From Kibdelosporangium persicum (GTDB lineage: Bacteria > Actinomycetota > Actinomycetes > Mycobacteriales > Pseudonocardiaceae): a stretch of 64,000 nucleotides of DNA. Below are positions 1-64,000 of this stretch, in pieces (the first letter of the stretch is position 1; each line of letters begins with the position of its first letter). A program made the translations under genes and the position numbers. The stretch lies in the NCBI RefSeq assembly GCF_013280595.1, contig NZ_JAAATY010000023.1, forward strand, positions 62,001 through 126,000, written 5' to 3'. The notes under the pieces were generated by a model. That model did not search any database. It was not told the origin of the DNA and worked only from the letters and a program-made list of their open reading frames with translations.

Positions 1-1188
<1,188 letters not shown>

Positions 1189-1369
1189 GACATGCCTCCC
1201 TGGTGAACAACGCTGCTCCGTTGGAAAGTACCGGTCGTTGTCCGGGACGGCGTGCCCCAACAGGCTGGCTCTCGGGCAGTGTGGTCCCCCTGAAACGCCG
1301 CCTGAACCGGTCTCGCGTGATCGAGCAGCGCGCCGTCGTTCCGTTCGGTCGGCGGGCACCGCGCGATGC

Positions 1370-1500
1370 TCACTGGCCGATTCGTCGGCCTGGGCGTCGA
1401 TCGCGGTGTGAAGCAGGCCGCCGGATACAGCACCTTGTCCAGATTGGACAAGCGAAGTATTCGTTCTCCCACCTGTACGGTGACTTTCTTGCTTGGCGGC
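1370..1500 (-). pseudogene. fragment of LigD (polymerase-domain start)
   Basis: The minus strand encodes KKVTVQVGERILRLSNLDK followed by VLYPAACFT, the recognisable beginning of the primase/polymerase domain of bacterial NHEJ ligase LigD (family pattern: V-x-V-G-x-R-x-L-x-L-S-N-L-D-K-V-L-Y-P-x-T-G-F-T). After CFT the sequence becomes Pro/Arg-rich and unrelated, so less than 40 residues of a domain of about 300 remain. No Ku gene is seen beside it. I call it a relic. The surrounding stretch from 1189 to 1687 holds nothing else that I can support. Confidence 0.6.
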
Positions 1501-1687
1501 GTCGCATGTGCAGCGTCATGTTGTGGCTGGGGTGTCGCGGTGTGGCTGGTGGGGGCGATGACATCGCGCGGTTGTTTGTCGTGACCGGTCTGTTCGTCGA
1601 ACACGGTCACCCGGGCGGCAAAGGGACTGACGAACATCCCGGTCACCCCTTGACCTGTCGCGGGAGAAATCGGTCGCCTCGATCCCT

Positions 1688-2440
1688 ATGCTCGTGTTCA
1701 TGGAGTGGACGCGAGGGGTGACCAGGGTGTCGGTGCTGACCGGGGCCGGGATCTCCACTGACTCGGGGATTCCGGACTTCCGTGGGCCGGACGGCGTGTG
1801 GACCAGGAACCCGCGCATGGCCGACATGTTCACCTACCAGAACTACATGGCGGATCCGGCGGTCCGCGAGCAGTTCTGGGCGACGTACAGCGGTCATTCC
1901 GCCTGGACGGCCGAGCCGAACGCGGCGCACAAGGCGATCGCCGAGCTCGACCGTGCCGGTCTGGCTGTTCGCGTGCTGACGCAGAACATCGACGGGCTGC
2001 ACCAGCGCGGCGGCATGCCGGACCGCAAAGTCCTGGAACTGCACGGCTCCATGCACACGACCGTCTGCACGAAGTGCGGCAAGTCCCAGCCGAGCCAAGG
2101 TGTTCTCGCCAGGGTCGAGGCGGGCGAGAAGGACCCGGCCTGTCAGGACTGCGGTGGCATTCTCAAGCTCGCCGTGGTCCTGTTCGGACAGTACCTCGAC
2201 CCGGACGTGTTCTCGAAGGCGAGCGCGATCGCCGCGGCGAGCCAGGTGTTCATCGCGGTAGGCAGCACGCTGGAGGTCCATCCGGCCGCGTCGTTGTGCG
2301 TCGAGGCGGTGGAAAGCGGCGCGAAGCTCGTCATCGTCAACCGGGACCCGACGCCGTACGACCACATCGCGGAAGAGGTGATCCGGGAACCGATCGGGAC
2401 CGCGGTGCCACGGATCTGCCAGGCGCTGCTTCAGGGGTGA
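1688..2440 (+). CDS. NAD-dependent protein deacylase, sirtuin family
   Basis: Class III (Sir2) deacylase that removes acyl groups from protein lysines using NAD+, releasing nicotinamide. All signatures are visible: GAGIS at about 19-23, the TQNIDGLH block at 98-105, catalytic His119 in LELHGS, a four-cysteine zinc site (Cys127, 130, 152, 155), and GSTLEVHPA near the C-terminus. Length 250 matches bacterial CobB-like enzymes. The start is uncertain: ATG 1688, GTG 1694 and ATG 1700 are in frame and none has a good ribosome site. The 3' end overlaps the convergent phosphatase gene by 10 bp. The product is cytoplasmic; no partner acetyltransferase is nearby. Confidence 0.93.
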   Translation: MLVFMEWTRGVTRVSVLTGAGISTDSGIPDFRGPDGVWTRNPRMADMFTYQNYMADPAVREQFWATYSGHSAWTAEPNAAHKAIAELDRAGLAVRVLTQNIDGLHQRGGMPDRKVLELHGSMHTTVCTKCGKSQPSQGVLARVEAGEKDPACQDCGGILKLAVVLFGQYLDPDVFSKASAIAAASQVFIAVGSTLEVHPAASLCVEAVESGAKLVIVNRDPTPYDHIAEEVIREPIGTAVPRICQALLQG

Positions 2441-3516
2441 GCGAACTGGACCATCGCGTGCGTTCCGGCGGTCCGCCAGCCCGGTTCCCTGCCGTGGTGC
2501 TCGGCGCCGACGACCACTTCGGACTTGAGAATCCGCAGCGCCACCGCCGGTCCCGGCAGGTACGAAACGGTCTCGCCGAACGGCGTCGCGGCGTCCCAGT
2601 GGAAGTCGCCGACCAGGCGGCGGTAGTTCAGGTCACCCTTGAACACGGTGAGCCCGGCGCCGAGCTCCGCGCGGAGGTCGGCTGGCATGTCGTGGAAGGA
2701 CAGCGGGGAGCAGTGGAACGGATGGGTGCGAATCCGCAGCCGTCCTTCCGCTGCCGCCTCGTGCAGCCGGTTTCCCGCGCCGCCGGGTAGGTCGCGCAGC
2801 CGGCGCAGGCAGTCGCCGACGTCGGTGATCGTCGCGTCGGAGACGTAGTACGGGACCGGCTTGGTGTGCAACGTGATCTCACCGGCGAGCCCGCTCGTCA
2901 GCAGATGGTCCGCGAACACCAGGTCGGACACCAGCTCCCGGCCCGCGTTGTCCAGCACGAACGTCACCGGCAACGGACCGTTCCGACGCAGGAAAGCGTG
3001 GACAGCGGCGCTGTCGTCCGCCACGAGCTGGTCGTGCGCCGCCGTCGAGTTCCCCGCGATGAGCTGGAAGCCGAGATCCGCCCGGTTTCCGTACAGCGAC
3101 GCCAGCAACACCGCGTCGAAGTCCAGTGGTTCCGCCAGCCAGCCGTAGTCCGAATCCAGGCTGGGGGAGCGCAGTTCGGCGGTCTTGGCCGGCCCGAACG
3201 GGTCCACGCCCGTCTCGAAGTACCCCACCGCGCCCAGCAACAGCCGGTAGAAGTAGCTCTCCGCCCACAGAAACGGCGCCTTCGCCCACGGTGTGCCGAA
3301 ATGACCGCGATCCCAGTCCAGCCACTGCGCGCGGTCGAAGGCGTCGTCGGCCAGGGTGATCACGCCGGTGTGCGTCTGCTCGAGCAACGTGTCCAACGCA
3401 GTACGCTGCGCGGGACCGTACGGATGGGCGTCCTTGAGCCGCTGGACGAGCACCGGGTGTCGCTCGTGGAACACCTGGTGGGCGAAGGAGCTCTCAAGCG
3501 TGATGACCGGTGGCAC
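2431..3516 (-). CDS. ARMT1/DUF89-type damage-control phosphatase
   Basis: A 361-residue member of the DUF89 (ARMT1-like) metal-dependent phosphatases, which in other organisms remove damaged or excess sugar phosphates. Visible hallmarks are the Asp-Asn metal motif in FVLDNAGRELVSDL near the middle, followed by VFADHLL, and the N-terminal helical part with HPVLVQRLKDAHP and PWAKAPFLWAESYFYRLLL. Length fits the family. ATG 3516 is the first in-frame start, and the gene stands alone, convergent with the sirtuin (10 bp overlap). The substrate cannot be read from sequence. Confidence 0.82.
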   Translation of the reverse strand: MPPVITLESSFAHQVFHERHPVLVQRLKDAHPYGPAQRTALDTLLEQTHTGVITLADDAFDRAQWLDWDRGHFGTPWAKAPFLWAESYFYRLLLGAVGYFETGVDPFGPAKTAELRSPSLDSDYGWLAEPLDFDAVLLASLYGNRADLGFQLIAGNSTAAHDQLVADDSAAVHAFLRRNGPLPVTFVLDNAGRELVSDLVFADHLLTSGLAGEITLHTKPVPYYVSDATITDVGDCLRRLRDLPGGAGNRLHEAAAEGRLRIRTHPFHCSPLSFHDMPADLRAELGAGLTVFKGDLNYRRLVGDFHWDAATPFGETVSYLPGPAVALRILKSEVVVGAEHHGREPGWRTAGTHAMVQFAHP

Positions 3517-3618
3517 CCACCCAGCCTAAATGTGTGACGCGAGTCACAATGCGTGGGCGATGAGTAGTTCGGCGAGCCCTGGTCGGTACGGGCGCAACCC
3601 TGGCGAAGGAGTCCGATC

Positions 3619-4155
3619 GTGATCATCCACTTCGTGCACCAGTCGGTCGACGGCTTCATCGAGGGCCCGGACGGCGAGTTCGACTGGCCGGTGATGGGCC
3701 CGGAGATGTCGGCGTACGCCAACGCCTTGAGCCGCGACGCGGACACGTTCCTCTACGGCCGGGTCGTGTGGGAGATGATGTCGTCCTACTGGCCGCAGGC
3801 CGAGGAAATCTCCGACCACCCGCACGACCTGGAATTCGCGCCGATCTGGCGCGAGAAATCCAAGGTCGTGGTGTCCAGGACGCTGCCGGACCCCGGCGGG
3901 AACGCGCGCGTGGTGCGTGACCTCGCCGACCTGCGGGACATCCCCGGCACCCTGCTGCTGTTCGGCGGATCGGACCTCGCGGCCGGGCTGACCGAGGCCG
4001 GGCTGGTCGACGAGTACCACATCTTCGTGCACCCGGCCGTGCTCGGCGGCGGCAAGCCGGTCTTCAAGGACCCCAGCCGGCGTGTCACTCTCGACCTGGT
4101 GGAGTCGCGGGTGCTGGACGCCCAGGCCGTGCTGCTGCGCTACCGCCGCCGCTGA
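3619..4155 (+). CDS. dihydrofolate reductase/RibD C-terminal family protein
   Basis: A 178-residue protein of the RibD_C/DHFR-like fold, NADPH-dependent reductases of uncertain substrate common in actinomycetes. The start is GTG 3619 with GAAGGAG about 7 nt upstream. Typical features: N-terminal FVHQSVDGFIEGPDGEFDW, the LYGRVVWEMM stretch, LLLFGGSDLAAGLTEAGLVD (nucleotide-binding Gly-rich turn), and the HPAVLGGGKPVF segment. The gene stands alone. It is unlikely to be essential folate DHFR, because its length and motifs match the stand-alone paralogues. Confidence 0.88.
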   Translation: MIIHFVHQSVDGFIEGPDGEFDWPVMGPEMSAYANALSRDADTFLYGRVVWEMMSSYWPQAEEISDHPHDLEFAPIWREKSKVVVSRTLPDPGGNARVVRDLADLRDIPGTLLLFGGSDLAAGLTEAGLVDEYHIFVHPAVLGGGKPVFKDPSRRVTLDLVESRVLDAQAVLLRYRRR

Positions 4156-4216
4156 CGTCGTCGGGACCCGGTGCGATGCGGGCGCTGGAGTGGCTGGTCA
4201 GGGCGGCAGGAGGCAA

Positions 4217-4256
4217 GATGAAGGAATTCTCATCTTGATCTCATCGAGCAGTCATC
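4217..4256 (+). promoter_or_regulatory. response-regulator box upstream of the TCS operon
   Basis: GATGA (4217-4221), then 8 nt, then three TCATC repeats at 4230, 4241 and 4252. The 11-bp spacing places them on one face of the helix, as expected for direct-repeat sites of OmpR/PhoB-type regulators. The same arrangement, GATGA-N8-TCATC-N6-TCATC, is repeated at 6616-6644 in front of the transporter operon. The site lies 22 bp before the first gene of the two-component operon. The assignment to the regulator encoded at 5958 is inference. Confidence 0.65.
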
Positions 4257-4277
4257 CCGGAGACGCAAGGTAGGTGC

Positions 4278-4565
4278 ATGGCCCGGCTCAAGAGCATCCT
4301 GGCGGCGATCGCCGTGCTCCTGCTGCCGGGGCTCGCGGCACTCGGCGTGCTCATGCTCGCGCCGGACACGCCGCCGCCGAACGTTCCACCGGTCGTGCGG
4401 ATCGGGGAGTCGAGCACGCCGCGGCCGACGACCACCACTGCGGAGCCCGCGCCGACCACCACGGCGTCCACGCCACCGGCACTGCCGCCGCCTCCGCCCC
4501 TCGACGACGACGATGACGACGGTGGCGGCGGGAGCGACGACGGGGGCGGCGATGACGACGGGTAG
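4278..4565 (+). CDS. small membrane-anchored acidic protein upstream of the sensor kinase
   Basis: A 95-residue protein of unknown function. After MARLKS there is one transmembrane segment or uncleaved signal anchor (about 7-29), then an extracytoplasmic Pro/Thr-rich linker (residues 33-75, with TTTT, PPPPP) and a tail made almost only of Asp and Gly: six consecutive Asp at about 76-81, then GGGGSDDGGGDDDG. The tail could bind cations, but that is inference. The gene is first in the operon and its last 14 bp overlap the kinase start, so translation is coupled. An accessory role to the sensor is plausible. Confidence 0.75.
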   Translation: MARLKSILAAIAVLLLPGLAALGVLMLAPDTPPPNVPPVVRIGESSTPRPTTTTAEPAPTTTASTPPALPPPPPLDDDDDDGGGGSDDGGGDDDG

Positions 4566-5961
4566 CCGCCTGCCCGCGCGGGTCCGGATCATGGGCTGGC
4601 TCGTCCTGCTCATGCTCTCCGCGCTGACCACGGTCATCCTGGTCGTCCGGGAGTACCAGCTGCGCGAGATCGACGACCGGGTCAACCGGTCGCTCGAACA
4701 GGACGCCGAGGAGTTCAGGATCTACGCGGGCACCGGCGTGAACCCGGTGACCGGCCAGATGTACGACCACCAGCACGAGCTGATCGAAGCTTACCTGCGT
4801 GGCCAGTACACCGACACCGCCGAAGTGCTGATCGGCGTGCCGGACTCGGCCGGTCCGTTGGACGAGAAGGTGCAGGGACACCCGTCGGTGACGTCGATCC
4901 CGCTGGATGACGGCCTGCTCCGGTCGATCATGCATGATCCGGGCACCACCGGGACGGCGATGACGCCCGGCGGCGAGATGCGGTGGGTCAAGGTCGGTGT
5001 GCTCGCCGCCAACGCGCCGGAAGGTGCTCAGCCCACCGCCTGGCTCATCGCCGGGTACTTCATGGACCAGGTGCGAGCCGTCGTCACCTCGACGCTGCGC
5101 ACGCTGGTCGTCGTGAGCTTGATCGGCCTGGTGCTCACGGCGGGTGCGTCGTGGCTGATCGCCGGGTGGATTCTCGCGCCGGTGCGGACCGTGCGCGCGG
5201 CGGCGGCCGAACTGACCGAACAGGACCTGACCAAGCGAATCCCCGTGCAGGGACGCGACGACATCGCCGCGTTGGCCGAACAGTTCAACGCGATGCTCGA
5301 CCGGCTGGAGCACGCCTTCGCCACCCGTCGTCAGTTCCTTGACGACGCCGGGCACGAACTGCGCACGCCGATCACGATCATCCGCGGCCACCTTGAGCTG
5401 ATGGGCGACGACCCGGCCGAACGCGCCGAGGTGATCCGGTTGTGCACCGACGAACTGGACCGGATGGCCAGGATGGTCGACGACCTGCTCCTGCTGGCCA
5501 AGGCCGAACAACCCGACTTCGTCCGGTTCGCGTCCACCTCCGTGCCCGAGCTGACCAGCGATATCGACGCCAAGGTGCGCGCGATGGCCGACCGGCGCTG
5601 GACGCTGGAGAACCTCGGCGAGGGCGACGCCATGCTGGACGGGCACCGGGTTACTCAGGCCATGGTCCAGCTGGCGCACAACGCGGTGCAGCACACGAAA
5701 CCGGGCGACGAGATCCGGATCGGCTCGGCACTGACCGGGTCCCAGGTGTTCTTCTGGGTCGGCGACACCGGTCCGGGCGTCCCGGAGTCCGACAGGGACC
5801 GGATCTTCGAGCGGTTCGCCCGTGGTACCAACCAGACCCGCGACGGCGCCGGGCTCGGTCTCGCGATCGTCAAGGCGATCGCGGACGCGCACAACGGTGA
5901 GGTCAGCGTGCACACGTCGCCGGGCGGCGGCGCGAGATTCGTCATGGAGCTGCCGAGATGA
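4552..5961 (+). CDS. sensor histidine kinase
   Basis: Membrane histidine kinase of about 469 residues. ATG 4552 (MTTGSRLPARVR) is preferred to 4513 because it puts the first transmembrane helix (about 13-33) directly after a short basic leader. Order: TM1, extracytoplasmic sensor region of about 135 residues, TM2 (about 184-208), HAMP, HisKA with phospho-acceptor His268 in DDAGHELRTP, and an HATPase domain with DTGPGVPE, RIFERFARG and GAGLGLAIVKAIADAH. It overlaps the acidic small protein upstream, and the regulator starts inside its stop (ATGA at 5958). The signal is unknown. The transporter/glycerate kinase operon carrying the same upstream box suggests a glycerate-like or related carboxylate. 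Confidence 0.93.
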   Translation: MTTGSRLPARVRIMGWLVLLMLSALTTVILVVREYQLREIDDRVNRSLEQDAEEFRIYAGTGVNPVTGQMYDHQHELIEAYLRGQYTDTAEVLIGVPDSAGPLDEKVQGHPSVTSIPLDDGLLRSIMHDPGTTGTAMTPGGEMRWVKVGVLAANAPEGAQPTAWLIAGYFMDQVRAVVTSTLRTLVVVSLIGLVLTAGASWLIAGWILAPVRTVRAAAAELTEQDLTKRIPVQGRDDIAALAEQFNAMLDRLEHAFATRRQFLDDAGHELRTPITIIRGHLELMGDDPAERAEVIRLCTDELDRMARMVDDLLLLAKAEQPDFVRFASTSVPELTSDIDAKVRAMADRRWTLENLGEGDAMLDGHRVTQAMVQLAHNAVQHTKPGDEIRIGSALTGSQVFFWVGDTGPGVPESDRDRIFERFARGTNQTRDGAGLGLAIVKAIADAHNGEVSVHTSPGGGARFVMELPR

Positions 5962-6617
5962 GCCGGATCCTGATCGCCGAGGACGAACAGCGGATCGCGT
6001 CCTTTGTGGACAAAGGGCTACGTGCCAACGGGTACAGCACGACGATCGTCACCGACGGGGATGCCGCGCTGGCCACCGCGATCACCGGCGACTTCGACCT
6101 GGTCGTCCTCGACCTCGGCCTGCCCCGTCGCGACGGCTTCGACGTCCTGCGCGGCATGCGCAGGGCGAACGTGCTGACACCGGTCATCATCCTGACCGCA
6201 CGCGACTCCGTGCACGACACCGTCGCGGGTCTGGAGGGCGGCGCGGACGACTACATGACCAAGCCGTTCCGCTTCGAGGAACTGCTGGCCAGGGTGCGGC
6301 TCCGGCTGCGCACCGGCGACAGGACACCGGAGCTGACCGTGCTCAAGCACGGCGATCTCACCCTCGACCTGCGTACCCGGCGGGTCACCACCGCACAGTC
6401 CACAGAGGACTTGACCGCGCGCGAGTTCTCCTTGCTGGAGCTGTTCCTCCGGCATCCCGGCCAGGTACTCGCGCGGGAGCAGATCCTGTCGCACGTGTGG
6501 GGCTACGACTTCGACCCCGGTTCGAACGTCGTGGACGTCTACGTGCGGACGTTGCGCCGCAAGATCGGCCCGGACTACATCGAGACCGTGCGCGGCATGG
6601 GGTATCGCCTGTCCTGA
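5958..6617 (+). CDS. OmpR-family response regulator
   Basis: A 219-residue two-domain regulator. The receiver has acidic residues EDE near 8-10, phospho-acceptor Asp52 in LVVLDLGLP, the TARD switch, and Lys in MTKPF. The C-terminal winged helix contains LTAREFSLLELFLRHPGQVLAREQ split over the recognition region, SNVVDVYVRTLRRKI and VRGMGYRLS. Partner of the kinase directly upstream (4-bp ATGA overlap). Likely targets are the paired GATGA/TCATC boxes at 4217 and 6616, implying autoregulation plus control of the downstream transporter and kinase. Confidence 0.94.
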   Translation: MSRILIAEDEQRIASFVDKGLRANGYSTTIVTDGDAALATAITGDFDLVVLDLGLPRRDGFDVLRGMRRANVLTPVIILTARDSVHDTVAGLEGGADDYMTKPFRFEELLARVRLRLRTGDRTPELTVLKHGDLTLDLRTRRVTTAQSTEDLTAREFSLLELFLRHPGQVLAREQILSHVWGYDFDPGSNVVDVYVRTLRRKIGPDYIETVRGMGYRLS

Positions 6618-6644
6618 TGAAGATCCCCTCATCCACGTGTCATC
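6616..6644 (+). promoter_or_regulatory. response-regulator box upstream of the transporter/glycerate kinase operon
   Basis: GATGA at 6616-6620, 8 nt, TCATC at 6629-6633, 6 nt, TCATC at 6640-6644. Spacing is identical to the box at 4217, and the wider alignment shares GATGAAG. The site begins within the last codon of the response regulator and sits 34 bp before the transporter start. It marks a second, separately regulated transcription unit. Confidence 0.65.
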
Positions 6645-6677
6645 TCCGCTTAAGGCCCGCGATGCACAGTGGACACC

Positions 6678-7979
6678 ATGGCAGGCACGGCCCTTCTCAC
6701 CCTGGTCATCTTCGCGATCACCGTGATCGCGTGGATGATCGGCAGGCTTGACGACACGTTCGTCGGCCTGCTGGCCGCGCTCGCCCTGGTGTTCGTCGGC
6801 GTCATCGAGCGTGATGATCTGTTCGGTGCGCTGGGCGGGGACACCATCTGGCTGCTGATCGCCGCCTTCGTGCTCGCACAGGGCCTTGCGGCCACCGGAT
6901 TGCCGGAGAAGGTCGGTGCCTTGCTGATCAGCCGGGCACGAAGTGTCCGGCAGCTCGCCCATCTGATCACCGCCGGGCTCATCCTCACCGCACTCGCCGT
7001 GCCGGCCACTTCCGGGCGTGCCGCCCTGGCGTTGCCCGTGTTCATGGCTCTCGCCGAGGTGCTGAAGGAACGGCCTGCCGTGGTCAGGGCGCTGGCTTTG
7101 CTGATCCCGTCGGTGATCCTGCTGTCCGCCATCGCCACGCTGATCGGCGCGGGCGCGCATCTGATCACCACGCAGTTGCTCACCGGGCTGACCGGTGCGG
7201 GCATCGGTTTCGGTCACTGGCTGCTGCTCGGGCTGCCGTTCGCGGTGATCAGTTCGCACCTGTGTGCCGAAGTCGTGGTCCTGCTGATGACCCGCCGCGA
7301 GGATCGGCGCACGCCGTTGCCGCCGGTACAGCTCGACAAGGAACCTTTCACAGGCGCGCAAAAGCGGGTCACGGTCGTGCTCGCCGTGGTCGTCGTCCTG
7401 TGGTGTACGGGGTTTCTGGACCCGGCGCTCGTGGCGCTTGTCGGCGCGGTCGTGATCACGTCGCCGCGGATCGGCACGATCGGCATGAGCAAGGCGCTGT
7501 CGAAGGTGCCGTGGTCGCTGCTGTTGTTCATGGCGAGCACGGCGGTGATCGGGCACGCGCTGTCCTCGTCAGGTGCGGCGGAATGGCTTGGCAAGGCCGC
7601 TTTCGGCGGTGTCACGGGCGACACGATCGCCCTGCTGATCACGGTGGTGGTCGTGAGTGCCGCCGCGCACCTGGTGTTGCAGTCGCGTTCGGCGCGCTCG
7701 GCCGTCCTGGTTCCGCTGGTCATCCCGATGGCGGTGGCGACCGGGATGAACCCGGCGGCACTGGCGTTCGCGTCGACCGCCGCCGCCGGTTTCTGTCACA
7801 CGTTGCCGTCCTCCGCCAAACCGGTCGCGATGTTCGCGGTCGCCGAGGACGTTCCCACCTACCGCAAACGCGACCTCGTCCGGCTGTCCTGTGTGCTCGG
7901 TCCGTTGATCGCCGCACTGGTCGTCGTGTTCGCGATGTTCGTCTGGCCGATGCTCGGCCTTCCGATGGAGGTGCCATGA
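6678..7979 (+). CDS. SLC13/DASS-type carboxylate transporter
   Basis: Integral membrane protein of 433 residues with about 11-12 hydrophobic segments, resembling SLC13 permeases (divalent-anion:sodium symporters). Family-like features include GRLDDTFVGLLAALALVF near the start, paired re-entrant regions with PATSGRAALALPV and LPSSAKPVAMFAVAE, and repeat-like halves separated by a polar loop at about 205-225. ATG 6678 is used; GTG 6669 in frame is an alternative. The next gene, glycerate kinase, starts in its stop codon (ATGA), so the imported substrate is probably glycerate or a related hydroxy-acid. ArsB/NhaD transporters share the fold and cannot be fully excluded. Confidence 0.8.
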   Translation: MAGTALLTLVIFAITVIAWMIGRLDDTFVGLLAALALVFVGVIERDDLFGALGGDTIWLLIAAFVLAQGLAATGLPEKVGALLISRARSVRQLAHLITAGLILTALAVPATSGRAALALPVFMALAEVLKERPAVVRALALLIPSVILLSAIATLIGAGAHLITTQLLTGLTGAGIGFGHWLLLGLPFAVISSHLCAEVVVLLMTRREDRRTPLPPVQLDKEPFTGAQKRVTVVLAVVVVLWCTGFLDPALVALVGAVVITSPRIGTIGMSKALSKVPWSLLLFMASTAVIGHALSSSGAAEWLGKAAFGGVTGDTIALLITVVVVSAAAHLVLQSRSARSAVLVPLVIPMAVATGMNPAALAFASTAAAGFCHTLPSSAKPVAMFAVAEDVPTYRKRDLVRLSCVLGPLIAALVVVFAMFVWPMLGLPMEVP

Positions 7980-9106
7980 GGTTCGCTGTCGCTCCCAGTG
8001 GTTTCAAGGAATCGCTCGACGCCCCGGCCGTCGCGGCGGCGATCGCCGACGGGATCAGGCGGGTCGTGCCCGACGCCGTCGTGGAAGAGATCCCTCTTGT
8101 CGATGGGGGAGAGGGCTCGGCCGAGGCACTTGCCGTCGCCCGTGGCGGCCGGATCATCCCGGTCACCGTGACCGGGCCGGTCGGCACACCGGTCGAGTCC
8201 CACTTCGCGATGCTCGACGAGCGCACCGCCGCGCTGGACATGGCCGCCGCGGCCGGCTTGCGGCTGGTGCCACGATCGCACCGTGACCCCGGCCTGACCA
8301 CGACGTACGGCGTGGGTGAGCTCATCCGCGCGGCGCTGGACCACGGCGCCCGCACGATCCTCGTCGGCTGCGGTGATTCCGGCACCTGTGACGGCGGTGC
8401 GGGTGCCCTGGAAGCGCTGGGTGCGCGGGTGCTGGACGCCGACGCCCAGCCAGTCGGTCGTGGCGGGAACGCGCTCCGGGCCGCCACCAAGCTCGACGTG
8501 TCCTCAGTGGACAAGAGGCTCGCGGACACCGAGATCATCGCGGCGGTCAACCCGTACAACCTGCTGACCAGCGTGGCCCAGGTGTTCGGTCCCCAGAAGG
8601 GTGCATCACCGGAGCAGGTCCGCACACTCGCCGCGGCGATGGACCGGTGGGCCGACGTCCTGGCCGGGCACTGCGGCATCGACCTCCGCCCGTTGCCCGG
8701 CAGTGGTGCCTCCGGTGGCCTTGGCGCGGGCCTCGCCGGCGCGCTCGGCGCACGCCTGATCCCGCGGTTCGACGTGCTGCTGGGCCACACCGACCTGGAC
8801 ACCCGGCTGGCCCGCGCCGACCTCGTGATCACAGCGGAAGGGACGATCGACTACCAGACACCTCGCGGCAAGATCCCCGCCGAAGTCGCCACCCGGGCGA
8901 AACGCCACGGCAAACCCGTCATCGCACTGGCGGGCACCATCGGCGACGGCGCACATCACGCGTACGCCACCGGCATCGACGCCTACACAGGCATCCTCTC
9001 AGCGCCCGTTCCCCTCGCCGAGGCCATCGACCACGCCGCCGAACTCCTCACCGACGCCACCGAACGTACCCTCCGCCTGCTCCTGGTCGGAGCGGCCATG
9101 AGGTAG
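7976..9106 (+). CDS. glycerate kinase (GarK/GlxK type)
   Basis: A 376-residue kinase phosphorylating D-glycerate with ATP, feeding glycolysis as phosphoglycerate. Family blocks: APSGFKESLDA at the N-terminus, IPLVDGGEGSAEAL, TTTYGVGELIRAAL, VGCGDSGTCDGGAGAL, FGPQKGASPEQ, PGSGASGGLGAGLAGAL, and the C-terminal VITAEGTIDYQT. It overlaps the transporter stop by 4 bp, so uptake and phosphorylation are co-produced. The unit is preceded by the GATGA/TCATC box. The 3' end is 7 bp from the convergent NTF2-like gene. Confidence 0.94.
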   Translation: MRFAVAPSGFKESLDAPAVAAAIADGIRRVVPDAVVEEIPLVDGGEGSAEALAVARGGRIIPVTVTGPVGTPVESHFAMLDERTAALDMAAAAGLRLVPRSHRDPGLTTTYGVGELIRAALDHGARTILVGCGDSGTCDGGAGALEALGARVLDADAQPVGRGGNALRAATKLDVSSVDKRLADTEIIAAVNPYNLLTSVAQVFGPQKGASPEQVRTLAAAMDRWADVLAGHCGIDLRPLPGSGASGGLGAGLAGALGARLIPRFDVLLGHTDLDTRLARADLVITAEGTIDYQTPRGKIPAEVATRAKRHGKPVIALAGTIGDGAHHAYATGIDAYTGILSAPVPLAEAIDHAAELLTDATERTLRLLLVGAAMR

Positions 9107-9113
9107 GCGCGGT

Positions 9114-9923
9114 TCAGGTGTCGTGCCCCAGAGCGGCCAGCGCTGCCGGGATGTTGACGTAGTCGCGCAGGTGGGCGATCTCACCGTCGCGCACGGTGAG
9201 CACAACGATGTTGGGAAGCGCGAACTCGCCGGTGATCGCGCTGGTGCCGAGCGCTTCCTGTTCGACGATGATCGTGTCCGGGTCACTGGTGGCGTGGACG
9301 GCCAGCGTGCGGTAACGCTCGTACCTCAAGGGATTGTCCTGCCACCCCGCGGAAATCCAGGTCACGATCTCGTCCCGGCCGGTAAGCCGGGACGGCAGGC
9401 CAGGCCGGGTGAACGGGAACTCGTGCACCGCGTCGGCCGCGTACACGCGCCTCATGTCATCGGCGGACTGGGTGATGGAGGCTTGGCGGAAACGCTCCAG
9501 AACCTCGCGCGGACCGACTCCTCGCACGCCGAGGGGCGCACGTCTGGCGCTCACCTTGCGGTGGCTGATCTTCCAGCCGTCGGGCCCGCGTACGACGACG
9601 TCGTCGTAGACCACGCTGCCGGATGTCCCGTCGGCCTGGATGCCGATTCCTTTGGAGTGGACTCGTGCCGAGCGGTCGTCGATCCGTGTGATCACGATGT
9701 TGGTGACATGATGGCCGACCGGGTTGGCGCTGCCCAGTGCCAGCGCGGCTTCCCGCAAGGCCGCGGTTCCGTGTAACGAGCCGAAGCCGAAGTCCTTCAC
9801 GTCGTACGTGATATCCGGGGTGAACAGCTCGCCTGCCTGGTCCAGTTCGCCCGCGTCGATGAGGTGGCCGTGCAGGTTGATCAGGTCGGTGATGTCGATC
9901 CGGTCTTGTTCCGTCAACGCCAT
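9114..9923 (-). CDS. tandem NTF2/SnoaL-like domain protein
   Basis: A 269-residue cytoplasmic protein made of two NTF2-like cone folds: residues about 1-130 (LTEQDRIDITDLINLHGHLIDAGELDQ, ITYDVKDFG, HVTNIVI, GWKISHRKV) and about 135-265 (REVLERFRQASITQSADDMRRVYA, HEFPFTRPG, VEQEALGTS, IAHLRDYVNIP). Such folds serve as small hydrolases, isomerases or dehydratases; the reaction cannot be named. It is transcribed away from a TetR regulator (intergenic 163 bp with a palindrome copy and an operator-like dyad), so TetR control is plausible. Confidence 0.8.
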   Translation of the reverse strand: MALTEQDRIDITDLINLHGHLIDAGELDQAGELFTPDITYDVKDFGFGSLHGTAALREAALALGSANPVGHHVTNIVITRIDDRSARVHSKGIGIQADGTSGSVVYDDVVVRGPDGWKISHRKVSARRAPLGVRGVGPREVLERFRQASITQSADDMRRVYAADAVHEFPFTRPGLPSRLTGRDEIVTWISAGWQDNPLRYERYRTLAVHATSDPDTIIVEQEALGTSAITGEFALPNIVVLTVRDGEIAHLRDYVNIPAALAALGHDT

Positions 9924-9953
9924 GAGGCTGCCCTCCGTGCTCCGGGTCAGTCA

Positions 9954-10011
9954 CGCCCCCTCGTGAGTGGTTGTCAGGGTTAGAACCCCGATAACCACTC
10001 ACGAGGGGGCG
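9954..10011. repeat. 46-bp palindrome, copy 1 (core 9960-10005)
   Basis: First of seven copies. The core is 46 bp: left arm beginning CTCGTGAGTG, centre GGTTAGAACC, right arm ending CACTCACGAG. Here the arms are extended by CGCCCCC/GGGGGCG, giving a 58-bp inverted repeat. It lies between divergently transcribed genes (NTF2-like and TetR), so it cannot be only a shared terminator. Confidence 0.9.
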
Positions 10012-10029
10012 CACGTCCTAAGATGAGGC

Positions 10030-10062
10030 ATGGTCCGGTTAGCCTGGACGGTAACGGACCAT
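10030..10062. promoter_or_regulatory. operator-like dyad before tetR
   Basis: ATGGTCCG-(G)TTA on the left and TAACGGACCAT on the right form an inverted repeat with a single bulged G. It sits 25 bp before the TetR start in the divergent intergenic region, the normal position for an autoregulatory TetR operator. An in-frame ATG inside it (10030) is therefore not the likely start. Confidence 0.5.
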
Positions 10063-10086
10063 GTCCCCGGTCAGCAAGGAGGGATG

Positions 10087-10650
10087 ATGCGCGCGGACGC
10101 CCGGCGTAACTACGAACAGCTGCTCGGACAGGCGAAGATCGCGTTCGCCGAGTTCGGCACGGACGCCTCCCTGGACGAGATCGCCCGGCGGGCAGGGGTG
10201 GCGAGCGGGACGCTGTACCGGCATTTCCCCACCCGGCTGGACCTCATCGAGGCGGTCCTCGCCGAGCGGATAGCCGAACTGGCCGCCCTCGGTCGCCAGT
10301 TGCTGACGGCCGAGGACGAGTTCGAGGCGTTGTCCACCTGGCTGCGGGCCGCGCTCGACCACGGCCTGACCTATCGGGGTCTGTCGGCCACCGTGATGAA
10401 CGCGGCCCTCGACCGGGGAACCGATCTGGCATCCACGTGGCATGCCGAACTGTTCGAGGTGGGAGCCGCGTTGCTGGCGCGCGCACGGCGATCAGGCACG
10501 ATCGTCGCCGACGCGCACGACGCGGACGTGCTCAAGATGATCGGTGCCATCGCCTGGGCCGCCCACGACGCCCCAGACAGCTCCGCCCAGGCCAGCCGCC
10601 TGCTCGTCCTGCTGCTGAACGGACTACGTCCCCGCAGCGTCCAGCAATGA
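10087..10650 (+). CDS. TetR-family transcriptional regulator
   Basis: DNA-binding repressor of about 187 residues. The N-terminal helix-turn-helix reads ASLDEIARRAGVASGTLYRHF; the C-terminal part is a helical ligand domain ending in LLLNGLRPRSVQQ. Of two adjacent ATG codons (10084, 10087), the second has the better distance (4 nt) from GGAGG at 10078. The frame is open back to 10030, but that ATG lies in a dyad that looks like its operator. The divergent NTF2-like gene is the likely target. The gene is followed after 20 bp by palindrome copy 2. Confidence 0.88.
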   Translation: MRADARRNYEQLLGQAKIAFAEFGTDASLDEIARRAGVASGTLYRHFPTRLDLIEAVLAERIAELAALGRQLLTAEDEFEALSTWLRAALDHGLTYRGLSATVMNAALDRGTDLASTWHAELFEVGAALLARARRSGTIVADAHDADVLKMIGAIAWAAHDAPDSSAQASRLLVLLLNGLRPRSVQQ

Positions 10651-10670
10651 CGACGTTCCCTGCGTATCCC

Positions 10671-10716
10671 CTCGTGAGTGGTTAGCAGGGTTAGAACACG
10701 GATAAACACTCACGAG
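10671..10716. repeat. 46-bp palindrome, copy 2
   Basis: Second copy, centre GTTAGAAC. It is flanked by a further inverted pair, GTTCCCTGC at 10655-10663 and GCAGGGAAC at 10719-10727, so the whole structure can form a stem over 73 bp. It lies just after the TetR stop codon and before a broken methyltransferase transcribed the same way. A terminator role for tetR is possible here, but there is no T-tract. Confidence 0.88.
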
Positions 10717-10794
10717 GAGCAGGGAACTTTTGGCCGGCGTGGGCCGACTCGTACACCGGAAGAGGTCTGTGCGAGGGCGGGAGGCGCCGGCGGA

Positions 10795-11068
10795 ATGCGG
10801 TGGTACGAGAACGACGGCCTGTGGTCGGGCTTCGCGGAGACGATGTTCTCGCCGCGCCGGGCGGAGGAAGCCGCGGAGCTGGTCGCCACGTCGCCGTTGC
10901 TGGCCTACGAACCGGGGAATCACCTGCGTTCTCTCCAGCGCGGCCGAGTTGAAGGAGATGTTCAGGCAGGCGGGATTCCAGGACGTCGAGTGCTTCGGCG
11001 ACTTCGACGAATCGCCTTACGACAACCACTCGGCGCGGTTGATTGTCCGTGGCTACCGGCGTGACTGA
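10795..11068 (+). pseudogene. class I methyltransferase with internal deletion
   Basis: Both ends of a SAM-dependent methyltransferase remain and the middle is gone. From ATG 10795 one frame gives MRWYENDGLWSGFAETMF and SPRRAEEAAELVATSPLLAYEPG, a typical N-terminus of this family. From about 10930 another frame gives SSAAELKEMFRQAGFQDVEC and ending DNHSARLIVRGYRRD, a typical C-terminus. The SAM-binding glycine motif (D-x-C-C-G-x-G) and roughly 150-180 residues are missing, and the two halves are out of frame. It directly precedes, and touches, the FecCD permease gene, so it was probably the first gene of that operon. Confidence 0.75.
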
Positions 11069-12101
11069 GCGAGTCCGGCTGGTTCCGGTACTCCTGATCC
11101 TTTCCGTGGCCCTGGTCGTGTCCATTGCCGCCGGCATCGCGCTCGGCGCGACGGTCATCCCGATCGGCGACGTGCTGCGGTACCTCCAAGCGGCCTTGAC
11201 GGGCGGCACGATCACGGCAGACGAGCTGTCCGGTTACACCATCGTGTGGGAAGTTCGCACGCCACGAGTCCTGCTCGCGGTGCTGGTCGGAGCGGGGCTG
11301 AGCGTGGTGGGCGTCGTGATCCAAGCATTGGTGCGCAACGCTTTGGCGGACCCGTTCGTGCTGGGTATCTCGTCGGGTGCGTCTGTCGGGGCGACGGCGG
11401 TCGTGGTGTTCGGCGTGTTCGCGAGCCTGGGCGTGTACGCCTTGTCGGCAGCGGCGTTCCTGGGGGCGTTGGGTGCGTCGGCGCTCGTCTACATCGCCGC
11501 CATGAGCAAGGCCGGACTCACGCCGCTCAGGCTGGTGCTCACCGGAATCGCCCTGGCGTACGGGTTCCAGGCCGTGATGAGTGTGCTCGTGTTCCTCGCG
11601 CCCGACGGGCAGGCCGCGCGCACGGTGCTGTTCTGGCTGATGGGCAGCCTTGGCGGGGCGAACTGGGGATCACTGCCGATCGGGGTCGTCGCCGTACTGC
11701 TCGCGATGGTTGTGTTGCTGCGCAACAGCAGGGCGTTGGACGTGCTCGCGATGGGCGACGAAACAGCGGCGAGCCTCGGCGTGGACGCGGCCGGACTGCG
11801 GCGTTGGCTGTTCGTCCTCACCGCCGCGGTGACCGGATTGCTGGTAGCGGTCAGCGGGGCGGTGGCGTTCGTCGGACTGGTCATGCCGCACCTGGTCAGG
11901 ATCCTGGTCGGGTCGGGGCATCGCCGGGTGCTCGCGGTGGCCCCGCTGGCCGGTGGGGTGTTCATGGTCTGGACCGACCTGGTGTCCCGGACGCTCGCCG
12001 CTCCCGAGGAACTGCCGCTCGGCGTGATCACGGCCGTGATCGGTGTGCCGGTGTTCATCACGTTGATGCGCCGCCGCGGCTACCTCTTCGGGGGCCGCTG
12101 A
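11049..12101 (+). CDS. FecCD-type metal/siderophore ABC transporter permease
   Basis: Integral membrane permease of about 350 residues, one half of the BtuC/FhuB-like channel for iron-siderophore or cobalamin-type ligands. Marker segments: RTPRVLLAVLVGAGLSVVG, GVVIQALVRNALADPFVLG, ISSGASVGATAV and, near the C-terminus, GAVAFVGLVMPHLVRILVG. About ten hydrophobic helices are evident. The start is uncertain: TTG 11043, GTG 11049 and GTG 11061 are all in frame without clear ribosome sites. The gene overlaps the tail of the broken methyltransferase and is joined to the ATPase gene by TGATG. Confidence 0.92.
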   Translation: MATGVTERVRLVPVLLILSVALVVSIAAGIALGATVIPIGDVLRYLQAALTGGTITADELSGYTIVWEVRTPRVLLAVLVGAGLSVVGVVIQALVRNALADPFVLGISSGASVGATAVVVFGVFASLGVYALSAAAFLGALGASALVYIAAMSKAGLTPLRLVLTGIALAYGFQAVMSVLVFLAPDGQAARTVLFWLMGSLGGANWGSLPIGVVAVLLAMVVLLRNSRALDVLAMGDETAASLGVDAAGLRRWLFVLTAAVTGLLVAVSGAVAFVGLVMPHLVRILVGSGHRRVLAVAPLAGGVFMVWTDLVSRTLAAPEELPLGVITAVIGVPVFITLMRRRGYLFGGR

Positions 12102-12874
12102 TGGACGTCGCACTCACCGGTGTCTCGGTGGAGATCGCGGGGAAGTCCCTGGTCCGTGACCTGCACCTGGAAGCAGACGCCGGGCAGGTCGTCGGACTGG
12201 TGGGGCCGAACGGGAGCGGGAAGTCCACGGCGCTCAGGTGTGTCTACCGTGCCCTGAAACCGAGCGCGGGAGCGGTGTTCCTGGACGGCACGGACGTGGC
12301 CACGTTGACACTGAAGGAGAACGCGAGGCACGTCGCGGCCCTCACCCAGGACAACCACACCGACCTGGACTTCACGGTCGCCGAGGTGGTGGCGCTCGGC
12401 CGGACACCGCATCTGCGTGGCAACGAGGCCTTGTCGGCCAGGGAACGTGAGCTGTGCCGGGAAGTCATGGAGCAGACGGATGTCCTGCATCTGAAGGACC
12501 GCAGCATTCTCACGTTGTCCGGGGGAGAACGGCAGCGCGTCTTCATCGCGCGAGCGCTGGCGCAGGAACCGCGAGTGCTGGTCCTCGACGAGCCGACCAA
12601 CCACCTCGATGTGCGGCACCAGGTGGAACTGTTGTCGTTCCTGCGCAAGGCCGGGCTGACCGTGCTCGTCGCCATCCACGACCTGAATCTCGCCGCTGCG
12701 GCGTGTGACCGGCTCGGGGTGCTTGCCGGCGGCCAGGTGGTGGCCGCCGGTGCTCCGATCGACGTGCTGACCTCTGGACTGATCAAAGAAGTGTTCGGAG
12801 TGGACGCGACTGTCGTCTCCCATCCAAGCACCGGCGTGCCGCAGTTGCTGTACGACCTCAAGGAGAAAGCGTGA
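12101..12874 (+). CDS. FecE-type ABC transporter ATP-binding protein
   Basis: A 257-residue ATPase energising the permease. Walker A GPNGSGKST at about 34-42, signature LSGGERQRVFIARAL, Walker B VLVLDEPTNHLD, and H-switch in AIHDLNLAA. The start codon shares a base with the permease stop and the gene overlaps the substrate-binding protein by 4 bp (GTGA). Family: iron chelate/cobalamin importers. Confidence 0.95.
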   Translation: MDVALTGVSVEIAGKSLVRDLHLEADAGQVVGLVGPNGSGKSTALRCVYRALKPSAGAVFLDGTDVATLTLKENARHVAALTQDNHTDLDFTVAEVVALGRTPHLRGNEALSARERELCREVMEQTDVLHLKDRSILTLSGGERQRVFIARALAQEPRVLVLDEPTNHLDVRHQVELLSFLRKAGLTVLVAIHDLNLAAAACDRLGVLAGGQVVAAGAPIDVLTSGLIKEVFGVDATVVSHPSTGVPQLLYDLKEKA

Positions 12875-13845
12875 TCAGAATCCTGCCCCTTGTGCTCGTC
12901 GCGGGCCTGCTGACGGGATGCGGCGCTTCGGTGCGACAGGCCGCGGAAACGGACACACCGGTCACGATCAGCAACTGCGGCAGGGAGATCAGCTACCGGA
13001 CGCCGCAACGACCGGTCGCCTACGAGGTCAGCGGCGCGGAGAAGATGTTCTCCCTGGGACTGGCGGACCGCATGCGCGGTTACGTGATGAACAAGGTGGC
13101 CGATCCGGCGATCGCCGGATCGCCGTGGCGCGAGGACTATTCCAGGGTGGAGCGACTCGGCACCTCGCGGATCACGCGGGAGATCGCGGTGAACGCCAAG
13201 GCGGACTGGGTCCTCGCCGGGTGGGGTTCCGGGTTCAGCGAGGAGCGGGGCATCACGCCGCAGCTGCTCGACCAGGTCGGCATCAGCAGCTACATGCACA
13301 CCGAGACCTGCTGGAACTTCGGTGACAAGAAGGTCGACGTGCCGCCGCTGGAGGCGTTGTACGCCGATCTGGAGAATCTCGGCCGGATCTTCCGGGTCGA
13401 GCAGCGCGCCAGGGATCTGGTCGCCGGACTGAAGGACCGGGTCGCCAAGGTGTCGAAACCCGCGAACGGCCGGCCCGCCAAGGTCTTCGTCTACGACTCC
13501 GGCACCGACCAGCCGTACACCGCGGGCAGGCAGGCCGCGCCGAACGACATCATCAGCACGGCGGGTGCCCGCAACGTGCTGGGGGATCTGAAGAAGGGCT
13601 GGACGTCGGTCGGCTGGGAGCCGGTGGTCCAGGCCGCACCCGAAGTGATCATCATCATCGACTACGCCGACCAGCCGGCCGAGGACAAGCGGAAGTTCCT
13701 CGAGTCGTTTCCCGCCCTCCAAGCTGTCCCGGCCGTCCAGCACGATCGCTACTTCGTCATGTCCTATGGGGACGCTGTGAGCGGGCCACGCAACGTCAAG
13801 GCCGCTGAGGACTTCGCCGCCTACCTGCGGTCGGTCGGCCGATGA
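12871..13845 (+). CDS. FecB/BtuF-type substrate-binding lipoprotein
   Basis: A 324-residue lipoprotein that captures the ligand outside the membrane. Signal peptide ending in lipobox LLTGC (Cys17), then a class III binding-protein fold with two lobes: EMF-like SGAEKMFSLGLADRM, AKADWVLAGWGSGFS, ARDLVAGLKDRVAK (linker helix) and VVQAAPEVIIIIDYAD. GTG 12871 overlaps the ATPase stop, and the gene overlaps the PLP-enzyme gene by 4 bp (ATGA). The ligand is unknown; coupling to biosynthetic genes suggests the product of this same operon complexed with metal. Confidence 0.92.
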   Translation: MIRILPLVLVAGLLTGCGASVRQAAETDTPVTISNCGREISYRTPQRPVAYEVSGAEKMFSLGLADRMRGYVMNKVADPAIAGSPWREDYSRVERLGTSRITREIAVNAKADWVLAGWGSGFSEERGITPQLLDQVGISSYMHTETCWNFGDKKVDVPPLEALYADLENLGRIFRVEQRARDLVAGLKDRVAKVSKPANGRPAKVFVYDSGTDQPYTAGRQAAPNDIISTAGARNVLGDLKKGWTSVGWEPVVQAAPEVIIIIDYADQPAEDKRKFLESFPALQAVPAVQHDRYFVMSYGDAVSGPRNVKAAEDFAAYLRSVGR

Positions 13846-14870
13846 GCGTCGTGCACGAGCACGTCACCGATGCGATCAAACAGCCGGACCTGATCCGGTT
13901 GACCGGCAACATCGTCCTGGCCCGATTCGAGACGATGAAGGTCTACGCCGCCCTCGGCGCGGTCCGTGCGTTGCTGGATCGTGGTGTCGTCCGGCCCGGG
14001 CAGACGCTTGTCGACAGCTCCAGCGGCATCTACGCGTTGGCGCTGGCCATGGCGTGCCACCGGTACGGCCTGAAATGCCACATCGTCGCATCGACCACTG
14101 TGGACTCGGCGATGCGCGCGCAGCTGGAGATCCTCGGCGCCACGGTGGACCAGATGCCGCCTTCCTCATCGCTTCGGCTCGACCAGGAACGCCGTGTGCA
14201 TCGTGTCCATCAGCTGTTGGCGCAACGGCCGGACGCGCACTGGATGCGGCAGTACCACGACAGCGTGCACTACGAGGGGTACAAGCACTTCGCTGACCTC
14301 GTCGCCGCGGCGATCGACGGCCCGCTGACCGTCGTAGGGGCTGTGGGAACGGGTGCGTCGACCGGCGGATTGATCGAGGCGTTGCGGCAGAACGATCCGT
14401 CGGTGCGGCTGCTCGGATTGCAGCCGTTCGGCAGCGTCACCTTCGGCAGCGAAAGGTTCACCGACCCGGAGGCGATCATCGCCGGGATCGGCAGTTCGAT
14501 CTGGTTCGGCAACGTCCGGCACCACTTGTACGACTGCCTGCACTGGGTGGATTTCCGGCACGCCATGGCCGGGACTGTCGGACTGCTCAGGGACCACGCC
14601 GTGTTCGCCGGTCTTTCCACGGGCGCGGCGTACCTGGTCGCCGGATGGGAGGCCGCACGCAACCCTGGCCGTACACATCTGGTGATCGGCGCGGACACCG
14701 GACATCGTTACGTGGAGCGGGTATTCGCGCGGCACCAGGAAGCGCTCAGTGTGGAATCGTTGCGTCCGTTGGAGATCACGTCGCTCAAAGATCTGGCCAT
14801 GCCGTGGTCGGCCATGGAGTGGCAACGCCGTCCGTGGCCCGTTGCGCGACAGGAGGAGCAAGCGTCGTGA
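13842..14870 (+). CDS. cysteine-synthase-like PLP enzyme in a metal-uptake operon
   Basis: A fold-type II PLP enzyme of 342 residues. The likely Schiff-base Lys33 is in RFETMKVYAALGA, the phosphate/substrate loop is DSSSGIYALALAM (59-70), and the PLP phosphate cup is VGAVGTGASTGGLIEAL. It differs from housekeeping cysteine synthase in its leader (IRLTGNIVLARFE instead of the P-x-x-x-L-x-K-x-E pattern) and in its long C-terminus. Relatives such as SbnA make diaminopropionate precursors for siderophores; a similar beta-replacement role is inferred. It lies between the binding protein and an ATP-grasp gene, overlapping both by 3-4 bp. Confidence 0.83.
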   Translation: MSVVHEHVTDAIKQPDLIRLTGNIVLARFETMKVYAALGAVRALLDRGVVRPGQTLVDSSSGIYALALAMACHRYGLKCHIVASTTVDSAMRAQLEILGATVDQMPPSSSLRLDQERRVHRVHQLLAQRPDAHWMRQYHDSVHYEGYKHFADLVAAAIDGPLTVVGAVGTGASTGGLIEALRQNDPSVRLLGLQPFGSVTFGSERFTDPEAIIAGIGSSIWFGNVRHHLYDCLHWVDFRHAMAGTVGLLRDHAVFAGLSTGAAYLVAGWEAARNPGRTHLVIGADTGHRYVERVFARHQEALSVESLRPLEITSLKDLAMPWSAMEWQRRPWPVARQEEQAS

Positions 14871-16033
14871 CCGTCGCGGCCCTGGAAGCGCTCAGTTTCG
14901 GGCTCGGCCACATGGTCCGTGCCGCGTCCCGGGCTGGTGAACGGCTCTGCCTGTTGACTGGCGTGCGTGAACTCTACCTGCACGAGTTGTCCCGGCTACC
15001 TCCCGGCGCTGTGGACATCGTCGACGTCGACACGAACGACAACCAAGCCTGCGCCGACGTCCTCAAGCAGATTCCCGACCTGCACGGACTGGTCAACTCC
15101 ACCGACACGTGGCTCGTGCCCGGCGCCGAACTGACCGAGCGGTTCGGCCTGCCCGGACGGTCCGCGGAATCGGCGCGGTTCCTGCGGGACAAGCTGAGGG
15201 TCCGGCAGCGTCTGCACGAACGCGGTCTGAGCCCGGCGCCGGGCGACACGCTTCCGGCTGTGCTCAAGGACTCCGCCGGGACGTCGTCCCGGAATGTCTG
15301 GCTGGTCAGGACTCCCGAAGAACTGGGACGGGCTCGCCAGGAGGCGGCTCGCGGTGACCTCAAGGGCCGGTTGTTCGCCGAGCCGCTGTTCGCCGGTCCG
15401 GTCTACAGTGCCGAAACGATCACGTGGGCGGGGAGGACCCGGCTGCTGGGTGTGTTCAGCCGCCAGGTGACCGGAACCCGCGAGGACGCGGCCGCGTTTC
15501 CGGTCGCCTTCCCGGCGGAGGACGCCATCGCCGCCTGGGCCGGCCAGGTGCTCGACGCGGTCGAGTTCGAGCAGGGCTTCGCCCACGTCGAATTTGTGCT
15601 CACTGTGGACGGTCCGCAGGTCGTCGAGGTGAACGCCCGGATCGGCGGCGCCCTCGTGGGTGAGGCGTTGTGCCGCACGCTCGGCACGAACGTCTACGAG
15701 TCGATGATCGACATGGCGCTCGGGAAGCCACCGGCACTCGCGGCGCACGCGGAACGGACCGGTCCCGCGGTGGCGTTCGCGTTGGTCTACCCGTCCCAGA
15801 AGGGAGTCCTGCAAGGGATCGACGGTCTTGACCAGTTGCCCGGCTATCCAGGCCAACCCGAGTGGTATCCGATGAGGACCGTAGGTGATCACATCGAGCA
15901 CTTGACCGACCAACGCGGATGCGTCGGCATGGTGCTGACCGAGGGACCGACGGCCGAACTGGCCCTGCACCGGGCCTTGGCCGCGGCGGCGGTCGTTTCG
16001 CCCAGGGCAGAACGGGACGCCACAGCCCGGTAG
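14867..16033 (+). CDS. ATP-grasp ligase
   Basis: A 388-residue ATP-grasp enzyme expected to join a carboxylate to an amine via an acyl-phosphate. GTG 14867 overlaps the PLP-enzyme stop, with AGGAGG at 14851. N-terminal Rossmann-like part to about 100, then SAESARFLRDKLRVRQRL, the ATP lysine region LPAVLKDSAGTSSRNVWLV, and the metal motif FVLTVDGPQVVEVNARIGG (Glu and Asn). Similar enzymes make dipeptides or amino-acid amides. In this operon it probably condenses the amino acid made by the PLP enzyme with a second acid to form a small chelator; that is inference. No exporter gene is adjacent. Confidence 0.85.
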   Translation: MTVAALEALSFGLGHMVRAASRAGERLCLLTGVRELYLHELSRLPPGAVDIVDVDTNDNQACADVLKQIPDLHGLVNSTDTWLVPGAELTERFGLPGRSAESARFLRDKLRVRQRLHERGLSPAPGDTLPAVLKDSAGTSSRNVWLVRTPEELGRARQEAARGDLKGRLFAEPLFAGPVYSAETITWAGRTRLLGVFSRQVTGTREDAAAFPVAFPAEDAIAAWAGQVLDAVEFEQGFAHVEFVLTVDGPQVVEVNARIGGALVGEALCRTLGTNVYESMIDMALGKPPALAAHAERTGPAVAFALVYPSQKGVLQGIDGLDQLPGYPGQPEWYPMRTVGDHIEHLTDQRGCVGMVLTEGPTAELALHRALAAAAVVSPRAERDATAR

Positions 16034-16053
16034 CAGCGTTTAGGGTGACCGGC

Positions 16054-16857
16054 ATGGGTGAGGCGATCACCGGCACAGCCGCAGGCGTGCCGTACACAGC
16101 ATTACGACCGGCTGTCGAAACCGACGCGTTGGTGGTGTCCTGGCACATGATGGACGCGCCACGCACGAACGCGGCTTTCGCCGCCGCACTGCCGATGAAC
16201 GACGTCCCTGCCTGGCGCGTGCATCTCGGTATGCCGTTCAGCGGCGCCAGGAGACCCAACGACATGGACGCGCTCTTCGAGCGGGCCAAGCGCGACCCGG
16301 CGCTGGCGTTCTTCTCGCCGTTCGCCCGCCAAGCCGTCGAGGAGTTCCCCGCGGCGCTGGATGACGTCCGCGGTCAGCTGTCCATAGGGGACGGACCACT
16401 GTTCGCGCTGGGTGGTTCGCTCGGGGGCGCTGTCGTCCTGCAGAACCTGACCAAGGTGCCGTTCACGGCGGCGGCGTTGGTCAATCCGTTGATCCGCATG
16501 CGGTCGGGTGTCCGCTTGTTCGAACAGATGGTGGGCAAGCCGTATTCGTGGAACGACGAATCCACTGCGGCGGCCGACGCGATGGACTTCGTGGCTCGGG
16601 CGAGCGAACTCGGCGACGTGCCTTTGCTGGTCGTCAGCGGAACGGAGGATCATCCGGATCTCCGTGACGACGCCAAGGAACTGGTCGATCGTCTGCCGAA
16701 TGCCGAGCTCGTAACCATTCCCGGCCTCGCGCATCCGCTGGCTGACGAGCCCGGGATCGATCCCGCGCCACAGTGGCCGGTGACCAGGACGGTCGACGAG
16801 CGGCTCACTCAGTGGTTCCAGCGGTTCGTCCCCCTCGTGAGTGTTTATCAGGGTTAG
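16054..16857 (+). CDS. alpha/beta-hydrolase family protein
   Basis: A 267-residue alpha/beta-hydrolase-like protein. The nucleophile elbow reads LGGSLGGAVVLQ; the acid/His region is SGTEDHPDLRDDAKE and IPGLAHPLADEPG. ATG 16054 follows a -10-like TAGGGT (16041-16046) by 7 bp, so a leaderless transcript is possible. The last eight codons (PLVSVYQG and the TAG stop) are supplied by palindrome copy 3, meaning the repeat has become the gene's 3' end. It may act with the metal-uptake operon (for example as a chelate esterase), but a 20-bp gap separates them. Confidence 0.8.
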   Translation: MGEAITGTAAGVPYTALRPAVETDALVVSWHMMDAPRTNAAFAAALPMNDVPAWRVHLGMPFSGARRPNDMDALFERAKRDPALAFFSPFARQAVEEFPAALDDVRGQLSIGDGPLFALGGSLGGAVVLQNLTKVPFTAAALVNPLIRMRSGVRLFEQMVGKPYSWNDESTAAADAMDFVARASELGDVPLLVVSGTEDHPDLRDDAKELVDRLPNAELVTIPGLAHPLADEPGIDPAPQWPVTRTVDERLTQWFQRFVPLVSVYQG

Positions 16858-16879
16858 AACCCTGCTAAACACTCACGAG
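16834..16879. repeat. 46-bp palindrome, copy 3
   Basis: Third copy, centre GTTAGAAC, between convergent genes (hydrolase ending 16857 and HtrA-like ending 16896). Its left half encodes the last residues and stop codon of the hydrolase. Confidence 0.9.
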
Positions 16880-16895
16880 GTCTGACCAGGCGGTC

Positions 16896-17918
16896 TCAGC
16901 CGGTGCGAGAGCCGATGGTCAACTCGAGTTGTTGTCGTGCGTCGCCTCGGGCGATGGTCACGGGAACCTTACGGCCGGGTTCCGTCCGGCGGAGTCCGGA
17001 CAGCAGTTCCTCCACGGTGCGGATGTCCTGACCGGCGAACTGGACGATCACATCGCCGGTGCGCAGTCCGCTGCCGGCGGCCGGGCCGGCCTGGTCCACG
17101 TCCAGCACCAGCGCCCCGTGGCCGGTGCGCACACCGAGCCGCTGCTGGATGTCCGGCGTCAGACGACCCAGTGACACGCCCAAGTAGGGATGTGTCGCGG
17201 TGCCGTCGGCCAGCAACTGCTCGGCGACGTCCAGCACAGTCGCCGACGGGATCGCGAAGCCGAGGGAGACCGCACCCGCGGTGGGCGGAATGTAGGCCTC
17301 GTTGATGCCCACGACGCGGCCGAGCGAGTCGATCAGGGCACCGCCGGAGTTGCCGGGGGAGATCGCCGCGTCGGTCTGGATGAGGTCCACCAGTGCCTGC
17401 GTCCGGCTGCCCGAGCCGGGGATCTCCCGGTGCAGACCGGAGATGATCCCCGCGGTCACGGAGTTCTGGAAGCCGAGCGGGCTGCCGATCGCCACGGCGG
17501 TCTCACCGGGCCGGGGGAGCGCGGTCCGGAATTCCGGGACCGGCAGGTTCTTTCGTTCGGTGCGGACCACGGCGAGATCGGTGACGGTGTCGGTGGCCAG
17601 CACCGTGCCAGGGGACCGGCCACCGTCGGCGTACGCGACGACCACCTCACGTTGCTGGCCCACAACATGCTGGTTGGTCACCACCACATCCGGCCGCAGC
17701 ACCACACCACTTCCCACGCCCGCACCGACCTGGACGGTCACCACGCTCGGCCCGATCCGGTCGACCACGTCCGCCAGAGCGGCCTCCGGCGCGGCCGGTG
17801 CCGGAGCGGCGGGCACCGGTTCGCGCGACGGTTGCCCGCCGTCCTGCCCAGCTGTGCACGCCGACAACGCCATGACCGCCGCCAACACCACAGCACTGAT
17901 CCACCGTGTCTCGGCCAT
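16896..17918 (-). CDS. HtrA/DegP-like S1C serine protease, lipoprotein
   Basis: A 340-residue extracytoplasmic protease with a lipobox at ALSAC (Cys21), a Pro/Ala-rich linker to about 47, a trypsin-like domain and one C-terminal PDZ domain. Catalytic triad: His84 in TNQHVV, Asp114 in TDLAVV, Ser191 in SPGNSGGAL. The PDZ core is TGHGALVLDVDQAGPAAGSG. ATG 17918 is chosen because it begins the signal peptide (MAETRWISAVVLAAVMALSAC); the upstream in-frame extension is Pro-rich and lacks a start signal. A role in cell-envelope protein quality control is expected. Near-identical 30-bp sequences flank the gene (16794-16830 and 17964-17997). Confidence 0.93.
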   Translation of the reverse strand: MAETRWISAVVLAAVMALSACTAGQDGGQPSREPVPAAPAPAAPEAALADVVDRIGPSVVTVQVGAGVGSGVVLRPDVVVTNQHVVGQQREVVVAYADGGRSPGTVLATDTVTDLAVVRTERKNLPVPEFRTALPRPGETAVAIGSPLGFQNSVTAGIISGLHREIPGSGSRTQALVDLIQTDAAISPGNSGGALIDSLGRVVGINEAYIPPTAGAVSLGFAIPSATVLDVAEQLLADGTATHPYLGVSLGRLTPDIQQRLGVRTGHGALVLDVDQAGPAAGSGLRTGDVIVQFAGQDIRTVEELLSGLRRTEPGRKVPVTIARGDARQQLELTIGSRTG

Positions 17919-17974
17919 ACGTACCCAGTACCCAGAAACCCCGGTATCTGGACATCTGGGCGTCGGCGAGCGGC

Positions 17975-19141
17975 TCACTCAGGGGTTGCGGTTCGTCTGA
18001 CCAGCAGGAGCACCGGGAGCAACGCCAGCGCTCCGGCCACCGCGGCGACGAGCGGGTACCCGCCGTACCCGAACAGGTGACCGGACCCGACGCTGGCGAA
18101 CGCCGACGAACCCCAGATCACCGCGTCGACCGCACCCTTGGCGCGGGTCTGCACGGTGCCGCTGAGCAGGCTGCTGCCGCCGACGAACATCAGGTTCCAG
18201 CCGTAACCCAGCAGGAACAAGGAGATCGGCAGGCCGGACGTGTGCGAGGTGGGCAGGGCGTACGCCAGCGCGGTGGCCACGGCGAGCACGACGATGCCCC
18301 AGCCGATGGTGCGCCGGCCGCCGATCCTGTCGGCGATCCGGCCGGACAGCGGGGACAACGCGAACATCCCGAAGATGTGGGCGCTCAGGATCCAGCCCAC
18401 CACGTCCAGGCTGTGGCCAAGGTGGTGCAGCTGTGGCGGCGTCATCGTCATGACCGCGACCATGGTCACTTGGGCGGCGACCATGGCGGCCAACGGAAGC
18501 CGCAGCGACGGACGCCGGAACACCGCCCAGCCTTCCGGTTTCGCCGATTCGGTGACCTCGTCCGGCGGCAGGAAGAACGACGTGACCGCGGCGAGCCCGA
18601 CGGCCAGACCGGCGGTCACGATCGGGCCGGACAGGCTGGGCAGCCCGAGCCGGGCCGCGGCGCCGGCGGTCGGCGCGATCATCAACGGACCGGTCAGCGC
18701 GCCGATCGTGCCCGCCCAGACCACTGAGGACAACGCGAATCCCTTGCGCTCCTCCGGGTACATGTCCGCCGCGAGATAGCGGGACAGCTGCGCGGCGCCG
18801 TTGCCCAGGCCCAGGACGACCAGCCCGGCCAGCAACAGGACCACCGAACCGGTGACCGCGCCGATCGACGCGGCGAGCGCCCCGGCGGTCGCCGACCCGT
18901 AGCCGACCAGCAACGCGAACCGTCTGCCACGCAACGACGTCAGCGTGCCGGACAGCAGCGCGCCGAGGGCGGTGCCCAGGACGCCTGCCGCGCTGGGCAG
19001 TCCGCTCGCCGCCGGGCCGCCCGCCTCGGCGGCTATCAACGTGCCCGCCGTGCTCGCCAGGACGGTCGCGGTGTTCATCAGAGCCACGGTGGCGAAGAGC
19101 GCGGACATCGAACGCCGCCGGATATTGGTCCCCAGGTCCAT
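17975..19141 (-). CDS. MFS transporter
   Basis: Twelve-helix major facilitator of 388 residues. The motif between TM2 and TM3 is TSLRGRRFALLVGYG, and RIADRIGGRRTIGWG repeats it in the second half. ATG 19141 (MDLGTNIRRRSM) is preferred; the longer frame upstream overlaps the divergent lrp regulatory region. Its divergent partner is an Lrp-type regulator, so export of an amino acid or toxic metabolite is plausible. Confidence 0.87.
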   Translation of the reverse strand: MDLGTNIRRRSMSALFATVALMNTATVLASTAGTLIAAEAGGPAASGLPSAAGVLGTALGALLSGTLTSLRGRRFALLVGYGSATAGALAASIGAVTGSVVLLLAGLVVLGLGNGAAQLSRYLAADMYPEERKGFALSSVVWAGTIGALTGPLMIAPTAGAAARLGLPSLSGPIVTAGLAVGLAAVTSFFLPPDEVTESAKPEGWAVFRRPSLRLPLAAMVAAQVTMVAVMTMTPPQLHHLGHSLDVVGWILSAHIFGMFALSPLSGRIADRIGGRRTIGWGIVVLAVATALAYALPTSHTSGLPISLFLLGYGWNLMFVGGSSLLSGTVQTRAKGAVDAVIWGSSAFASVGSGHLFGYGGYPLVAAVAGALALLPVLLLVRRTATPE

Positions 19142-19184
19142 GGTCGTCGATGCTATGCGGGTCACGACGCGAACCGAATGGTCA

Positions 19185-19216
19185 CAGCACGGAGTTGGCC
19201 GGTACGGACCGTGCTG
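19185..19216. promoter_or_regulatory. inverted repeat in the MFS/lrp divergent promoter
   Basis: CAGCACGG (19185-19192) and CCGTGCTG (19209-19216) form a perfect 8-bp inverted repeat with 16-bp spacer, ending 20 bp before the lrp start. Lrp/AsnC regulators often bind such dyads in their own promoter and the divergent target. Confidence 0.45.
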
Positions 19217-19236
19217 GAGCAAGGAGGAAACGGCCG

Positions 19237-19746
19237 ATGACCTTCCGAACGGAAAGAGAGCTCGACGAGCTGGACTGGCGGATCGTCGAGCAGTTGCAGG
19301 CCGACGGCCGGTTGTCCTTCAAGGAACTGGGCCGCCGGGTCAACCTCTCGGCGCCCGCGGTGGCCGAACGGGTCCGCAGGCTCGAAGAGAACGGCGTGAT
19401 CACCGGGTACCACGCGCAGGTCGATCCGCGCAGGGCCGGCTACCCGATCGCGGCGTTCATCGAAATGCGCTGCGCGCTGGGCAAATGCCTGCTCAAGACG
19501 AGCGCGGCGGACGATTACCCCGAGGTCGTCGAGGTGCACAAACTCAGTGGTGACCACTGCGCGATGGTCAAGGTGCGCGCCGCGTCACTGGAACACTTCG
19601 AAGGGCTGCTCGAACGGATCGGCAGGCACGGCGAGATGCGGTCTTCGGTGGTGCTTTCCACCCAGTACGACGGCCGTCCGGTGGAACGCCCGGCCGCCGA
19701 CTTCTTCCGGGCGACGTCCAGCCACGGCTGGAGTTCCGGTCAGTAA
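19237..19746 (+). CDS. Lrp/AsnC-family transcriptional regulator
   Basis: A 169-residue regulator. N-terminal winged helix: LDELDWRIVEQLQADGRLSF, then KELGRRVNLSAPAVAERVRRLEEN split by the turn; C-terminal RAM ligand domain from VDPRRAGYPIAAFIEMR. ATG 19237 is supported by AAGGAGG 9 nt upstream. Likely controls the divergent MFS gene in response to an amino acid. The last 7 bp overlap the convergent nitroreductase gene. Confidence 0.93.
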   Translation: MTFRTERELDELDWRIVEQLQADGRLSFKELGRRVNLSAPAVAERVRRLEENGVITGYHAQVDPRRAGYPIAAFIEMRCALGKCLLKTSAADDYPEVVEVHKLSGDHCAMVKVRAASLEHFEGLLERIGRHGEMRSSVVLSTQYDGRPVERPAADFFRATSSHGWSSGQ

Positions 19747-20276
19747 CCGATCCACCGGACGTGTCCGTCGTCGCGGGCGCCCAGTGCCGGGGCCTCGTCG
19801 GGGAAACCGACCGGAACGATGCCGACCAGCGTCTTGCCGTTGTCGGCGAATCCGGCGCCGCGCGCGGTGGAGTTGCCCGGAGGCAGGGCGGCCCACGCGG
19901 TGGCCAGGCCTGCCGCGTGTGCTCCGAGGAACATGTTCTGCAGAGCCATGCCCACGCTCAGGGTGTCGTCCCGTCCGTCGGGCAGCTTGCCCGCGTAGGC
20001 GAAGACCAGGACCGGCGCGCCGCCGAAGTCGAGGTAGAAGTCCGCGGGCCGCGTCCCGCAGACCCGGCGGATGACCTCGATGTCGTCGATGACAGCCTCC
20101 TGGATCCGCGCGCGTGCGGCGCCACGGGTCACCACGAATTCGTGCTGGATGTCATCCCCGCAGGTCGGTCCCCCCGCTGTCTGCGCCATGACCTGGGCCA
20201 TCAGCTCACGGGGTACCGGGGTGGGCTTGAACTTGCGGACGGGCCGGCTGCCGCGGATCGCGTCGTGCAACTCCAT
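19740..20276 (-). CDS. nitroreductase family protein
   Basis: FMN-dependent oxidoreductase of 178 residues. The N-terminal MELHDAIRGSRPVRKFKPTPVP supplies the FMN phosphate-binding arginines; SVGMALQNMFLGAHAAGLATAW is the dimer/FMN helix, and LVGIVPVGFPDEAP is the C-terminal core. Substrates in this family are nitroaromatics, quinones or enones. ATG 20276 is the natural start. It overlaps lrp by 7 bp tail to tail. Confidence 0.92.
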   Translation of the reverse strand: MELHDAIRGSRPVRKFKPTPVPRELMAQVMAQTAGGPTCGDDIQHEFVVTRGAARARIQEAVIDDIEVIRRVCGTRPADFYLDFGGAPVLVFAYAGKLPDGRDDTLSVGMALQNMFLGAHAAGLATAWAALPPGNSTARGAGFADNGKTLVGIVPVGFPDEAPALGARDDGHVRWIGY

Positions 20277-20423
20277 CGGTCAGCACTCGGACAGGCCGTC
20301 GAGTAATCGCATTGCGGAATCTTGCACCCCCACCGCGCGGAACGACGGACCGGTGACTACTTCTCGCCTGATCCGGTCAAAACGGGCGTGTCGGGCCACG
20401 CCGACCGCCTGGGAGGTGTCCGG

Positions 20424-20618
20424 CTAGCTGTCCCGGTGCTGGTGTGCGTCGATGCGCTCGTCGAGCTCGGCCAGGTCGTTGTGCAATGCGGTCAGCTCGC
20501 GAGCGTGTCTGTTGAGCTGGCGGGATTGCTGGTCGATGCGGGTGCGCAGATGGTGCAACTCCTTGCCGGTCTGCGACTCAGGGACGGCGGCGGTGTCGTC
20601 GTCGGTGTCGTCGGTCAT
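20424..20618 (-). CDS. small coiled-coil protein
   Basis: A 64-residue hydrophilic protein, not recognised. An acidic N-terminus (MTDDTDDDTAAVPES) is followed by one long amphipathic helix with heptad-like leucines (LHHLRTRIDQQSRQLN, ELTALHNDLAELDERI), suggesting a coiled coil. GGGAG lies 6 nt before ATG 20618. No neighbour gives it a role. The stretch 20277-20423 before its stop holds nothing I can support. Confidence 0.5.
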   Translation of the reverse strand: MTDDTDDDTAAVPESQTGKELHHLRTRIDQQSRQLNRHARELTALHNDLAELDERIDAHQHRDS

Positions 20619-20707
20619 ACATATCTCCCAGCAGTACAGATCGTGTCCCCTGCGTCTGGACGCGGAGACCCGGGAAGGGTTCCCCCGCTGATCGAGGACT
20701 AAACGTG

Positions 20708-20736
20708 TCGACTTCCCGGCAGGTCTGGGGTAGGTT
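20708..20736 (+). promoter_or_regulatory. promoter of the tetR-monooxygenase operon
   Basis: TCGACT (20708-20713), 17-bp spacer, TAGGTT (20731-20736), resembling the actinomycete housekeeping promoter. The TetR operator dyad begins inside the -10 element, so repressor binding would block the start site. Confidence 0.5.
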
Positions 20737-20776
20737 GGTCATGCGCCTTGGACAACTGCCCAAGGCGCATGACCAA
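20735..20776. promoter_or_regulatory. perfect 17-bp-arm operator before tetR
   Basis: TTGGTCATGCGCCTTGG (20735-20751) and its exact complement (20760-20776) are separated by 8 bp. It overlaps the predicted -10 and the expected transcript start and ends 11 bp before the tetR ATG, just upstream of AGGAG. Position and symmetry make it the likely operator of the adjacent TetR protein. Confidence 0.7.
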
Positions 20777-20787
20777 AGGAGTGGGGT

Positions 20788-21345
20788 ATGACGTCGCCGA
20801 TGGCCGCACGGGGCCGGGACGTGCGGCGGCGCCTGACCGCGGCAGCGGTCGAGCTGATCGCGGAAAAAGGCTGGTCAGCGGTGAGTACGCGGATGCTCGC
20901 CGAACGGGCAGGCGTCGCGCCGGGCTTGGTGCACTACCACTTCCCGTCGTTGCGGGCGTTGCTCACCGAAGCGGCGATCGGAGCGATGCGCGAGGCCGTC
21001 GCGGGCATCGAACCCGCGTCGGATCTCGTCGACGGGCTGCTCGGCCCGCTGGACGCGTACACCGGCCGCGACCCTGTCTCGCTGGTGTTCGTCGAGACCT
21101 ATCTCGCCGCGACCCGTGACGAGCAGGTGCGGTCGGCGATCAGCGCGTTGGTCGCCGAGTTCCAAGGCAAGGTCGCCGGATGGCTGGCCGACCGCGGGGT
21201 TGTCGCGCCGGAGGCGACAGCGGCCGTGCTGATGGCGACGATCGACGGCCTGATGGTGCACCGTGCCCTGAACCCCATGGCCAGGACGGACCTCCGGCCG
21301 GTGCTGCGCCGGCTGGTCGAAGGGGGTGCGGTGTGCGGATCGTGA
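20788..21345 (+). CDS. TetR-family regulator paired with FAD monooxygenase
   Basis: A 185-residue repressor. Helix-turn-helix: WSAVSTRMLAERAGVAPGLV followed by HYHFPS. The ligand domain is short and helical. ATG 20788 has AGGAG about 7 nt upstream. The monooxygenase gene starts 13 bp before its stop (GTG 21333), so the two are translationally coupled and probably induced by the monooxygenase substrate. Confidence 0.9.
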   Translation: MTSPMAARGRDVRRRLTAAAVELIAEKGWSAVSTRMLAERAGVAPGLVHYHFPSLRALLTEAAIGAMREAVAGIEPASDLVDGLLGPLDAYTGRDPVSLVFVETYLAATRDEQVRSAISALVAEFQGKVAGWLADRGVVAPEATAAVLMATIDGLMVHRALNPMARTDLRPVLRRLVEGGAVCGS

Positions 21346-22493
21346 TCTGCGGAGCGGGCATCGCGGGCCTGACGCTGGCGAACCAGTTGGCCGGCCGTCA
21401 TGACGTGACCGTCGTGGAGAAGGCGCGGGGCCCGCGCCCGCAGGGCTACATGATCGACTTCTTCGGTCCCGGCTACGACGCCGCCGGCAGGATGGGCCTG
21501 GTGCCGGACCTGGAGTCCGTGGGATACCGGGTCAGCGAGGCCGTCTACCTCGACGAGACCGGCCGCCGCCGGGCCGGGCTGCCGTTCGGCACCTTCGCCA
21601 AGGCAGTGTCCGGAAAGCTGATCAGCATCATGCGGCCCGACCTCGAAGCGGTCCTGCGTGCGGCTCTTCCGGCGTCGGCCGACCTGCGGTTCGGGACGTC
21701 GGTGACGCACATCGAGAACTCCCCGGACCGCGTCCAGGTCACGTTGTCCGACGGCAGCACGATGAGCGCGGATCTGCTGGTCGGTGCGGACGGAATCCAT
21801 TCCGCCGTCCGCCGCCTGGCCTTCGGCGACCAGGATTTCGTGCGCTGCCTCGGCTTTCACACGGCGGCGTACGTCTTCGACGATCCCGCGGTGCACGCCC
21901 AGGTCGCGGACCGCTTCTGCCTGACCGACACCGTGGGCAGGCAGTTCGGCTTCTACGCTCTGCGCGACGGCCGGGTCGCTGCGTTCGCCGTGCACCGCAC
22001 GCCCGATCCCACGTTGCCGCCGGACCCTCGCGAGGCGGTCCGCACGACCTATGCGGACCTGGGATGGATTGTGCCGCAAGCGCTTGAGGCGTGTCCTGGA
22101 GCGGAAGACGTGTACTACGACCAAGTCGCGCAGACGGTGTTGCCACGGTGGAGCCGCGATCGCGTGACGTTGGTCGGCGACGCCTGTCACGCCGTTTCGC
22201 TGCTCGCGGGTCAAGGCGCGTCGCTTGGTATGGCGGGTGCGTACGTTCTCGCGGCTCAGCTCGACAAAGCGCCTGTCGCGGACGCCTTGGCGCGCTACGA
22301 AGAACTGTGGCGCCCGGTCGTCGAGGAGAAACAACAGGTCGCCCGCGACGGCGCTCGCTGGTTCCTGCCTGCGTCAGAGAGTCACCTGCGGATCCGCCGT
22401 GCGGCGATGCGGCTTGCCAGGGTCCCCGGCGTCAGCCGGTATCTGGCCGGGACGATCGCGGGCAAGACCACCGCGGTGATCCGGCAACTCTGA
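21333..22493 (+). CDS. FAD-dependent aromatic-type monooxygenase
   Basis: A 386-residue class A flavoprotein hydroxylase. FAD ADP-binding motif ICGAGIAGLTLANQLAG at the N-terminus, LVGADGIHSAVRR (DG motif) mid-protein, and GDACHAVSLLAGQGASLGMA (GD motif) near 290. These use NAD(P)H and O2 to hydroxylate aromatic or polyketide substrates; the TetX family has similar length, so antibiotic inactivation is one possibility, not shown. GTG 21333 is required to keep the glycine motif at the N-terminus. A short CCGAA/TTCGG hairpin follows the stop (22495-22510). Confidence 0.9.
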   Translation: MRIVICGAGIAGLTLANQLAGRHDVTVVEKARGPRPQGYMIDFFGPGYDAAGRMGLVPDLESVGYRVSEAVYLDETGRRRAGLPFGTFAKAVSGKLISIMRPDLEAVLRAALPASADLRFGTSVTHIENSPDRVQVTLSDGSTMSADLLVGADGIHSAVRRLAFGDQDFVRCLGFHTAAYVFDDPAVHAQVADRFCLTDTVGRQFGFYALRDGRVAAFAVHRTPDPTLPPDPREAVRTTYADLGWIVPQALEACPGAEDVYYDQVAQTVLPRWSRDRVTLVGDACHAVSLLAGQGASLGMAGAYVLAAQLDKAPVADALARYEELWRPVVEEKQQVARDGARWFLPASESHLRIRRAAMRLARVPGVSRYLAGTIAGKTTAVIRQL

Positions 22494-22511
22494 CCCGAAG
22501 GGAATTTCGGC

Positions 22512-22599
22512 GTGCCGGAATGGTGCACTCGGGGTGCCGGAATGGTGGATACGGGGTGCCGGAATGGTGGACACGGGGTGCCGGAATGGTGGACACGGG
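22512..22599. repeat. four tandem 22-bp repeats
   Basis: Units at 22512, 22534, 22556 and 22578, each GTGCCGGAATGGTG plus 8 variable bases ending in CGGG. Units 3 and 4 are identical. The unit is direct, contiguous and without spacers. It is non-coding in any convincing frame. Confidence 0.85.
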
Positions 22600-22610
22600 G
22601 GCACGCGTCA

Positions 22611-22751
22611 TGGTCCCAGCTCGACTGGACACAGTGGACGACGTCACGGTGAAAGGCCTGAGCATGACCGACGTCTGCGGCATGCCGCTGATCCTGCGTG
22701 GCCGCGGCCGCCGGGGTCGACATCAGCGACATCGACGTGTGCAACGTGATG
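22611..22751 (+). pseudogene. possible fragment of a beta-helix glycosidase
   Basis: Two out-of-frame pieces, DTVDDVTVKGLSMTDVCGMP followed by LILRG, then VDISDIDVCNV, resemble the C-terminal rungs of right-handed beta-helix enzymes such as GH28 polygalacturonases. The fragment has no start, is frameshifted, and runs into the 3' end of the phosphatidyltransferase gene. Weak evidence; it could be chance. Confidence 0.25.
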
Positions 22752-23432
22752 TCAGGCCCGCGAACGGTACAACCAGCGCACATCCCGGCTGAACGACCAC
22801 AACAGTGCGCCTAATGCGACGGCCGTGATCAGCGACGACGTCCAGACCGGGAACAAGCCCGAAGCGGCGGCGACCAGGATGATCCCCTGCATGGCGGCCA
22901 CGGTCTTGCGGGCCATGCTGTGCGGCAACGCTTTGTTGAGCCACGGCAACGCCCAGCTCGCGGCCACGAACACGTACCGCATGGCGCCGATCAGCAACAC
23001 CCACGGCCCCAGTGAGTGGGCCACGAACACGCTCAGGATGAGGATCAGGAACGCGTCCACCTCCATGTCGAAGCGTGCGCCCAACGGCGTCGCAGAACCC
23101 GTGCGCCGCGCGATCTGACCGTCGATCGCGTCGCCGACCAACGCGACCGTGGCGATGACGGCGAGCAGAAGCAACGGCACAGGCCGCCAGAACGAGTCGA
23201 CGACGAGGGCCGTCACGCTCCCCACAAGCGCGGCTCTGGCGAGAGTGACGCGGTTGGCCGCTCCCACGCTCGTCGCGTCGGCCCGGAACAAGGCTGTCGT
23301 CACCATGCCGCCGAGCACGACCGCGTAGGTCGCACCCGCCAGCCACCCTTCAAAGCCCAGCGGAGTGACCGTCGCCAGCACAGTGACCAGCACCAACTGT
23401 GCGACCACGGCCACAAAGGGCTCGACGGCCAA
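22752..23432 (-). CDS. CDP-alcohol phosphatidyltransferase family protein
   Basis: Membrane enzyme of 226 residues that moves a phospho-alcohol from a CDP-activated donor to an acceptor alcohol. The family motif D-x2-D-G-x2-A-R-x8-G-x3-D-x3-D is complete: Asp101, Asp104-Gly105, Ala108-Arg109, Gly118, Asp122, Asp126. About six hydrophobic helices. TTG 23432 is selected because GGGAGG lies 6 nt before it and the protein then starts at the first helix; the frame is open far upstream but that is antisense to the dehydrogenase. It is divergent (51 bp) from the cluster beginning at 23484 and may supply a lipid or phospho-headgroup step. Confidence 0.85.
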   Translation of the reverse strand: MAVEPFVAVVAQLVLVTVLATVTPLGFEGWLAGATYAVVLGGMVTTALFRADATSVGAANRVTLARAALVGSVTALVVDSFWRPVPLLLLAVIATVALVGDAIDGQIARRTGSATPLGARFDMEVDAFLILILSVFVAHSLGPWVLLIGAMRYVFVAASWALPWLNKALPHSMARKTVAAMQGIILVAAASGLFPVWTSSLITAVALGALLWSFSRDVRWLYRSRA

Positions 23433-23483
23433 CGCAGCCCTCCCACTTAAGGTGATCGAAAGCCTGAGTGGAGGGTAGAACGG

Positions 23484-24452
23484 ATGGAACGGGCGTTCTG
23501 GGTGCGTTCGGCTGGTCACGGCGAGGTTGAGCCTGTTCATGTGCATCAACACGCGCCGGGCGAGGTGTTGGTTCGAACTCTTTTCAGCGGGGTGAGCCGG
23601 GGGACCGAGACACTGGTCTTCCGGGGTGAGGTGCCGCGGAGCCAGTGGGAGGCGATGCGGGCGCCGTTCCAGGAGGGTGACTTTCCCGCGCCGGTCAAGT
23701 ACGGCTACCTCAACGTCGGTGTGGTCGAGGACGGACCCGCCCACCTCACCGGGAAAACCGTGTTCTGCCTCTATCCACATCAGACCCGTTACGTCGTGCC
23801 GGCCACGGCGGTGACGGTGGTTCCGGACACCGTTCCCGCCGGGCGGGCGATCCTGGCGGGCACGGTCGAGACCGCCGTGAACGCCGTGTGGGACGCCGCG
23901 CCGATGGCCGGCGACCGGATCGCCGTGATCGGGGCCGGCATGGTCGGCGCGTCCGTGGCCAAGGTGCTGGCGGGTTTTCCCGCCGTCCGAGTCCAGTTGG
24001 TCGACTCCGATCCGGCGAAGGCCGGGATCGCGGCGGCGCTGGGAGTCGAGTTCGCCACGCCGGGACAGGCCAGGGACGGCTGTGATCTCGTCGTGCACGC
24101 CAGCGCGACCGAGGCGGGTCTGGTCCGGGCGCTGGAGCTGCTCGCCGAGGACGGCGAGGTGATCGAGATGAGCTGGTACGGCGACCGGCGGGTGAGTCTG
24201 CCGTTGGGCGAATGGTTCCACTCGCGCCGGTTGACCATCAGAGCGAGCCAGGTGGGAGCCGTCGCGAAGGCGCGGCGCGGCAGCCGCGGCTATGCCGACC
24301 GGCTCGCTGTGGCCCTCGACCTGTTGGCCGACCCGGGGTTCGACGCGCTGATCACCGGGGAATCCCCCTTCGACGAGTTGCCTCGGGTGATGAGTTCTTT
24401 GGCCAATGGTGAACTGCCTGGCCTTTGCCACCGTATTAGGTACGACGGGTGA
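23484..24452 (+). CDS. MDR-superfamily dehydrogenase, first gene of the cryptic pterin-type cluster
   Basis: A 322-residue medium-chain dehydrogenase. N-terminal GroES-like part ([19 protein letters not shown]), Rossmann fold with GAGMVG at 150-155 and the acidic NAD(P)-site residue in [10 protein letters not shown]. The catalytic-zinc cysteine position is occupied by Ser/Gly (FSGVSRG), so it may act without zinc. ATG 23484 has GGAGGG upstream. It opens a tightly overlapped operon: MDR, PTPS homologue, GT4, methyltransferase, UPF0104, GTP cyclohydrolase II. Its substrate is unknown. Confidence 0.85.
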
Positions 24453-24481
24453 CGATTCGAACCGATTGGGAGGGCCCCCGG

Positions 24482-24892
24482 GTGTTCAGCATCACCGTCC
24501 GCGATCACGTCATGGTCGCTCACAGCTTCCATGGCGAGGTTTTCGGACCCGCGCAGCGGCTGCACGGCGCCACGTTCGTCGTGGACGCCACGTTCAGCCG
24601 GCCCGAGCTGGACGACGACAACATCGTCGTCGACATCGGACTCGCCACCGAACAGCTCAAGGACGTGCTCTCGCCGCTCAACTACCGCAACCTGGACGAC
24701 GAGCCGGACTTCAAGGGCGTGAACACCTCCACCGAGTTCCTCGCCAAGGTGATCGCCGACCGGCTGGCGGACCGGATCGGCGAGGGCAAGCTCGGCGAAG
24801 GCGCCCGCGGACTGTCCGAAATCACCGTCACACTGCACGAGTCGCATGTGGCGTGGGCGAGTTACCGGCGATCACTGGAACCGTCGCCGTGA
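24482..24892 (+). CDS. PTPS/QueD-fold protein lacking catalytic residues
   Basis: A 136-residue T-fold protein. GTG 24482 ([15 protein letters not shown]) is chosen over 24449 because GGGAGGG lies just upstream. Canonical PTPS/QueD enzymes have a Cys and an HGH zinc pair; here the first His is kept (AHSF), the Cys region is GEVFGPAQR, and the pair reads RLHGATF, so one zinc ligand and the nucleophile are absent. A C-terminal Glu in TLHESHVAW (pterin anchoring) remains. This matches my memory of SCO6650 of Streptomyces coelicolor, whose structure was solved and which lacks PTPS activity. It probably binds a pterin or pyrimidine intermediate. Confidence 0.88.
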
Positions 24893-25941
24893 TCACCTTT
24901 GTTGTCCCTGGCGACATCGACGACCAGACGGTACCGAGCGGCGGCAACGTGTACGACCGCCGGATGAGCCGCGCGCTCGGTGCCCACGAGGTCGCGGTCG
25001 CCGGGACATGGCCGACACCGGACGAGGCGGCTCGTCAGGAGCTGGCGAGCGCCCTCGCGGATCTCGACGACGGCGCCACCGTCCTGATCGACGGGCTCGT
25101 CGCGTGCGGTGTCCCGGAGGTCGTCGTGCCGCAGGCACAACGGTTACGCATCGCAGTGCTCGTGCATCTGCCGCTGGCGGACGAGACCGGCCTCGAACCT
25201 GACCTCGCCACCGAGTTGAACACCCGGGAACGGGAGACGCTGCACGCCGCGGGTATGGTCATCGCGACCAGCCCGTGGGCGGCGCGCCGGATCGTGTCGC
25301 ACCACTGGCTTGACGCGGACCGTGTCCACGCCGTGCCGCCGGGCACCGACCCCGCGCCGCTCGCACCGGGCACAGACGGGCGCTCGCGGCTGCTCTGCGT
25401 GGCCGCGGTGACGCAGCGCAAGGGCCAGGACCGCCTGGTCGAGGCCCTGGCGGAGGTCCGTGACCTGCGGTTCGAGTGTGAGCTCGTCGGCTCGTTGCGG
25501 CGCGACACCGACTACGTGCTGCGGCTGCACGAGATGATCAAGGAGTGCGGACTGGCCGACCGGGTCACGCTGGCCGGTCCGAAGACGGGCGCCGAGCTGG
25601 AAGCGAGTTACGCGGCGGCGGACCTGTTCGTGCTGCCGTCGCACACCGAGACGTACGGGATGGTCCTGACCGAGGCACTGGCTCGGGGAATCCCTGTGCT
25701 GGCAACGAGAGTCAGCGCGATGCCGGAAACCGTCGGGCGTGCGCCCGACGGGACCGTGCCCGGCATCCTCACCTGGAAGTTCGCCGACGCGCTGCGCCGG
25801 TTCCTGACCGACGCGCAGTTGCGGGACGGAGTGCGCGCCGCGGCTCGCGCCCGGCGGGAGACGCTGACGGACTGGGACGCCGCCGCGCGTGAGCTGGCCG
25901 ATGTACTGGCCGACTTGGAGGAACCGGCATGTCGGCGATGA
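24889..25941 (+). CDS. GT4-type glycosyltransferase
   Basis: A 350-residue GT-B glycosyltransferase. N-terminal acceptor domain ([13 protein letters not shown]), hinge, and C-terminal nucleotide-sugar domain with [37 protein letters not shown] and the E-x7-E region [20 protein letters not shown] 24889 overlaps the preceding stop (GTGA). It would attach a sugar to the pathway product or a lipid carrier; donor unknown. The following methyltransferase begins inside its 3' end. Confidence 0.9.
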
Positions 25942-26735
25942 GCAACCGCACCACGTATCCGGCCGAGTGGCTGTCGCTGCGCGAGGACGCGGACGCGGCG
26001 GCCAGGTCGGCCGGACTGGTCGAGCCGCTGCGGGCGTACCTCGGTGACCGGCCCGGCCTGATCATCCGGGACCTCGGCTGCGGCATCGGCTCGATGGGCC
26101 GGTGGCTGGCCGGCCGGCTGCCGGGGCCGCAGCACTGGATCCTGCACGACCGTGACCCGGGCCTGCTGTCGCGTGCGGTCGCCGGGTTGCCGCGGACCGT
26201 CACCGTCACCGGTGAACTGCAGGACATCACCCGGCTGCGGGCCACCGACCTCAGCGGAACCTCGCTGGTGACCGCGTCGGCACTGCTCGACCTGCTGACC
26301 GCGGACGAGATGGCCGAGCTGGTCGGGGCCTGCGCCACGATCCCCGTGCTGTTCACGCTGTCGGTGGTCGGCCGGGTGGAGTTCGAACCGGCCGACGCGC
26401 TCGACGGCGAACTGGTCAAGGCGTTCAACGCCCACCAGCGGCGCACGGTCGAAAGACGCCGCCTGCTCGGCCCCGACGCCGTGGACACCGCCGCCGAACT
26501 CTTCCGACGACAAGGAGCGACCGTGCACCGCAGGCCCAGCCCGTGGCGGCTTGGCGCAGGCGACGCCGCACTGATCACCGAGTGGCTGCGTGGCTGGGTG
26601 GCAGCCGCGGTGGACCAGCGGCCCGGACTCGCCGAGCACGCCGAGGCGTACCTCGGCCGCAGGCTCGGGGACTCCGGCCTGCGAGTCGTCGTCCACCACG
26701 AGGACCTGCTCGCGCTGCCGGCAGGTGCCCCGTGA
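25929..26735 (+). CDS. class I SAM-dependent methyltransferase of the cluster
   Basis: A 268-residue methyltransferase. SAM motif I is IRDLGCGIGSMGRWLAG at about 46-62, the acidic residue is in ILHDRDPGLLSRA, and TASALLDLLTADEM forms the post-IV region. ATG 25929 has GGAGG 7 nt upstream and overlaps the glycosyltransferase by 13 bp; the next gene starts in its stop codon. Substrate unknown, presumably a cluster intermediate. Confidence 0.85.
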   Translation: MSAMSNRTTYPAEWLSLREDADAAARSAGLVEPLRAYLGDRPGLIIRDLGCGIGSMGRWLAGRLPGPQHWILHDRDPGLLSRAVAGLPRTVTVTGELQDITRLRATDLSGTSLVTASALLDLLTADEMAELVGACATIPVLFTLSVVGRVEFEPADALDGELVKAFNAHQRRTVERRRLLGPDAVDTAAELFRRQGATVHRRPSPWRLGAGDAALITEWLRGWVAAAVDQRPGLAEHAEAYLGRRLGDSGLRVVVHHEDLLALPAGAP

Positions 26736-27646
26736 AGAAGGTGTGGGCGTGGGCGCGGCTGCTGGCCGGCGCCGGAATCCTCGTCGCGCTTTTCCTCCAG
26801 CTGGGTACCCAGACCTTCGTGGACGGGCTGCGCGCGATCACCGTGGGTGAGGTCCTCGCGGCGCTCGGGATCGGACTGGCGACCACAGTGCTCAGTGCGT
26901 GGCGCTGGTGCCTGGTCGCTCGCCGGCTCGGGCTGCGGCTCTCGCTTCCCCGTGCGGTGCTGGACTACTACCGCGCGTTGTTCCTCAACGCGGTGCTGCC
27001 CGCGGGCGTTCTCGGTGACGTGCAACGTGCCGTCGAACATGGACAGCAGGAAGGAGACCTCGGCCGAGGCGTCCGAGCGGTTGTCCTGGAACGGATCGCG
27101 GGCCAGGCCGTGATCATCGTCGCCGGGGTCGCCGTGCTGCTCGCGGTTCCGTCCCTCGGTCTTCCCCGTGACATCATCCTGATCGTCCTCGGCGCACTCG
27201 CTGTGATCGCGGCCGCCTTCGTGGCCGGGAAACGCTGGGCGCGCAACAACACCGGGCTGTCAAGGACCATCGCGGACATCCGGGCGGGGCTTCTTGCCCG
27301 TAACGCGTGGCCCGGAATCACGCTACTGTCGGCAGCAGCACTGGCCGGGCACATCTGCCTGTTCGTGGTGGCGGCACAGGCCGCCGGATCGACAGCGCCG
27401 ATCGCCCAGCTGGTTCCGCTGATGGTGCTGTCGTTGCTCGCGATGGGGCTGCCGGTGAACATCGGAGGCTGGGGGCCGAGGGAAGGCGTGGCCGCGGTGG
27501 TGTTCGGTGCCGCCGGTCTGGGCGCCGCCCAGGGACTGACCACAGCGGTGGTGTACGGAGTGCTCGCGCTGGTCGCGAGCCTGCCCGGGGCCGGAGTGCT
27601 GATACTGCGCGCGCCGGTGCTGCGGAGATTGGACAAGGCACTATGA
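26732..27646 (+). CDS. UPF0104/lysylphosphatidylglycerol-synthase-like membrane protein
   Basis: A 304-residue polytopic protein with about eight helices, resembling the flippase-like transmembrane half of MprF (UPF0104). Family traits: ARLLAGAGILVALFLQLG at the start, RALFLNAVLPAGVLGDVQRA (conserved loop), and LPVNIGGWGPREGVAA in the later half. There is no aminoacyl-transferase domain. GTG 26732 overlaps the methyltransferase stop; the cyclohydrolase starts in its own stop (ATGA). It may move a lipid-linked product across the membrane; that is inference. Confidence 0.85.
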   Translation: MKKVWAWARLLAGAGILVALFLQLGTQTFVDGLRAITVGEVLAALGIGLATTVLSAWRWCLVARRLGLRLSLPRAVLDYYRALFLNAVLPAGVLGDVQRAVEHGQQEGDLGRGVRAVVLERIAGQAVIIVAGVAVLLAVPSLGLPRDIILIVLGALAVIAAAFVAGKRWARNNTGLSRTIADIRAGLLARNAWPGITLLSAAALAGHICLFVVAAQAAGSTAPIAQLVPLMVLSLLAMGLPVNIGGWGPREGVAAVVFGAAGLGAAQGLTTAVVYGVLALVASLPGAGVLILRAPVLRRLDKAL

Positions 27647-28263
27647 CGGAACTTGCCGGCTTCACCCGACGAGCGGCCGAGACACGGCTTCCCACCCGGT
27701 ACGGTGACTTCACCGCGATCGGATACCAGGACCCGGCGTGCGCGATCGAACACATGGCGCTGGTGTACGGCGACATCACCGCCCGTGACCCGTTGACGAG
27801 AGTCCATTCCGAATGCCTGACCGGTGACGTGTTCGCGTCGACCAGGTGCGAATGCGGCGACCAGTTGTCCGCGGCGATGAAGGCGATCGTCGCCGATGGC
27901 GCGGGAATCGTGATCTACCTGCAGGGCCACGAAGGCCGGGGGATCGGCCTGCTGGCCAAGCTGAAGGCGATGCGGTTACAGGAGGACGGCCTGGACACGG
28001 TGGACGCCAACGTGGCGTTGGGACTGCCGGTGGACAGCCGTGACTACCAGGCGGCCGCCGACATCCTGCAGGACCTGGGCGTTCCCGCGATCCGATTGCT
28101 GTCCAACAACCCGCACAAGGTGGAGTCGCTTTCGCAGTACGGAATCCGGATCTCCGAGCAGGTTCCGCTGCTGATCGACGTGAACGACGACAACCTGCCG
28201 TACCTGAAGGCCAAGCGGGAGCGGCTGGACCACTACCTCCCCCAACTCGACGACATCCGGTAA
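27643..28263 (+). CDS. GTP cyclohydrolase II homologue, Met-for-Tyr variant
   Basis: A 206-residue GTP cyclohydrolase II. Zinc site Cys58, Cys69, Cys71 (SECLTGDVF...CEC), GHEGRGIGL phosphate loop, the VDANVALGLPVDSRDY block and the RLLSNNPHKVE C-terminal signature. In E. coli RibA the catalytic-site Tyr105 lies in the K-x-R-A-Y segment; the aligned residue here is Met110 (KLKAMRLQEDG). In S. coelicolor SCO6655 a Met at this position was reported to stop the reaction at the formylated pyrimidine (FAPy). I infer the same product. A creatininase-type amidohydrolase lies next door. It is the last gene of the operon; riboflavin is probably not its purpose. Confidence 0.92.
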   Translation: MTELAGFTRRAAETRLPTRYGDFTAIGYQDPACAIEHMALVYGDITARDPLTRVHSECLTGDVFASTRCECGDQLSAAMKAIVADGAGIVIYLQGHEGRGIGLLAKLKAMRLQEDGLDTVDANVALGLPVDSRDYQAAADILQDLGVPAIRLLSNNPHKVESLSQYGIRISEQVPLLIDVNDDNLPYLKAKRERLDHYLPQLDDIR

Positions 28264-28320
28264 ACCCCCTCGTGAGTGTTTATCCGGGTTCTAACCCTGA
28301 TAAACACTCACGAGGGGGTT
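28263..28320. repeat. 46-bp palindrome, copy 4 (core 28269-28314)
   Basis: Fourth copy, centre GTTCTAAC (opposite orientation to copies 1-3), with arms extended by AACCCC/GGGGTT to 58 bp. It fills the whole interval between the stop of the cyclohydrolase (28261-28263) and the stop of the convergent creatininase (28321), so it could serve as a two-way terminator. Confidence 0.92.
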
Positions 28321-29016
28321 TCAGGCGAGGGCGGTCAGGACGGCCGCGAAGGAGGTCACCAGGCTTGCCAGGACGTCGCGGCCTTTCTCGGCCGTGGCAC
28401 GCGACGGCAGGCCGATGACGCCGGACCGCGTGTAGGCCTGAAGCCCCAGTGTCAGCATGTGGTCACGGTTGTCCGCGAGGTGGTCGTGCTGGGCGTAGTC
28501 GGCCTTCACGACCTCCGGGTGAGCGTGCAGCAGAATGGACACCTCGAGCTCGCCCGCGTGCATGTCGCTGGCCATCGGCGTCTCGATGCCACCGGCCGTC
28601 CTGGCGTTGTTCCAGTCCACTTCGGTCGGGAACAACGCCATCCCGGTCGATTCCTGGACCACGTTGCCCAGCACGTAGTTCCCGCCGTGCCCGTTGACCA
28701 GGACGAGCTTGTGCACGCCCGACTGCCGCAGCGACGCGGCGATGTCCCGTACCACGGCGTACAACGTCGGCGCCGAGATGCTGACGGTGCCGGGCCAGGC
28801 CGCGTGTTCATGGGAGCACGAGATGGTGATCGGCGGCAGTTCGAGGAGCGGGTAGGCGGTGCTCAACGCGCGGGCGACGGTGGAGGCGATGATGGTGTCG
28901 GTCGCCAACGGCAGGATAGGACCGTGCTGCTCATGGCTGCCGACGGGCAGGATCGCGACCTGCGGTCGCTGGTTGCGCACGTCGACTGTCGTGGTCAGTG
29001 GCAGGAACTGCGTCAT
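28321..29016 (-). CDS. creatininase-family amidohydrolase
   Basis: A 231-residue metal-dependent amidohydrolase. The predicted metal ligands are all present: Glu29 and His31 in GSHEQHG, Asp40, His110 in VNGHGGN, and a Glu in DMHAGELE (151-158). Relatives include creatininase, mycofactocin MftE and archaeal ArfB, which removes the formyl group of FAPy after a GTP cyclohydrolase. Beside a FAPy-type cyclohydrolase, a deformylase role is the simplest hypothesis. It is second in a minus-strand pair after the transglutaminase-like gene (8-bp gap) and faces the cyclohydrolase across palindrome copy 4. Confidence 0.88.
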   Translation of the reverse strand: MTQFLPLTTTVDVRNQRPQVAILPVGSHEQHGPILPLATDTIIASTVARALSTAYPLLELPPITISCSHEHAAWPGTVSISAPTLYAVVRDIAASLRQSGVHKLVLVNGHGGNYVLGNVVQESTGMALFPTEVDWNNARTAGGIETPMASDMHAGELEVSILLHAHPEVVKADYAQHDHLADNRDHMLTLGLQAYTRSGVIGLPSRATAEKGRDVLASLVTSFAAVLTALA

Positions 29017-29024
29017 GTCACCCT

Positions 29025-29855
29025 TCAGGCGATCGCTTCCTCGCGGTGCCGCGCCGTGTTCAGCACTTTAGCCGGGACACGGATCCGCTCGTCGTGTGCC
29101 AGCAGGCGTTTCAGCTCGTCGGTGGGTGCGCCGGGGTGCTCGGTCAGGGTGGCCAGGTGGTCGAAGAACGCCATGTCGACGGGATCTGCCGGCTCGGGCA
29201 TGATGCCCCACGCGTCCCACGGCAGCAGCGGGGTGCCCAGCAGCGCCGCGGCGTCGCGCATCATGTTGCCCGCGATCCACCAGTAGCCGGTCTCGTTGAG
29301 GAAACTGAGCCCGAACGTGTCCGGGTCCTTCTCGCCCGCGCGGCACAACTGCCACGCCGTGCCGGCCGTCAGGAACTTGTCCCGCGGCACGTCCGTGACG
29401 TCGAAGTCGATCGGGAACTTCTCCTTCTGCACGTCGTCGATCTGGCTGTCGACCAGGACCCAGCGGGACCCGTTCCAGTACTCGCAGACCCAGTGGTCCT
29501 CGTGCGACCCCTCAGTGAAGTACGAGCCGAACCCGCAACGCGCCCGGGCCGAGATCCCGCGCGACTGCAGGATCGAGACGAGCAGCACGGTGAAGTGGCG
29601 GCAGTTGGCGGCAGTTCGCTCGCCGGGCGAGCGGGCCACGCCGAGCGGCCGGTCGTCCTCGCCGACAATGGCCGACAGCAGCTCCTCCACCGGCCTGATG
29701 TGCACCGTCTCGCGGTCCTGTTCGGACAGTTCGACGTCGTAGAAGTGGGCCAGGTGCTCGTGGATCAGCAGACCGTGACCGACCGCGGTGAGTCCTTCGA
29801 TGTCCTGGGGCAGCGCGTCGAACAGGCCGGCGTTGCGGCCGGGAGACGTCAACAT
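29025..29855 (-). CDS. transglutaminase-like domain protein
   Basis: A 276-residue protein with a papain-like transglutaminase core. Triad: Cys85 in AANCRHFTVLLVSILQSRGI, His121 in SHEDHWVCEYW, Asp136 in WVLVDSQID. The C-terminal half (FGLSFLNETGYWWIAGNMM) is family specific. ATG 29855 is selected; ATG 29909 in frame would overlap the divergent nucleoside hydrolase start. It is co-transcribed with the creatininase. The enzyme could form or cleave an amide bond in the pathway product; no direct evidence. Confidence 0.83.
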   Translation of the reverse strand: MLTSPGRNAGLFDALPQDIEGLTAVGHGLLIHEHLAHFYDVELSEQDRETVHIRPVEELLSAIVGEDDRPLGVARSPGERTAANCRHFTVLLVSILQSRGISARARCGFGSYFTEGSHEDHWVCEYWNGSRWVLVDSQIDDVQKEKFPIDFDVTDVPRDKFLTAGTAWQLCRAGEKDPDTFGLSFLNETGYWWIAGNMMRDAAALLGTPLLPWDAWGIMPEPADPVDMAFFDHLATLTEHPGAPTDELKRLLAHDERIRVPAKVLNTARHREEAIA

Positions 29856-29867
29856 GCCGTCGATAGT

Positions 29868-29882
29868 GGCGGAATTTCCGCC
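29868..29882. promoter_or_regulatory. 15-bp palindrome in a divergent promoter
   Basis: GGCGGAATTTCCGCC is a perfect palindrome about a central T. It lies in the 52-bp gap between the divergent starts of the transglutaminase-like gene and the nucleoside hydrolase, and could coordinate both. Confidence 0.45.
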
Positions 29883-29907
29883 GGATTCGCAACTATTGTG
29901 GCGAAGC

Positions 29908-30813
29908 ATGACCGATGTGGTGCTCGACTGCGATCCCGGCCACGACGACGTGTTCGCCATGCTCCTGGCGGCCGCGCATCCCGCCGTCCGCCTGCGCGCG
30001 ATCACGACTGTCGCCGGAAACGGCCCACTGGGCCAGGTCACCCGAAACGCGCTCAGGATCTGCGCGCTGGCGGGTATCGACGTCCCCGTCGCGGCCGGGC
30101 TTTCCCAGCGGGGAACCGGGAACGCGCCGTCGATTCACGGCGAAAGCGCGCTGGACGGCGCGGATCTGCCGGAACCCGCGGACGTGCCGGCCGACGAGGA
30201 CGCGGTGTCGTTGACCGAACGACTGCTTGACGAAGGACCGTTGACGATCATCGCGACCGGCCCGCTCACGAACGTGGCGGCGCTGCTGCGCAGACGGCCG
30301 GATCTGCGGCCGTCGATCGTGTTCATGGGCGGCAGTTGCGGCCGCGGGAACTGGCGGCCTTTGGCGGAGTTCAACGTCTGGGCCGATCCCGAGGCCGCGG
30401 ACGTCGTGCTGACCAGCGGCCTGCCGGTCACGATGTGCGGGCTGGACGTCACCCACCAGGCCACCGCGACGCCGGACGTGTTCGACAGGCTGCGGGAAAT
30501 GGCGACGCCGTTGGCCGGCACGCTGGCGGATTTGCTGCGGTTCTTCGCATCCACGTACGACGAGGTGTTCGGGATGCCGGATCCGCCCGTGCACGACCCG
30601 GTCGCGGTCGCCGCCGTCGCCGAACCCGGCCTGCTGACGATGGTCGACGCGCCGGTGGCCGTGGAGCTGACCGGGACGCATACCCGTGGCGCCACCGTGG
30701 TGGATTTGCATGGCGTGACAGGAAAACCGGCCAACGCGCGGATCGCGGTGGGACTTGATCGCGTGAGGTTCTGGGACGTGCTGCTCAGTGCTGTCGAACG
30801 ACTTGGCCGATAG
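29908..30813 (+). CDS. inosine/uridine-preferring nucleoside hydrolase
   Basis: A 301-residue nucleoside N-ribohydrolase. The calcium/ribose motif is LDCDPGHDDVFAMLLAAAHP at the N-terminus, with TTVAGN, IATGPLTNVAALLRR and FMGGSCGRGNW, NVWADPEAA, and a late HDPVAVAAV segment carrying the metal Asp. It cleaves ribose from nucleosides. Beside a GTP-derived pathway it may remove ribose from a pyrimidine or pterin riboside, or simply salvage. ATG 29908 is chosen. Its 3' end overlaps the convergent MocR gene by 29 bp. Confidence 0.92.
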   Translation: MTDVVLDCDPGHDDVFAMLLAAAHPAVRLRAITTVAGNGPLGQVTRNALRICALAGIDVPVAAGLSQRGTGNAPSIHGESALDGADLPEPADVPADEDAVSLTERLLDEGPLTIIATGPLTNVAALLRRRPDLRPSIVFMGGSCGRGNWRPLAEFNVWADPEAADVVLTSGLPVTMCGLDVTHQATATPDVFDRLREMATPLAGTLADLLRFFASTYDEVFGMPDPPVHDPVAVAAVAEPGLLTMVDAPVAVELTGTHTRGATVVDLHGVTGKPANARIAVGLDRVRFWDVLLSAVERLGR

Positions 30814-32251
30814 TCGCGATGCCCGCGTGGATGTCGCTCGGGTTGTTCGCGGCGTACCCCAGAATCAGGCCGGGCCGATACGGGCGCTGACAATGCCACG
30901 ACAGGGGCTGGACCTTCACGCCTTGCCGCAGGGCCGCCGCGGCGAGGTCCACATCGGAGAACCCGGCGTCGAACGTGATCATGATGTGCAACCCCGCCGC
31001 GGCACCGTGCACGACCGCGCCGGGCAGGTGTTCCCGGACGGCTTCGACCATCGCGTCGCGCCGCCGGACATGGCGCCTGCGCAGGAACCTCAGCTGCCGC
31101 TCCAGCTCCCCGCTGGACATCAGCTCGGCGAGCACCAGTTGGGGCAGCGCGGCGTTGCCGAGATCGGCCAGGCGCTTCGCGGCGATGATGGCGTCCCGGT
31201 ATCTCGCCGGTACGAGCAACCAGCCGACACGCAGCGCCGGAGCGAGCAATTTGGACACACTGCCCGCGTAACACACGCGTTCGGCCAGCATCGAGCGCAG
31301 CGCGGGGACGGGCGGCCGGTCGTAACGGTGTTCGGCGTCGTAGTCGTCCTCGATGATCAGCCCATCCCAGCTCATCACCTGACGGCGTCGATCACCGTCC
31401 AGGATGACACCGGTCGGGAACTGGTGCGCGGGCGTCATCATGACCGCACCGACTCCGCTGTCGCGCAACACATCGACGCGCAGTCCAGCGTCATCCACCG
31501 GTATGGGCGGCGTTCTGAGTCCTGCGTTACGCATGTGCTGTTGAACGCCCAGTGATCCGGGATCTTCCACCGCGACTTCGGTGATCCCGTCGGCTTGCAG
31601 CACCTTGGCCAGGAGACCAAGCGCTTGCGCGACTCCGGCGACGATGACGACCTCGCTCGGGTCCACGCGGATGCCACGGGTCCGTGCCAGCCATGTCGCC
31701 ACGGCCAGCCGTAGGGCTGGTGTGCCGCGCGGGTCGCCGTAACCGAACGCCGCCGGTTCCAGTCTCGCGAAGACGGTCCGTTCCGCCCGCAACCAGGCCG
31801 AGCGGGGGAACGCGGCGAGATCCGGCACGCCAGGGGAGAGGTCGATCCGTGCCGTGGCGGCGCGAAGCGAGTCGAACACGTCGTCCGCCGGATCTGTGGC
31901 GAACACGTCCGCGGTCGACGGCGGCCGGTACGGTTTGGCCGTCGGTGCTGCTTTCGGCACGGCGACGACCACCGTCCCGCCGCGGCCACGGCCAGCGACG
32001 TGACCGTCCTCGATCAGCCGCTGGTAGGCCTCGGTGACCACGCCCCGGGAGACGCTGAGGTCGGCGGCGAGCACCCGGGTCGCCGGCAGCCTGCTGCCCA
32101 CCGGCAGCCGGCCGTCGGACATCGCCAGCCTGAGCCGCTCGGCCAGCCAGTCGGCCCGGCCGCCCGCGGGCGCGTCCTCGATCCGGAGCTGGAGGAAGTC
32201 GGACCCGGAAGTTATGGACCTCTCGACCGGGCCTGGTTTGGCCCTACTCAT
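30785..32251 (-). CDS. MocR-type GntR/aminotransferase regulator
   Basis: A 488-residue fusion: GntR winged helix at about 24-90 (LRLAMSDGRLPVGSRLPATR, VSRGVVTEAYQRLIEDGHV) and a fold-type I aminotransferase domain with PLP lysine in YAGSVSKLLAPALRVGW. Such proteins sense PLP or amino compounds. ATG 32251 gives a compact start; the frame is open further upstream into the lysE region. Divergent from lysE with a 28-bp gap, so it most likely controls that exporter. Confidence 0.92.
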   Translation of the reverse strand: MSRAKPGPVERSITSGSDFLQLRIEDAPAGGRADWLAERLRLAMSDGRLPVGSRLPATRVLAADLSVSRGVVTEAYQRLIEDGHVAGRGRGGTVVVAVPKAAPTAKPYRPPSTADVFATDPADDVFDSLRAATARIDLSPGVPDLAAFPRSAWLRAERTVFARLEPAAFGYGDPRGTPALRLAVATWLARTRGIRVDPSEVVIVAGVAQALGLLAKVLQADGITEVAVEDPGSLGVQQHMRNAGLRTPPIPVDDAGLRVDVLRDSGVGAVMMTPAHQFPTGVILDGDRRRQVMSWDGLIIEDDYDAEHRYDRPPVPALRSMLAERVCYAGSVSKLLAPALRVGWLLVPARYRDAIIAAKRLADLGNAALPQLVLAELMSSGELERQLRFLRRRHVRRRDAMVEAVREHLPGAVVHGAAAGLHIMITFDAGFSDVDLAAAALRQGVKVQPLSWHCQRPYRPGLILGYAANNPSDIHAGIATIGQVVRQH

Positions 32252-32279
32252 GGGACCATTATGGCAGCAGAGTACCGGC

Positions 32280-32888
32280 ATGAGCATCGCATTCCTGGTC
32301 ACGACCCTGATCGCGGTCGCGACGCCCGGCACCGGTGTGCTCTACACGCTGGCCGCGGGCCTGACCCACGGCCGCCGTGCGAGCGTCATCGCCGCCTTCG
32401 GCTGCACGCTGGGCATCATCCCGCATATGGTCGCCACCATCACCGGTCTGGCGGTACTGCTGCACGCCAGCGCGCTGGCGTTCGAGATCGTCAAGTACCT
32501 CGGCGTGGCGTACCTGATCTACATGGCCTGGAGCACCCTGCGCGACCGGACCGCGCTGACGGTGGAGCAAGCACCCGCTCGGTCGTCGACGAAGATCGTC
32601 GTCTCGGCGGTCCTGATCAACATCCTGAACCCGAAGCTGACGATCTTCTTCGTGGCCTTCCTGCCGCAGTTCGTCAGCGCGGACGATCCGGCCCGGCTGT
32701 GGCGAATGGTCGAGCTGAGCTCGGTCTTCATGCTGCTGACGTTCGTGGTCTTCGCGCTGTACGGGATTTTCGCCGCGGCCATGCGCGACCGCGTGATCTC
32801 CCGGCCCACGGTGACGGCCTGGCTGCGCCGTTTCTTCGCCGGCTCCTTCGTGGCCCTGGGCGCGAAACTGGCCTTCACCCAGGTGTAG
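32280..32888 (+). CDS. LysE-family amino-acid exporter
   Basis: A 202-residue membrane protein with six predicted helices. Family blocks: FLVTTLIAVATPGTGVLYTL, GLTHGRRASVIAAFGCTLG, KYLGVAYLIYMAWSTLRD and LINILNPKLTIFFVAFLPQF. These export lysine, threonine or homoserine derivatives. ATG 32280 sits 28 bp from the divergent MocR start. A GTGTAG/CTACAC hairpin overlaps the stop codon (32883-32898). Confidence 0.92.
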   Translation: MSIAFLVTTLIAVATPGTGVLYTLAAGLTHGRRASVIAAFGCTLGIIPHMVATITGLAVLLHASALAFEIVKYLGVAYLIYMAWSTLRDRTALTVEQAPARSSTKIVVSAVLINILNPKLTIFFVAFLPQFVSADDPARLWRMVELSSVFMLLTFVVFALYGIFAAAMRDRVISRPTVTAWLRRFFAGSFVALGAKLAFTQV

Positions 32889-32922
32889 CCCGCTACACCA
32901 CACAGGCAGGGAGTTCGCGCGA

Positions 32923-32951
32923 TCGACGGCAGAACGTGTTCTCCCTAGGTT
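32923..32951 (+). promoter_or_regulatory. promoter with AGAAC-GT-GTTCT dyad
   Basis: TCGACG (32923-32928), 17-bp spacer, TAGGTT (32946-32951). The ATG at 32959 is 7 bp after the -10, implying a leaderless mRNA. Inside the spacer AGAACGTGTTCT (32931-32942) is a perfect inverted repeat about GT and may be an operator. Confidence 0.45.
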
Positions 32952-32958
32952 GAACCGC

Positions 32959-34065
32959 ATGACAGGAGCAACGGTCGCTGCCGCGATGGTCGCAGCCCTG
33001 GTGTCCGCACCAACCGGGTACGACCACGCGGCCTTGCAAAGGGATCTCGACGGTCTGCGGGACGCGGGCGTGGTCGGTGTCCAGTCCGAAGTGGACACCG
33101 GGCCACGCCGGTTCACCGCCCGTTCCGGCGTCGCCGGCCTGACCACGGGACGGCCGGTGCCGGAGCGGGGGTACTTCCGGATGGGCAGCAACGGCAAGAC
33201 GTTCGTCGCGGTTGTCGTTCTGCAGTTGGTGGCCGAGCGGAAGATGTCGTTGGACGACACGGTCGAGCGTTGGCTTCCTGGTGTCGTCCAGGGGAACGGC
33301 AACGACGGAACCAAGGTCTCCGTGCGGCATTTGTTGCAGCACACGAGTGGACTGCACAACTACACGAACGAACTGCCGCTCTTCGCCTACGACGACTACC
33401 TGGCGCACCGGTTCGACCAGTACCGGCCGGAGGAACTCGTCAAGGGCGCGATGGCGTTCCCGCCCGACTTCGCCCCTGGCACGGGCTGGAGCTACTCCAA
33501 CACCGGCTACCTGCTCGCCGGAATGATCATTCACAAGGTCACCGGCCGCGACTGGTACGACGAGGTCTCCCGCCGGATCATCGGGCCGCTCGGCCTGCGG
33601 GACACGTTTTCTCCCGGCAGCCGGCCCGGTCTGCCGCGCCCGCACAGCAAGGGGTACATGAAGTTCCCGGGTACCAACGACTACGCCGACACCACGCTGC
33701 ACAACATGTCGTGGGCGGGTGCCGCGGGCGACATGATCTCGACCACCGCCGACCTCACCCGTTTCTGGCAGGCGCTGCTCGGCGGCAAGCTGATTCCCGC
33801 CGAGCAGATGGCGCGGATGCGGACCACCGTGCCGGAAGACCGGCCGGGTCGCGAATACGGCCTGGGCATCGGGCGGATCAAGCTGACCTGCGGCGGTCAC
33901 GCCTGGGGACACGGGGGCAACACGGCCGGATACGCCAACCGCAACGGGTTCAGCGAGGACGGCGCGCGAGGCCTGGTGATGATCCAGTCCAGCAGGCAGA
34001 TCGAAGGCCCGACCGAGCAGCTGACCGATCGGGCCATCGACCGGATGTTGTGCTCTACCAGGTGA
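32959..34065 (+). CDS. secreted serine hydrolase, class C beta-lactamase/DD-peptidase fold
   Basis: A 368-residue exported protein: signal peptide (MTGATVAAAMVAALVSAPTG), then a beta-lactamase/transpeptidase-like domain. Motifs: S-x-x-K in MGSNGKTFVAV, Y-x-N in WSYSNTGYLLAG, and HGG in HAWGHGGNTAGY. Similar to D-Ala-D-Ala carboxypeptidases and esterases of class C type; which activity cannot be told. Likely leaderless from the promoter just upstream. Its 3' end overlaps the convergent P450 gene by 11 bp. Confidence 0.9.
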   Translation: MTGATVAAAMVAALVSAPTGYDHAALQRDLDGLRDAGVVGVQSEVDTGPRRFTARSGVAGLTTGRPVPERGYFRMGSNGKTFVAVVVLQLVAERKMSLDDTVERWLPGVVQGNGNDGTKVSVRHLLQHTSGLHNYTNELPLFAYDDYLAHRFDQYRPEELVKGAMAFPPDFAPGTGWSYSNTGYLLAGMIIHKVTGRDWYDEVSRRIIGPLGLRDTFSPGSRPGLPRPHSKGYMKFPGTNDYADTTLHNMSWAGAAGDMISTTADLTRFWQALLGGKLIPAEQMARMRTTVPEDRPGREYGLGIGRIKLTCGGHAWGHGGNTAGYANRNGFSEDGARGLVMIQSSRQIEGPTEQLTDRAIDRMLCSTR

Positions 34066-35227
34066 TCGGCAACGCCTGCAGGCCGTGGACCGGGGAGTGC
34101 TGCCGGAACGGCAGTTCCTCGTACGGCGCGGCCAGCGCCATCGTGGGGAAGCGTCGCAGCAACGCGGGGAACGCGATCCGCATCTCCATCCTGGCCAGCG
34201 GCGCGCCCAGGCAGTGGTGCAGGCCGTGCCCGAACGCCATGTGCGCGGAGATCTTCCGGGTGATGTCGAACGTGCCGAGGTCCGCACCGAGGATCGGGTC
34301 GCGGTTGGCCGCGGGCAGCGAACACACCAGGACATCGCCTGCCGCGATGCGCTGGCCGGACAGCACGAGGTCCTGCTTCGCGGTGCGGGGGATTCCGGAG
34401 TGGACGATCGACAGGTAGCGCAGCAGCTCTTCGACGGCCTCGTCGACCAACCGGCCCGCGCGGATCTCGGCGGCCTGCTCGGGGTGGCGCAGCAACAGCA
34501 GCGTGCCGAGGGCGAGCATGTTCGAGGTCGTCTCGTGCCCGGCCAGCAGGAGCAGGTCGGCCACGCCGGTCAGTTCGGTGTCGGTGAGGTCGTCGCCGTG
34601 CTCGCGGATCAGCATCCCGATCATGTCGTCGCCGGGATTGGCACGATGCGTGGCCACGAGGCCGGCCATGTACCGGCGGGACGCCTCCAACGCGGCGATG
34701 CGCTTGTCCACGTCCTGCGTCATGTCCAGGCGGACGGCCGCGTGGTCCTGGAACTCGTCGCGGTCGTCGTACGGCACACCGAGCAGTTCGCAGATCACCA
34801 GCGACGGGATCGGCAGCGCGAACGTGGACACCAGGTCGGCGGGTGGGCCGGCCTGTTCCAGCGCGTCGAGGTGATCGTCGACGATCGCCTCGATCCGCGG
34901 CTGCAACCGCCGGATCCGCCGTACGGTGAACTCGGGCGTCAGCATCTTGCGCAGCCGCGTGTGGTCCGGCGGGTCGTAGGCCAGCAGGAAACCGCTCCGG
35001 TCGGCGATCTGATCGCCGAACGGGCGGGCTTCGGCGGAGTTGCTGAACCGGTTCGCGTCCCCGAACACCTCCCGGATGTCCGAGTACTTCGTCACCAGCC
35101 AGGCACTCGTTCCCCACGGCAGGCGGATCTTGGTGACGGGCTGCTCCTCGCGCAGGCGAAGGAGCTCGTCCGGCAGGTCGAAACGGTTGCGTTGGGCGTG
35201 CAGCGGGATTTCGGGCGCTTGGGTCAC
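34055..35227 (-). CDS. cytochrome P450
   Basis: A 390-residue soluble bacterial P450. I-helix oxygen motif AGHETTSNML, K-helix E-x-x-R in EAVEELLRYL, and heme loop FGHGLHHCLGAPLARME with the thiolate Cys near residue 340. Resembles CYP105/107-like enzymes that hydroxylate terpenes, macrolides or xenobiotics. No ferredoxin gene is adjacent, so electrons come from elsewhere. It is divergent from a TetR gene, the probable regulator. Confidence 0.95.
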   Translation of the reverse strand: MTQAPEIPLHAQRNRFDLPDELLRLREEQPVTKIRLPWGTSAWLVTKYSDIREVFGDANRFSNSAEARPFGDQIADRSGFLLAYDPPDHTRLRKMLTPEFTVRRIRRLQPRIEAIVDDHLDALEQAGPPADLVSTFALPIPSLVICELLGVPYDDRDEFQDHAAVRLDMTQDVDKRIAALEASRRYMAGLVATHRANPGDDMIGMLIREHGDDLTDTELTGVADLLLLAGHETTSNMLALGTLLLLRHPEQAAEIRAGRLVDEAVEELLRYLSIVHSGIPRTAKQDLVLSGQRIAAGDVLVCSLPAANRDPILGADLGTFDITRKISAHMAFGHGLHHCLGAPLARMEMRIAFPALLRRFPTMALAAPYEELPFRQHSPVHGLQALPITW

Positions 35228-35291
35228 GACGTCTCCCCGTAAGTGATATCGAACTATCGGTTTAATCCCACGCTAGCACAAGTGGAAGTCG

Positions 35292-35308
35292 GCTATCAGT
35301 CTGTTAGC
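35292..35308. promoter_or_regulatory. operator-like dyad between P450 and tetR
   Basis: GCTATCAGTCTGTTAGC is a near-palindrome (one mismatched pair around a central T), 11 bp before the tetR ATG in the divergent interval. Likely TetR binding site. Confidence 0.45.
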
Positions 35309-35318
35309 GTTGCCGGAT

Positions 35319-35921
35319 ATGACCGGGTCTTCGCAGCGCCCGTTGCGTGTGGACGCGGCACGCAACGCCGAGTTGCTCGTCCGTGCGGCGTGGCGGGCGT
35401 TCATCGAATCGGGGCCCGAGGTCCCGCTCGACGAGATCGCCAGGCGCGCGGGCGTCGGCGTGGCGACGCTGTACCGGCGGTTCCCGAGCAAGGACGACCT
35501 GCTGCTGGCGGTCATGGAATGGCGGTACGCCGAGCACATCCAGCCCGCGGTGGCCCGCGCCCTCGTCGACACCGATCCGTGGCGGGCGGTGGTGACGGCG
35601 ATGGAAGCCGCGATGACCATCGCGGCCGAGGCGCACTCGGTGCTGCGCGCGGTCCGTGAACCAGGTGCGCTGCTCACCGGCCTGAAGGAACGGTTCATCG
35701 CCGATCTCGCCACGATCGTGCGGCGCGCGCAGGACGCCGGCGTGGTCCGGGCCGACTTGCGGGCGTCCGACCTGCCGATGGTGATCTACATGCTGATCAG
35801 CGCGCTGCGGGTGTCCGCCGACCCGGCCGAGGGCTGGCGGCGGTGCTTCAGCCTGCTGCTGGCCGGGCTGCGTCCGGACTCCGGAATCCCGTTGCCGGAC
35901 AGTCCTCTCGACGACTGCTGA
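35319..35921 (+). CDS. TetR-family regulator beside P450
   Basis: About 200 residues. Helix-turn-helix VPLDEIARRAGVGVATLYRR; the C-terminal domain resembles the SCO1712/TetR_C_33-like group (LISALRVSADPAEGWRRC). ATG 35319 is preferred over TTG 35310. It is divergently arranged with the P450, its probable target. Palindrome copy 5 follows 16 bp after the stop. Confidence 0.9.
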   Translation: MTGSSQRPLRVDAARNAELLVRAAWRAFIESGPEVPLDEIARRAGVGVATLYRRFPSKDDLLLAVMEWRYAEHIQPAVARALVDTDPWRAVVTAMEAAMTIAAEAHSVLRAVREPGALLTGLKERFIADLATIVRRAQDAGVVRADLRASDLPMVIYMLISALRVSADPAEGWRRCFSLLLAGLRPDSGIPLPDSPLDDC

Positions 35922-35937
35922 GCGGCGGCAGTTTCCT

Positions 35938-35983
35938 CTCGTGAGTGTTTGTCCGTGTTAGAACACGGATAAACACTCACGAG
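35938..35983. repeat. 46-bp palindrome, copy 5
   Basis: Fifth copy, centre GTTAGAAC, between two genes in the same direction (tetR and the PrmC-like methyltransferase). Left arm has TTTGTCC instead of TTTATCC. Confidence 0.88.
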
Positions 35984-36086
35984 TGGTGTCAAGGGCGTGT
36001 ACTGTCGGCGGCGGAACCACGACCGAGGAGGTGAGACCCATCAACGCTGTGTCAGGCCGGGCGCTCACCCAGGTCCACCGATAACG

Positions 36087-36893
36087 GTGCGGCCGCGAGC
36101 GCCTGAGGATCATCGAAAGGCGCTTGAGATCTACTCCGACATCGTTTCCCGTCTGCGTGCCGTCGGCTGCGTGTTCGCCGAGGACGAGGCACGCCTGCTG
36201 TTGTCCACCGCCCAGGACCCGTCCGCGCTCGCCGCCATGGTCGACCGCAGAGCCGCCGGGCTGCCGCTGGAGCACGTCCTCGGCTGGGCCGAGTTCCACG
36301 GACTGCGGATCGCCGTGGACCCGGGCGTGTTCGTGCCCCGGCGCCGCACCGAGTTCCTGGTCACCCAGGCCCTGGCGTCGGCTGCCGAAGGCAATGTGGT
36401 GGTGGATCTGTGCTGCGGTTCGGGCGCGGTCGGCGCCGCCCTCGCCGCCGCCATGGACCTCGAAGTGCATGCCGTGGACATCGACCCGGCGGCCGTGGCC
36501 TGCGCCCGGCGCAACGTGGCCAACGTGTACCAAGGCGACCTGTACGCCCCCTTGCCTTCGCGGTTACGCGGGCACGTGGACGTCTTGGTGGCCAACGCGC
36601 CGTACGTACCGACCGACGCGATCGCTTTGATGCCACCGGAAGCCCGTGACCACGAACCGTTGGTGGCCTTGGACGGCGGTGCCGACGGGCTCGCTGTGCA
36701 ACGCCGTGTCACCGCCGAAGCCCGAGACTGGCTCAGGCCCGGCGGTCACCTGTTGATCGAGACCAGCGACCGGCAGGCCCCGCACACGGCCACCGCGTTC
36801 GCCGAGCACGGCCTGGCCCCGAGGATCGAGCGGTCCGACGAACTCAGCGCCACCGTCGTGATCGGCACGGTGATCGGTGCCGGTGTCTCATGA
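36087..36893 (+). CDS. PrmC/HemK-like protein-glutamine methyltransferase
   Basis: About 268 residues. N-terminal helical domain (VSRLRAVGCVFAEDEARLLL, LPLEHVLGWAEFHGLRI, VFVPRRRTEFLV), SAM motif VVDLCCGSGAVGAALAA, and the catalytic loop N-x-P-Y as VANAPYVPTDAI. This sub-family is annotated as putative protein N5-glutamine methyltransferase; the housekeeping PrmC has NPPY. The start is uncertain: GTG 36087 used, no ribosome site seen. It overlaps the convergent methyltransferase by 6 bp. Confidence 0.85.
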   Translation: MRPRAPEDHRKALEIYSDIVSRLRAVGCVFAEDEARLLLSTAQDPSALAAMVDRRAAGLPLEHVLGWAEFHGLRIAVDPGVFVPRRRTEFLVTQALASAAEGNVVVDLCCGSGAVGAALAAAMDLEVHAVDIDPAAVACARRNVANVYQGDLYAPLPSRLRGHVDVLVANAPYVPTDAIALMPPEARDHEPLVALDGGADGLAVQRRVTAEARDWLRPGGHLLIETSDRQAPHTATAFAEHGLAPRIERSDELSATVVIGTVIGAGVS

Positions 36894-37607
36894 CTGCTTG
36901 CACCACACCGAGACGTGTTTGGTGCTGTCGCTGGTGAACGGGCTGCGGTCCCAGTCGGTGACTCGTTCGTGCAGGGACATTCCGGCCATCCGGGCCATCA
37001 GGTCGAGTTCGGCGGGCCAGACGTAGCGGAACGGCATCGAGAACGTCCGCATGGTGCCGTCGACGACCTGGAAGTGGTGGGAGATCAGGCCCTGGTTGGC
37101 GACGTCGTACTCGTCGAAGCCGAGCTTCGTCGGGCTGACGGTGAACGGGCGGACCGTCTCGCCCGGCGGAAGACGGCGCAGATCGGGCACTCCCACCTCG
37201 ATCACGAAGTATCCGCCCGGCTCCAGATGCCGGGCCACGTTCGCGAAACACGCGACCTGCTCGTCCTGCGTCGTCAGGTTCCCGATCGTGTTGAAGACCA
37301 GGTACGCCAGCCGGAACAGGCCGGGTGCCTGGGCGGTCGCGAAGTCGCCGATGGTCACGCCGATCCCGGCCGCACCGGGCTTGTCCCGCAGCCGGGCCAC
37401 CATCTCGGGGGACAGGTCGATGCCGTGCACCGGGACACCGGCCTGGCTCAACGGCACGGCGATCCGGCCGGTGCCGATACCCAGTTCGAGGGCACGGCCG
37501 TCGCGCGCCAGCTCCGCGAGGAACGTCACGACCGGTTCGACGGGCATGTCGTGCACACCCTTGTCGTAATCCTTTGCCACATCTTCGCCGAAGTGATTCA
37601 CAGGCAC
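36888..37607 (-). CDS. class I SAM-dependent methyltransferase
   Basis: A 239-residue methyltransferase. Motif I is ALELGIGTGRIAVPLSQAG, then GIDLSPEMVARL, FNTIGNLTTQDEQ and VARHLEPGGYFVIEVGVP. Substrate unknown. GTG 37607 is used, with GTG 37601 as alternative. It is divergent from the secreted DUF4185-like gene. Confidence 0.88.
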   Translation of the reverse strand: MPVNHFGEDVAKDYDKGVHDMPVEPVVTFLAELARDGRALELGIGTGRIAVPLSQAGVPVHGIDLSPEMVARLRDKPGAAGIGVTIGDFATAQAPGLFRLAYLVFNTIGNLTTQDEQVACFANVARHLEPGGYFVIEVGVPDLRRLPPGETVRPFTVSPTKLGFDEYDVANQGLISHHFQVVDGTMRTFSMPFRYVWPAELDLMARMAGMSLHERVTDWDRSPFTSDSTKHVSVWCKQS

Positions 37608-37664
37608 CCCGGCACTCTGACACCCGGCAACCGCACAAGCGAGTCATTTTCGGGCAAATGGCCC

Positions 37665-37692
37665 TTGACGTGCCTGGCTTGATCGCTAGCGT
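37665..37692 (+). promoter_or_regulatory. promoter of the secreted DUF4185-like gene
   Basis: TTGACG (37665-37670), 16-bp spacer, TAGCGT (37687-37692), 33 bp before the GTG start. The -35 is close to consensus. Confidence 0.4.
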
Positions 37693-37725
37693 CGAGCACA
37701 TCCACTATGGACCGGGGGTGCGGCC

Positions 37726-38799
37726 GTGGCCTGGTTGATGTCCGCGGTTCTGCTCGTGTTCAGCGGCACCGTGGCAGGGCTGCCGGTCAGGGTGACGTCG
37801 AACTTCGAGCACCACAGGGGTATCAGCCTCGACCGTGACTGCGGGTTCTCCGCGCCGCTGTCCCGCGGACGGACGTTCTGGCTGTTCTGCGACACCGCAT
37901 GGAACGACGGCGACGGCCGCCATTTCATCCCGGGGTCCACCGCCGCTGTCGGCACGGCGGCGCCCGGGCAGATCCCCACCGATCTGCACGAACTGCCCAC
38001 GCCGCCTGGCCGGCCGCCCGCGTCGCCCCACCCAGGCGGACCTGCCCAGTTCCTCACCGCGCCGGGCGGCATGCGTACGCCGGACGGGCAGCCGTGCACG
38101 ACGAACGCGGGCCAGTTCGCGGCTTCGTGGATCACCGGGATCACCACGACCAGCCCGGACAACCTGCTGATCACGTACGTCGATCTGTGCGTCACGAGCA
38201 CGCCGAAGCCGTTTTTCATCCAGGGTTTCGGGATCGCGGAGTACAACGCCGAGACCAACACGATCACCGCGCGCACGACCGTGTTCTCGACGCCCGGTGC
38301 GCAGCTGCCGGCCACCAAGATCCTCGGATCGCCGATCCTGCAAGGCGGATCGCTGTACCTCTACGCCTTCGAATGCGGCAGGTGGTTCAGCGGGGTCTGC
38401 GTCACCGGCACGACCCACGTCGCCAGGGCGGAGTCATGGCGGACCGCGGCGAACTACCAGTGGTACTCGCAGGGCCGGTTCACGTCCGACCACACCAAGG
38501 CGGGCAACATCATCCCGTCGGCCGGGGCCGCGGTGTCCGTGCACTCGTTCGGCGCCGCGGGCCTGCACGCGATCCTGCAGAAGGACCTGGGCGGCGGATT
38601 CGAGGTCTGGCAGGCCCCGACCCCGGCCGGACCGTGGACCCGCCGGTCGACCGGCAAGGTCGGCTGCCGGGGCGGCCGCGGCAACGACCTGTGCCGTGCG
38701 CTGACCGGGCATCCGGAACTGTCGACCGCGCACCACATGGTGATCTCGTACTTCAGCCCGGCGACGAGGCACGTGGAAGCCGCCCTGTTCCCCTGGTGA
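37726..38799 (+). CDS. secreted DUF4185-like beta-propeller protein
   Basis: A 357-residue protein with a signal peptide (MAWLMSAVLLVFSGTVAGLP). The mature part has repeating beta segments such as RGRTFWLFCDTAWNDGDG, SPDNLLITYVDLC, GGSLYLYAFECGRW and HHMVISYFSPATRHVEAALF, consistent with a five-bladed propeller similar to DUF4185 or GH43-like folds. Cysteine pairs fit an extracellular protein. Catalysis is not evident. Confidence 0.7.
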   Translation: MAWLMSAVLLVFSGTVAGLPVRVTSNFEHHRGISLDRDCGFSAPLSRGRTFWLFCDTAWNDGDGRHFIPGSTAAVGTAAPGQIPTDLHELPTPPGRPPASPHPGGPAQFLTAPGGMRTPDGQPCTTNAGQFAASWITGITTTSPDNLLITYVDLCVTSTPKPFFIQGFGIAEYNAETNTITARTTVFSTPGAQLPATKILGSPILQGGSLYLYAFECGRWFSGVCVTGTTHVARAESWRTAANYQWYSQGRFTSDHTKAGNIIPSAGAAVSVHSFGAAGLHAILQKDLGGGFEVWQAPTPAGPWTRRSTGKVGCRGGRGNDLCRALTGHPELSTAHHMVISYFSPATRHVEAALFPW

Positions 38800-38920
38800 C
38801 CGGGTGAAGCCGGTTCGCCTGTGATGCGTCCTACGGGGGCGGTGCTCGCCGGACAGGGGCCGGCGGCCACGAGGTAGCTTGGAGCCCAGTAGGTCCTCTT
38901 TGCCCGGAAGGTCACTGTCC

Positions 38921-40072
38921 TTGTTCTTCTTGTTGCTCGGTGTGCCTGCCGCGCTTGCTCATTACTACCTGTGGCGCAGACTTGTCCGTGACACCACGCT
39001 ACGGGGTGGTCACGGCAGGCTGTTCGGGACAGTGGCGCTCGTGGGCGCTTTCGTGCTCATGATGCTCGCCCTGGTGCTGCAACGCGACGTCGCGTTCCTC
39101 GCGTGGCCGGGGTTCCTGTGGCTCGCGTTCATGTTCTACCTGACGCTCGTACTCGGCGTCCTGGAGATCCCCAGGGTGCTGGTGAACCGCCGGGTGAAGG
39201 CGCCGGTCATGGCCGGCGCGGACGAGCCGGACGCCGTGCCGGTGCCGAGCAGGCGGGTCTTCATCGCCCGGTCCTTCGCGATCGCGGGCGGCATCACCGC
39301 GGGCGGCATCGTCGGCTACGGCGCGACCAAGGCGCTCGGCGCGCCCGAGCTCAGCACGGTGCCGGTGCCGATCAGGCGGCTCGACCCGTCGCTCAACGGT
39401 TTCCGGATCGCGGTGGTCAGCGACATCCACCTCGGACCACTGGCCGGCCGCGGGCACACCGAGCGCATCGTCCAGATGATCAACCAGCAGCGGCCCGACC
39501 TCGTCGCGATCGTCGGCGACCTGGTCGACGGGACGGTCGAGAAACTCGGCGACGCCGCCGCACCGCTCAAGGACCTGGTGAGCAAGCACGGCAGCTTCTT
39601 CGTCACCGGCAACCACGAGTACTACTCCGGCGTCGAGCCGTGGCTGACCGAACTGGAACGGCTCGGCGTGAACCCGCTTCGCAACGAACGGGTCGCGATC
39701 AACCGCGGCGGCGCGTCCTTCGACCTGGCCGGCGTCAACGACGTGACAGGCGGCCAGTTCGAGGACGCTCCGGACCTCACCCGTGCGCTGGCGGGCCGCG
39801 ACACCGCGAATCCCGTCGTGCTGCTGGCACATCAGCCGATCCAGGTGGAGGACGCCGCCCGGCACGGCGTGGACCTCCAGTTGTCCGGGCACACGCACGG
39901 CGGCCAGATGTTCCCGTTTCACCTGGCCGTTCCGTTGCAGCAGCCGGTCACCGCCGGTCTCGCGCGGATCGACGGGACGTGGGTGTACGTCACCCGCGGC
40001 GCCGGTTTCTGGGGCCCGCCGGTCCGCGTCGGCGCGCCGCCGGAGATCTCGATGATCGAACTTACGCCGTGA
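38921..40072 (+). CDS. membrane-anchored metallophosphoesterase
   Basis: A 383-residue calcineurin-like phosphoesterase with N-terminal helices (about 1-20, 45-65, 70-95) and a Tat-like/anchor segment before the catalytic domain. Metal motifs in order: VVSDIHLG, VGDLVDG, TGNHEYY, LLAHQP, SGHTHGGQ. TTG 38921 is chosen because GGAAGG is 9 nt upstream and relatives begin at this point (FFLLLGVPAALAHYYLWRRL). Likely substrates are lipid or nucleotide phosphodiesters outside the membrane. Confidence 0.9.
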   Translation: MFFLLLGVPAALAHYYLWRRLVRDTTLRGGHGRLFGTVALVGAFVLMMLALVLQRDVAFLAWPGFLWLAFMFYLTLVLGVLEIPRVLVNRRVKAPVMAGADEPDAVPVPSRRVFIARSFAIAGGITAGGIVGYGATKALGAPELSTVPVPIRRLDPSLNGFRIAVVSDIHLGPLAGRGHTERIVQMINQQRPDLVAIVGDLVDGTVEKLGDAAAPLKDLVSKHGSFFVTGNHEYYSGVEPWLTELERLGVNPLRNERVAINRGGASFDLAGVNDVTGGQFEDAPDLTRALAGRDTANPVVLLAHQPIQVEDAARHGVDLQLSGHTHGGQMFPFHLAVPLQQPVTAGLARIDGTWVYVTRGAGFWGPPVRVGAPPEISMIELTP

Positions 40073-40139
40073 CCCCTCCCGGCGTTCAGGGCAAGCGCGG
40101 CCGGGAACACGCCTGTGTGGACAGGTGCTGGAGTGCGAG

Positions 40140-40664
40140 TCACAGTGGGGTGAACTCGGCCGGGCCCTCGTAGCCGAAATACCGCCGTGCGGCGTCCTCG
40201 TGCAGCGGGAAGGCCAGCCCGCGCGTGCCGAAAACCACGCCACGCTCGGACGCCTCACTGTTCGGCTCGAACGGCGGCAGGCCGGACGCCTGGATCTTCG
40301 GCGCGACACCGAACAGCAGCACCCGGTTCGGGCAGGGCTCGGTCGAGGTGAACCACAGGGGCTCCAGGCTGCCGGAGTCGATGACCAGGCCCGCCTCCTC
40401 GTACACCTCCCGTGCGCCCGCCTGCTGCCAGGTCTCGTCCGCGTCGACGAACCCGCCCACCAGGGCGAGTTCGCCGACTGGCGGGATCGCCCGGCGCACC
40501 ACGAGCAGACCGGTGCGGCCCCGCACGTCGACCGGGACGAGCACGATGGCGACCGGCGTCGGGTTCGCCCAGGCCTGGGCGCCGCACGCGGCGCAGACGC
40601 GCGGATAGCCCGAGGTGTCGGCGTACGGAGTCCCGCACGAGGAGCAGTAGGCGTCACGGATCAT
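40140..40664 (-). CDS. Nudix hydrolase with N-terminal zinc ribbon
   Basis: A 174-residue protein. Zinc ribbon of two Cys pairs (CSSCG, CAACG) followed by a complete Nudix box: GGFVDADETWQQAGAREVYE then EAGL, fitting G-x5-E-x7-R-E-x2-E-E-x-G. NudC-like organisation suggests NAD(H) or nucleotide-sugar pyrophosphate hydrolysis. Convergent with the phosphoesterase; 67 bp between them contain TCCCGGC/GCCGGGA (40077-40106), a weak terminator-like dyad. Confidence 0.92.
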   Translation of the reverse strand: MIRDAYCSSCGTPYADTSGYPRVCAACGAQAWANPTPVAIVLVPVDVRGRTGLLVVRRAIPPVGELALVGGFVDADETWQQAGAREVYEEAGLVIDSGSLEPLWFTSTEPCPNRVLLFGVAPKIQASGLPPFEPNSEASERGVVFGTRGLAFPLHEDAARRYFGYEGPAEFTPL

Positions 40665-40673
40665 GACCGGAAC

Positions 40674-42050
40674 CTAGATCCTCGGCAGCAGCCTTTCGGT
40701 GAACCGCCACAGCAGTGTCGAGTCGTTCGTGTGGAACGCCGCCCCGGAGTAGAACGTGCTGTTGTGGCCTTGCAGGGCGTTGAGCCTGCGGTAGAAGCCG
40801 TTCGCGATGTCACGGGCGCTGACGCTGATCAGGAAGGGCGCGTGACTGGAGAACATCTCGAAGCGCGGCCGGGTGGCTGGGATGACGCCGGTGTTCTGCA
40901 ACCTGTCGAGCGCGGCGACAATGTCGGCCCGCACGTGCGCGTCGGGAAGCGGCTGGGCGCTGCCGTAGTACGCGATGAAGATGTCCGGGATGCCGGTGGG
41001 AGCGAGGATGTAGATCCCTGGCATGGACGGCATGTGGAAGCGGGCGGTGTCCGCGCTGATGTTCTGGATGGGGACCTGCGGAACGCCTGGCAGCCGCAGC
41101 ACGCTGGTGTAGTAGCCGCCCGGACGCCACCGGCTGAACACCGCGCGTTCCGTGCTGTCCAGGTCGAACGGAGCCAGGTTGCCCAGCAGCGGCGGCACAG
41201 TCACGACCAGCTTGCGTGCCCGGATCGTGCGCGGCCCTTGCGGAGTGCCGGCCTGAACCCGTACCCCGGCGCCGTCGCGCTGCACGGCGGTGAGCCGGGC
41301 GTCGAGCAGGACGTCGCCGCCCAGGTGCGTGGTGATCTTCTCGTAGAGCTCGCTGTTGTCCCGGCGGCTGGTGGTCAGTGCGGTGCCGGTCAGCGTGGCC
41401 CGGACGGAGGGAAGGTTGAGGTACTTCATCATGTAGATGGCCGGCTGGTCGAACAGGTCGCCTCGGCCCTGGCTGTGCAGCGCGAGGAACGGGGCCATGT
41501 CGCTGAGCCCGTGCTTGACCATGACGTCCCTGAACGGCGCCAGGAGTTCGTGCGGAACCGGATCGGGCAGGTCCATCCCGTCGTCCAGATACGGGTACTG
41601 CTCCAGCACCTCGGCATACTCCGCCATCCTGCCGACCGGTGGCATCAGGTAGTTGTCGACGACCTGTCCGGTGCGGAAATCGGCGAACCTGATCGTGCCG
41701 ACGGCGGCGGGAGGGGTCCGTAACGGCACGTCGAACCGGCCGAAGAGGTCCCGGACGACCGGGAAGTCGTACCACGCCACCACACCGATGTCAGCGGTGC
41801 CGCCGCTGACCGGGTCGTGGAACGTCTCGGTGTGCCCGCCGAGCCTGTCCTTGCGTTCGACCAGGACGACCGAACGGCCCAGGTCACGTAGCCGGACCGC
41901 GGCGTAGCTGCCGGATGCTCCGCCACCGAGGACGCAGACGTCGCGTTCGATGACCCGGCTGCCGGAGGCGTTCGCGGGCAACGGGCCGACCACCGCCGCG
42001 GCACCCGCGCCCGCCATGGCCTTCAGCAATTGCTTGCGAGACAGGTTCAT
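40674..42050 (-). CDS. exported flavin-dependent amine-oxidase-like protein
   Basis: A 458-residue FAD protein with a signal of Tat character (SRKQLLKAMAGAGAAAVVGP) and cleavage near ANASG. FAD motif VCVLGGGASGSYAAVRLRDLG then VERKDRLGGHTETF; second FAD segment VVTVPPLLGNLAPF. The family covers polyamine/amino oxidases and desaturases, substrate unclear. ATG 42050 begins the signal peptide. It is 9 bp from the Nudix gene, possibly in one unit (oxidase first). Confidence 0.88.
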   Translation of the reverse strand: MNLSRKQLLKAMAGAGAAAVVGPLPANASGSRVIERDVCVLGGGASGSYAAVRLRDLGRSVVLVERKDRLGGHTETFHDPVSGGTADIGVVAWYDFPVVRDLFGRFDVPLRTPPAAVGTIRFADFRTGQVVDNYLMPPVGRMAEYAEVLEQYPYLDDGMDLPDPVPHELLAPFRDVMVKHGLSDMAPFLALHSQGRGDLFDQPAIYMMKYLNLPSVRATLTGTALTTSRRDNSELYEKITTHLGGDVLLDARLTAVQRDGAGVRVQAGTPQGPRTIRARKLVVTVPPLLGNLAPFDLDSTERAVFSRWRPGGYYTSVLRLPGVPQVPIQNISADTARFHMPSMPGIYILAPTGIPDIFIAYYGSAQPLPDAHVRADIVAALDRLQNTGVIPATRPRFEMFSSHAPFLISVSARDIANGFYRRLNALQGHNSTFYSGAAFHTNDSTLLWRFTERLLPRI

Positions 42051-42165
42051 CCAGCAATCCCCTCGTCGGCTTTTGTCATGTCATTCAAGTGATGGTTGTT
42101 CGCGGGAGTCCATCCACTGAACGGGTGCGTGGCGCCGCCGTTCGACCAGCCGCCCGTGACCTCCT

Positions 42166-42211
42166 CTCGTGAGTGTTTATCAGGGTTAGAACACTGATAA
42201 ACACTCACGAG
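42166..42211. repeat. 46-bp palindrome, copy 6
   Basis: Sixth copy, centre GTTAGAAC, in the 334-bp divergent interval between the flavin oxidase and the CynX-like transporter. As with copy 1, a terminator role is impossible for both neighbours. Confidence 0.9.
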
Positions 42212-42331
42212 GTCGAGGCCTGGCCGAGGTTGATGACGGCGAGATTCTGACTGCGCGTGCCGCGTTGAGCGACCCTTCGTAGCGGCCGATCATCCCTTCT
42301 CTCCCGCTGTACCACAAAGATCCTGCCTGAA

Positions 42332-42361
42332 TCGAACATCAGTTCGAACCCGTGCTAGGGT
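42332..42361 (+). promoter_or_regulatory. SOS (LexA) box and promoter of the CynX-like gene
   Basis: TCGAAC-ATCA-GTTCGA (42332-42347) fits the actinobacterial LexA box. The left arm doubles as -35, followed by an 18-bp spacer and -10 TAGGGT at 42356-42361; start codon at 42385. The same geometry occurs at 46893-46922. Confidence 0.6.
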
Positions 42362-42384
42362 CTGCGGTCGGTGGAAGGGGAGAG

Positions 42385-43584
42385 ATGATCTGGGGCCCGG
42401 TCTTGCCCGCCGCGGTGGTGTTCCTGGTGGGACTCAACCTCCGGCCGGCGGTGACGAGCCTCGGTTCGGCGCTGCCGGACGTCGCGACCGCGCCGGGGGT
42501 GAATGGCGCGGTCGCGGCCGTACTGGTCGCGCTTCCGTTGTGGGTGTGTGGAACTGGCGCGTTGCTGGCGCCGCGGCTGCAGGCCCTGCTTGGGACACAA
42601 AGGACAGTGCGGGTGGCGTTGGTCCTGCTGGCGCTGGCGCAGGTGGTGCGCGTCGCCGACGGGCCGGGAGTGCTCATCGCCGGCACTGTGTTGGTGTGCG
42701 TGGCGATCGCGTTGATCGCGACCATGCTGCCGTTGCTCGTCGGTGCGAAGTCCACGGCTTCCAGCGTTTGCTACACGCTGTCGCTTGGCTGTGGCAGCAC
42801 CGCCGGCGCGCTGATCACGCCGTGGATCGTCGCGCATTCCTCGTGGCGGTTGGGTTTGGCGGGCTGGGCGGTGCTGGCGGCCGCCGCCTTGCCGTTCACC
42901 CGTCGTCTGGAGGGAGTCCGTCCTGGGCACGGCGTGGTCAGCCCGCTGCCGGTGGCGCGGTCCGGCCCGGCCTGGGGCTTGACCGTCTACTTTGGACTTG
43001 TGTCGACCGTGACGTTCCTGGTGATGGGCTGGTTACCGGCGATTCTTCGGGACGCGGGGGTGCCCGCGGACGTCGCCGGGGCGTGCCTGAGCCTGTCGAT
43101 GGTCATCGGGCTGCCAATGATGTGGCTGGTTCCGTGGTGGCTGCATCGGCGACGTCAACAGCCCGTGTTGCTGGCGGTTCTCGTGGTGCCGAGCATGGTC
43201 GGTGTCGTGGGATTGCTGGTGGCGCCGACCGTGATGCCGTGGTTATGGGCGAGCGGGCTCGGCGTCGGCATGGGTGGCGTCGCCCTGGCGCTGACGAGCA
43301 TTCCTCGGCGTGCGGGTGGCAGAGCGGACGTCACAACGGCGTTGTCGGCGATGGTGCAGGGCGGGGGTTATTTCATCGCCGGTGTCGGCGCGCTCGCTTG
43401 CGGACTGGTCCACGCTGTCACGCGGTCGTGGGCGGTCTCACTGGTGATGATCCTGATTGTCCTGTGTGGACAAGCCGGTGCCGGGCTGGCGGCCGTACGG
43501 CCTGGTGTCGTGCGGGCTGGTGCGGTGCCCCGGCAGCGGACCGCGAGCCGGCCTGGCCGCGTCGGTCAGCGTCAGTGCCAGTGA
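42385..43584 (+). CDS. CynX/NimT-family MFS transporter with SOS box
   Basis: A 399-residue, 12-helix transporter of the cyanate/nitroimidazole (CynX/NimT) group. The hallmark first helix is VFLVGLNLRPAVTSLG, followed by LVALPLWVCGTGALLAPRL. ATG 42385 has GGGGAGAG upstream. The C-terminus carries a basic tail of about 30 residues (PRQRTASRPGRVGQRQCQ). The upstream LexA box suggests induction by DNA damage, unusual for this family. It overlaps the convergent dehydrogenase by 13 bp. Confidence 0.88.
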   Translation: MIWGPVLPAAVVFLVGLNLRPAVTSLGSALPDVATAPGVNGAVAAVLVALPLWVCGTGALLAPRLQALLGTQRTVRVALVLLALAQVVRVADGPGVLIAGTVLVCVAIALIATMLPLLVGAKSTASSVCYTLSLGCGSTAGALITPWIVAHSSWRLGLAGWAVLAAAALPFTRRLEGVRPGHGVVSPLPVARSGPAWGLTVYFGLVSTVTFLVMGWLPAILRDAGVPADVAGACLSLSMVIGLPMMWLVPWWLHRRRQQPVLLAVLVVPSMVGVVGLLVAPTVMPWLWASGLGVGMGGVALALTSIPRRAGGRADVTTALSAMVQGGGYFIAGVGALACGLVHAVTRSWAVSLVMILIVLCGQAGAGLAAVRPGVVRAGAVPRQRTASRPGRVGQRQCQ

Positions 43585-44540
43585 GCCTTGTCCACCACGT
43601 TGATCAACCGGTCGCCCGCGGCGAACCGCTTGACGTTCTCCGCCAGCACCGCGAACCTGCGCTCTTCGGCGTGCGGGCCCGCGCCTGCCACGTGCGGGGT
43701 GATCAGCACGTCCGGACGTGTCCAGAGTGGATGATCCGCGGGCAGCGGCTCGGTCTCGAAGACGTCCAGCGCGGCACCGGCCAGTCTGCCCGCCGCCAGC
43801 GCCTCGGTGAGCGCGTCCAGCCGCAGTGTCGGGCCACGGCCGACGTTGACCAGCCGGGCGCCGGTCCGGAACCTCGCCAGGCGCTCGGCGTCGAACATGC
43901 CTTCGGTCTCGGGCGTGTGCGGGACCGTGATGATCACCAGGTCGGCCTTGCCCAGTTCGTCGTCCAGGTTCTCGGCAGGCAGGACTTCGGCGAACCCGTC
44001 CACCGGTCCGGTCCGCCGCGCGTCGACGCCGATGACGCGGGTGCCGAACGCCGCGAGCATCCGGCCGGCCGCCTTGCCGATCGCCCCGACACCGACGATC
44101 AACGCGGTCGACTCGGCCAGGGCGAGCACCGAATCGGGATTCCAGTCCGGCGCCCAGTTCGACCGGGCCTGCTCACGGACGTACCGCGGCAACCCACGGG
44201 CCAAGGCCAGGACAAGCGCCATGGTGTGAGTGGCGACGTGGTCGGTGTACGTGTCGCGCATGTTCGTGACGACAGCGGGGTGTTCGATCAGCTTGGGGTG
44301 GTAGAAGCCGGCGGGCGGCCCGGCCTGGGGTGCCTGCAACCAACGCAGCCGGTCAGCGTGTGCCAGCAGCTCCTCGGGCAGCGCGCCGTACGCCGCGTCG
44401 GCCTCGTGCAACGCCGCGGCCGCTTCCTCCGCGGTGTCCGGCCGCAGCACGCGAAGGCCGGGCACGGCTTCGGCGAGTCGCTGCGGCCAGGTCGCGGTCT
44501 CGTCCTGATGCGGTGGCACGAACACCAAGGTGAAGCTCAT
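43572..44540 (-). CDS. D-2-hydroxyacid dehydrogenase family protein
   Basis: A 322-residue NAD(P)-dependent dehydrogenase. Nucleotide motif IVGVGAIGKAAGRMLAAFG, catalytic Arg in VNVGRGPTLRLDAL, Glu in LDVFETEPLPADHPLW, and His in ITPHVAGAGP. ATG 44540 (MSFTLVFVPP) is used. Substrates may be glyoxylate, hydroxypyruvate or other 2-oxoacids. Confidence 0.92.
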   Translation of the reverse strand: MSFTLVFVPPHQDETATWPQRLAEAVPGLRVLRPDTAEEAAAALHEADAAYGALPEELLAHADRLRWLQAPQAGPPAGFYHPKLIEHPAVVTNMRDTYTDHVATHTMALVLALARGLPRYVREQARSNWAPDWNPDSVLALAESTALIVGVGAIGKAAGRMLAAFGTRVIGVDARRTGPVDGFAEVLPAENLDDELGKADLVIITVPHTPETEGMFDAERLARFRTGARLVNVGRGPTLRLDALTEALAAGRLAGAALDVFETEPLPADHPLWTRPDVLITPHVAGAGPHAEERRFAVLAENVKRFAAGDRLINVVDKAHWH

Positions 44541-44558
44541 GCGCCGCATTATTCCTGC

Positions 44559-45011
44559 TCACATGGCCAGCAACAGCAGGCCCGTGCCCACGCTCATCGC
44601 CGCGTGGCCCACGGCGTCGATCGTCTTCCCAAACAGTGGGATGGTCGCGACGAGGAAATACGCGGCGAGCACGACCATGACCGAATGCCCGCCAGGCACC
44701 GACATCGCGCAGACCATCCAGACCATGCCCGCTCCCATGAAGGCGTGGTGCACCGCCCGTAACCCGTCCGAGCGATGCGGCACGGTGGCCAGCCCGGCGA
44801 ACCACACGGTGATGGCCGTGAAAACCCCGACCTGAAGCCAATCGGGCAACGGCAACCCCCAGACCATGGCGATCATCGCCAGGCTCATCACCGAATGGGT
44901 GCCGCACGTGACGCGGGCGGCACCGGACGCCCGGGCGCAGGCGAGGGTGAACCACACGCCGGTCGCGAGGAACAGACCAGTCAGTGGCCAGGTGAATGAC
45001 AGCACATCCAT
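44559..45011 (-). CDS. DUF5134-type membrane protein
   Basis: A 150-residue protein with five hydrophobic helices. Histidine-containing helices (THSVMSLAMIAMVWG, AVHHAFMGAGMVWMV, GHAAMSVGTGLLLLAM) recall DUF5134/copper-handling-type membrane proteins common in actinomycetes; function unknown. ATG 45011 chosen from hydropathy. It is 18 bp upstream of the dehydrogenase gene, probably one transcript. Confidence 0.72.
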   Translation of the reverse strand: MDVLSFTWPLTGLFLATGVWFTLACARASGAARVTCGTHSVMSLAMIAMVWGLPLPDWLQVGVFTAITVWFAGLATVPHRSDGLRAVHHAFMGAGMVWMVCAMSVPGGHSVMVVLAAYFLVATIPLFGKTIDAVGHAAMSVGTGLLLLAM

Positions 45012-45059
45012 ACAGACCGGACAGGAGGCCAAAACTGAGCGGGCGAGTACCGTGGACGC

Positions 45060-45638
45060 ATGCGGATCCGGTTTCTGGTCATCGCGGCGATGACAGCGGT
45101 GACGTTCGGCGGGGCGGGAAAGGCGGTCGCCGCGCCCGCGATCGCACCAGTGGGCCCGTTCGGCCCGCTCGCGGAACTGGTGGTTCGCCGCGTCCTGCTC
45201 GGTGATTTCGTGGCGGCCGCGAAGTACGGCACTGGTCAGCCGATCGACGACCCGGTCAGAGAGCAGAAGATCCTGGACACCGTGACGGCGGAGTCGGTCC
45301 GGCTGGGCATGCCGCCGGAGCCCAGCGTCCGGTTCTTCCGCGCGCAGATCGAGGCGAGCAAGGTGGTCCAACGTGGACTGTTCAGCCGGTGGGAACGGCA
45401 CCCCGGGCAGCGGCCGGTCCGCAAGCCCGACCTCGCCACCGAAGTCCGGCCACGACTGGACGAACTGACCATGGAGCTGCTCCGGGAGCTGCACGCCACC
45501 CTGCAGTTGCGCCGCCCCAACGTGGTGTGCGGGATCTGGCGCGTCGAAGCCGAGACGTCCGCCGACATCGTTCACCGCCTGGACAAACTGCATCGGCGCG
45601 CGGTCGCCGTGTCCATGCGCCCGATCTGCCAGTCCTGA
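45060..45638 (+). CDS. secreted chorismate mutase (AroQ-gamma type)
   Basis: A 192-residue protein with signal peptide ending near AVAAPA, then an all-helical mutase domain: LAELVVRRVLLGDFVAAAKY (catalytic Arg/Lys), EQKILDTVTAESVRLGM, FFRAQIEASKVVQRGLF. The pattern matches exported AroQ-gamma enzymes such as M. tuberculosis Rv1885c, which turn chorismate into prephenate outside the cytoplasm. Why it is exported is unknown. It stands alone. Confidence 0.9.
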   Translation: MRIRFLVIAAMTAVTFGGAGKAVAAPAIAPVGPFGPLAELVVRRVLLGDFVAAAKYGTGQPIDDPVREQKILDTVTAESVRLGMPPEPSVRFFRAQIEASKVVQRGLFSRWERHPGQRPVRKPDLATEVRPRLDELTMELLRELHATLQLRRPNVVCGIWRVEAETSADIVHRLDKLHRRAVAVSMRPICQS

Positions 45639-45783
45639 AGCCGCACAGGCACGCCGGTGGCCGATCGCGTCTGACAGGAATGTCTGATCAAGAGGGCAGA
45701 CCGCGAAGGGAAAATCGGGCACATTCGGTGTTCTTCCCCCGTTCGCGCCATCGACGCGGCCTGCCCGGGCGTTTACCGGTGGT

Positions 45784-46200
45784 TCACTGGAAATCGCAGC
45801 CGGGGTTCGGCGCGTCGTCCGACAATGGTGCGTCCTTGGGCAGGACGTACAGGACTTCGAGTACCACAGGCGTGGTGCCGAGGTTACGGCCGACGTGCAC
45901 CTGGTTCGGCGGTTCGGTGAAGGCTGCGCCCTTCTGGTAGATCCCGTCGATCGAGCAGTCGGATTCGTTGTGGGTCAGTGTTCCGTTGCGTACGTAGGCG
46001 TAGAGCGTGCCCTGGTGGAAGTGCCATCCGGTGGTCCCGCCGGCCTGCAGGGTGATCTCCCTGAGGATGTAGTCCTTGCCACCGAACGTGGTCTTGCTGA
46101 TGATGGTTCCGGTGACTCCGCTGGACGGGGTGGCCTCGGCTGCCGTGGCGGCCAGGGCGAGTGTGCTGAGGACCACGCCGGCGAATGCGGTCGTACGCAT
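45784..46200 (-). CDS. secreted cupin-domain protein
   Basis: A 138-residue exported cupin: signal peptide (MRTTAFAGVVLSTLALAATA), then TGWHFHQGTLYAYVRNG (metal His pair) and QVHVGRNLG in the second motif. The single-domain beta-barrel suggests a metal-binding sensor, isomerase or dioxygenase. Two Cys (in SDCSID and PGCDF) may form a disulphide. Neighbours do not define a role. 45639-45783 contains no recognised feature. Confidence 0.85.
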   Translation of the reverse strand: MRTTAFAGVVLSTLALAATAAEATPSSGVTGTIISKTTFGGKDYILREITLQAGGTTGWHFHQGTLYAYVRNGTLTHNESDCSIDGIYQKGAAFTEPPNQVHVGRNLGTTPVVLEVLYVLPKDAPLSDDAPNPGCDFQ

Positions 46201-46403
46201 GGGTTGTCTCCTCTCGTCGGGGCCATTCTGCCGGGTGCGTCATCATGGACTGTCCACTGTCGATGGTCGTACTGGCCGAATGCCCGAATGGCCATCACAC
46301 ACTGCGCGAAAACCCCAGGCCGAACGCCTCTCCGGCCGCCTTTTCCGGTGTAGCGTCGTTCTTGTCGCGCTGCGATGGGGTGCGACAGCCTCGAATGCTT
46401 CAC

Positions 46404-46436
46404 GAACGGACATGAGGGCAGGGCTCATGTCCGTTC
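46404..46436. promoter_or_regulatory. 13-bp-arm inverted repeat at the LuxR-type start
   Basis: GAACGGACATGAG (46404-46416) and its exact complement (46424-46436) flank GGCAGGG. It covers the candidate ATG at 46427. As RNA it would form a strong hairpin hiding that start; as DNA it could be an operator of the encoded helix-turn-helix protein. The rest of 46201-46403 shows nothing I can assign. Confidence 0.55.
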
Positions 46437-46816
46437 ATCGCCCGGTGCCGATACCCCCTTCGGCACCGGGCGGCGTTGAGGCAGTGCCTGGTGTGGTGTC
46501 GGCGCTGGCATCACACCGGGCTTTCCTACCGCCGCCGTATCGGGAGCTGTACCGAATGAAGCCCTCTACCAGTCCACGCGTTGTCGTCCTCGACCGGGAG
46601 CAGCGGGAACTGCTGCGACTGCTGGCCACCGGCCTGCCGGACACCGCGATCGCCCGCCGGATGTCGCTGGCGCCACGCACTTTGGCGCGCCGGATCTCCA
46701 GCCTGTACCAGATGCTTCAGGCGGACAACCGCTTCCAGGCCGGTGCCGCGGCCGAGCGGCTGGGCCTGCTCGCCGGCGCACGCGCCGACGAGCATCCGAA
46801 GTCCGTCGCCGTCTGA
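46427..46816 (+). CDS. LuxR-type helix-turn-helix protein
   Basis: A 129-residue protein (86 if started at ATG 46556, MKPSTSP). The C-terminal DNA-binding domain resembles LuxR/GerE or related four-helix folds: DREQRELLRLLATGLPDTAI followed by ARRMSLAPRTLARRI. There is no recognisable sensory domain, only a Pro-rich leader. The ATG at 46427 lies within a 13-bp-arm hairpin, so either translation is controlled or the downstream start is real. The stop codon is inside the first unit of a 14-bp repeat array. Confidence 0.65.
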   Translation: MSVHRPVPIPPSAPGGVEAVPGVVSALASHRAFLPPPYRELYRMKPSTSPRVVVLDREQRELLRLLATGLPDTAIARRMSLAPRTLARRISSLYQMLQADNRFQAGAAAERLGLLAGARADEHPKSVAV

Positions 46817-46878
46817 GAGTCGCCGTCTGAGACTCACTGTCTGAAAGTCGCTGTCAACGAGTCGCTGTCCGAGTCGCC
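46804..46878. repeat. degenerate 14-bp tandem repeats
   Basis: Units of about 14 bp (core AGTCGCYGTCTGAG) at 46804, 46818, 46832, 46846, 46860 and a partial at 46872. The first contains the stop codon of the LuxR-type gene; the last ends 15 bp before an SOS box. Confidence 0.75.
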
Positions 46879-46892
46879 AGCTGATCGTCCGT

Positions 46893-46922
46893 TCGAACAC
46901 GTGTTCGAGTCTGTGGTAGGTT
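46893..46922 (+). promoter_or_regulatory. SOS (LexA) box and promoter of the gene at 46968
   Basis: TCGAACACGTGTTCGA (46893-46908) is a perfect 16-bp palindrome matching TCGAAC-N4-GTTCGA. The left arm serves as -35, an 18-bp spacer follows, then -10 TAGGTT (46917-46922). Layout is identical to 42332-42361. Confidence 0.7.
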
Positions 46923-46967
46923 CTTCGTCGGTGATGGGTGCTCGCGAGCCGACGGGGATGGGCGGAC

Positions 46968-47282
46968 ATGCGCAGTCGAGTGATCAGGATCTACCAGCCG
47001 TGGCCGACGCCCGTCCGGGCCGCGTGCTACACCGATCCGGCTGTGTTGCCGGAGATCGACGCCTGGGTGGACCGGTTGCGGGAGCAGGGTCTTGTCCCTC
47101 CGGACGTCGACTTCGTCATCAGGGACGGCTCGGGTGGCCCGGTGGGCGTGCTGGATGATCACGAAGGCGAGCACGAGCTGCGGCCGGCCGGGTTTCTCGT
47201 CTTCGGTCGCGGGAGGTTGCGGGTACTGGACGAGTCGGCGTTCTTCGGCCAGTACCACGACCCCGCGCGGGACGAGATCTGA
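46968..47282 (+). CDS. uncharacterised small protein with SOS box
   Basis: A 104-residue protein not recognised by fold. It begins MRSRVIRIYQPWPTPVRAAC with a conserved-looking aromatic/Pro segment, then an acidic middle (EIDAWVDRLREQGLVPPDVD, GVLDDHEGEHELRP) and FLVFGRGRLRVLDESAFFGQ near the end. ATG 46968 is the first start after the LexA promoter. Likely produced after DNA damage. It might be a small modulator of replication or a nuclease inhibitor, but nothing in the sequence proves that. Confidence 0.65.
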   Translation: MRSRVIRIYQPWPTPVRAACYTDPAVLPEIDAWVDRLREQGLVPPDVDFVIRDGSGGPVGVLDDHEGEHELRPAGFLVFGRGRLRVLDESAFFGQYHDPARDEI

Positions 47283-47298
47283 CGGATCATTGCAAAAC

Positions 47299-47312
47299 TG
47301 AAACGTGTTCTA
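47299..47312. promoter_or_regulatory. KstR-like operator over the LLM promoter
   Basis: TGAAACGTGTTCTA fits T-N2-AAC-N2-GTT-N2-A, the site known for mycobacterial KstR (steroid/lipid catabolism repressor). It overlaps TTGCAA (47290-47295) to TAATAC (47311-47316); the GTG start at 47326 would then be at or close to the transcript 5' end. Confidence 0.5.
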
Positions 47313-47325
47313 ATACTGTGCTGGT

Positions 47326-48177
47326 GTGCGGTACGGAATAGTCCTGTTCACCAGTGACCGTGGCATCGCGCCCGCGGCGGCGGCGGCTGCCGCCGAGCGG
47401 GCCGGTCTCGACTCCTTCTACGTGCCGGAGCACACGCACATCCCGATCAAACGGGAGTCGCCGCATCCGCACACCGGTGACTCGTCGCTGCCCGACGACC
47501 GGTACATGCGCACCCTCGATCCCTGGGTGGCGCTCGCGACGGCCGCATCGGTCACCACACGCATCAGGCTCGCCACGGCTGTGGCGCTGCCGGTGGAGAG
47601 CGATCCGATCACGCTGGCCAAAACCGTCGCCAGCCTTGATCATCTGTCCGGTGGCCGGGTCACGCTGGGCGCCGGGTTCGGCTGGAACGTGGACGAACTG
47701 TCCGATCACGGTGTCCCCGGCGGGAAACGCCGGACCGTGCTGCGCGAGTACCTCGAAGCGATGCGTGCACTGTGGACGGACGAGGAGGCGAGCTACGCGG
47801 GTGAGTTCGTGTCCTTCGGGCCCAGCTGGGCGTGGCCGAAACCCGTCCAGTCGCGGATTCCGGTGCTGATCGGGGCGGGTGGCACCGAGAAGACCTTCCG
47901 CTGGATCGTGCGCTCGGCCGACGGCTGGATCACCACGCCCTATGAGGTGGACATCACCGACCAGGTCGTCCTGCTGCGCAAGATGTGGCGTGACGCCGGG
48001 CGGCACGGTACTCCGCAGGTCGTCGCGCTGGGCGGGCGGCCGGACCCGGACAGGGTGGCGCACCTGGCTTCCATCGGCGTGACCGAAGTGGTGTTCGGCC
48101 TGCCCGACCGGGACGCGCCCGCCGTGGAGTCGTGGATCGGCCGCCTCGGCGAGCGGCTGGCCCTCCACCCCTCGTGA
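47326..48177 (+). CDS. LLM-class F420-dependent oxidoreductase
   Basis: A 283-residue luciferase-like TIM barrel predicted to use coenzyme F420. Family landmarks: LDSFYVPEHTHIPIKR, TRIRLATAVALPVESDPITL, GGRVTLGAGFGWNVDEL, FGPSWAWPKPVQ and SADGWITTPYE. The stop codon TGA lies in palindrome copy 7. Leaderless GTG start is likely. A KstR-like site suggests a place in lipid or steroid metabolism, as for some mycobacterial homologues; that is inference. Confidence 0.9.
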   Translation: MRYGIVLFTSDRGIAPAAAAAAAERAGLDSFYVPEHTHIPIKRESPHPHTGDSSLPDDRYMRTLDPWVALATAASVTTRIRLATAVALPVESDPITLAKTVASLDHLSGGRVTLGAGFGWNVDELSDHGVPGGKRRTVLREYLEAMRALWTDEEASYAGEFVSFGPSWAWPKPVQSRIPVLIGAGGTEKTFRWIVRSADGWITTPYEVDITDQVVLLRKMWRDAGRHGTPQVVALGGRPDPDRVAHLASIGVTEVVFGLPDRDAPAVESWIGRLGERLALHPS

Positions 48178-48216
48178 GTGTTTGTCCGGGTTCTAACCCC
48201 GATAAACACTCACGAG
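48171..48216. repeat. 46-bp palindrome, copy 7
   Basis: Seventh copy, centre GTTCTAAC, between convergent genes. The stop codon of the LLM gene (48175-48177) and that of the convergent trans-sulfuration gene (48210-48212) both lie inside its arms, each as the TGA in TCGTGAG. Confidence 0.92.
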
Positions 48217-49358
48217 CGGTCAAGTGCCTGGTCGATGTCGTCCCAGAGGTCCTCCGGGTGCTCGACACCCACGGCGATGCGGACCATGTCCTGGCTGACC
48301 CCGGCCTGCTGGAGGGCTTCGGCGTCCAGATGCCGGTGTGACGTGGTCGCCGGATGCATCACGATGGTTTCCGTACCGCCCAGGGAAGGAGCGTTCAGGA
48401 TCAGGGCCAGGTCGCCCATGAACCGCTGTGCGAAGGGGATTTCCATGGCGAAGGTGGCACCGTAACCGCTCAGCAGCTTCGTCGCCCGGTCATGACTCGG
48501 ATGGGACGGCAGGCCAGGGAAGTGCACGGCGGACACCGCCGGGTGCGCGGCCATCCGTTCGGCCAGCAGTCCCGCGGTCGAGCATTGCCTGCTCAGCCTG
48601 AGCGGCAACGTCTTCAGGCCCCGGATGATCAGCCACGCGGCGAACGGATCGGCGATCACCCCGAGCTTGACCGCGTGCTGCCAGGCGCGCAGGTGGAGGT
48701 CGTCGTTCGCGAAAACGGCCACACCACCGACGACGTCGTGGTGCCCGCCCAGGTATTTGGTCGCCGAGTGGACCACGACGTCGGCGCCGTGCTCGATCGG
48801 ACGGCACAACAGGGGTGTGGCGAACGTGTTGTCGACGACCGTGACCACGCCGTGCCGCCTGGCCTCGGCGGCCAGTGCGGGCAGATCAGGCACGTGACCG
48901 ATCGGGTTGGCGATGGTCTCCAGGTACAGCAGCTTGGTCGTGGGCCGGATCGCGGCGGTGACCTCGGCGGAGTCGACCCCCTCGATATAAGTGACCGCTA
49001 CGTTGCATCGTTCGATCAGGTCGTTGAAGACCGCGACGGTACCGCCGTACAGCGCTTTCTGTGCGATTACGTGGTCTCCATGCCGCAGGGTCGCGTGCAG
49101 CACGGCGTTGATCGCACCGGTTCCGGACGCCGTGACCAGCGCGTTCACTCCGCCCTCCAACTCGGCCATGGCTTCTTCGAGCGCGCGGTTGGTCGGGTTG
49201 CTGTACCCGCTGTAGACGAACTGGCCAGGCGTTGTCATCGCCTCCGCGACCTGCTGCGGGCCGTCGAACACGAAGTTGGCCGTCTGGTAGAGCGGTACGG
49301 CCATGGGCTGACCTGGGCTGGGGGCGACGATTCGGGCCGCGCGGGTCTCTCGGTGCAT
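48210..49358 (-). CDS. trans-sulfuration PLP enzyme (cystathionine gamma-synthase/lyase family)
   Basis: A 382-residue fold-type I PLP enzyme of Cys/Met metabolism. VYSGYSNPTNRALEEAMAEL at the N-terminus, GTGAINAVLHATL, TIANPIGHVPDL, VDNTFATPLLCRP and the PLP lysine in HSATKYLGGHHDVVGG. Could act as cystathionine gamma-lyase, gamma-synthase or methionine gamma-lyase; residues do not decide. ATG 49358 is used; the longer open frame is antisense to the MocR gene. Divergent MocR is the probable regulator. Last bases are provided by palindrome copy 7. Confidence 0.93.
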   Translation of the reverse strand: MHRETRAARIVAPSPGQPMAVPLYQTANFVFDGPQQVAEAMTTPGQFVYSGYSNPTNRALEEAMAELEGGVNALVTASGTGAINAVLHATLRHGDHVIAQKALYGGTVAVFNDLIERCNVAVTYIEGVDSAEVTAAIRPTTKLLYLETIANPIGHVPDLPALAAEARRHGVVTVVDNTFATPLLCRPIEHGADVVVHSATKYLGGHHDVVGGVAVFANDDLHLRAWQHAVKLGVIADPFAAWLIIRGLKTLPLRLSRQCSTAGLLAERMAAHPAVSAVHFPGLPSHPSHDRATKLLSGYGATFAMEIPFAQRFMGDLALILNAPSLGGTETIVMHPATTSHRHLDAEALQQAGVSQDMVRIAVGVEHPEDLWDDIDQALDRS

Positions 49359-49379
49359 GATCACGAGTCTGTCCGAGAA

Positions 49380-49415
49380 ATTGGACCTATGGCAGAGCCA
49401 ATCTGGCAGAATTGG
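49380..49415. promoter_or_regulatory. MocR-type operator (ATTGG/CCAAT repeats)
   Basis: ATTGG at 49380, CCAAT at 49398 and ATTGG at 49411 give one direct and one inverted arrangement in the divergent interval. The run GGACC-N-TATGGCAG here is also found, with small changes, before the MocR gene at 32251 (GGACCATTATGGCAG). Confidence 0.45.
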
Positions 49416-49419
49416 TTTG

Positions 49420-53800
<4,381 letters not shown>

Positions 53801-53913
53801 TCACCCCTTCACCGCTCCCGCGGCGACGTTCCGGACGACTTGCCGTGCCCGAACAGGAACACGATCAGCAACGGGATGACCGCCAATCGACCGCCAATCA
53901 CCGTCCCGGTCAT
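53801..53913 (-). pseudogene. relic of a sugar ABC transporter permease (C-terminus)
   Basis: One frame gives TVIGGRLAVIPLLIVFLFGH, the typical end of MalG-type permeases; after a frameshift another frame gives RQVVRNVAAGAVKG and a stop directly before lacZ. Everything upstream of these 35 residues is missing. Normal organisation would be lacI, binding protein, two permeases, lacZ. Confidence 0.7.
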
Positions 53914-54004
53914 CACGGGGCCGCAGCGCCGCCCCTGCTCTGGGCAGGAATCCCCGTCGGTCCACGGCACTCGATCACCTCTGGCCCCTGTTTCCGTCCG
54001 CTCC

Positions 54005-54028
54005 GTGACCGGTCACGTGAACGGTCAC
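54005..54028. promoter_or_regulatory. twin LacI-type operators
   Basis: GTGACCGGTCAC (perfect palindrome, 54005-54016) directly followed by GTGAACGGTCAC (54017-54028, one mismatched pair). CG-centred sites of this type are usual for LacI-family repressors in actinomycetes. They sit between lacI and the permease relic, the former promoter of the sugar operon, 214 bp from lacZ. Confidence 0.6.
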
Positions 54029-54068
54029 ATGCGCGAGTCTGAAACGCGTCGAGCCCTGATGTCAAGGA

Positions 54069-55058
54069 TCAGGCGGATCCGCGCAGCAGGAACGTGGCCC
54101 GGACGGTCGCCACCTCCGGCTTGACGCCGTCGAGCAACTGCCCGACCTGGTCGATGGCGATCGCGCCGACCCGGCGGGTGTCGATCCGGACGCTGGACAG
54201 CGGTGGTTCGACCATGGTGCCGATGGCCAGCCCGTCGAAGCCGATCACCGCGAAGTCGGCGGGCACCCGGCGGCCGAGCAGCCGCGCCTGGAACATCGCG
54301 CCGATCGCGATGACGTCGTTGTACGTGAAGATCGCGTCCAGGTCCGGGTGCTTCTCGAGCATGGCGGCCATGGCCCGCTGCCCGCCCTCGATCGACTGGG
54401 CGGCCGGCGTGACGAACGTCGGCAGGCCGTGCTCCCGCATCGCGTCGGCGTACCACGAGTACCGGACACTGGCCTCGCCGTGGTGATCGTGGTCGAGCAT
54501 GCCGATCCGGCGCCTGCCGGACGCCGCCAGGTGCGCGATCGCGGCGTGCACGCCTTGCTCACCGTCCACCCGGATCTCGCCGAACCGGCCGGCGACGTCC
54601 GTACGTCCGATCTGGACCACCGGCATTCCGCTGGTGTACTGGTCGATCACCGGGCCGGGCTGGCTGAAGTAGCCGACCACGGCGTCCACCTGGGAGCCGA
54701 GCACGGCCAGAGTGGACAGTTCCTGCTCCTCGTCCTCGGCGGTGTCGTAGACGACGACATGCCAGTCCCGGCGCCGCGCGGCGGCCAGCGCACCCGCGGC
54801 GACCTCGGTGAAGTACGGGTTCAGCAGGTTCGGGATGACCAGCCCGACGGAGGTGCTGTCCTGCCGCACCAGACCGCGGGCGAACCGGCTCGGCCGGTAG
54901 CCCAGTCGCCGGGCGGTGTCCAGCACGCGCTGCTTGGTCGACGTGTCGATCTCGCCCTTGTCGTTCAGCGCCCGCGACACCGTCTGATAGGACACTCCGG
55001 CCGATTTGGCGACATCGCGGATCGTGATCCGTTTGCCTGGCTGCGGCCGGTCCGTCAT
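54069..55058 (-). CDS. LacI-family transcriptional regulator
   Basis: A 329-residue repressor. N-terminal HTH ITIRDVAKSAGVSYQTVSRA and hinge helix RLGYRPSRFARGL, then a periplasmic-binding-protein-like sugar domain (GLVIPNLLNPYFTEVAAG, IGFDGLAIGTMVEPPLSSVR). ATG 55058. It is transcribed towards the lost sugar operon and lacZ, which it presumably still controls via the twin operators at 54005. Confidence 0.94.
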   Translation of the reverse strand: MTDRPQPGKRITIRDVAKSAGVSYQTVSRALNDKGEIDTSTKQRVLDTARRLGYRPSRFARGLVRQDSTSVGLVIPNLLNPYFTEVAAGALAAARRRDWHVVVYDTAEDEEQELSTLAVLGSQVDAVVGYFSQPGPVIDQYTSGMPVVQIGRTDVAGRFGEIRVDGEQGVHAAIAHLAASGRRRIGMLDHDHHGEASVRYSWYADAMREHGLPTFVTPAAQSIEGGQRAMAAMLEKHPDLDAIFTYNDVIAIGAMFQARLLGRRVPADFAVIGFDGLAIGTMVEPPLSSVRIDTRRVGAIAIDQVGQLLDGVKPEVATVRATFLLRGSA

Positions 55059-55158
55059 GCGCCGACGTTAGCAGCACTCGCCATGCCGCTCTTGATTCGC
55101 GCGGATCGGTGCCCTTACGCTGTGGTTCCCGCCGCCTCTGGGAACCCTGCACCGGAGG

Positions 55159-55767
55159 ATGTCTGTGGCACGAAAAATCCCCCTTGTCGCCGCCGTGCTC
55201 GCCAGCGCTGGCAGCCTAGCGCTGTCTGCCCCCGCGGCCACCGCGCAGGTCGAGACCGGACCCTGGACGTCGGTCAGCCCTGGGTACTCGGTCCAGCAAC
55301 AGGGCTGCGGCACGGTCAGCGGACTGACCATGAGCCTCAGCTGCTCGTCCGCGAGCGGCGTTCAGCGCGCCGAGCGCCGCTATGACACCTACTGCGACGG
55401 AGTGCGCCAGTTCCAGGGCACGTTCCGGATCAACAGCATGAGCGGCAACAGGATCAGCCTGAAGCAGACCTTCGGGCCGTCGGACGCCGACTTCATGCTC
55501 GCCGTGGACAGCAGCCGCAGGCTGTACTCCGTGCGCAACGGCGGAGCCACCATCGCGCCGGCGGGCACCGCCGCGAACGGTGTGTCGGTGACCGTGAACA
55601 CCGTGCACTCCGGTTCGGAGCACCGGATCTACATCAACGGTTCGTCGAGGCTCAAGTACGCGGGCCTGAGTGGTTGCCACTACGACAAGTTCGGCGCCTA
55701 CCGCACCGACAGCGGTGCCGGGCCGATCTCGGTCACGTGGAGCAACATCAGGTTCTGGCGACGGTGA
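55159..55767 (+). CDS. secreted beta-sandwich protein, possible carbohydrate binding/lyase
   Basis: A 202-residue exported protein. Signal peptide to about SAPAATAQ; the mature part is beta-rich (YDTYCDGVRQFQGTFRINS, NRISLKQTFGPSDADFMLAV, HRIYINGSSRLKYAG, SVTWSNIRFWRR), suggesting a concanavalin-like fold as in polysaccharide lyases or lectins. The three or four Cys may form disulphides. ATG 55159 has CGGAGG upstream. The next lipoprotein gene starts in its stop codon. Confidence 0.75.
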   Translation: MSVARKIPLVAAVLASAGSLALSAPAATAQVETGPWTSVSPGYSVQQQGCGTVSGLTMSLSCSSASGVQRAERRYDTYCDGVRQFQGTFRINSMSGNRISLKQTFGPSDADFMLAVDSSRRLYSVRNGGATIAPAGTAANGVSVTVNTVHSGSEHRIYINGSSRLKYAGLSGCHYDKFGAYRTDSGAGPISVTWSNIRFWRR

Positions 55768-56456
55768 TCAGGCACCTGGCAGCGGCGGTGTCGCTCGTGG
55801 TGCTGGCCGGTTGCTCGGCCGGTCCCACGGGCGATGCCCCGAACCTCACCGCGACCCTGTCGACACCGGTCGACGCCGAACTTTCCTGGCGTGTCGCGGA
55901 CAAGGCCGCGGCGGGTCAGGTGGTCGAGTACAGCAACGCGGAGAACGGGCCGTACACGATCCTGGAGTTCCTCCCGCTGAGCCGGACCACCTACAAGCAC
56001 GAGGACCTGATCCCGCAGACGAAGTTCTTCTACCGGGTGCGGCCGTACTACGGGACCGCGTCGCCTTCGGTCGAGCTGACCCTGCCGCCCGGCGAATTCG
56101 AGGAGAGCAAGGAATTCCAGGAGTGGTTGCTGCCGTCGACGCGTCCCGGCCCGCCCGCGCACGCGTCGGTCCGCGACGCCCGCGGCGCGCCGACGGACTT
56201 CACCGTGACGATGGTGAACCCCAACGGCGTCAAGCTCACGTGGACCGACCACACCACGGACGAAGAGGGCTTCCTGGTGGAGATCAAACCGGACGGGGCA
56301 CCCGGCTTCAGCCTGGCGGCGATGGTGGACCCGAACGTGAACACCTACGGACTGGTCACCCAGCCGACGGAGAAGAAAGCGACATATCGGGTGCGCCCGT
56401 ACCGGTTCGGCGAGCCGACCACCATCGCCGCCCTGACCACCGGCGGGAATCTGTAA
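55764..56456 (+). CDS. fibronectin type III-like lipoprotein
   Basis: A 230-residue lipoprotein (lipobox LAGC, Cys17). Two Fn3-like sandwiches: about 25-110 (AELSWRVADKAAAGQVVEYS, TKFFYRVRPYYG) and about 140-225 (NGVKLTWTDHTTDEEGFLVE, ATYRVRPYRFG). GTG 55764 overlaps the preceding secreted protein (GTGA), so they are made together at the cell surface. Function unknown, likely binding. Confidence 0.78.
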   Translation: MIRHLAAAVSLVVLAGCSAGPTGDAPNLTATLSTPVDAELSWRVADKAAAGQVVEYSNAENGPYTILEFLPLSRTTYKHEDLIPQTKFFYRVRPYYGTASPSVELTLPPGEFEESKEFQEWLLPSTRPGPPAHASVRDARGAPTDFTVTMVNPNGVKLTWTDHTTDEEGFLVEIKPDGAPGFSLAAMVDPNVNTYGLVTQPTEKKATYRVRPYRFGEPTTIAALTTGGNL

Positions 56457-56465
56457 GGTTCCCGC

Positions 56466-56864
56466 GTGGCAACGTGGAACGAACTGGCCGAGTACGTGCG
56501 GACCGAATACGAGATCGTGGCGGAGACGCCGGGCGAGATCCGGCTGCTGTACACCTTCGACGAGGACAGCGACCGCACCCAGGTGATGATCGTGGCGCGC
56601 GAGGAACTGGACCGCAAATACGAATGGGTCCAGATCGCCACGCCCCTCGGACTGGCGCGCGACGTGGACCTGCACGCACTGCTCGAGGCGATCGGCCACA
56701 CGACGGTGTCGGGCGGCGCGGCGATCATGGGCGACCACATCGTGCTCAGGCACTCGCTGCCACTGGAGAACCTGGACATCAACGAGTTCACCGACCCACT
56801 GACGTTGATCGCGGGCGCCGCGGACGAACTCGAATCGGAATTCTTTGGCGGCGACGACTACTGA
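56466..56864 (+). CDS. YbjN/T3SS-chaperone-like small protein
   Basis: A 132-residue cytoplasmic protein resembling the YbjN or type III secretion chaperone-like fold seen widely in actinomycetes (TWNELAEYVRTEYEI, YEWVQIATPLGLARDVDLHA, HIVLRHSLPLENLDINEF). The fold acts as a protein-binding module; role unknown. GTG 56466 lies 6 bp after a -10-like TAAGGT (56454-56459), so a leaderless mRNA is possible. Confidence 0.7.
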   Translation: MATWNELAEYVRTEYEIVAETPGEIRLLYTFDEDSDRTQVMIVAREELDRKYEWVQIATPLGLARDVDLHALLEAIGHTTVSGGAAIMGDHIVLRHSLPLENLDINEFTDPLTLIAGAADELESEFFGGDDY

Positions 56865-56908
56865 TCGGCCATACTGCGGGCCATCGGTCACCTGCGAGAG
56901 GAGTCGAA

Positions 56909-56956
56909 GTGCGCAACGGCATCGGAACGATCACCGCTTCGACACGAGGGTTCTGA
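56909..56956 (+). other. possible 15-codon micro-ORF
   Basis: GTG 56909 to TGA 56956 with GAGAGGAG 6 nt upstream encodes VRNGIGTITASTRGF. The ribosome site is strong, but the frame stops before a non-coding, repeat-rich stretch. It may be the start of a gene truncated by that DNA, or a real small peptide. Confidence 0.25.
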
Positions 56957-57300
56957 GCACTCACAGGCGTTTCGCACTCCCCAGTGCGGCTTTGTGCCTC
57001 GGCGCAACTCCACCGCCTGGTGCAGCTCCACCGCCCCCGTGCAACTCTCGCCGCTCCAGTACAGCCCCCACCACTCCCGGGGGGACGGCCCCGCTCCAGC
57101 CTACCGGCGGTGCAAGATCAACAGGAGCTTGGTGGTGCGCGATGGGGATAACCCGGCGGTTGTGGACAACTCGGCGTAGGTGATCTTCCGCCGGGCTGGG
57201 TTGTCGGTGCCCGTCGCTACGCTGGATTCCGGGGGCCGGAGGCCGCGGACGCCGTCGGCGATCAGCCGATGCCCGGACAGCCGAGCACCCGGTGCGCCGG
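56957..57300. other. non-coding stretch with residual ORF end
   Basis: No convincing gene. The minus strand encodes ARRKITYAELSTTAGLSPSR then TTKLLLILHRR and a stop at 57101, which looks like the tail of a helix-turn-helix or endonuclease-associated protein but has no recognisable body. ACGCTGGAT-type sequence at about 57219 resembles the insert in lacZ. Confidence 0.35.
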
Positions 57301-57720
57301 GTTGAGCTGAGTGGGTCGGGGCTGGGCACCAGGCCGGGCTGGGCCGCCAGGGTTGAGCTAGGCACCGGGCTGATTTGGGACGCCGGGTTGAGCTAGGCAC
57401 CGGGCTGAGTTGAGGTGCCGGGCTGAGTTGAGGTGCCAGGGGCCCGGTTAGGCACCGGGGCGAGCTCGGCACCGGGCCGATCTGGGGCGCCGGGTCGGGC
57501 TGGAGGCGCCAGGTCGGGCTGGGGCACCGGGTCGGGCTGGAGTGCCGGACCGAGTTGGGGTGCCGGGTCGGGCTGGGGTGCCGGGTCGGGCTGGGGTGCC
57601 GGGTCGAGCTGGGCACCGGGCTGAGGTGAGGCGCCGAATTGGGCTGGGCACCGGACCGAGTTGGGTGCCGGGTCGGGGCTGAGGCGCCCGGTCGGCTTGG
57701 GGCGTCGCGTCGGCGGCCGG
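57300..57720. repeat. degenerate 18-bp repeat region
   Basis: Long run of GGGTCGGGCTGGGGTGCC-like units; the clearest contiguous 18-bp copies are around 57525-57620, with diverged units on both sides. Any frame yields simple hexapeptides (for example P-D-P-A-P-Q on the minus strand). It lies upstream of the MFS gene at 57785 and is not convincingly coding. Confidence 0.75.
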
Positions 57721-57784
57721 GGTGAGCTCGCTCGTGTCGAAGCGGTCATTCGTCCATGCCCGTTTCGTCTTCGAGGAGTTCCCT

Positions 57785-58975
57785 TTGCGTGCCCGTATTC
57801 CGGCACGGTTCGACTTTCCCAAGCTGTGGGCTGCGTCGGCCGTGTCCAACATCGGTGACGGGGTGACCATGGCGGCGGGGCCGCTGCTGGTCGCTCACCT
57901 GACCCAGAATCCCGTCTGGGTGGCGGGAGCCGTGTTCGCGCAACAGCTGCCCTGGCTGTTGTTCGCCTTGGTCAGCGGTGCCTACGTTGACCGCGTCGAC
58001 CGGCGCAGACTCGTCGTGGTGGTCAACGTCGTGAGAGGCCTGGCGCTCGCCGGGCTGGCCGCGGCGATCGCCACCGGCGTGGTGACGATCCCGATCGTCT
58101 ACGCCACGTTTTTCCTGCTGGGGCTGGGGGAGACCGTGGCCGACACGGCCGCCGCCGCACTGCTGCCCGCGGTTGTCCCTTCGGACAAGCTGCCCGCGGC
58201 GAACGCGAAACTGATGGCCACCTTCACCATCAACAACCAGTTCGTCGCGAAACCCTTGGGTGCCTGGCTGTTCGCCACGTCGACGGCCCTGCCGTTCGCC
58301 TTCGACGCGGCGACGTTCCTGCTCGCGGCCGGCCTGCTGGCCAGGCTGAGCACAGGGCCCGGGAAACGGGAACCGGCGCACACCAGTCTGGGGAAGGACA
58401 TCGTGGAAGGAGTTCGGTGGCTGAAGAACCACCGGGTGCTTCGCACTCTCGCGATCACCATGTGCGCAGCGAACGTGGTGTTCTGCGGTGCCTTCGCGGT
58501 GTTCGTTCTGTACGTCAGGCAACGGCTCGGCCTGGACGACCTGGGTTACGGGCTGTTGCTCACCACGTTCGCCATCGGCGGCCTGGCCGGAGCCGCGGCC
58601 GCACCTGGTCTGCAACGCAAGATCCCGGCCAGGATGCTGCTGAGGGCGGGGCTGGTCGTCGAGATCCTCACCCACCTCACCCTGGCAGCGTCGACGCGGT
58701 GGCCGATCGTGGCGGGAGTACTGGTCGTCTTCGGCGTGCACACGATGGTGTGGGGCGGCATCGTCCTGACGATCCGCCAGCGGACCGTGCCTGAGGGCCT
58801 GTTCGGCCGGGTGACCAGCGTGCATCTCCTGCTGGACTTCGGCGGTGCGGCGATCGGGTCGCTGCTCGGCGGGCTGTTCGCGAAGTCGCTCGGCATCACG
58901 GCGCCCTACTGGATCGCGGCGGGGGTGATGGTGCTGATCAGCGTGGCGGCCTGGCGGCCACTGCGCGCAGCCTGA
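57785..58975 (+). CDS. MFS transporter (enterobactin exporter-like/MFS_3)
   Basis: A 396-residue, 12-helix exporter of the EntS/MFS_3 type. Typical: FPKLWAASAVSNIGDGVTMA, VSGAYVDRVDRRRLVVVVNV, LPAVVPSDKLPAANAKLMAT and GIVLTIRQRTVPEGLFGRVT. TTG 57785 is chosen, supported by GAGGAG 6 nt upstream and by family alignment; the in-frame leader from 57722 is not conserved-looking. The substrate could be a siderophore or drug. Confidence 0.9.
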   Translation: MRARIPARFDFPKLWAASAVSNIGDGVTMAAGPLLVAHLTQNPVWVAGAVFAQQLPWLLFALVSGAYVDRVDRRRLVVVVNVVRGLALAGLAAAIATGVVTIPIVYATFFLLGLGETVADTAAAALLPAVVPSDKLPAANAKLMATFTINNQFVAKPLGAWLFATSTALPFAFDAATFLLAAGLLARLSTGPGKREPAHTSLGKDIVEGVRWLKNHRVLRTLAITMCAANVVFCGAFAVFVLYVRQRLGLDDLGYGLLLTTFAIGGLAGAAAAPGLQRKIPARMLLRAGLVVEILTHLTLAASTRWPIVAGVLVVFGVHTMVWGGIVLTIRQRTVPEGLFGRVTSVHLLLDFGGAAIGSLLGGLFAKSLGITAPYWIAAGVMVLISVAAWRPLRAA

Positions 58976-58988
58976 ATCATCGTCCAGT

Positions 58989-59876
58989 ATGGACGCCAGG
59001 CAGTTGGAGTACTTTCTCGCGGTTGTCGACCACGGTGGGGTCAACCGGGCCGCGTCCGCGCTGTTCCTGACACAGCCGTCGCTGTCCCAGGCGATCCGGG
59101 CGCTGGAGCGTGATCTCGGGCAGGAGTTGTTCCACCGGGCCGGCCGCCGTCTGGTGCTCACCGACGCCGGGCGGGCGCTGGTCGAACCGGCACGTGACGT
59201 GATCAGGGGCCTGGCGGTCGCACGGGACAGTGTCTCGTCGGTCGCCGGGCTGGTCACCGGCCGGGTCGAGATCGCCTCGATGCCCTCCCAGGCGGTCGAG
59301 CCGCTCAGCGGGCTGATCAAGGCGTTCACCGAACGGCATCCCGGCCTGAAGGTCACGGTCCGGGCGGCGTTCACCGCGCCCGGCGTGATCGAGATGGTCC
59401 GCACCGGGGTCACCGAGCTCGGCCTGCTGGGCAGCAGCGAGCACCCCGCCGCGGCCGAGGTCGACCTCAGGCCGCTCAAGCGGCAGCGGTTCGTCGTGGT
59501 CGCGCCGAAGGGGTCGTTTCCCCGGCGGAAAGTGCTGAAACGCTCCGATCTGGACGGCCGGCGCGTGATCGTCGGGCAGACCGGCACGGGCATGCGGCGG
59601 CTCGTCGACGAGATGCGGGCCGACGGGATCGCGCTGACCGCGGTTGTCGAGTCCGAGCACCGCGAGTCGATCCTGCCGCTGGTGCTCGGCGGTGTCGGGC
59701 TGGCCGTGGTCACCGAGTCGTGGGCGCCGTTGGCCCGGCAGGCGGGCGCGGACGTGCTCGACCTCGAGCCGCCCGCGTACCTCAACATCCTGCTGGCCAG
59801 CCGCAAGGCGTGGCTCAGCCCCGCGGCCGACGCGTTCCTGCGAGTGATAGGCGCTGCCTATAGGTCCAGTCGTTGA
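58989..59876 (+). CDS. LysR-family regulator
   Basis: A 295-residue LysR protein: HTH RQLEYFLAVVDHGGVNRAAS, FLTQPSLSQAIRALERDLGQ, then a two-lobed effector domain (GRVEIASMPSQAVEPLSGLI). It is 42 bp upstream of, and colinear with, the tartrate-type dehydrogenase, its likely target; effector probably tartrate, malate or isopropylmalate-like acid. Confidence 0.93.
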   Translation: MDARQLEYFLAVVDHGGVNRAASALFLTQPSLSQAIRALERDLGQELFHRAGRRLVLTDAGRALVEPARDVIRGLAVARDSVSSVAGLVTGRVEIASMPSQAVEPLSGLIKAFTERHPGLKVTVRAAFTAPGVIEMVRTGVTELGLLGSSEHPAAAEVDLRPLKRQRFVVVAPKGSFPRRKVLKRSDLDGRRVIVGQTGTGMRRLVDEMRADGIALTAVVESEHRESILPLVLGGVGLAVVTESWAPLARQAGADVLDLEPPAYLNILLASRKAWLSPAADAFLRVIGAAYRSSR

Positions 59877-59918
59877 CGTCACTTGGACGTGGCACGCCGC
59901 AGGTGGTGCTATCGAACG

Positions 59919-60974
59919 ATGAAGACGCACCGCATAGCGCTCATCCCCGGTGACGGCATCGGCCAGGAGGTGACGCCCGCGGCGTGCGCGATTCTGGACG
60001 CGGTGGGCAAACGCCACGGCTACGAGCTCAGCTACGACTCCTTCGACTGGTCGTGTGCCCGCTTCCTGAGCGAAGGCGCGATGATGCCCGCCGACGGCCT
60101 CGACCGGATCCGCCACCACGACGCGATCTTCCTCGGCGCGGTCGGAGATCCGAGTGTGGCCGACCACGTCTCGCTGTGGGGGCTGCTGATCCCGATCCGG
60201 CGCCGGTTCGGGCAGTACGTCAACCTCCGCCCGATCCGGGTGTTCGACGGGGTGCCGAGCCCGGTGCGGGCCGCCACGCCGGCGGTGGACTTCGTCGTGG
60301 TCAGGGAGAACGTCGAGGGGGAGTACAGCGAGATCGGCGGCCGGATGAACCGCGGCTTCGCCTCGGAGATGGCCGTCCAGGAGTCGGTGTTCACGCGGGC
60401 CGGGGTCACCAGGATCGCCGACTTCGCGTTCACGCTCGCCCAGGGCCGCCGCAAGCACGTGACCTCGGCGACGAAGTCGAACGGGATCGTGCACACGATG
60501 CCGTTCTGGGACGAGGTGGTCGCCGAACGAGCCGGCGAGTTCCCGGATGTCGCTTGGGCACAGGAGCACATCGACGCCCTGTGCGCGAAGGTCGTGCTCG
60601 ATCCCGCCCGGTTCGACGTGATCGTCGCGTCCAACCTGTTCGGCGACATCCTGAGCGACCTGGCCGCGGCCGTCGCCGGCAGCATCGGCGTGGCCCCGGC
60701 CGCGAACCTCAACCCCGAGCGCGACTTCCCGTCGATGTTCGAGCCGGTGCACGGCTCGGCGCCGGACATCGCCGGCCAGGGCGTGGCCAACCCGGTCGGC
60801 ATGGTCTGGACCGGCGCGATGATGCTGCGGCACCTCGGTCACCCGGAGGCGGCCGCGGAGATCGAGCAAGCGATCGCATCGATCTTCGCGACGACTCCGC
60901 TGCGCACCCGTGACCTCGGTGGCACGGCGTCCACGAAGGACTTCACGGACGCGTTGCTGGACGCCTTGCCGTGA
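59919..60974 (+). CDS. tartrate dehydrogenase/D-malate dehydrogenase family
   Basis: A 351-residue NAD-dependent beta-decarboxylating dehydrogenase. Signature segments: IALIPGDGIGQEV, AVGDPSVADHVSLWGLLIPI, YVNLRPIRVFDGV, VVRENVEGEYSEIGGRM, KSNGIVHTMPFWDE and FDVIVASNLFGDILSDLAAA. DHVSLWG and the EGEYS block point to the tartrate/D-malate group rather than isopropylmalate or isocitrate. Mn/Mg binding Asp are in GDILSD. ATG 59919 is chosen; the upstream in-frame ATG at 59883 adds a basic leader. Confidence 0.92.
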   Translation: MKTHRIALIPGDGIGQEVTPAACAILDAVGKRHGYELSYDSFDWSCARFLSEGAMMPADGLDRIRHHDAIFLGAVGDPSVADHVSLWGLLIPIRRRFGQYVNLRPIRVFDGVPSPVRAATPAVDFVVVRENVEGEYSEIGGRMNRGFASEMAVQESVFTRAGVTRIADFAFTLAQGRRKHVTSATKSNGIVHTMPFWDEVVAERAGEFPDVAWAQEHIDALCAKVVLDPARFDVIVASNLFGDILSDLAAAVAGSIGVAPAANLNPERDFPSMFEPVHGSAPDIAGQGVANPVGMVWTGAMMLRHLGHPEAAAEIEQAIASIFATTPLRTRDLGGTASTKDFTDALLDALP

Positions 60975-60989
60975 CCACGTGATGCCACG

Positions 60990-61340
60990 TCACCGGCTGG
61001 CTCGTTCGGGGCGGTCGAGGATACGCAGCCAGGTCCCGTCGGGCTGACGGCGTGCGACCTGAGTGCGCCCGCCTGTGCCGTCGGCGGGCACGGTGGCGGT
61101 CAGCGCGATGTCGCCGCAGATCAGAGTGGGCAACGGCTGTTCCACTGTGAACTGCGGCCGCGCGGCCACCAACTGCTGGAGCACCGCGCGGATCGCGTCC
61201 CTGCCGACGGTCGGATTGCCCGCGGGGAAGTCAAGGACGGCGTCCTCGGCGTACAACTGCGCCATGCTGTCGGCGTCGCCCGCGTTGGCGTATTCGACGA
61301 ACAGGCGGGCCAGGTCTTCGGGGTGTGTTGCCTTCCGCAT
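60990..61340 (-). CDS. SnoaL-like (NTF2-fold) protein
   Basis: A 116-residue cone-fold protein: HPEDLARLFVEYANAGDADS, LYAEDAVLDFPAGNPTVGRD, and the C-terminal TWLRILDRPERASR. YybH/SnoaL relatives are small isomerases or ketosteroid-isomerase-like enzymes. ATG 61340 gives the normal domain length; the open frame upstream overlaps the divergent LysR promoter. It may be the target of that LysR. Confidence 0.85.
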   Translation of the reverse strand: MRKATHPEDLARLFVEYANAGDADSMAQLYAEDAVLDFPAGNPTVGRDAIRAVLQQLVAARPQFTVEQPLPTLICGDIALTATVPADGTGGRTQVARRQPDGTWLRILDRPERASR

Positions 61341-61410
61341 GACTCCAGCGTGCGCCCGGCTCAGCCATAAGTCCAAGAGCTGGTTCGTCTGACAGCTAGA
61401 ATCAGCGGTT

Positions 61411-62274
61411 ATGGAACTCCGGCAGCTGGCGTACTTCGTCGCCGTGGTGGAGGAGGCGAGTTTCACCAGGGCCGCCGAACGCATGCACGTGGCCCAGCCC
61501 GGTATCAGCGCGCAGATCCGCCAGCTGGAACGGGAGTTCGGCCATCAGTTGCTGGACCGTTCGGGCCGGACAGTCCGGGTCACCGAGATGGGTGCCGCGG
61601 TCCTGCCGCACGCCAGGGCGGCGTTGCGGGCGGTGGAGGGCGCGAAGCTCGCCGTCGACGAGCTCGCCGGACTGGTGCGTGGGCACGTCGCGGTCGGCAT
61701 GGTCACGTCGCACAACGTGGACATCCCGACGCTGTTGGCCCGGTTCAACAACGACTACCCGGCCGTGCAGATCACGCTGGTCGAGGCGAACTCGGGCAAA
61801 CTCGTCGACGACCTGCGCGGCGGCAGGCTGGACGTGGCGATCGTCGGCCTGGCGGCCGAGCTGCCGGGACTGGACCTGCACGTGCTGTCGGACGAGCGGC
61901 TGGTCGCCGCGGTCGGCCGCGACGATCCCCTCGCGAAGGCGAAGCGGATTCCGCTGGCGGACCTGCGGGACCGGTCGCTGATCTGTCTTCCTGACGGGAC
62001 CGGCATCCGGGCCATCCTGGAGAACGCCTGTGCCGCGGCGGGTTTCCGGCCACGGGTGGCGTTCGAGGCCGGCACGCCGCCGGTGCTGGCCGAACTCGCC
62101 GCCCGCGGGCTGGGCATCGCGATCCTGCCGGAGTCACTCGTGCGCAACCGGCCTGACCTGCGTCCGATCGTGGTGACCGGAGCCGATCTGCGTGGCCGCC
62201 TGGCGTGGGCGTGGCGGGCCGACGGGCCGCTGAGCCCGGCCGCCAAGGCGTTCGTGGCGCATCTGCGCCGGTAG
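61411..62274 (+). CDS. LysR-family regulator
   Basis: A 287-residue LysR protein: HTH LRQLAYFVAVVEEASFTRAA, MHVAQPGISAQIRQLEREFG, and effector domain with VAVGMVTSHNVDIPTLLARF and GIAILPESLVRNRPDL. Its divergent neighbour, 70 bp away, is the SnoaL-like gene, the probable target. Confidence 0.93.
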   Translation: MELRQLAYFVAVVEEASFTRAAERMHVAQPGISAQIRQLEREFGHQLLDRSGRTVRVTEMGAAVLPHARAALRAVEGAKLAVDELAGLVRGHVAVGMVTSHNVDIPTLLARFNNDYPAVQITLVEANSGKLVDDLRGGRLDVAIVGLAAELPGLDLHVLSDERLVAAVGRDDPLAKAKRIPLADLRDRSLICLPDGTGIRAILENACAAAGFRPRVAFEAGTPPVLAELAARGLGIAILPESLVRNRPDLRPIVVTGADLRGRLAWAWRADGPLSPAAKAFVAHLRR

Positions 62275-62284
62275 TTTGACCGCC

Positions 62285-62572
62285 ATGAGGTGGTCACGTG
62301 CCGAGTTGCACCAGTCATCCGGGCTGACGCCCGCCGGTTACGAGATCCTCATGCTGCTCGCGGCGACCCCGGAACACCTGCTGTCCAGGCGGGAGCTGAC
62401 CGAGGCCGTCGGCGCGAGCAGGCAACTGGTGTCCAAAACCCTTGCCGGGCTGGAACGACGGGGATTCGTCAAGCGCGGACGACGGCACGGGGAACCGGTC
62501 GTCAGACTGTCGACGCGGGGCTGGGCGTTCTGGTCCGAGGTGCACGGTCTGCACGGTCTGCACGAAGCGTAA
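62285..62572 (+). CDS. MarR-like winged-helix protein
   Basis: A 95-residue small DNA-binding protein: LTPAGYEILMLLAATPEHLL, SRRELTEAVGASRQLVSKTL (recognition helix), AGLERRGFVKRGRRHGEPVV, giving a complete winged helix without a sensory domain. ATG 62285 is used; TTG 62276 is in frame. It is 10 bp after the LysR stop, so both may be transcribed together. Confidence 0.75.
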   Translation: MRWSRAELHQSSGLTPAGYEILMLLAATPEHLLSRRELTEAVGASRQLVSKTLAGLERRGFVKRGRRHGEPVVRLSTRGWAFWSEVHGLHGLHEA

Positions 62573-62665
62573 TTCGTCGGCGGGCGTGAGTTCCAGCGCC
62601 GCGCCGGGCCGATCTCGGCGGACGGCAGTGTGTCCTTCACCAGGCCGCACATTCCACCAGCGGCC

Positions 62666-63349
62666 ATGGTTGGCTACGCCGTGACTGTTTACGACATCGC
62701 CCGCGAACTCCCGGACATCGAGACGCTCCGGAGGCGTTGCCGCGCGCTGGCCATGCTGTCGGCGATCTTCCAGCCGGACAACGACCACAGGTTCTACCGC
62801 TACACCGGAAAATGGCGCCCAGGGGCCGATGTGGCCACAATGGCGAGCGGCGGCGGTGATTCCTCCTGGGTCGTCTTCGAACCGGCCGGCGTGTACATCC
62901 AGGGGTTCGACCATGAGTCCGCCATGAGCCCGTACGCCGCCGACGAGATGGCCACCTGGCCGGGAGTGGTGGACTCGGTACCGGAGGTGTTCCGGAAATA
63001 CCTGACCGAGCCGGCGTTTCTGCTGGACGGAGTACCCGCGGCGACCGCGTGTCTGTGGCGGGAGATCACCGACGACCAGTGGCGGACCGGGACGATCGAG
63101 TTCCCGGAGAGCGGATACGGCGATGTCGACGGCGCCGGCTACCTGTTCGGCATGCTGACCGGCTCCGCCGAGGACTGTCAGAACTGGGCAGGTGACTACT
63201 ACGCGTACGAAGTAGACATAGATGCCGTTCGAGCCGTCCTTTCCTTACAGCCGCTGACTCCGGAACTCGTGGCGACGCTCAACCCGGAGGCCGACCTTGC
63301 CGTTCTCGGTAAGGACGTCGACGCGATCGGATACCCGCGCCACCCCTGA
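62666..63349 (+). CDS. uncharacterised actinobacterial protein
   Basis: A 227-residue protein that I do not recognise. Clear features: AVTVYDIARELPDIETLRRR (helical N-terminus), AIFQPDNDHRFYRYTGKWRP, WVVFEPAGVYIQGFDHESAM, an aromatic/acidic middle and NWAGDYYAYEVDIDAVRAVL at the end. It lacks a signal peptide and helices of membrane type. ATG 62666 is preferred; GTG 62630 is an alternative. Some toxin/immunity or contact-dependent proteins have similar style, but I do not assign it. Confidence 0.65.
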   Translation: MVGYAVTVYDIARELPDIETLRRRCRALAMLSAIFQPDNDHRFYRYTGKWRPGADVATMASGGGDSSWVVFEPAGVYIQGFDHESAMSPYAADEMATWPGVVDSVPEVFRKYLTEPAFLLDGVPAATACLWREITDDQWRTGTIEFPESGYGDVDGAGYLFGMLTGSAEDCQNWAGDYYAYEVDIDAVRAVLSLQPLTPELVATLNPEADLAVLGKDVDAIGYPRHP

Positions 63350-63372
63350 GGGTGACGCGGGGTCTGATCCGA

Positions 63373-64000
63373 TCAGGGCCGTTGTAGGGTTACGATGAAC
63401 TTGCCGGACTCACCGATGTTCCCGGCCGGGTCGATGGCGCGGTACTCGATGGTGTGCCTGCCGTATCCCGGCGGCACGTCGTCCCAAGGGGACAGTCGTG
63501 GCTCGCCGAGCTTGCCGTACACGAGGTTGTCGATGTTCGTTCCCTCCGCGGTGAACAGGAAGGGAGCGTTGGCGTCGGTCGGCCAGCCGAAGTAGTTGTA
63601 CCAGCCGTCGCCGTTCACCCGGAACTCCATGACGGTCGCGCCCGGGGTGTCGTCGGTGGACGTGAGCTTCATCGTGAACGGTCCGTTGAAGACGTACTCC
63701 GGCGGGCGTCCCGGCCGGGTGGCCGAACTGACCGGTGTGGACAGTTCGAACTTCGCGACCGGATCGGTGGCGTCGACCTTCCACGTCAGCGTCCTGCCGG
63801 GAATCGACGCCGTCAACGTGTGCGATCCCTTGAGACGCAGGCGCTTCAGCTCGATGTCCCGGTCGTTGCCGGGCGTCGGCACGCGTCGGCCGTCGATCGC
63901 CCACGACACCGGGACCGGCCGGCTGGTCTCCACGTACACCACGTCCTCGCCGCCGACGGGCCGATCCGTGGGAGTCGACGAGGTGAAGCCCAAGGGCGTG
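63373..64000 (-). CDS. extracellular Ig-like domain protein, C-terminal part (cut by right edge)
   Basis: About 207 C-terminal residues of a larger protein; the frame stays open to the right edge. Two beta-sandwich modules: about 30-80 (VVYVETSRPVPVSWAIDGRR, LKGSHTLTASIPGRTLTWKV) and about 90-205 (FTMKLTSTDDTPGATVMEFR, HTIEYRAIDPAGNIGESGKF), the latter like OmpL47/Ig-type repeats found in secreted glycosidases and dehydrogenases. Catalytic parts, if any, lie outside. TTG at 63993 is not a believable start. Confidence 0.7.
   Translation of the reverse strand, partial: TPLGFTSSTPTDRPVGGEDVVYVETSRPVPVSWAIDGRRVPTPGNDRDIELKRLRLKGSHTLTASIPGRTLTWKVDATDPVAKFELSTPVSSATRPGRPPEYVFNGPFTMKLTSTDDTPGATVMEFRVNGDGWYNYFGWPTDANAPFLFTAEGTNIDNLVYGKLGEPRLSPWDDVPPGYGRHTIEYRAIDPAGNIGESGKFIVTLQRP

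Follow-up and report, generated by a model that had tools for sequence, protein, structure and literature searches.

A gene set recurrent in Actinomycetota, with a core on plasmids of Pseudomonadota and haloarchaea, as a candidate route from an early riboflavin-type intermediate to a modified pyrimidine or pterin

Eight genes that recur together across Actinomycetota seem to encode a widely shared, still unnamed pathway. A copy of them lies in the window, the whole 64,000-nucleotide stretch of Kibdelosporangium persicum DNA analysed here, and on balance we favour the reading that this locus belongs to an inter-domain module that takes an early GTP-derived intermediate of the riboflavin type to a modified 2-amino-pyrimidine or pterin product, probably glycosylated and methylated. 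The gene set and two distribution rules (one joining GCH2 and creatininase, the other reductase and RibD) come from comparative sequence analysis alone, and all of the chemistry is what we infer. In the open-access literature we found no paper whose title or abstract describes this module.

Six plus-strand genes of the window (MDR, PTPS, GT4, methyltransferase, UPF0104 and GCH2, in that order) are linked by five junctions, each a 4-nt overlap, as read from open reading frames, Pfam and NCBIfam models and the sequence; the CDPOH gene is divergent from this run, and the creatininase gene is convergent with GCH2 (Table 1). The strong hairpin between the two convergent genes is a probable two-way terminator of both, and is not among the matches of a consensus terminator scan. 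An earlier note on this DNA had described six overlapping or nearly touching genes, a divergent CDP-alcohol gene, and a transglutaminase/creatininase pair and nucleoside hydrolase following them; this layout was borne out, the last three genes (whose strands the note left unstated) lying on the minus, minus and plus strands.

Table 1. Positions of the module genes and their neighbours in the window.
Feature	Position	Strand	Remarks
CDP-alcohol phosphotransferase family (CDPOH)	about 22752-23432	minus	PF01066; start codon uncertain
MDR oxidoreductase	23484-24452	plus	SxGTE replaces Zn cysteine region
PTPS/QueD-fold protein	24449-24892	plus	PF01242; incomplete Zn site, without catalytic Cys
GT4 glycosyltransferase	24889-25941	plus	PF00534
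SAM methyltransferase (MT)	25938-26735	plus	Methyltransf_25
UPF0104 / LPG_synthase_TM flippase-like membrane protein	26732-27646	plus	PF03706
GTP cyclohydrolase II (GCH2)	27643-28263	plus	PF00925; Met at E. coli Tyr105 position
Hairpin, GCH2/creatininase intergenic	28261-28318		-50.4 kcal/mol, z -10.7 for 28255-28325
Creatininase-family protein	28321-29016	minus	PF02633, E 2e-61
Transglutaminase-core protein	about 29025-29927	minus	
Nucleoside hydrolase	about 29908-30813	plus	

At a threshold of 50 bits, CDPOH, MDR, PTPS, GT4, MT and UPF0104 are present in all 66 of the named loci that span 20 kb or more, and GCH2 and creatininase in 64 of them, while the first six families are found in none of 17 comparison regions (picked for RibD, GCH2 or creatininase genes, and so no control for these three families). 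Across all 80 named loci, CDPOH and MDR each occur in 79. The eight genes are therefore grouped more than by chance, and the GT4, methyltransferase, membrane and CDP-alcohol genes are the regular partners that the earlier note had taken them to be. The note had envisaged 8-11 co-occurring genes, which held for eight and failed for two: the nucleoside hydrolase is found in 2 of the 80 named loci and the transglutaminase in one, neither is found in 43 further loci, and because they hardly recur, both probably lie outside the module. Together with the FAD monooxygenase, TetR and MocR genes, they were rejected as module parts, being confined among the compared loci to near relatives.

The GCH2 of the window carries Met in the column of E. 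coli Tyr105 (KLKAMRLQE), and its Zn cysteines (columns C54, C65 and C67) are intact, as expected of the FAPy-type cyclohydrolase that had been predicted for it. The same Tyr-to-Met change was reportedly described in SCO6655 by Spoonamore and Bandarian, and that protein is said to have been assayed years ago. Wherever GCH2 lacks the Tyr105 equivalent (having Met, His, Leu or Gln), a creatininase accompanies it (92 of 92 cases, the window included): in 91 it lies within the stretch examined, and in the remaining one (L175, G742) a 61% orthologue lies 13 kb from the PTPS. Module loci with a Tyr-type GCH2, by contrast, have a creatininase in 0 of 15, a count that leaves out L128 and L130 (canonical PTPS, no MDR) and the unlinked own paralogues L001 and L003, which have Tyr; the module GCH2s of Agrobacterium and Rhizobium sp. 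SL42 likewise keep Tyr, with no creatininase match in the stretch. Since Tyr and non-Tyr GCH2s form two sister clades in a tree of trimmed sequences, the evidence for this rule amounts to about one evolutionary split; judged from such comparisons, it and the reductase/RibD rule each rest on few evolutionary events. Fisher values, which take no account of kinship, were not read as probabilities.

Because its presence follows GCH2 that lacks Tyr, the creatininase is most likely a FAPy-phosphate deformylase, and the deformylation proposed in the earlier note is supported: creatininase presence agrees with GCH2 type in all loci compared. Its motifs GSxEQHG, DT, HGGN and HAGE, which we take to hold the metal ligands, line up in the alignment. 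Orthology to ArfB (39.4 bits, NCBIfam cut-off 180) or to MftE of mycofactocin (TIGR03964, 137.5 bits, cut-off 172) is not supported, both scores falling below the models' cut-offs; a 57% identical creatininase is also carried by a module-less genome of the window's family (G607). BrbF of Sinorhizobium meliloti is described as a creatininase-family bacterial enzyme that deformylates FAPy phosphate (PMC9478397). It shares its family and the proposed reaction with the window protein, a putative functional analogue, but BrbF serves riboflavin, whereas the window creatininase accompanies a non-Tyr GCH2 and a PTPS module.

The second rule concerns RibD. A stand-alone RibD-type reductase is linked to the module in 16 of 19 module genomes whose RibD is canonical (deaminase-first), compared with 0 of 14 whose RibD is inverted (reductase-deaminase), and both states occur within one genus code; the three exceptions (G008, G639 and G710, the last two stretches about 12 kb each) have neither linked reductase nor GCH2 in the stretch. 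This distribution suggests that the probable starting compound of the module is the ribityl-diaminopyrimidine phosphate that is reduced but not deaminated (DARIPP), and a RibD-type reductase, linked or unlinked, argues for an intermediate with a ribityl chain, not a deribosylated one. None of the linked reductases, which fall into three types (a, b and c), reaches the cut-off of the NCBIfam model for the archaeal reduction-first enzyme; the general RibD C-domain is the better match for types a and c. A distant RibD_C-family gene 19 kb upstream of the window's module (3619-4155) was not counted among them because of its weak matches (reductase query, E 0.001 and 31 bits; NCBIfam, 19 bits). As the 14 genomes with a reductase-deaminase, the window's included, have no canonical RibD above the cut-off, that unlinked gene is probably shared with riboflavin synthesis, and we rejected it as a gene of the module alone.

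The window PTPS reads HGA instead of HGH and has Ala for Cys, giving H-A-H-A at the His, Cys, His and His positions; the catalytic Cys is replaced in all 133 non-canonical PTPS rows scored, and the third Zn ligand is lost in 121. In the region of the pterin-anchoring Glu, the window protein reads HESHVA and canonical rows read WESP. At E 0.001 the PDB yields a single match, SCO6650 of Streptomyces coelicolor (3d7j), of which the window protein is, by sequence, an orthologue; the earlier note's degenerate PTPS related to SCO6650 is upheld by both the residue table and this match. The MDR has SxGTE in all 26 aligned rows and no catalytic Zn Cys, at a location that we equate with the Zn-ligand position of Zn polyol dehydrogenases. 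In the PDB its profile hits, among other dehydrogenases, those for xylitol, sorbitol and galactitol-1-phosphate, mainly in the nucleotide-binding half, and we regard it as a distant relative of polyol dehydrogenases and propose it as a putative ribityl-chain dehydrogenase. The best NCBIfam model for GT4 is MshA (87 bits, cut-off 462), the window methyltransferase is 34-37% identical to its Pseudomonadota counterparts, and the CDPOH translation shows DxxDGxxAR(x8)GxxxDxxxD, which we take as the CDP-alcohol phosphotransferase signature. Sulfatase-like proteins occur in 24 loci. Because the 12 f19 loci have neither CDPOH nor UPF0104, lipid attachment would not be universal; those loci retain MDR, PTPS, GT4 and MT together, with GCH2 in 1 of the 12.

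Beyond Actinomycetota, plasmids of Pseudomonadota and haloarchaea carry a recurring core of MDR and PTPS. GTP cyclohydrolase III is a FAPy-forming enzyme, and its gene (PF05165) adjoins MDR in Haloarcula halophila; a gene annotated as GTP cyclohydrolase IIa does so in Natrarchaeobaculum. In Haloarcula marismortui the module region lies on pNG700, with a broken PTPS frame and a creatininase 5 kb from MDR. By blastp, neither the three haloarchaeal methyltransferases compared (L201, L202 and L206) nor the H. halophila GT4 matched their actinomycete counterparts, and there is no annotated GT4 in L208 and L209 and no annotated PTPS in L211. Cytochrome b561 genes are found near the module in Rhizobium, Agrobacterium and Thiodictyon.

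In the pathway we propose, the Met-for-Tyr GCH2 would halt at the formylated FAPy phosphate and the creatininase-family protein would remove the formyl group, giving 2,5-diamino-6-ribosylamino-4(3H)-pyrimidinone 5'-phosphate; these two steps we consider very likely. It is likely as well that a reductase of the RibD type then reduces ribosyl to ribityl without deamination, giving DARIPP; in the window's genome this would most likely be the unlinked fusion of reductase and deaminase, L185:9631-10656. For what follows, we hypothesize that oxidation of the ribityl chain by the MDR, in the simplest case at C2', lets the 5-amino group close to a dihydropterin, so that C1' reduction and C2' oxidation would jointly stand in for the Amadori step of GTP cyclohydrolase I; that the PTPS fold, its catalytic residues lost and its pterin-anchoring Glu region kept, binds or shapes the ring; that the methyltransferase and GT4 decorate it; and that CDPOH and UPF0104, elsewhere with a sulfatase-like protein, serve lipid attachment or export. 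A pterin as the product has, in our estimate, slightly less than an even chance, and a lipid link is more tentative still. Somewhat unlikely, taken whole, is a pterin pathway common to Actinomycetota, Pseudomonadota and haloarchaea that leads from DARIPP to a dihydropterin without GTP cyclohydrolase I, its product bearing methyl and sugar groups and anchored to the membrane in some lineages, perhaps carrying electrons (cytochrome b561 being nearby) and in haloarchaea perhaps the source of the orphan halopterins.

The evidence for the early steps, from both distribution rules, would also fit a pathway in which the open ribityl-diaminopyrimidine is kept and no pterin ring forms. In that case MDR and PTPS would have the side chain or some other partner as their target, and GT4, MT and CDPOH would assemble a glycolipid with a pyrimidine head. 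The loss of the PTPS catalytic Cys and third Zn ligand would suit such a product, as would the CDPOH and UPF0104 genes of all 66 full-length named loci and the sulfatase-like proteins; we nevertheless think it rather unlikely, since the PTPS fold and Glu region are kept in the aligned lineages, which fits a ring-type ligand, and, on chemical reasoning, a 5-amino group next to an oxidised chain would readily close. An extra supply route for riboflavin, for example in stationary phase, with the remaining genes as unrelated neighbours, could draw on the riboflavin-type early enzymes and on the probable sharing of the reductase-deaminase, but appears improbable: no RibH or RibE was found among the 30 window ORFs scanned, a separate RibE-RibBA-RibH operon with a Tyr-type GCH2 lies on another contig of the genome, and the f19 loci keep MDR, PTPS, GT4 and MT with GCH2 almost always missing. 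In one report, moreover, expression of SCO6655 and SCO2687 is anticorrelated with predicted riboflavin flux (-0.61 and -0.52; PMC2853524). A cyclohydrolase for riboflavin only, the outcome that the earlier note had set against its own proposal, is thus unlikely in view of the separate operon.

The full route of the earlier note, in which deformylated FAPy would lose its ribose to the nucleoside hydrolase and the base thus freed would be glycosylated and methylated, draws on the hydrolase gene adjoining the module in the window and in two near relatives (L034 and L035), but its near-absence elsewhere and a reductase recruitment that suggests a ribose kept and reduced make this route highly improbable. 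The note's FAPy-forming GCH2 and deformylation stand, its nucleoside hydrolase step does not, and the RibD-type reductase and inter-domain spread had been overlooked. Least credible of all is a queuosine/7-deazaguanine pathway with PTPS as QueD: many plasmid records do annotate the protein as 6-carboxytetrahydropterin synthase, but the window PTPS scores 38 bits against the NCBIfam QueD cut-off of 89, the Cys replacement extends to every non-canonical row scored, and the annotation (the only evidence used here) of the regions viewed shows no QueE, QueC or QueF. On the score and the Cys replacement, the QueD identity was rejected.

Our preferred reading, a module drawing on an early riboflavin-type intermediate, resembles the archaeal entry to riboflavin and deazaflavin (GTP cyclohydrolase III, ArfB and a reduction-first reductase) in its inferred order of FAPy phosphate, formate removal and reduction before deamination, and two haloarchaeal module loci have a GTP cyclohydrolase III or IIa gene beside MDR. 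It differs in that the window uses a GCH2 variant and a creatininase below the ArfB model, and in that the module continues with MDR, PTPS, MT and GT4, without lumazine synthase. For SCO6650 and SCO6655 we know of no published pathway, and our literature searches found none; partner genes and distribution are what the present analysis adds. Glycosylated pterins (sulfohalopterin, phosphohalopterin and solfapterin) have reportedly been obtained from archaea, the haloarchaeal reports including the species now named Haloarcula marismortui, whose pNG700 carries the module region with the broken PTPS frame. Literature searches returned nothing on these three compounds and no gene linked to them, and a connection with the module is our guess.

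The distribution rules suggest the first enzymes, a probable branch-point metabolite and an MDR-PTPS core in two domains of life, and a cryptic gene set has been narrowed to a short list of assayable enzymes. With this module, pterin-type compounds could gain a second origin and the FAPy branch a new use.

The module comprises a CDP-alcohol phosphotransferase (CDPOH), an oxidoreductase (MDR), PTPS, GT4, a methyltransferase (MT), UPF0104, GTP cyclohydrolase II (GCH2) and a creatininase. The six genes from MDR to GCH2 overlap by 4 nt at all five junctions, and therefore probably form a single translationally coupled unit; the CDPOH gene lies upstream and divergent, and the creatininase gene downstream and convergent, with a very stable hairpin between it and GCH2. 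A PTPS search of named genomes returned at least 562 coding relatives, nearest among the matches listed being that of Kibdelosporangium philippinense (93%). We took the best 80 of these at least 562, mostly from Streptomyces: among the 66 loci of at least 20 kb in this set, CDPOH, MDR, PTPS, GT4, MT and UPF0104 are all present in 66/66, and GCH2 and creatininase in 64, while the two others (L036, L065) both carry a RibD-type reductase. The earlier note had suggested checking whether these genes co-occur across actinomycetes, and this is borne out. Its nucleoside hydrolase step is not (the gene is found in 2/80 named and 0/43 further loci), nor is a transglutaminase partner (1/80 and 0/43).

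Beyond the named genomes, PTPS matches were found in 39 of 396 further genomes of the phylum (E <=1e-10) and 57 of 394 of the class (E <=1e-8), two overlapping sets; five of the phylum-level matches examined are of QueD type, their Cys/His site complete. A further 43 loci were scored, L114-L116 and L142-L181, two of them from the same genome and one from outside the class: GT4 is in 43, MDR in 41, UPF0104 in 36, CDPOH in 34, MT and GCH2 in 31 each, a reductase in 22 and creatininase in 16. The 12 loci of a more distant family (f19) all retain MDR, PTPS and a reductase, with GT4 in 11, MT in 10 and GCH2 in one; CDPOH, UPF0104 and creatininase are found in none at 50 bits. MDR, PTPS, GT4, MT, UPF0104 and CDPOH are likewise absent from all 17 other regions compared, which were picked for RibD, GCH2 or creatininase and hence do contain those. 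Lone PTPS genes of module type (74-79%), the rest of the module not being in the stretch examined, occur in L044 (one of the 80 named loci; PTPS alone within 16 kb) and on a Streptomyces anthocyanicus plasmid (L207), there among MEKHLA-domain, cupin and MBL-fold genes, a setting unlike the module.

Features located in the window and in the loci and genomes compared
Feature	Location	Position	Strand	Remarks
Six genes, MDR to GCH2	window	23484-28263	+	
Distant RibD_C-family gene, 178 aa	window	3619-4155	+	19 kb upstream of operon
Reductase-deaminase fusion (swapped-order RibD)	L185, window genome, different contig	9631-10656		best RibD-model match of the genome
Swapped-order RibD	L190	10830-11969		
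Second, distant creatininase-family gene	L187, window genome	C1:228037-228744		
Creatininase, 56-57% identical	L215, genome of the window's family	~9511-10233		module absent; neighbours without clear Pfam family
Stand-alone cytidine-deaminase-type gene	L115 (G008)	13077-13583		~3 kb or less from reduced MDR-PTPS-GT4 set
Stand-alone cytidine-deaminase-type gene	G639	C6:3065-3529		~3 kb or less from reduced MDR-PTPS-GT4 set
Sulfatase-like protein	L114	6257-8041		Pfam Sulfatase match
PTPS-like stretch	L206, Haloarcula marismortui pNG700	~9980-10390		between MDR and GT4; split over two frames, unannotated

Whether a locus carries the creatininase follows the type of its GCH2. With E. coli RibA as reference, we aligned the window's GCH2 and 110 others taken from the loci. 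The Tyr105 column is occupied by another residue in 92 (Met 78, His 7, Leu 6, Gln 1), mostly from Streptomyces, and for 91 of these a creatininase at least about 59% identical to the one in the window lies in the examined stretch; at the remaining locus, L175, an orthologue (61%) lies 13 kb from PTPS in the same genome. Tyrosine is found in 19: 15 from module loci, two unlinked paralogues from the window's own genome, and those of L128 and L130, loci with canonical PTPS and without MDR. Creatininase is present at 0/15 module loci with Tyr-type GCH2, and whole-genome searches (E 1e-15) of 17 module genomes in which GCH2 is Tyr-type or a reductase is linked found none above 38% identity. Loss of the Tyr105 equivalent in SCO6655 reportedly halts the enzyme at FAPy, the formylated product of GTP cleavage. 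BrbF is described as a bacterial creatininase-family FAPy-phosphate formamidase (PMC9478397). We read the creatininase as completing the deformylation that non-Tyr GCH2 would no longer perform; the earlier idea of FAPy formation followed by creatininase deformylation is, at the level of sequence, upheld (92/92 non-Tyr versus 0/15 Tyr). Because the two types form sister clades, the rule amounts to about one event, subsequently kept through several gene orders.

The linked reductase, in turn, follows the type of RibD. Module-linked stand-alone RibD_C reductases, which carry no deaminase domain, are of three types: type b, unlike types a and c, groups in the tree with inverted (reductase-deaminase) RibD, with Pseudomonadota members of type c loosely placed and the L041 reductase among the inverted enzymes. 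Canonical RibD exceeds the model cut-off in 23 of 38 genomes; in the other 15, the window genome included, a reductase-deaminase replaces it, as fused or adjacent genes. Of the 19 module genomes with canonical RibD, 16 have a linked reductase (exceptions G008, G639 and G710), against 0/14 with inverted RibD, eight of the latter, Streptomyces-type (f5), being scored from positions of RibD-model matches; both states occur within one genus (g8). Since canonical RibD deaminates first and reduces second, the diamino compound should not be a substrate for its reductase domain. Read most simply, the pattern means that the module would require DARIPP, the reduced, un-deaminated ribityl-diaminopyrimidine phosphate. 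Bit scores may lend weak further support: the archaeal reduction-first model versus the RibD C-domain gives 128 versus 120 for L114 (type b), 137 versus 130 for L190 (inverted) and 126 versus 190 for L218 (canonical), all below the archaeal cut-off, which types a and c, preferring the RibD C-domain, also miss. In seven f5 regions, Tyr-type GCH2 lies near swapped-order RibD.

The 10.35-Mb window genome has three GCH2 genes: the window copy (Met), the RibBA of a RibE-RibBA-RibH operon (L186) and an unlinked third copy (L184), the last two with Tyr. No canonical RibD in this genome exceeds the model cut-off; the wider RibD_C family has 14 matches there, two of them pieces of the window's distant RibD_C gene, which is weakly similar to module reductases. 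In a Streptomyces coelicolor study (PMC2853524), SCO6655 and SCO2687 are listed as anticorrelated with predicted riboflavin flux, which speaks against a pure riboflavin role.

For the later steps, MDR would oxidise the ribityl chain, most simply at C2', and ring closure would give a dihydropterin, which the PTPS fold would bind. The PTPS Cys is lost in 133/133 non-canonical rows scored and the third Zn ligand in 121/133 (a count that leaves out five canonical and three partial rows), the 12 f19 rows all keeping the Zn ligands; the Zn Cys of MDR is absent in 26/26 rows aligned. The MDR profile matches polyol, threonine, butanediol and other dehydrogenases in the PDB, mostly over the nucleotide-binding half, and the GT4 profile is closest, among solved structures, to Tll1590, followed by D-inositol-3-phosphate and phosphatidylinositol-mannoside glycosyltransferases. 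In 24 loci, L114 and many other non-Streptomyces loci together with Agrobacterium and Rhizobium, the module has a sulfatase-like protein nearby (the L204 protein has no Pfam Sulfatase match); with CDPOH and UPF0104, it suggests a membrane-bound or exported product.

Thirty plasmid records match the L119 MDR at the protein level, among them ones from Rhizobium, Agrobacterium, Methylosinus, Thiodictyon and haloarchaea; 13 MDR-bearing regions were examined. Agrobacterium and Rhizobium sp. SL42 carry flippase-like, CDPOH, GCH2, MDR, PTPS, GT4, MT and RibD-family reductase genes; Haloarcula halophila carries CDPOH, GTP cyclohydrolase III, MDR, PTPS and MT; H. marismortui pNG700 carries creatininase, CDPOH, MDR, GT4 and a methyltransferase-like gene; and in Natrarchaeobaculum sulfurireducens an annotated GTP cyclohydrolase IIa adjoins MDR, PTPS not being among the annotated genes. 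The Pseudomonadota proteins, and haloarchaeal MDR, PTPS and CDPOH, match window or L119 counterparts by blastp; no such match was obtained for the three haloarchaeal methyltransferases tested or for the H. halophila GT4. A cytochrome b561-type gene adjoins the module reductase in Agrobacterium (L204), Thiodictyon (L205) and Rhizobium (L213), called by Pfam for the first two and by annotation and similarity for the third.

We found no description of the module in the open-access literature searched. Its product is a proposal only, its early steps are well supported by the sequence comparisons, and the module itself is real and conserved.
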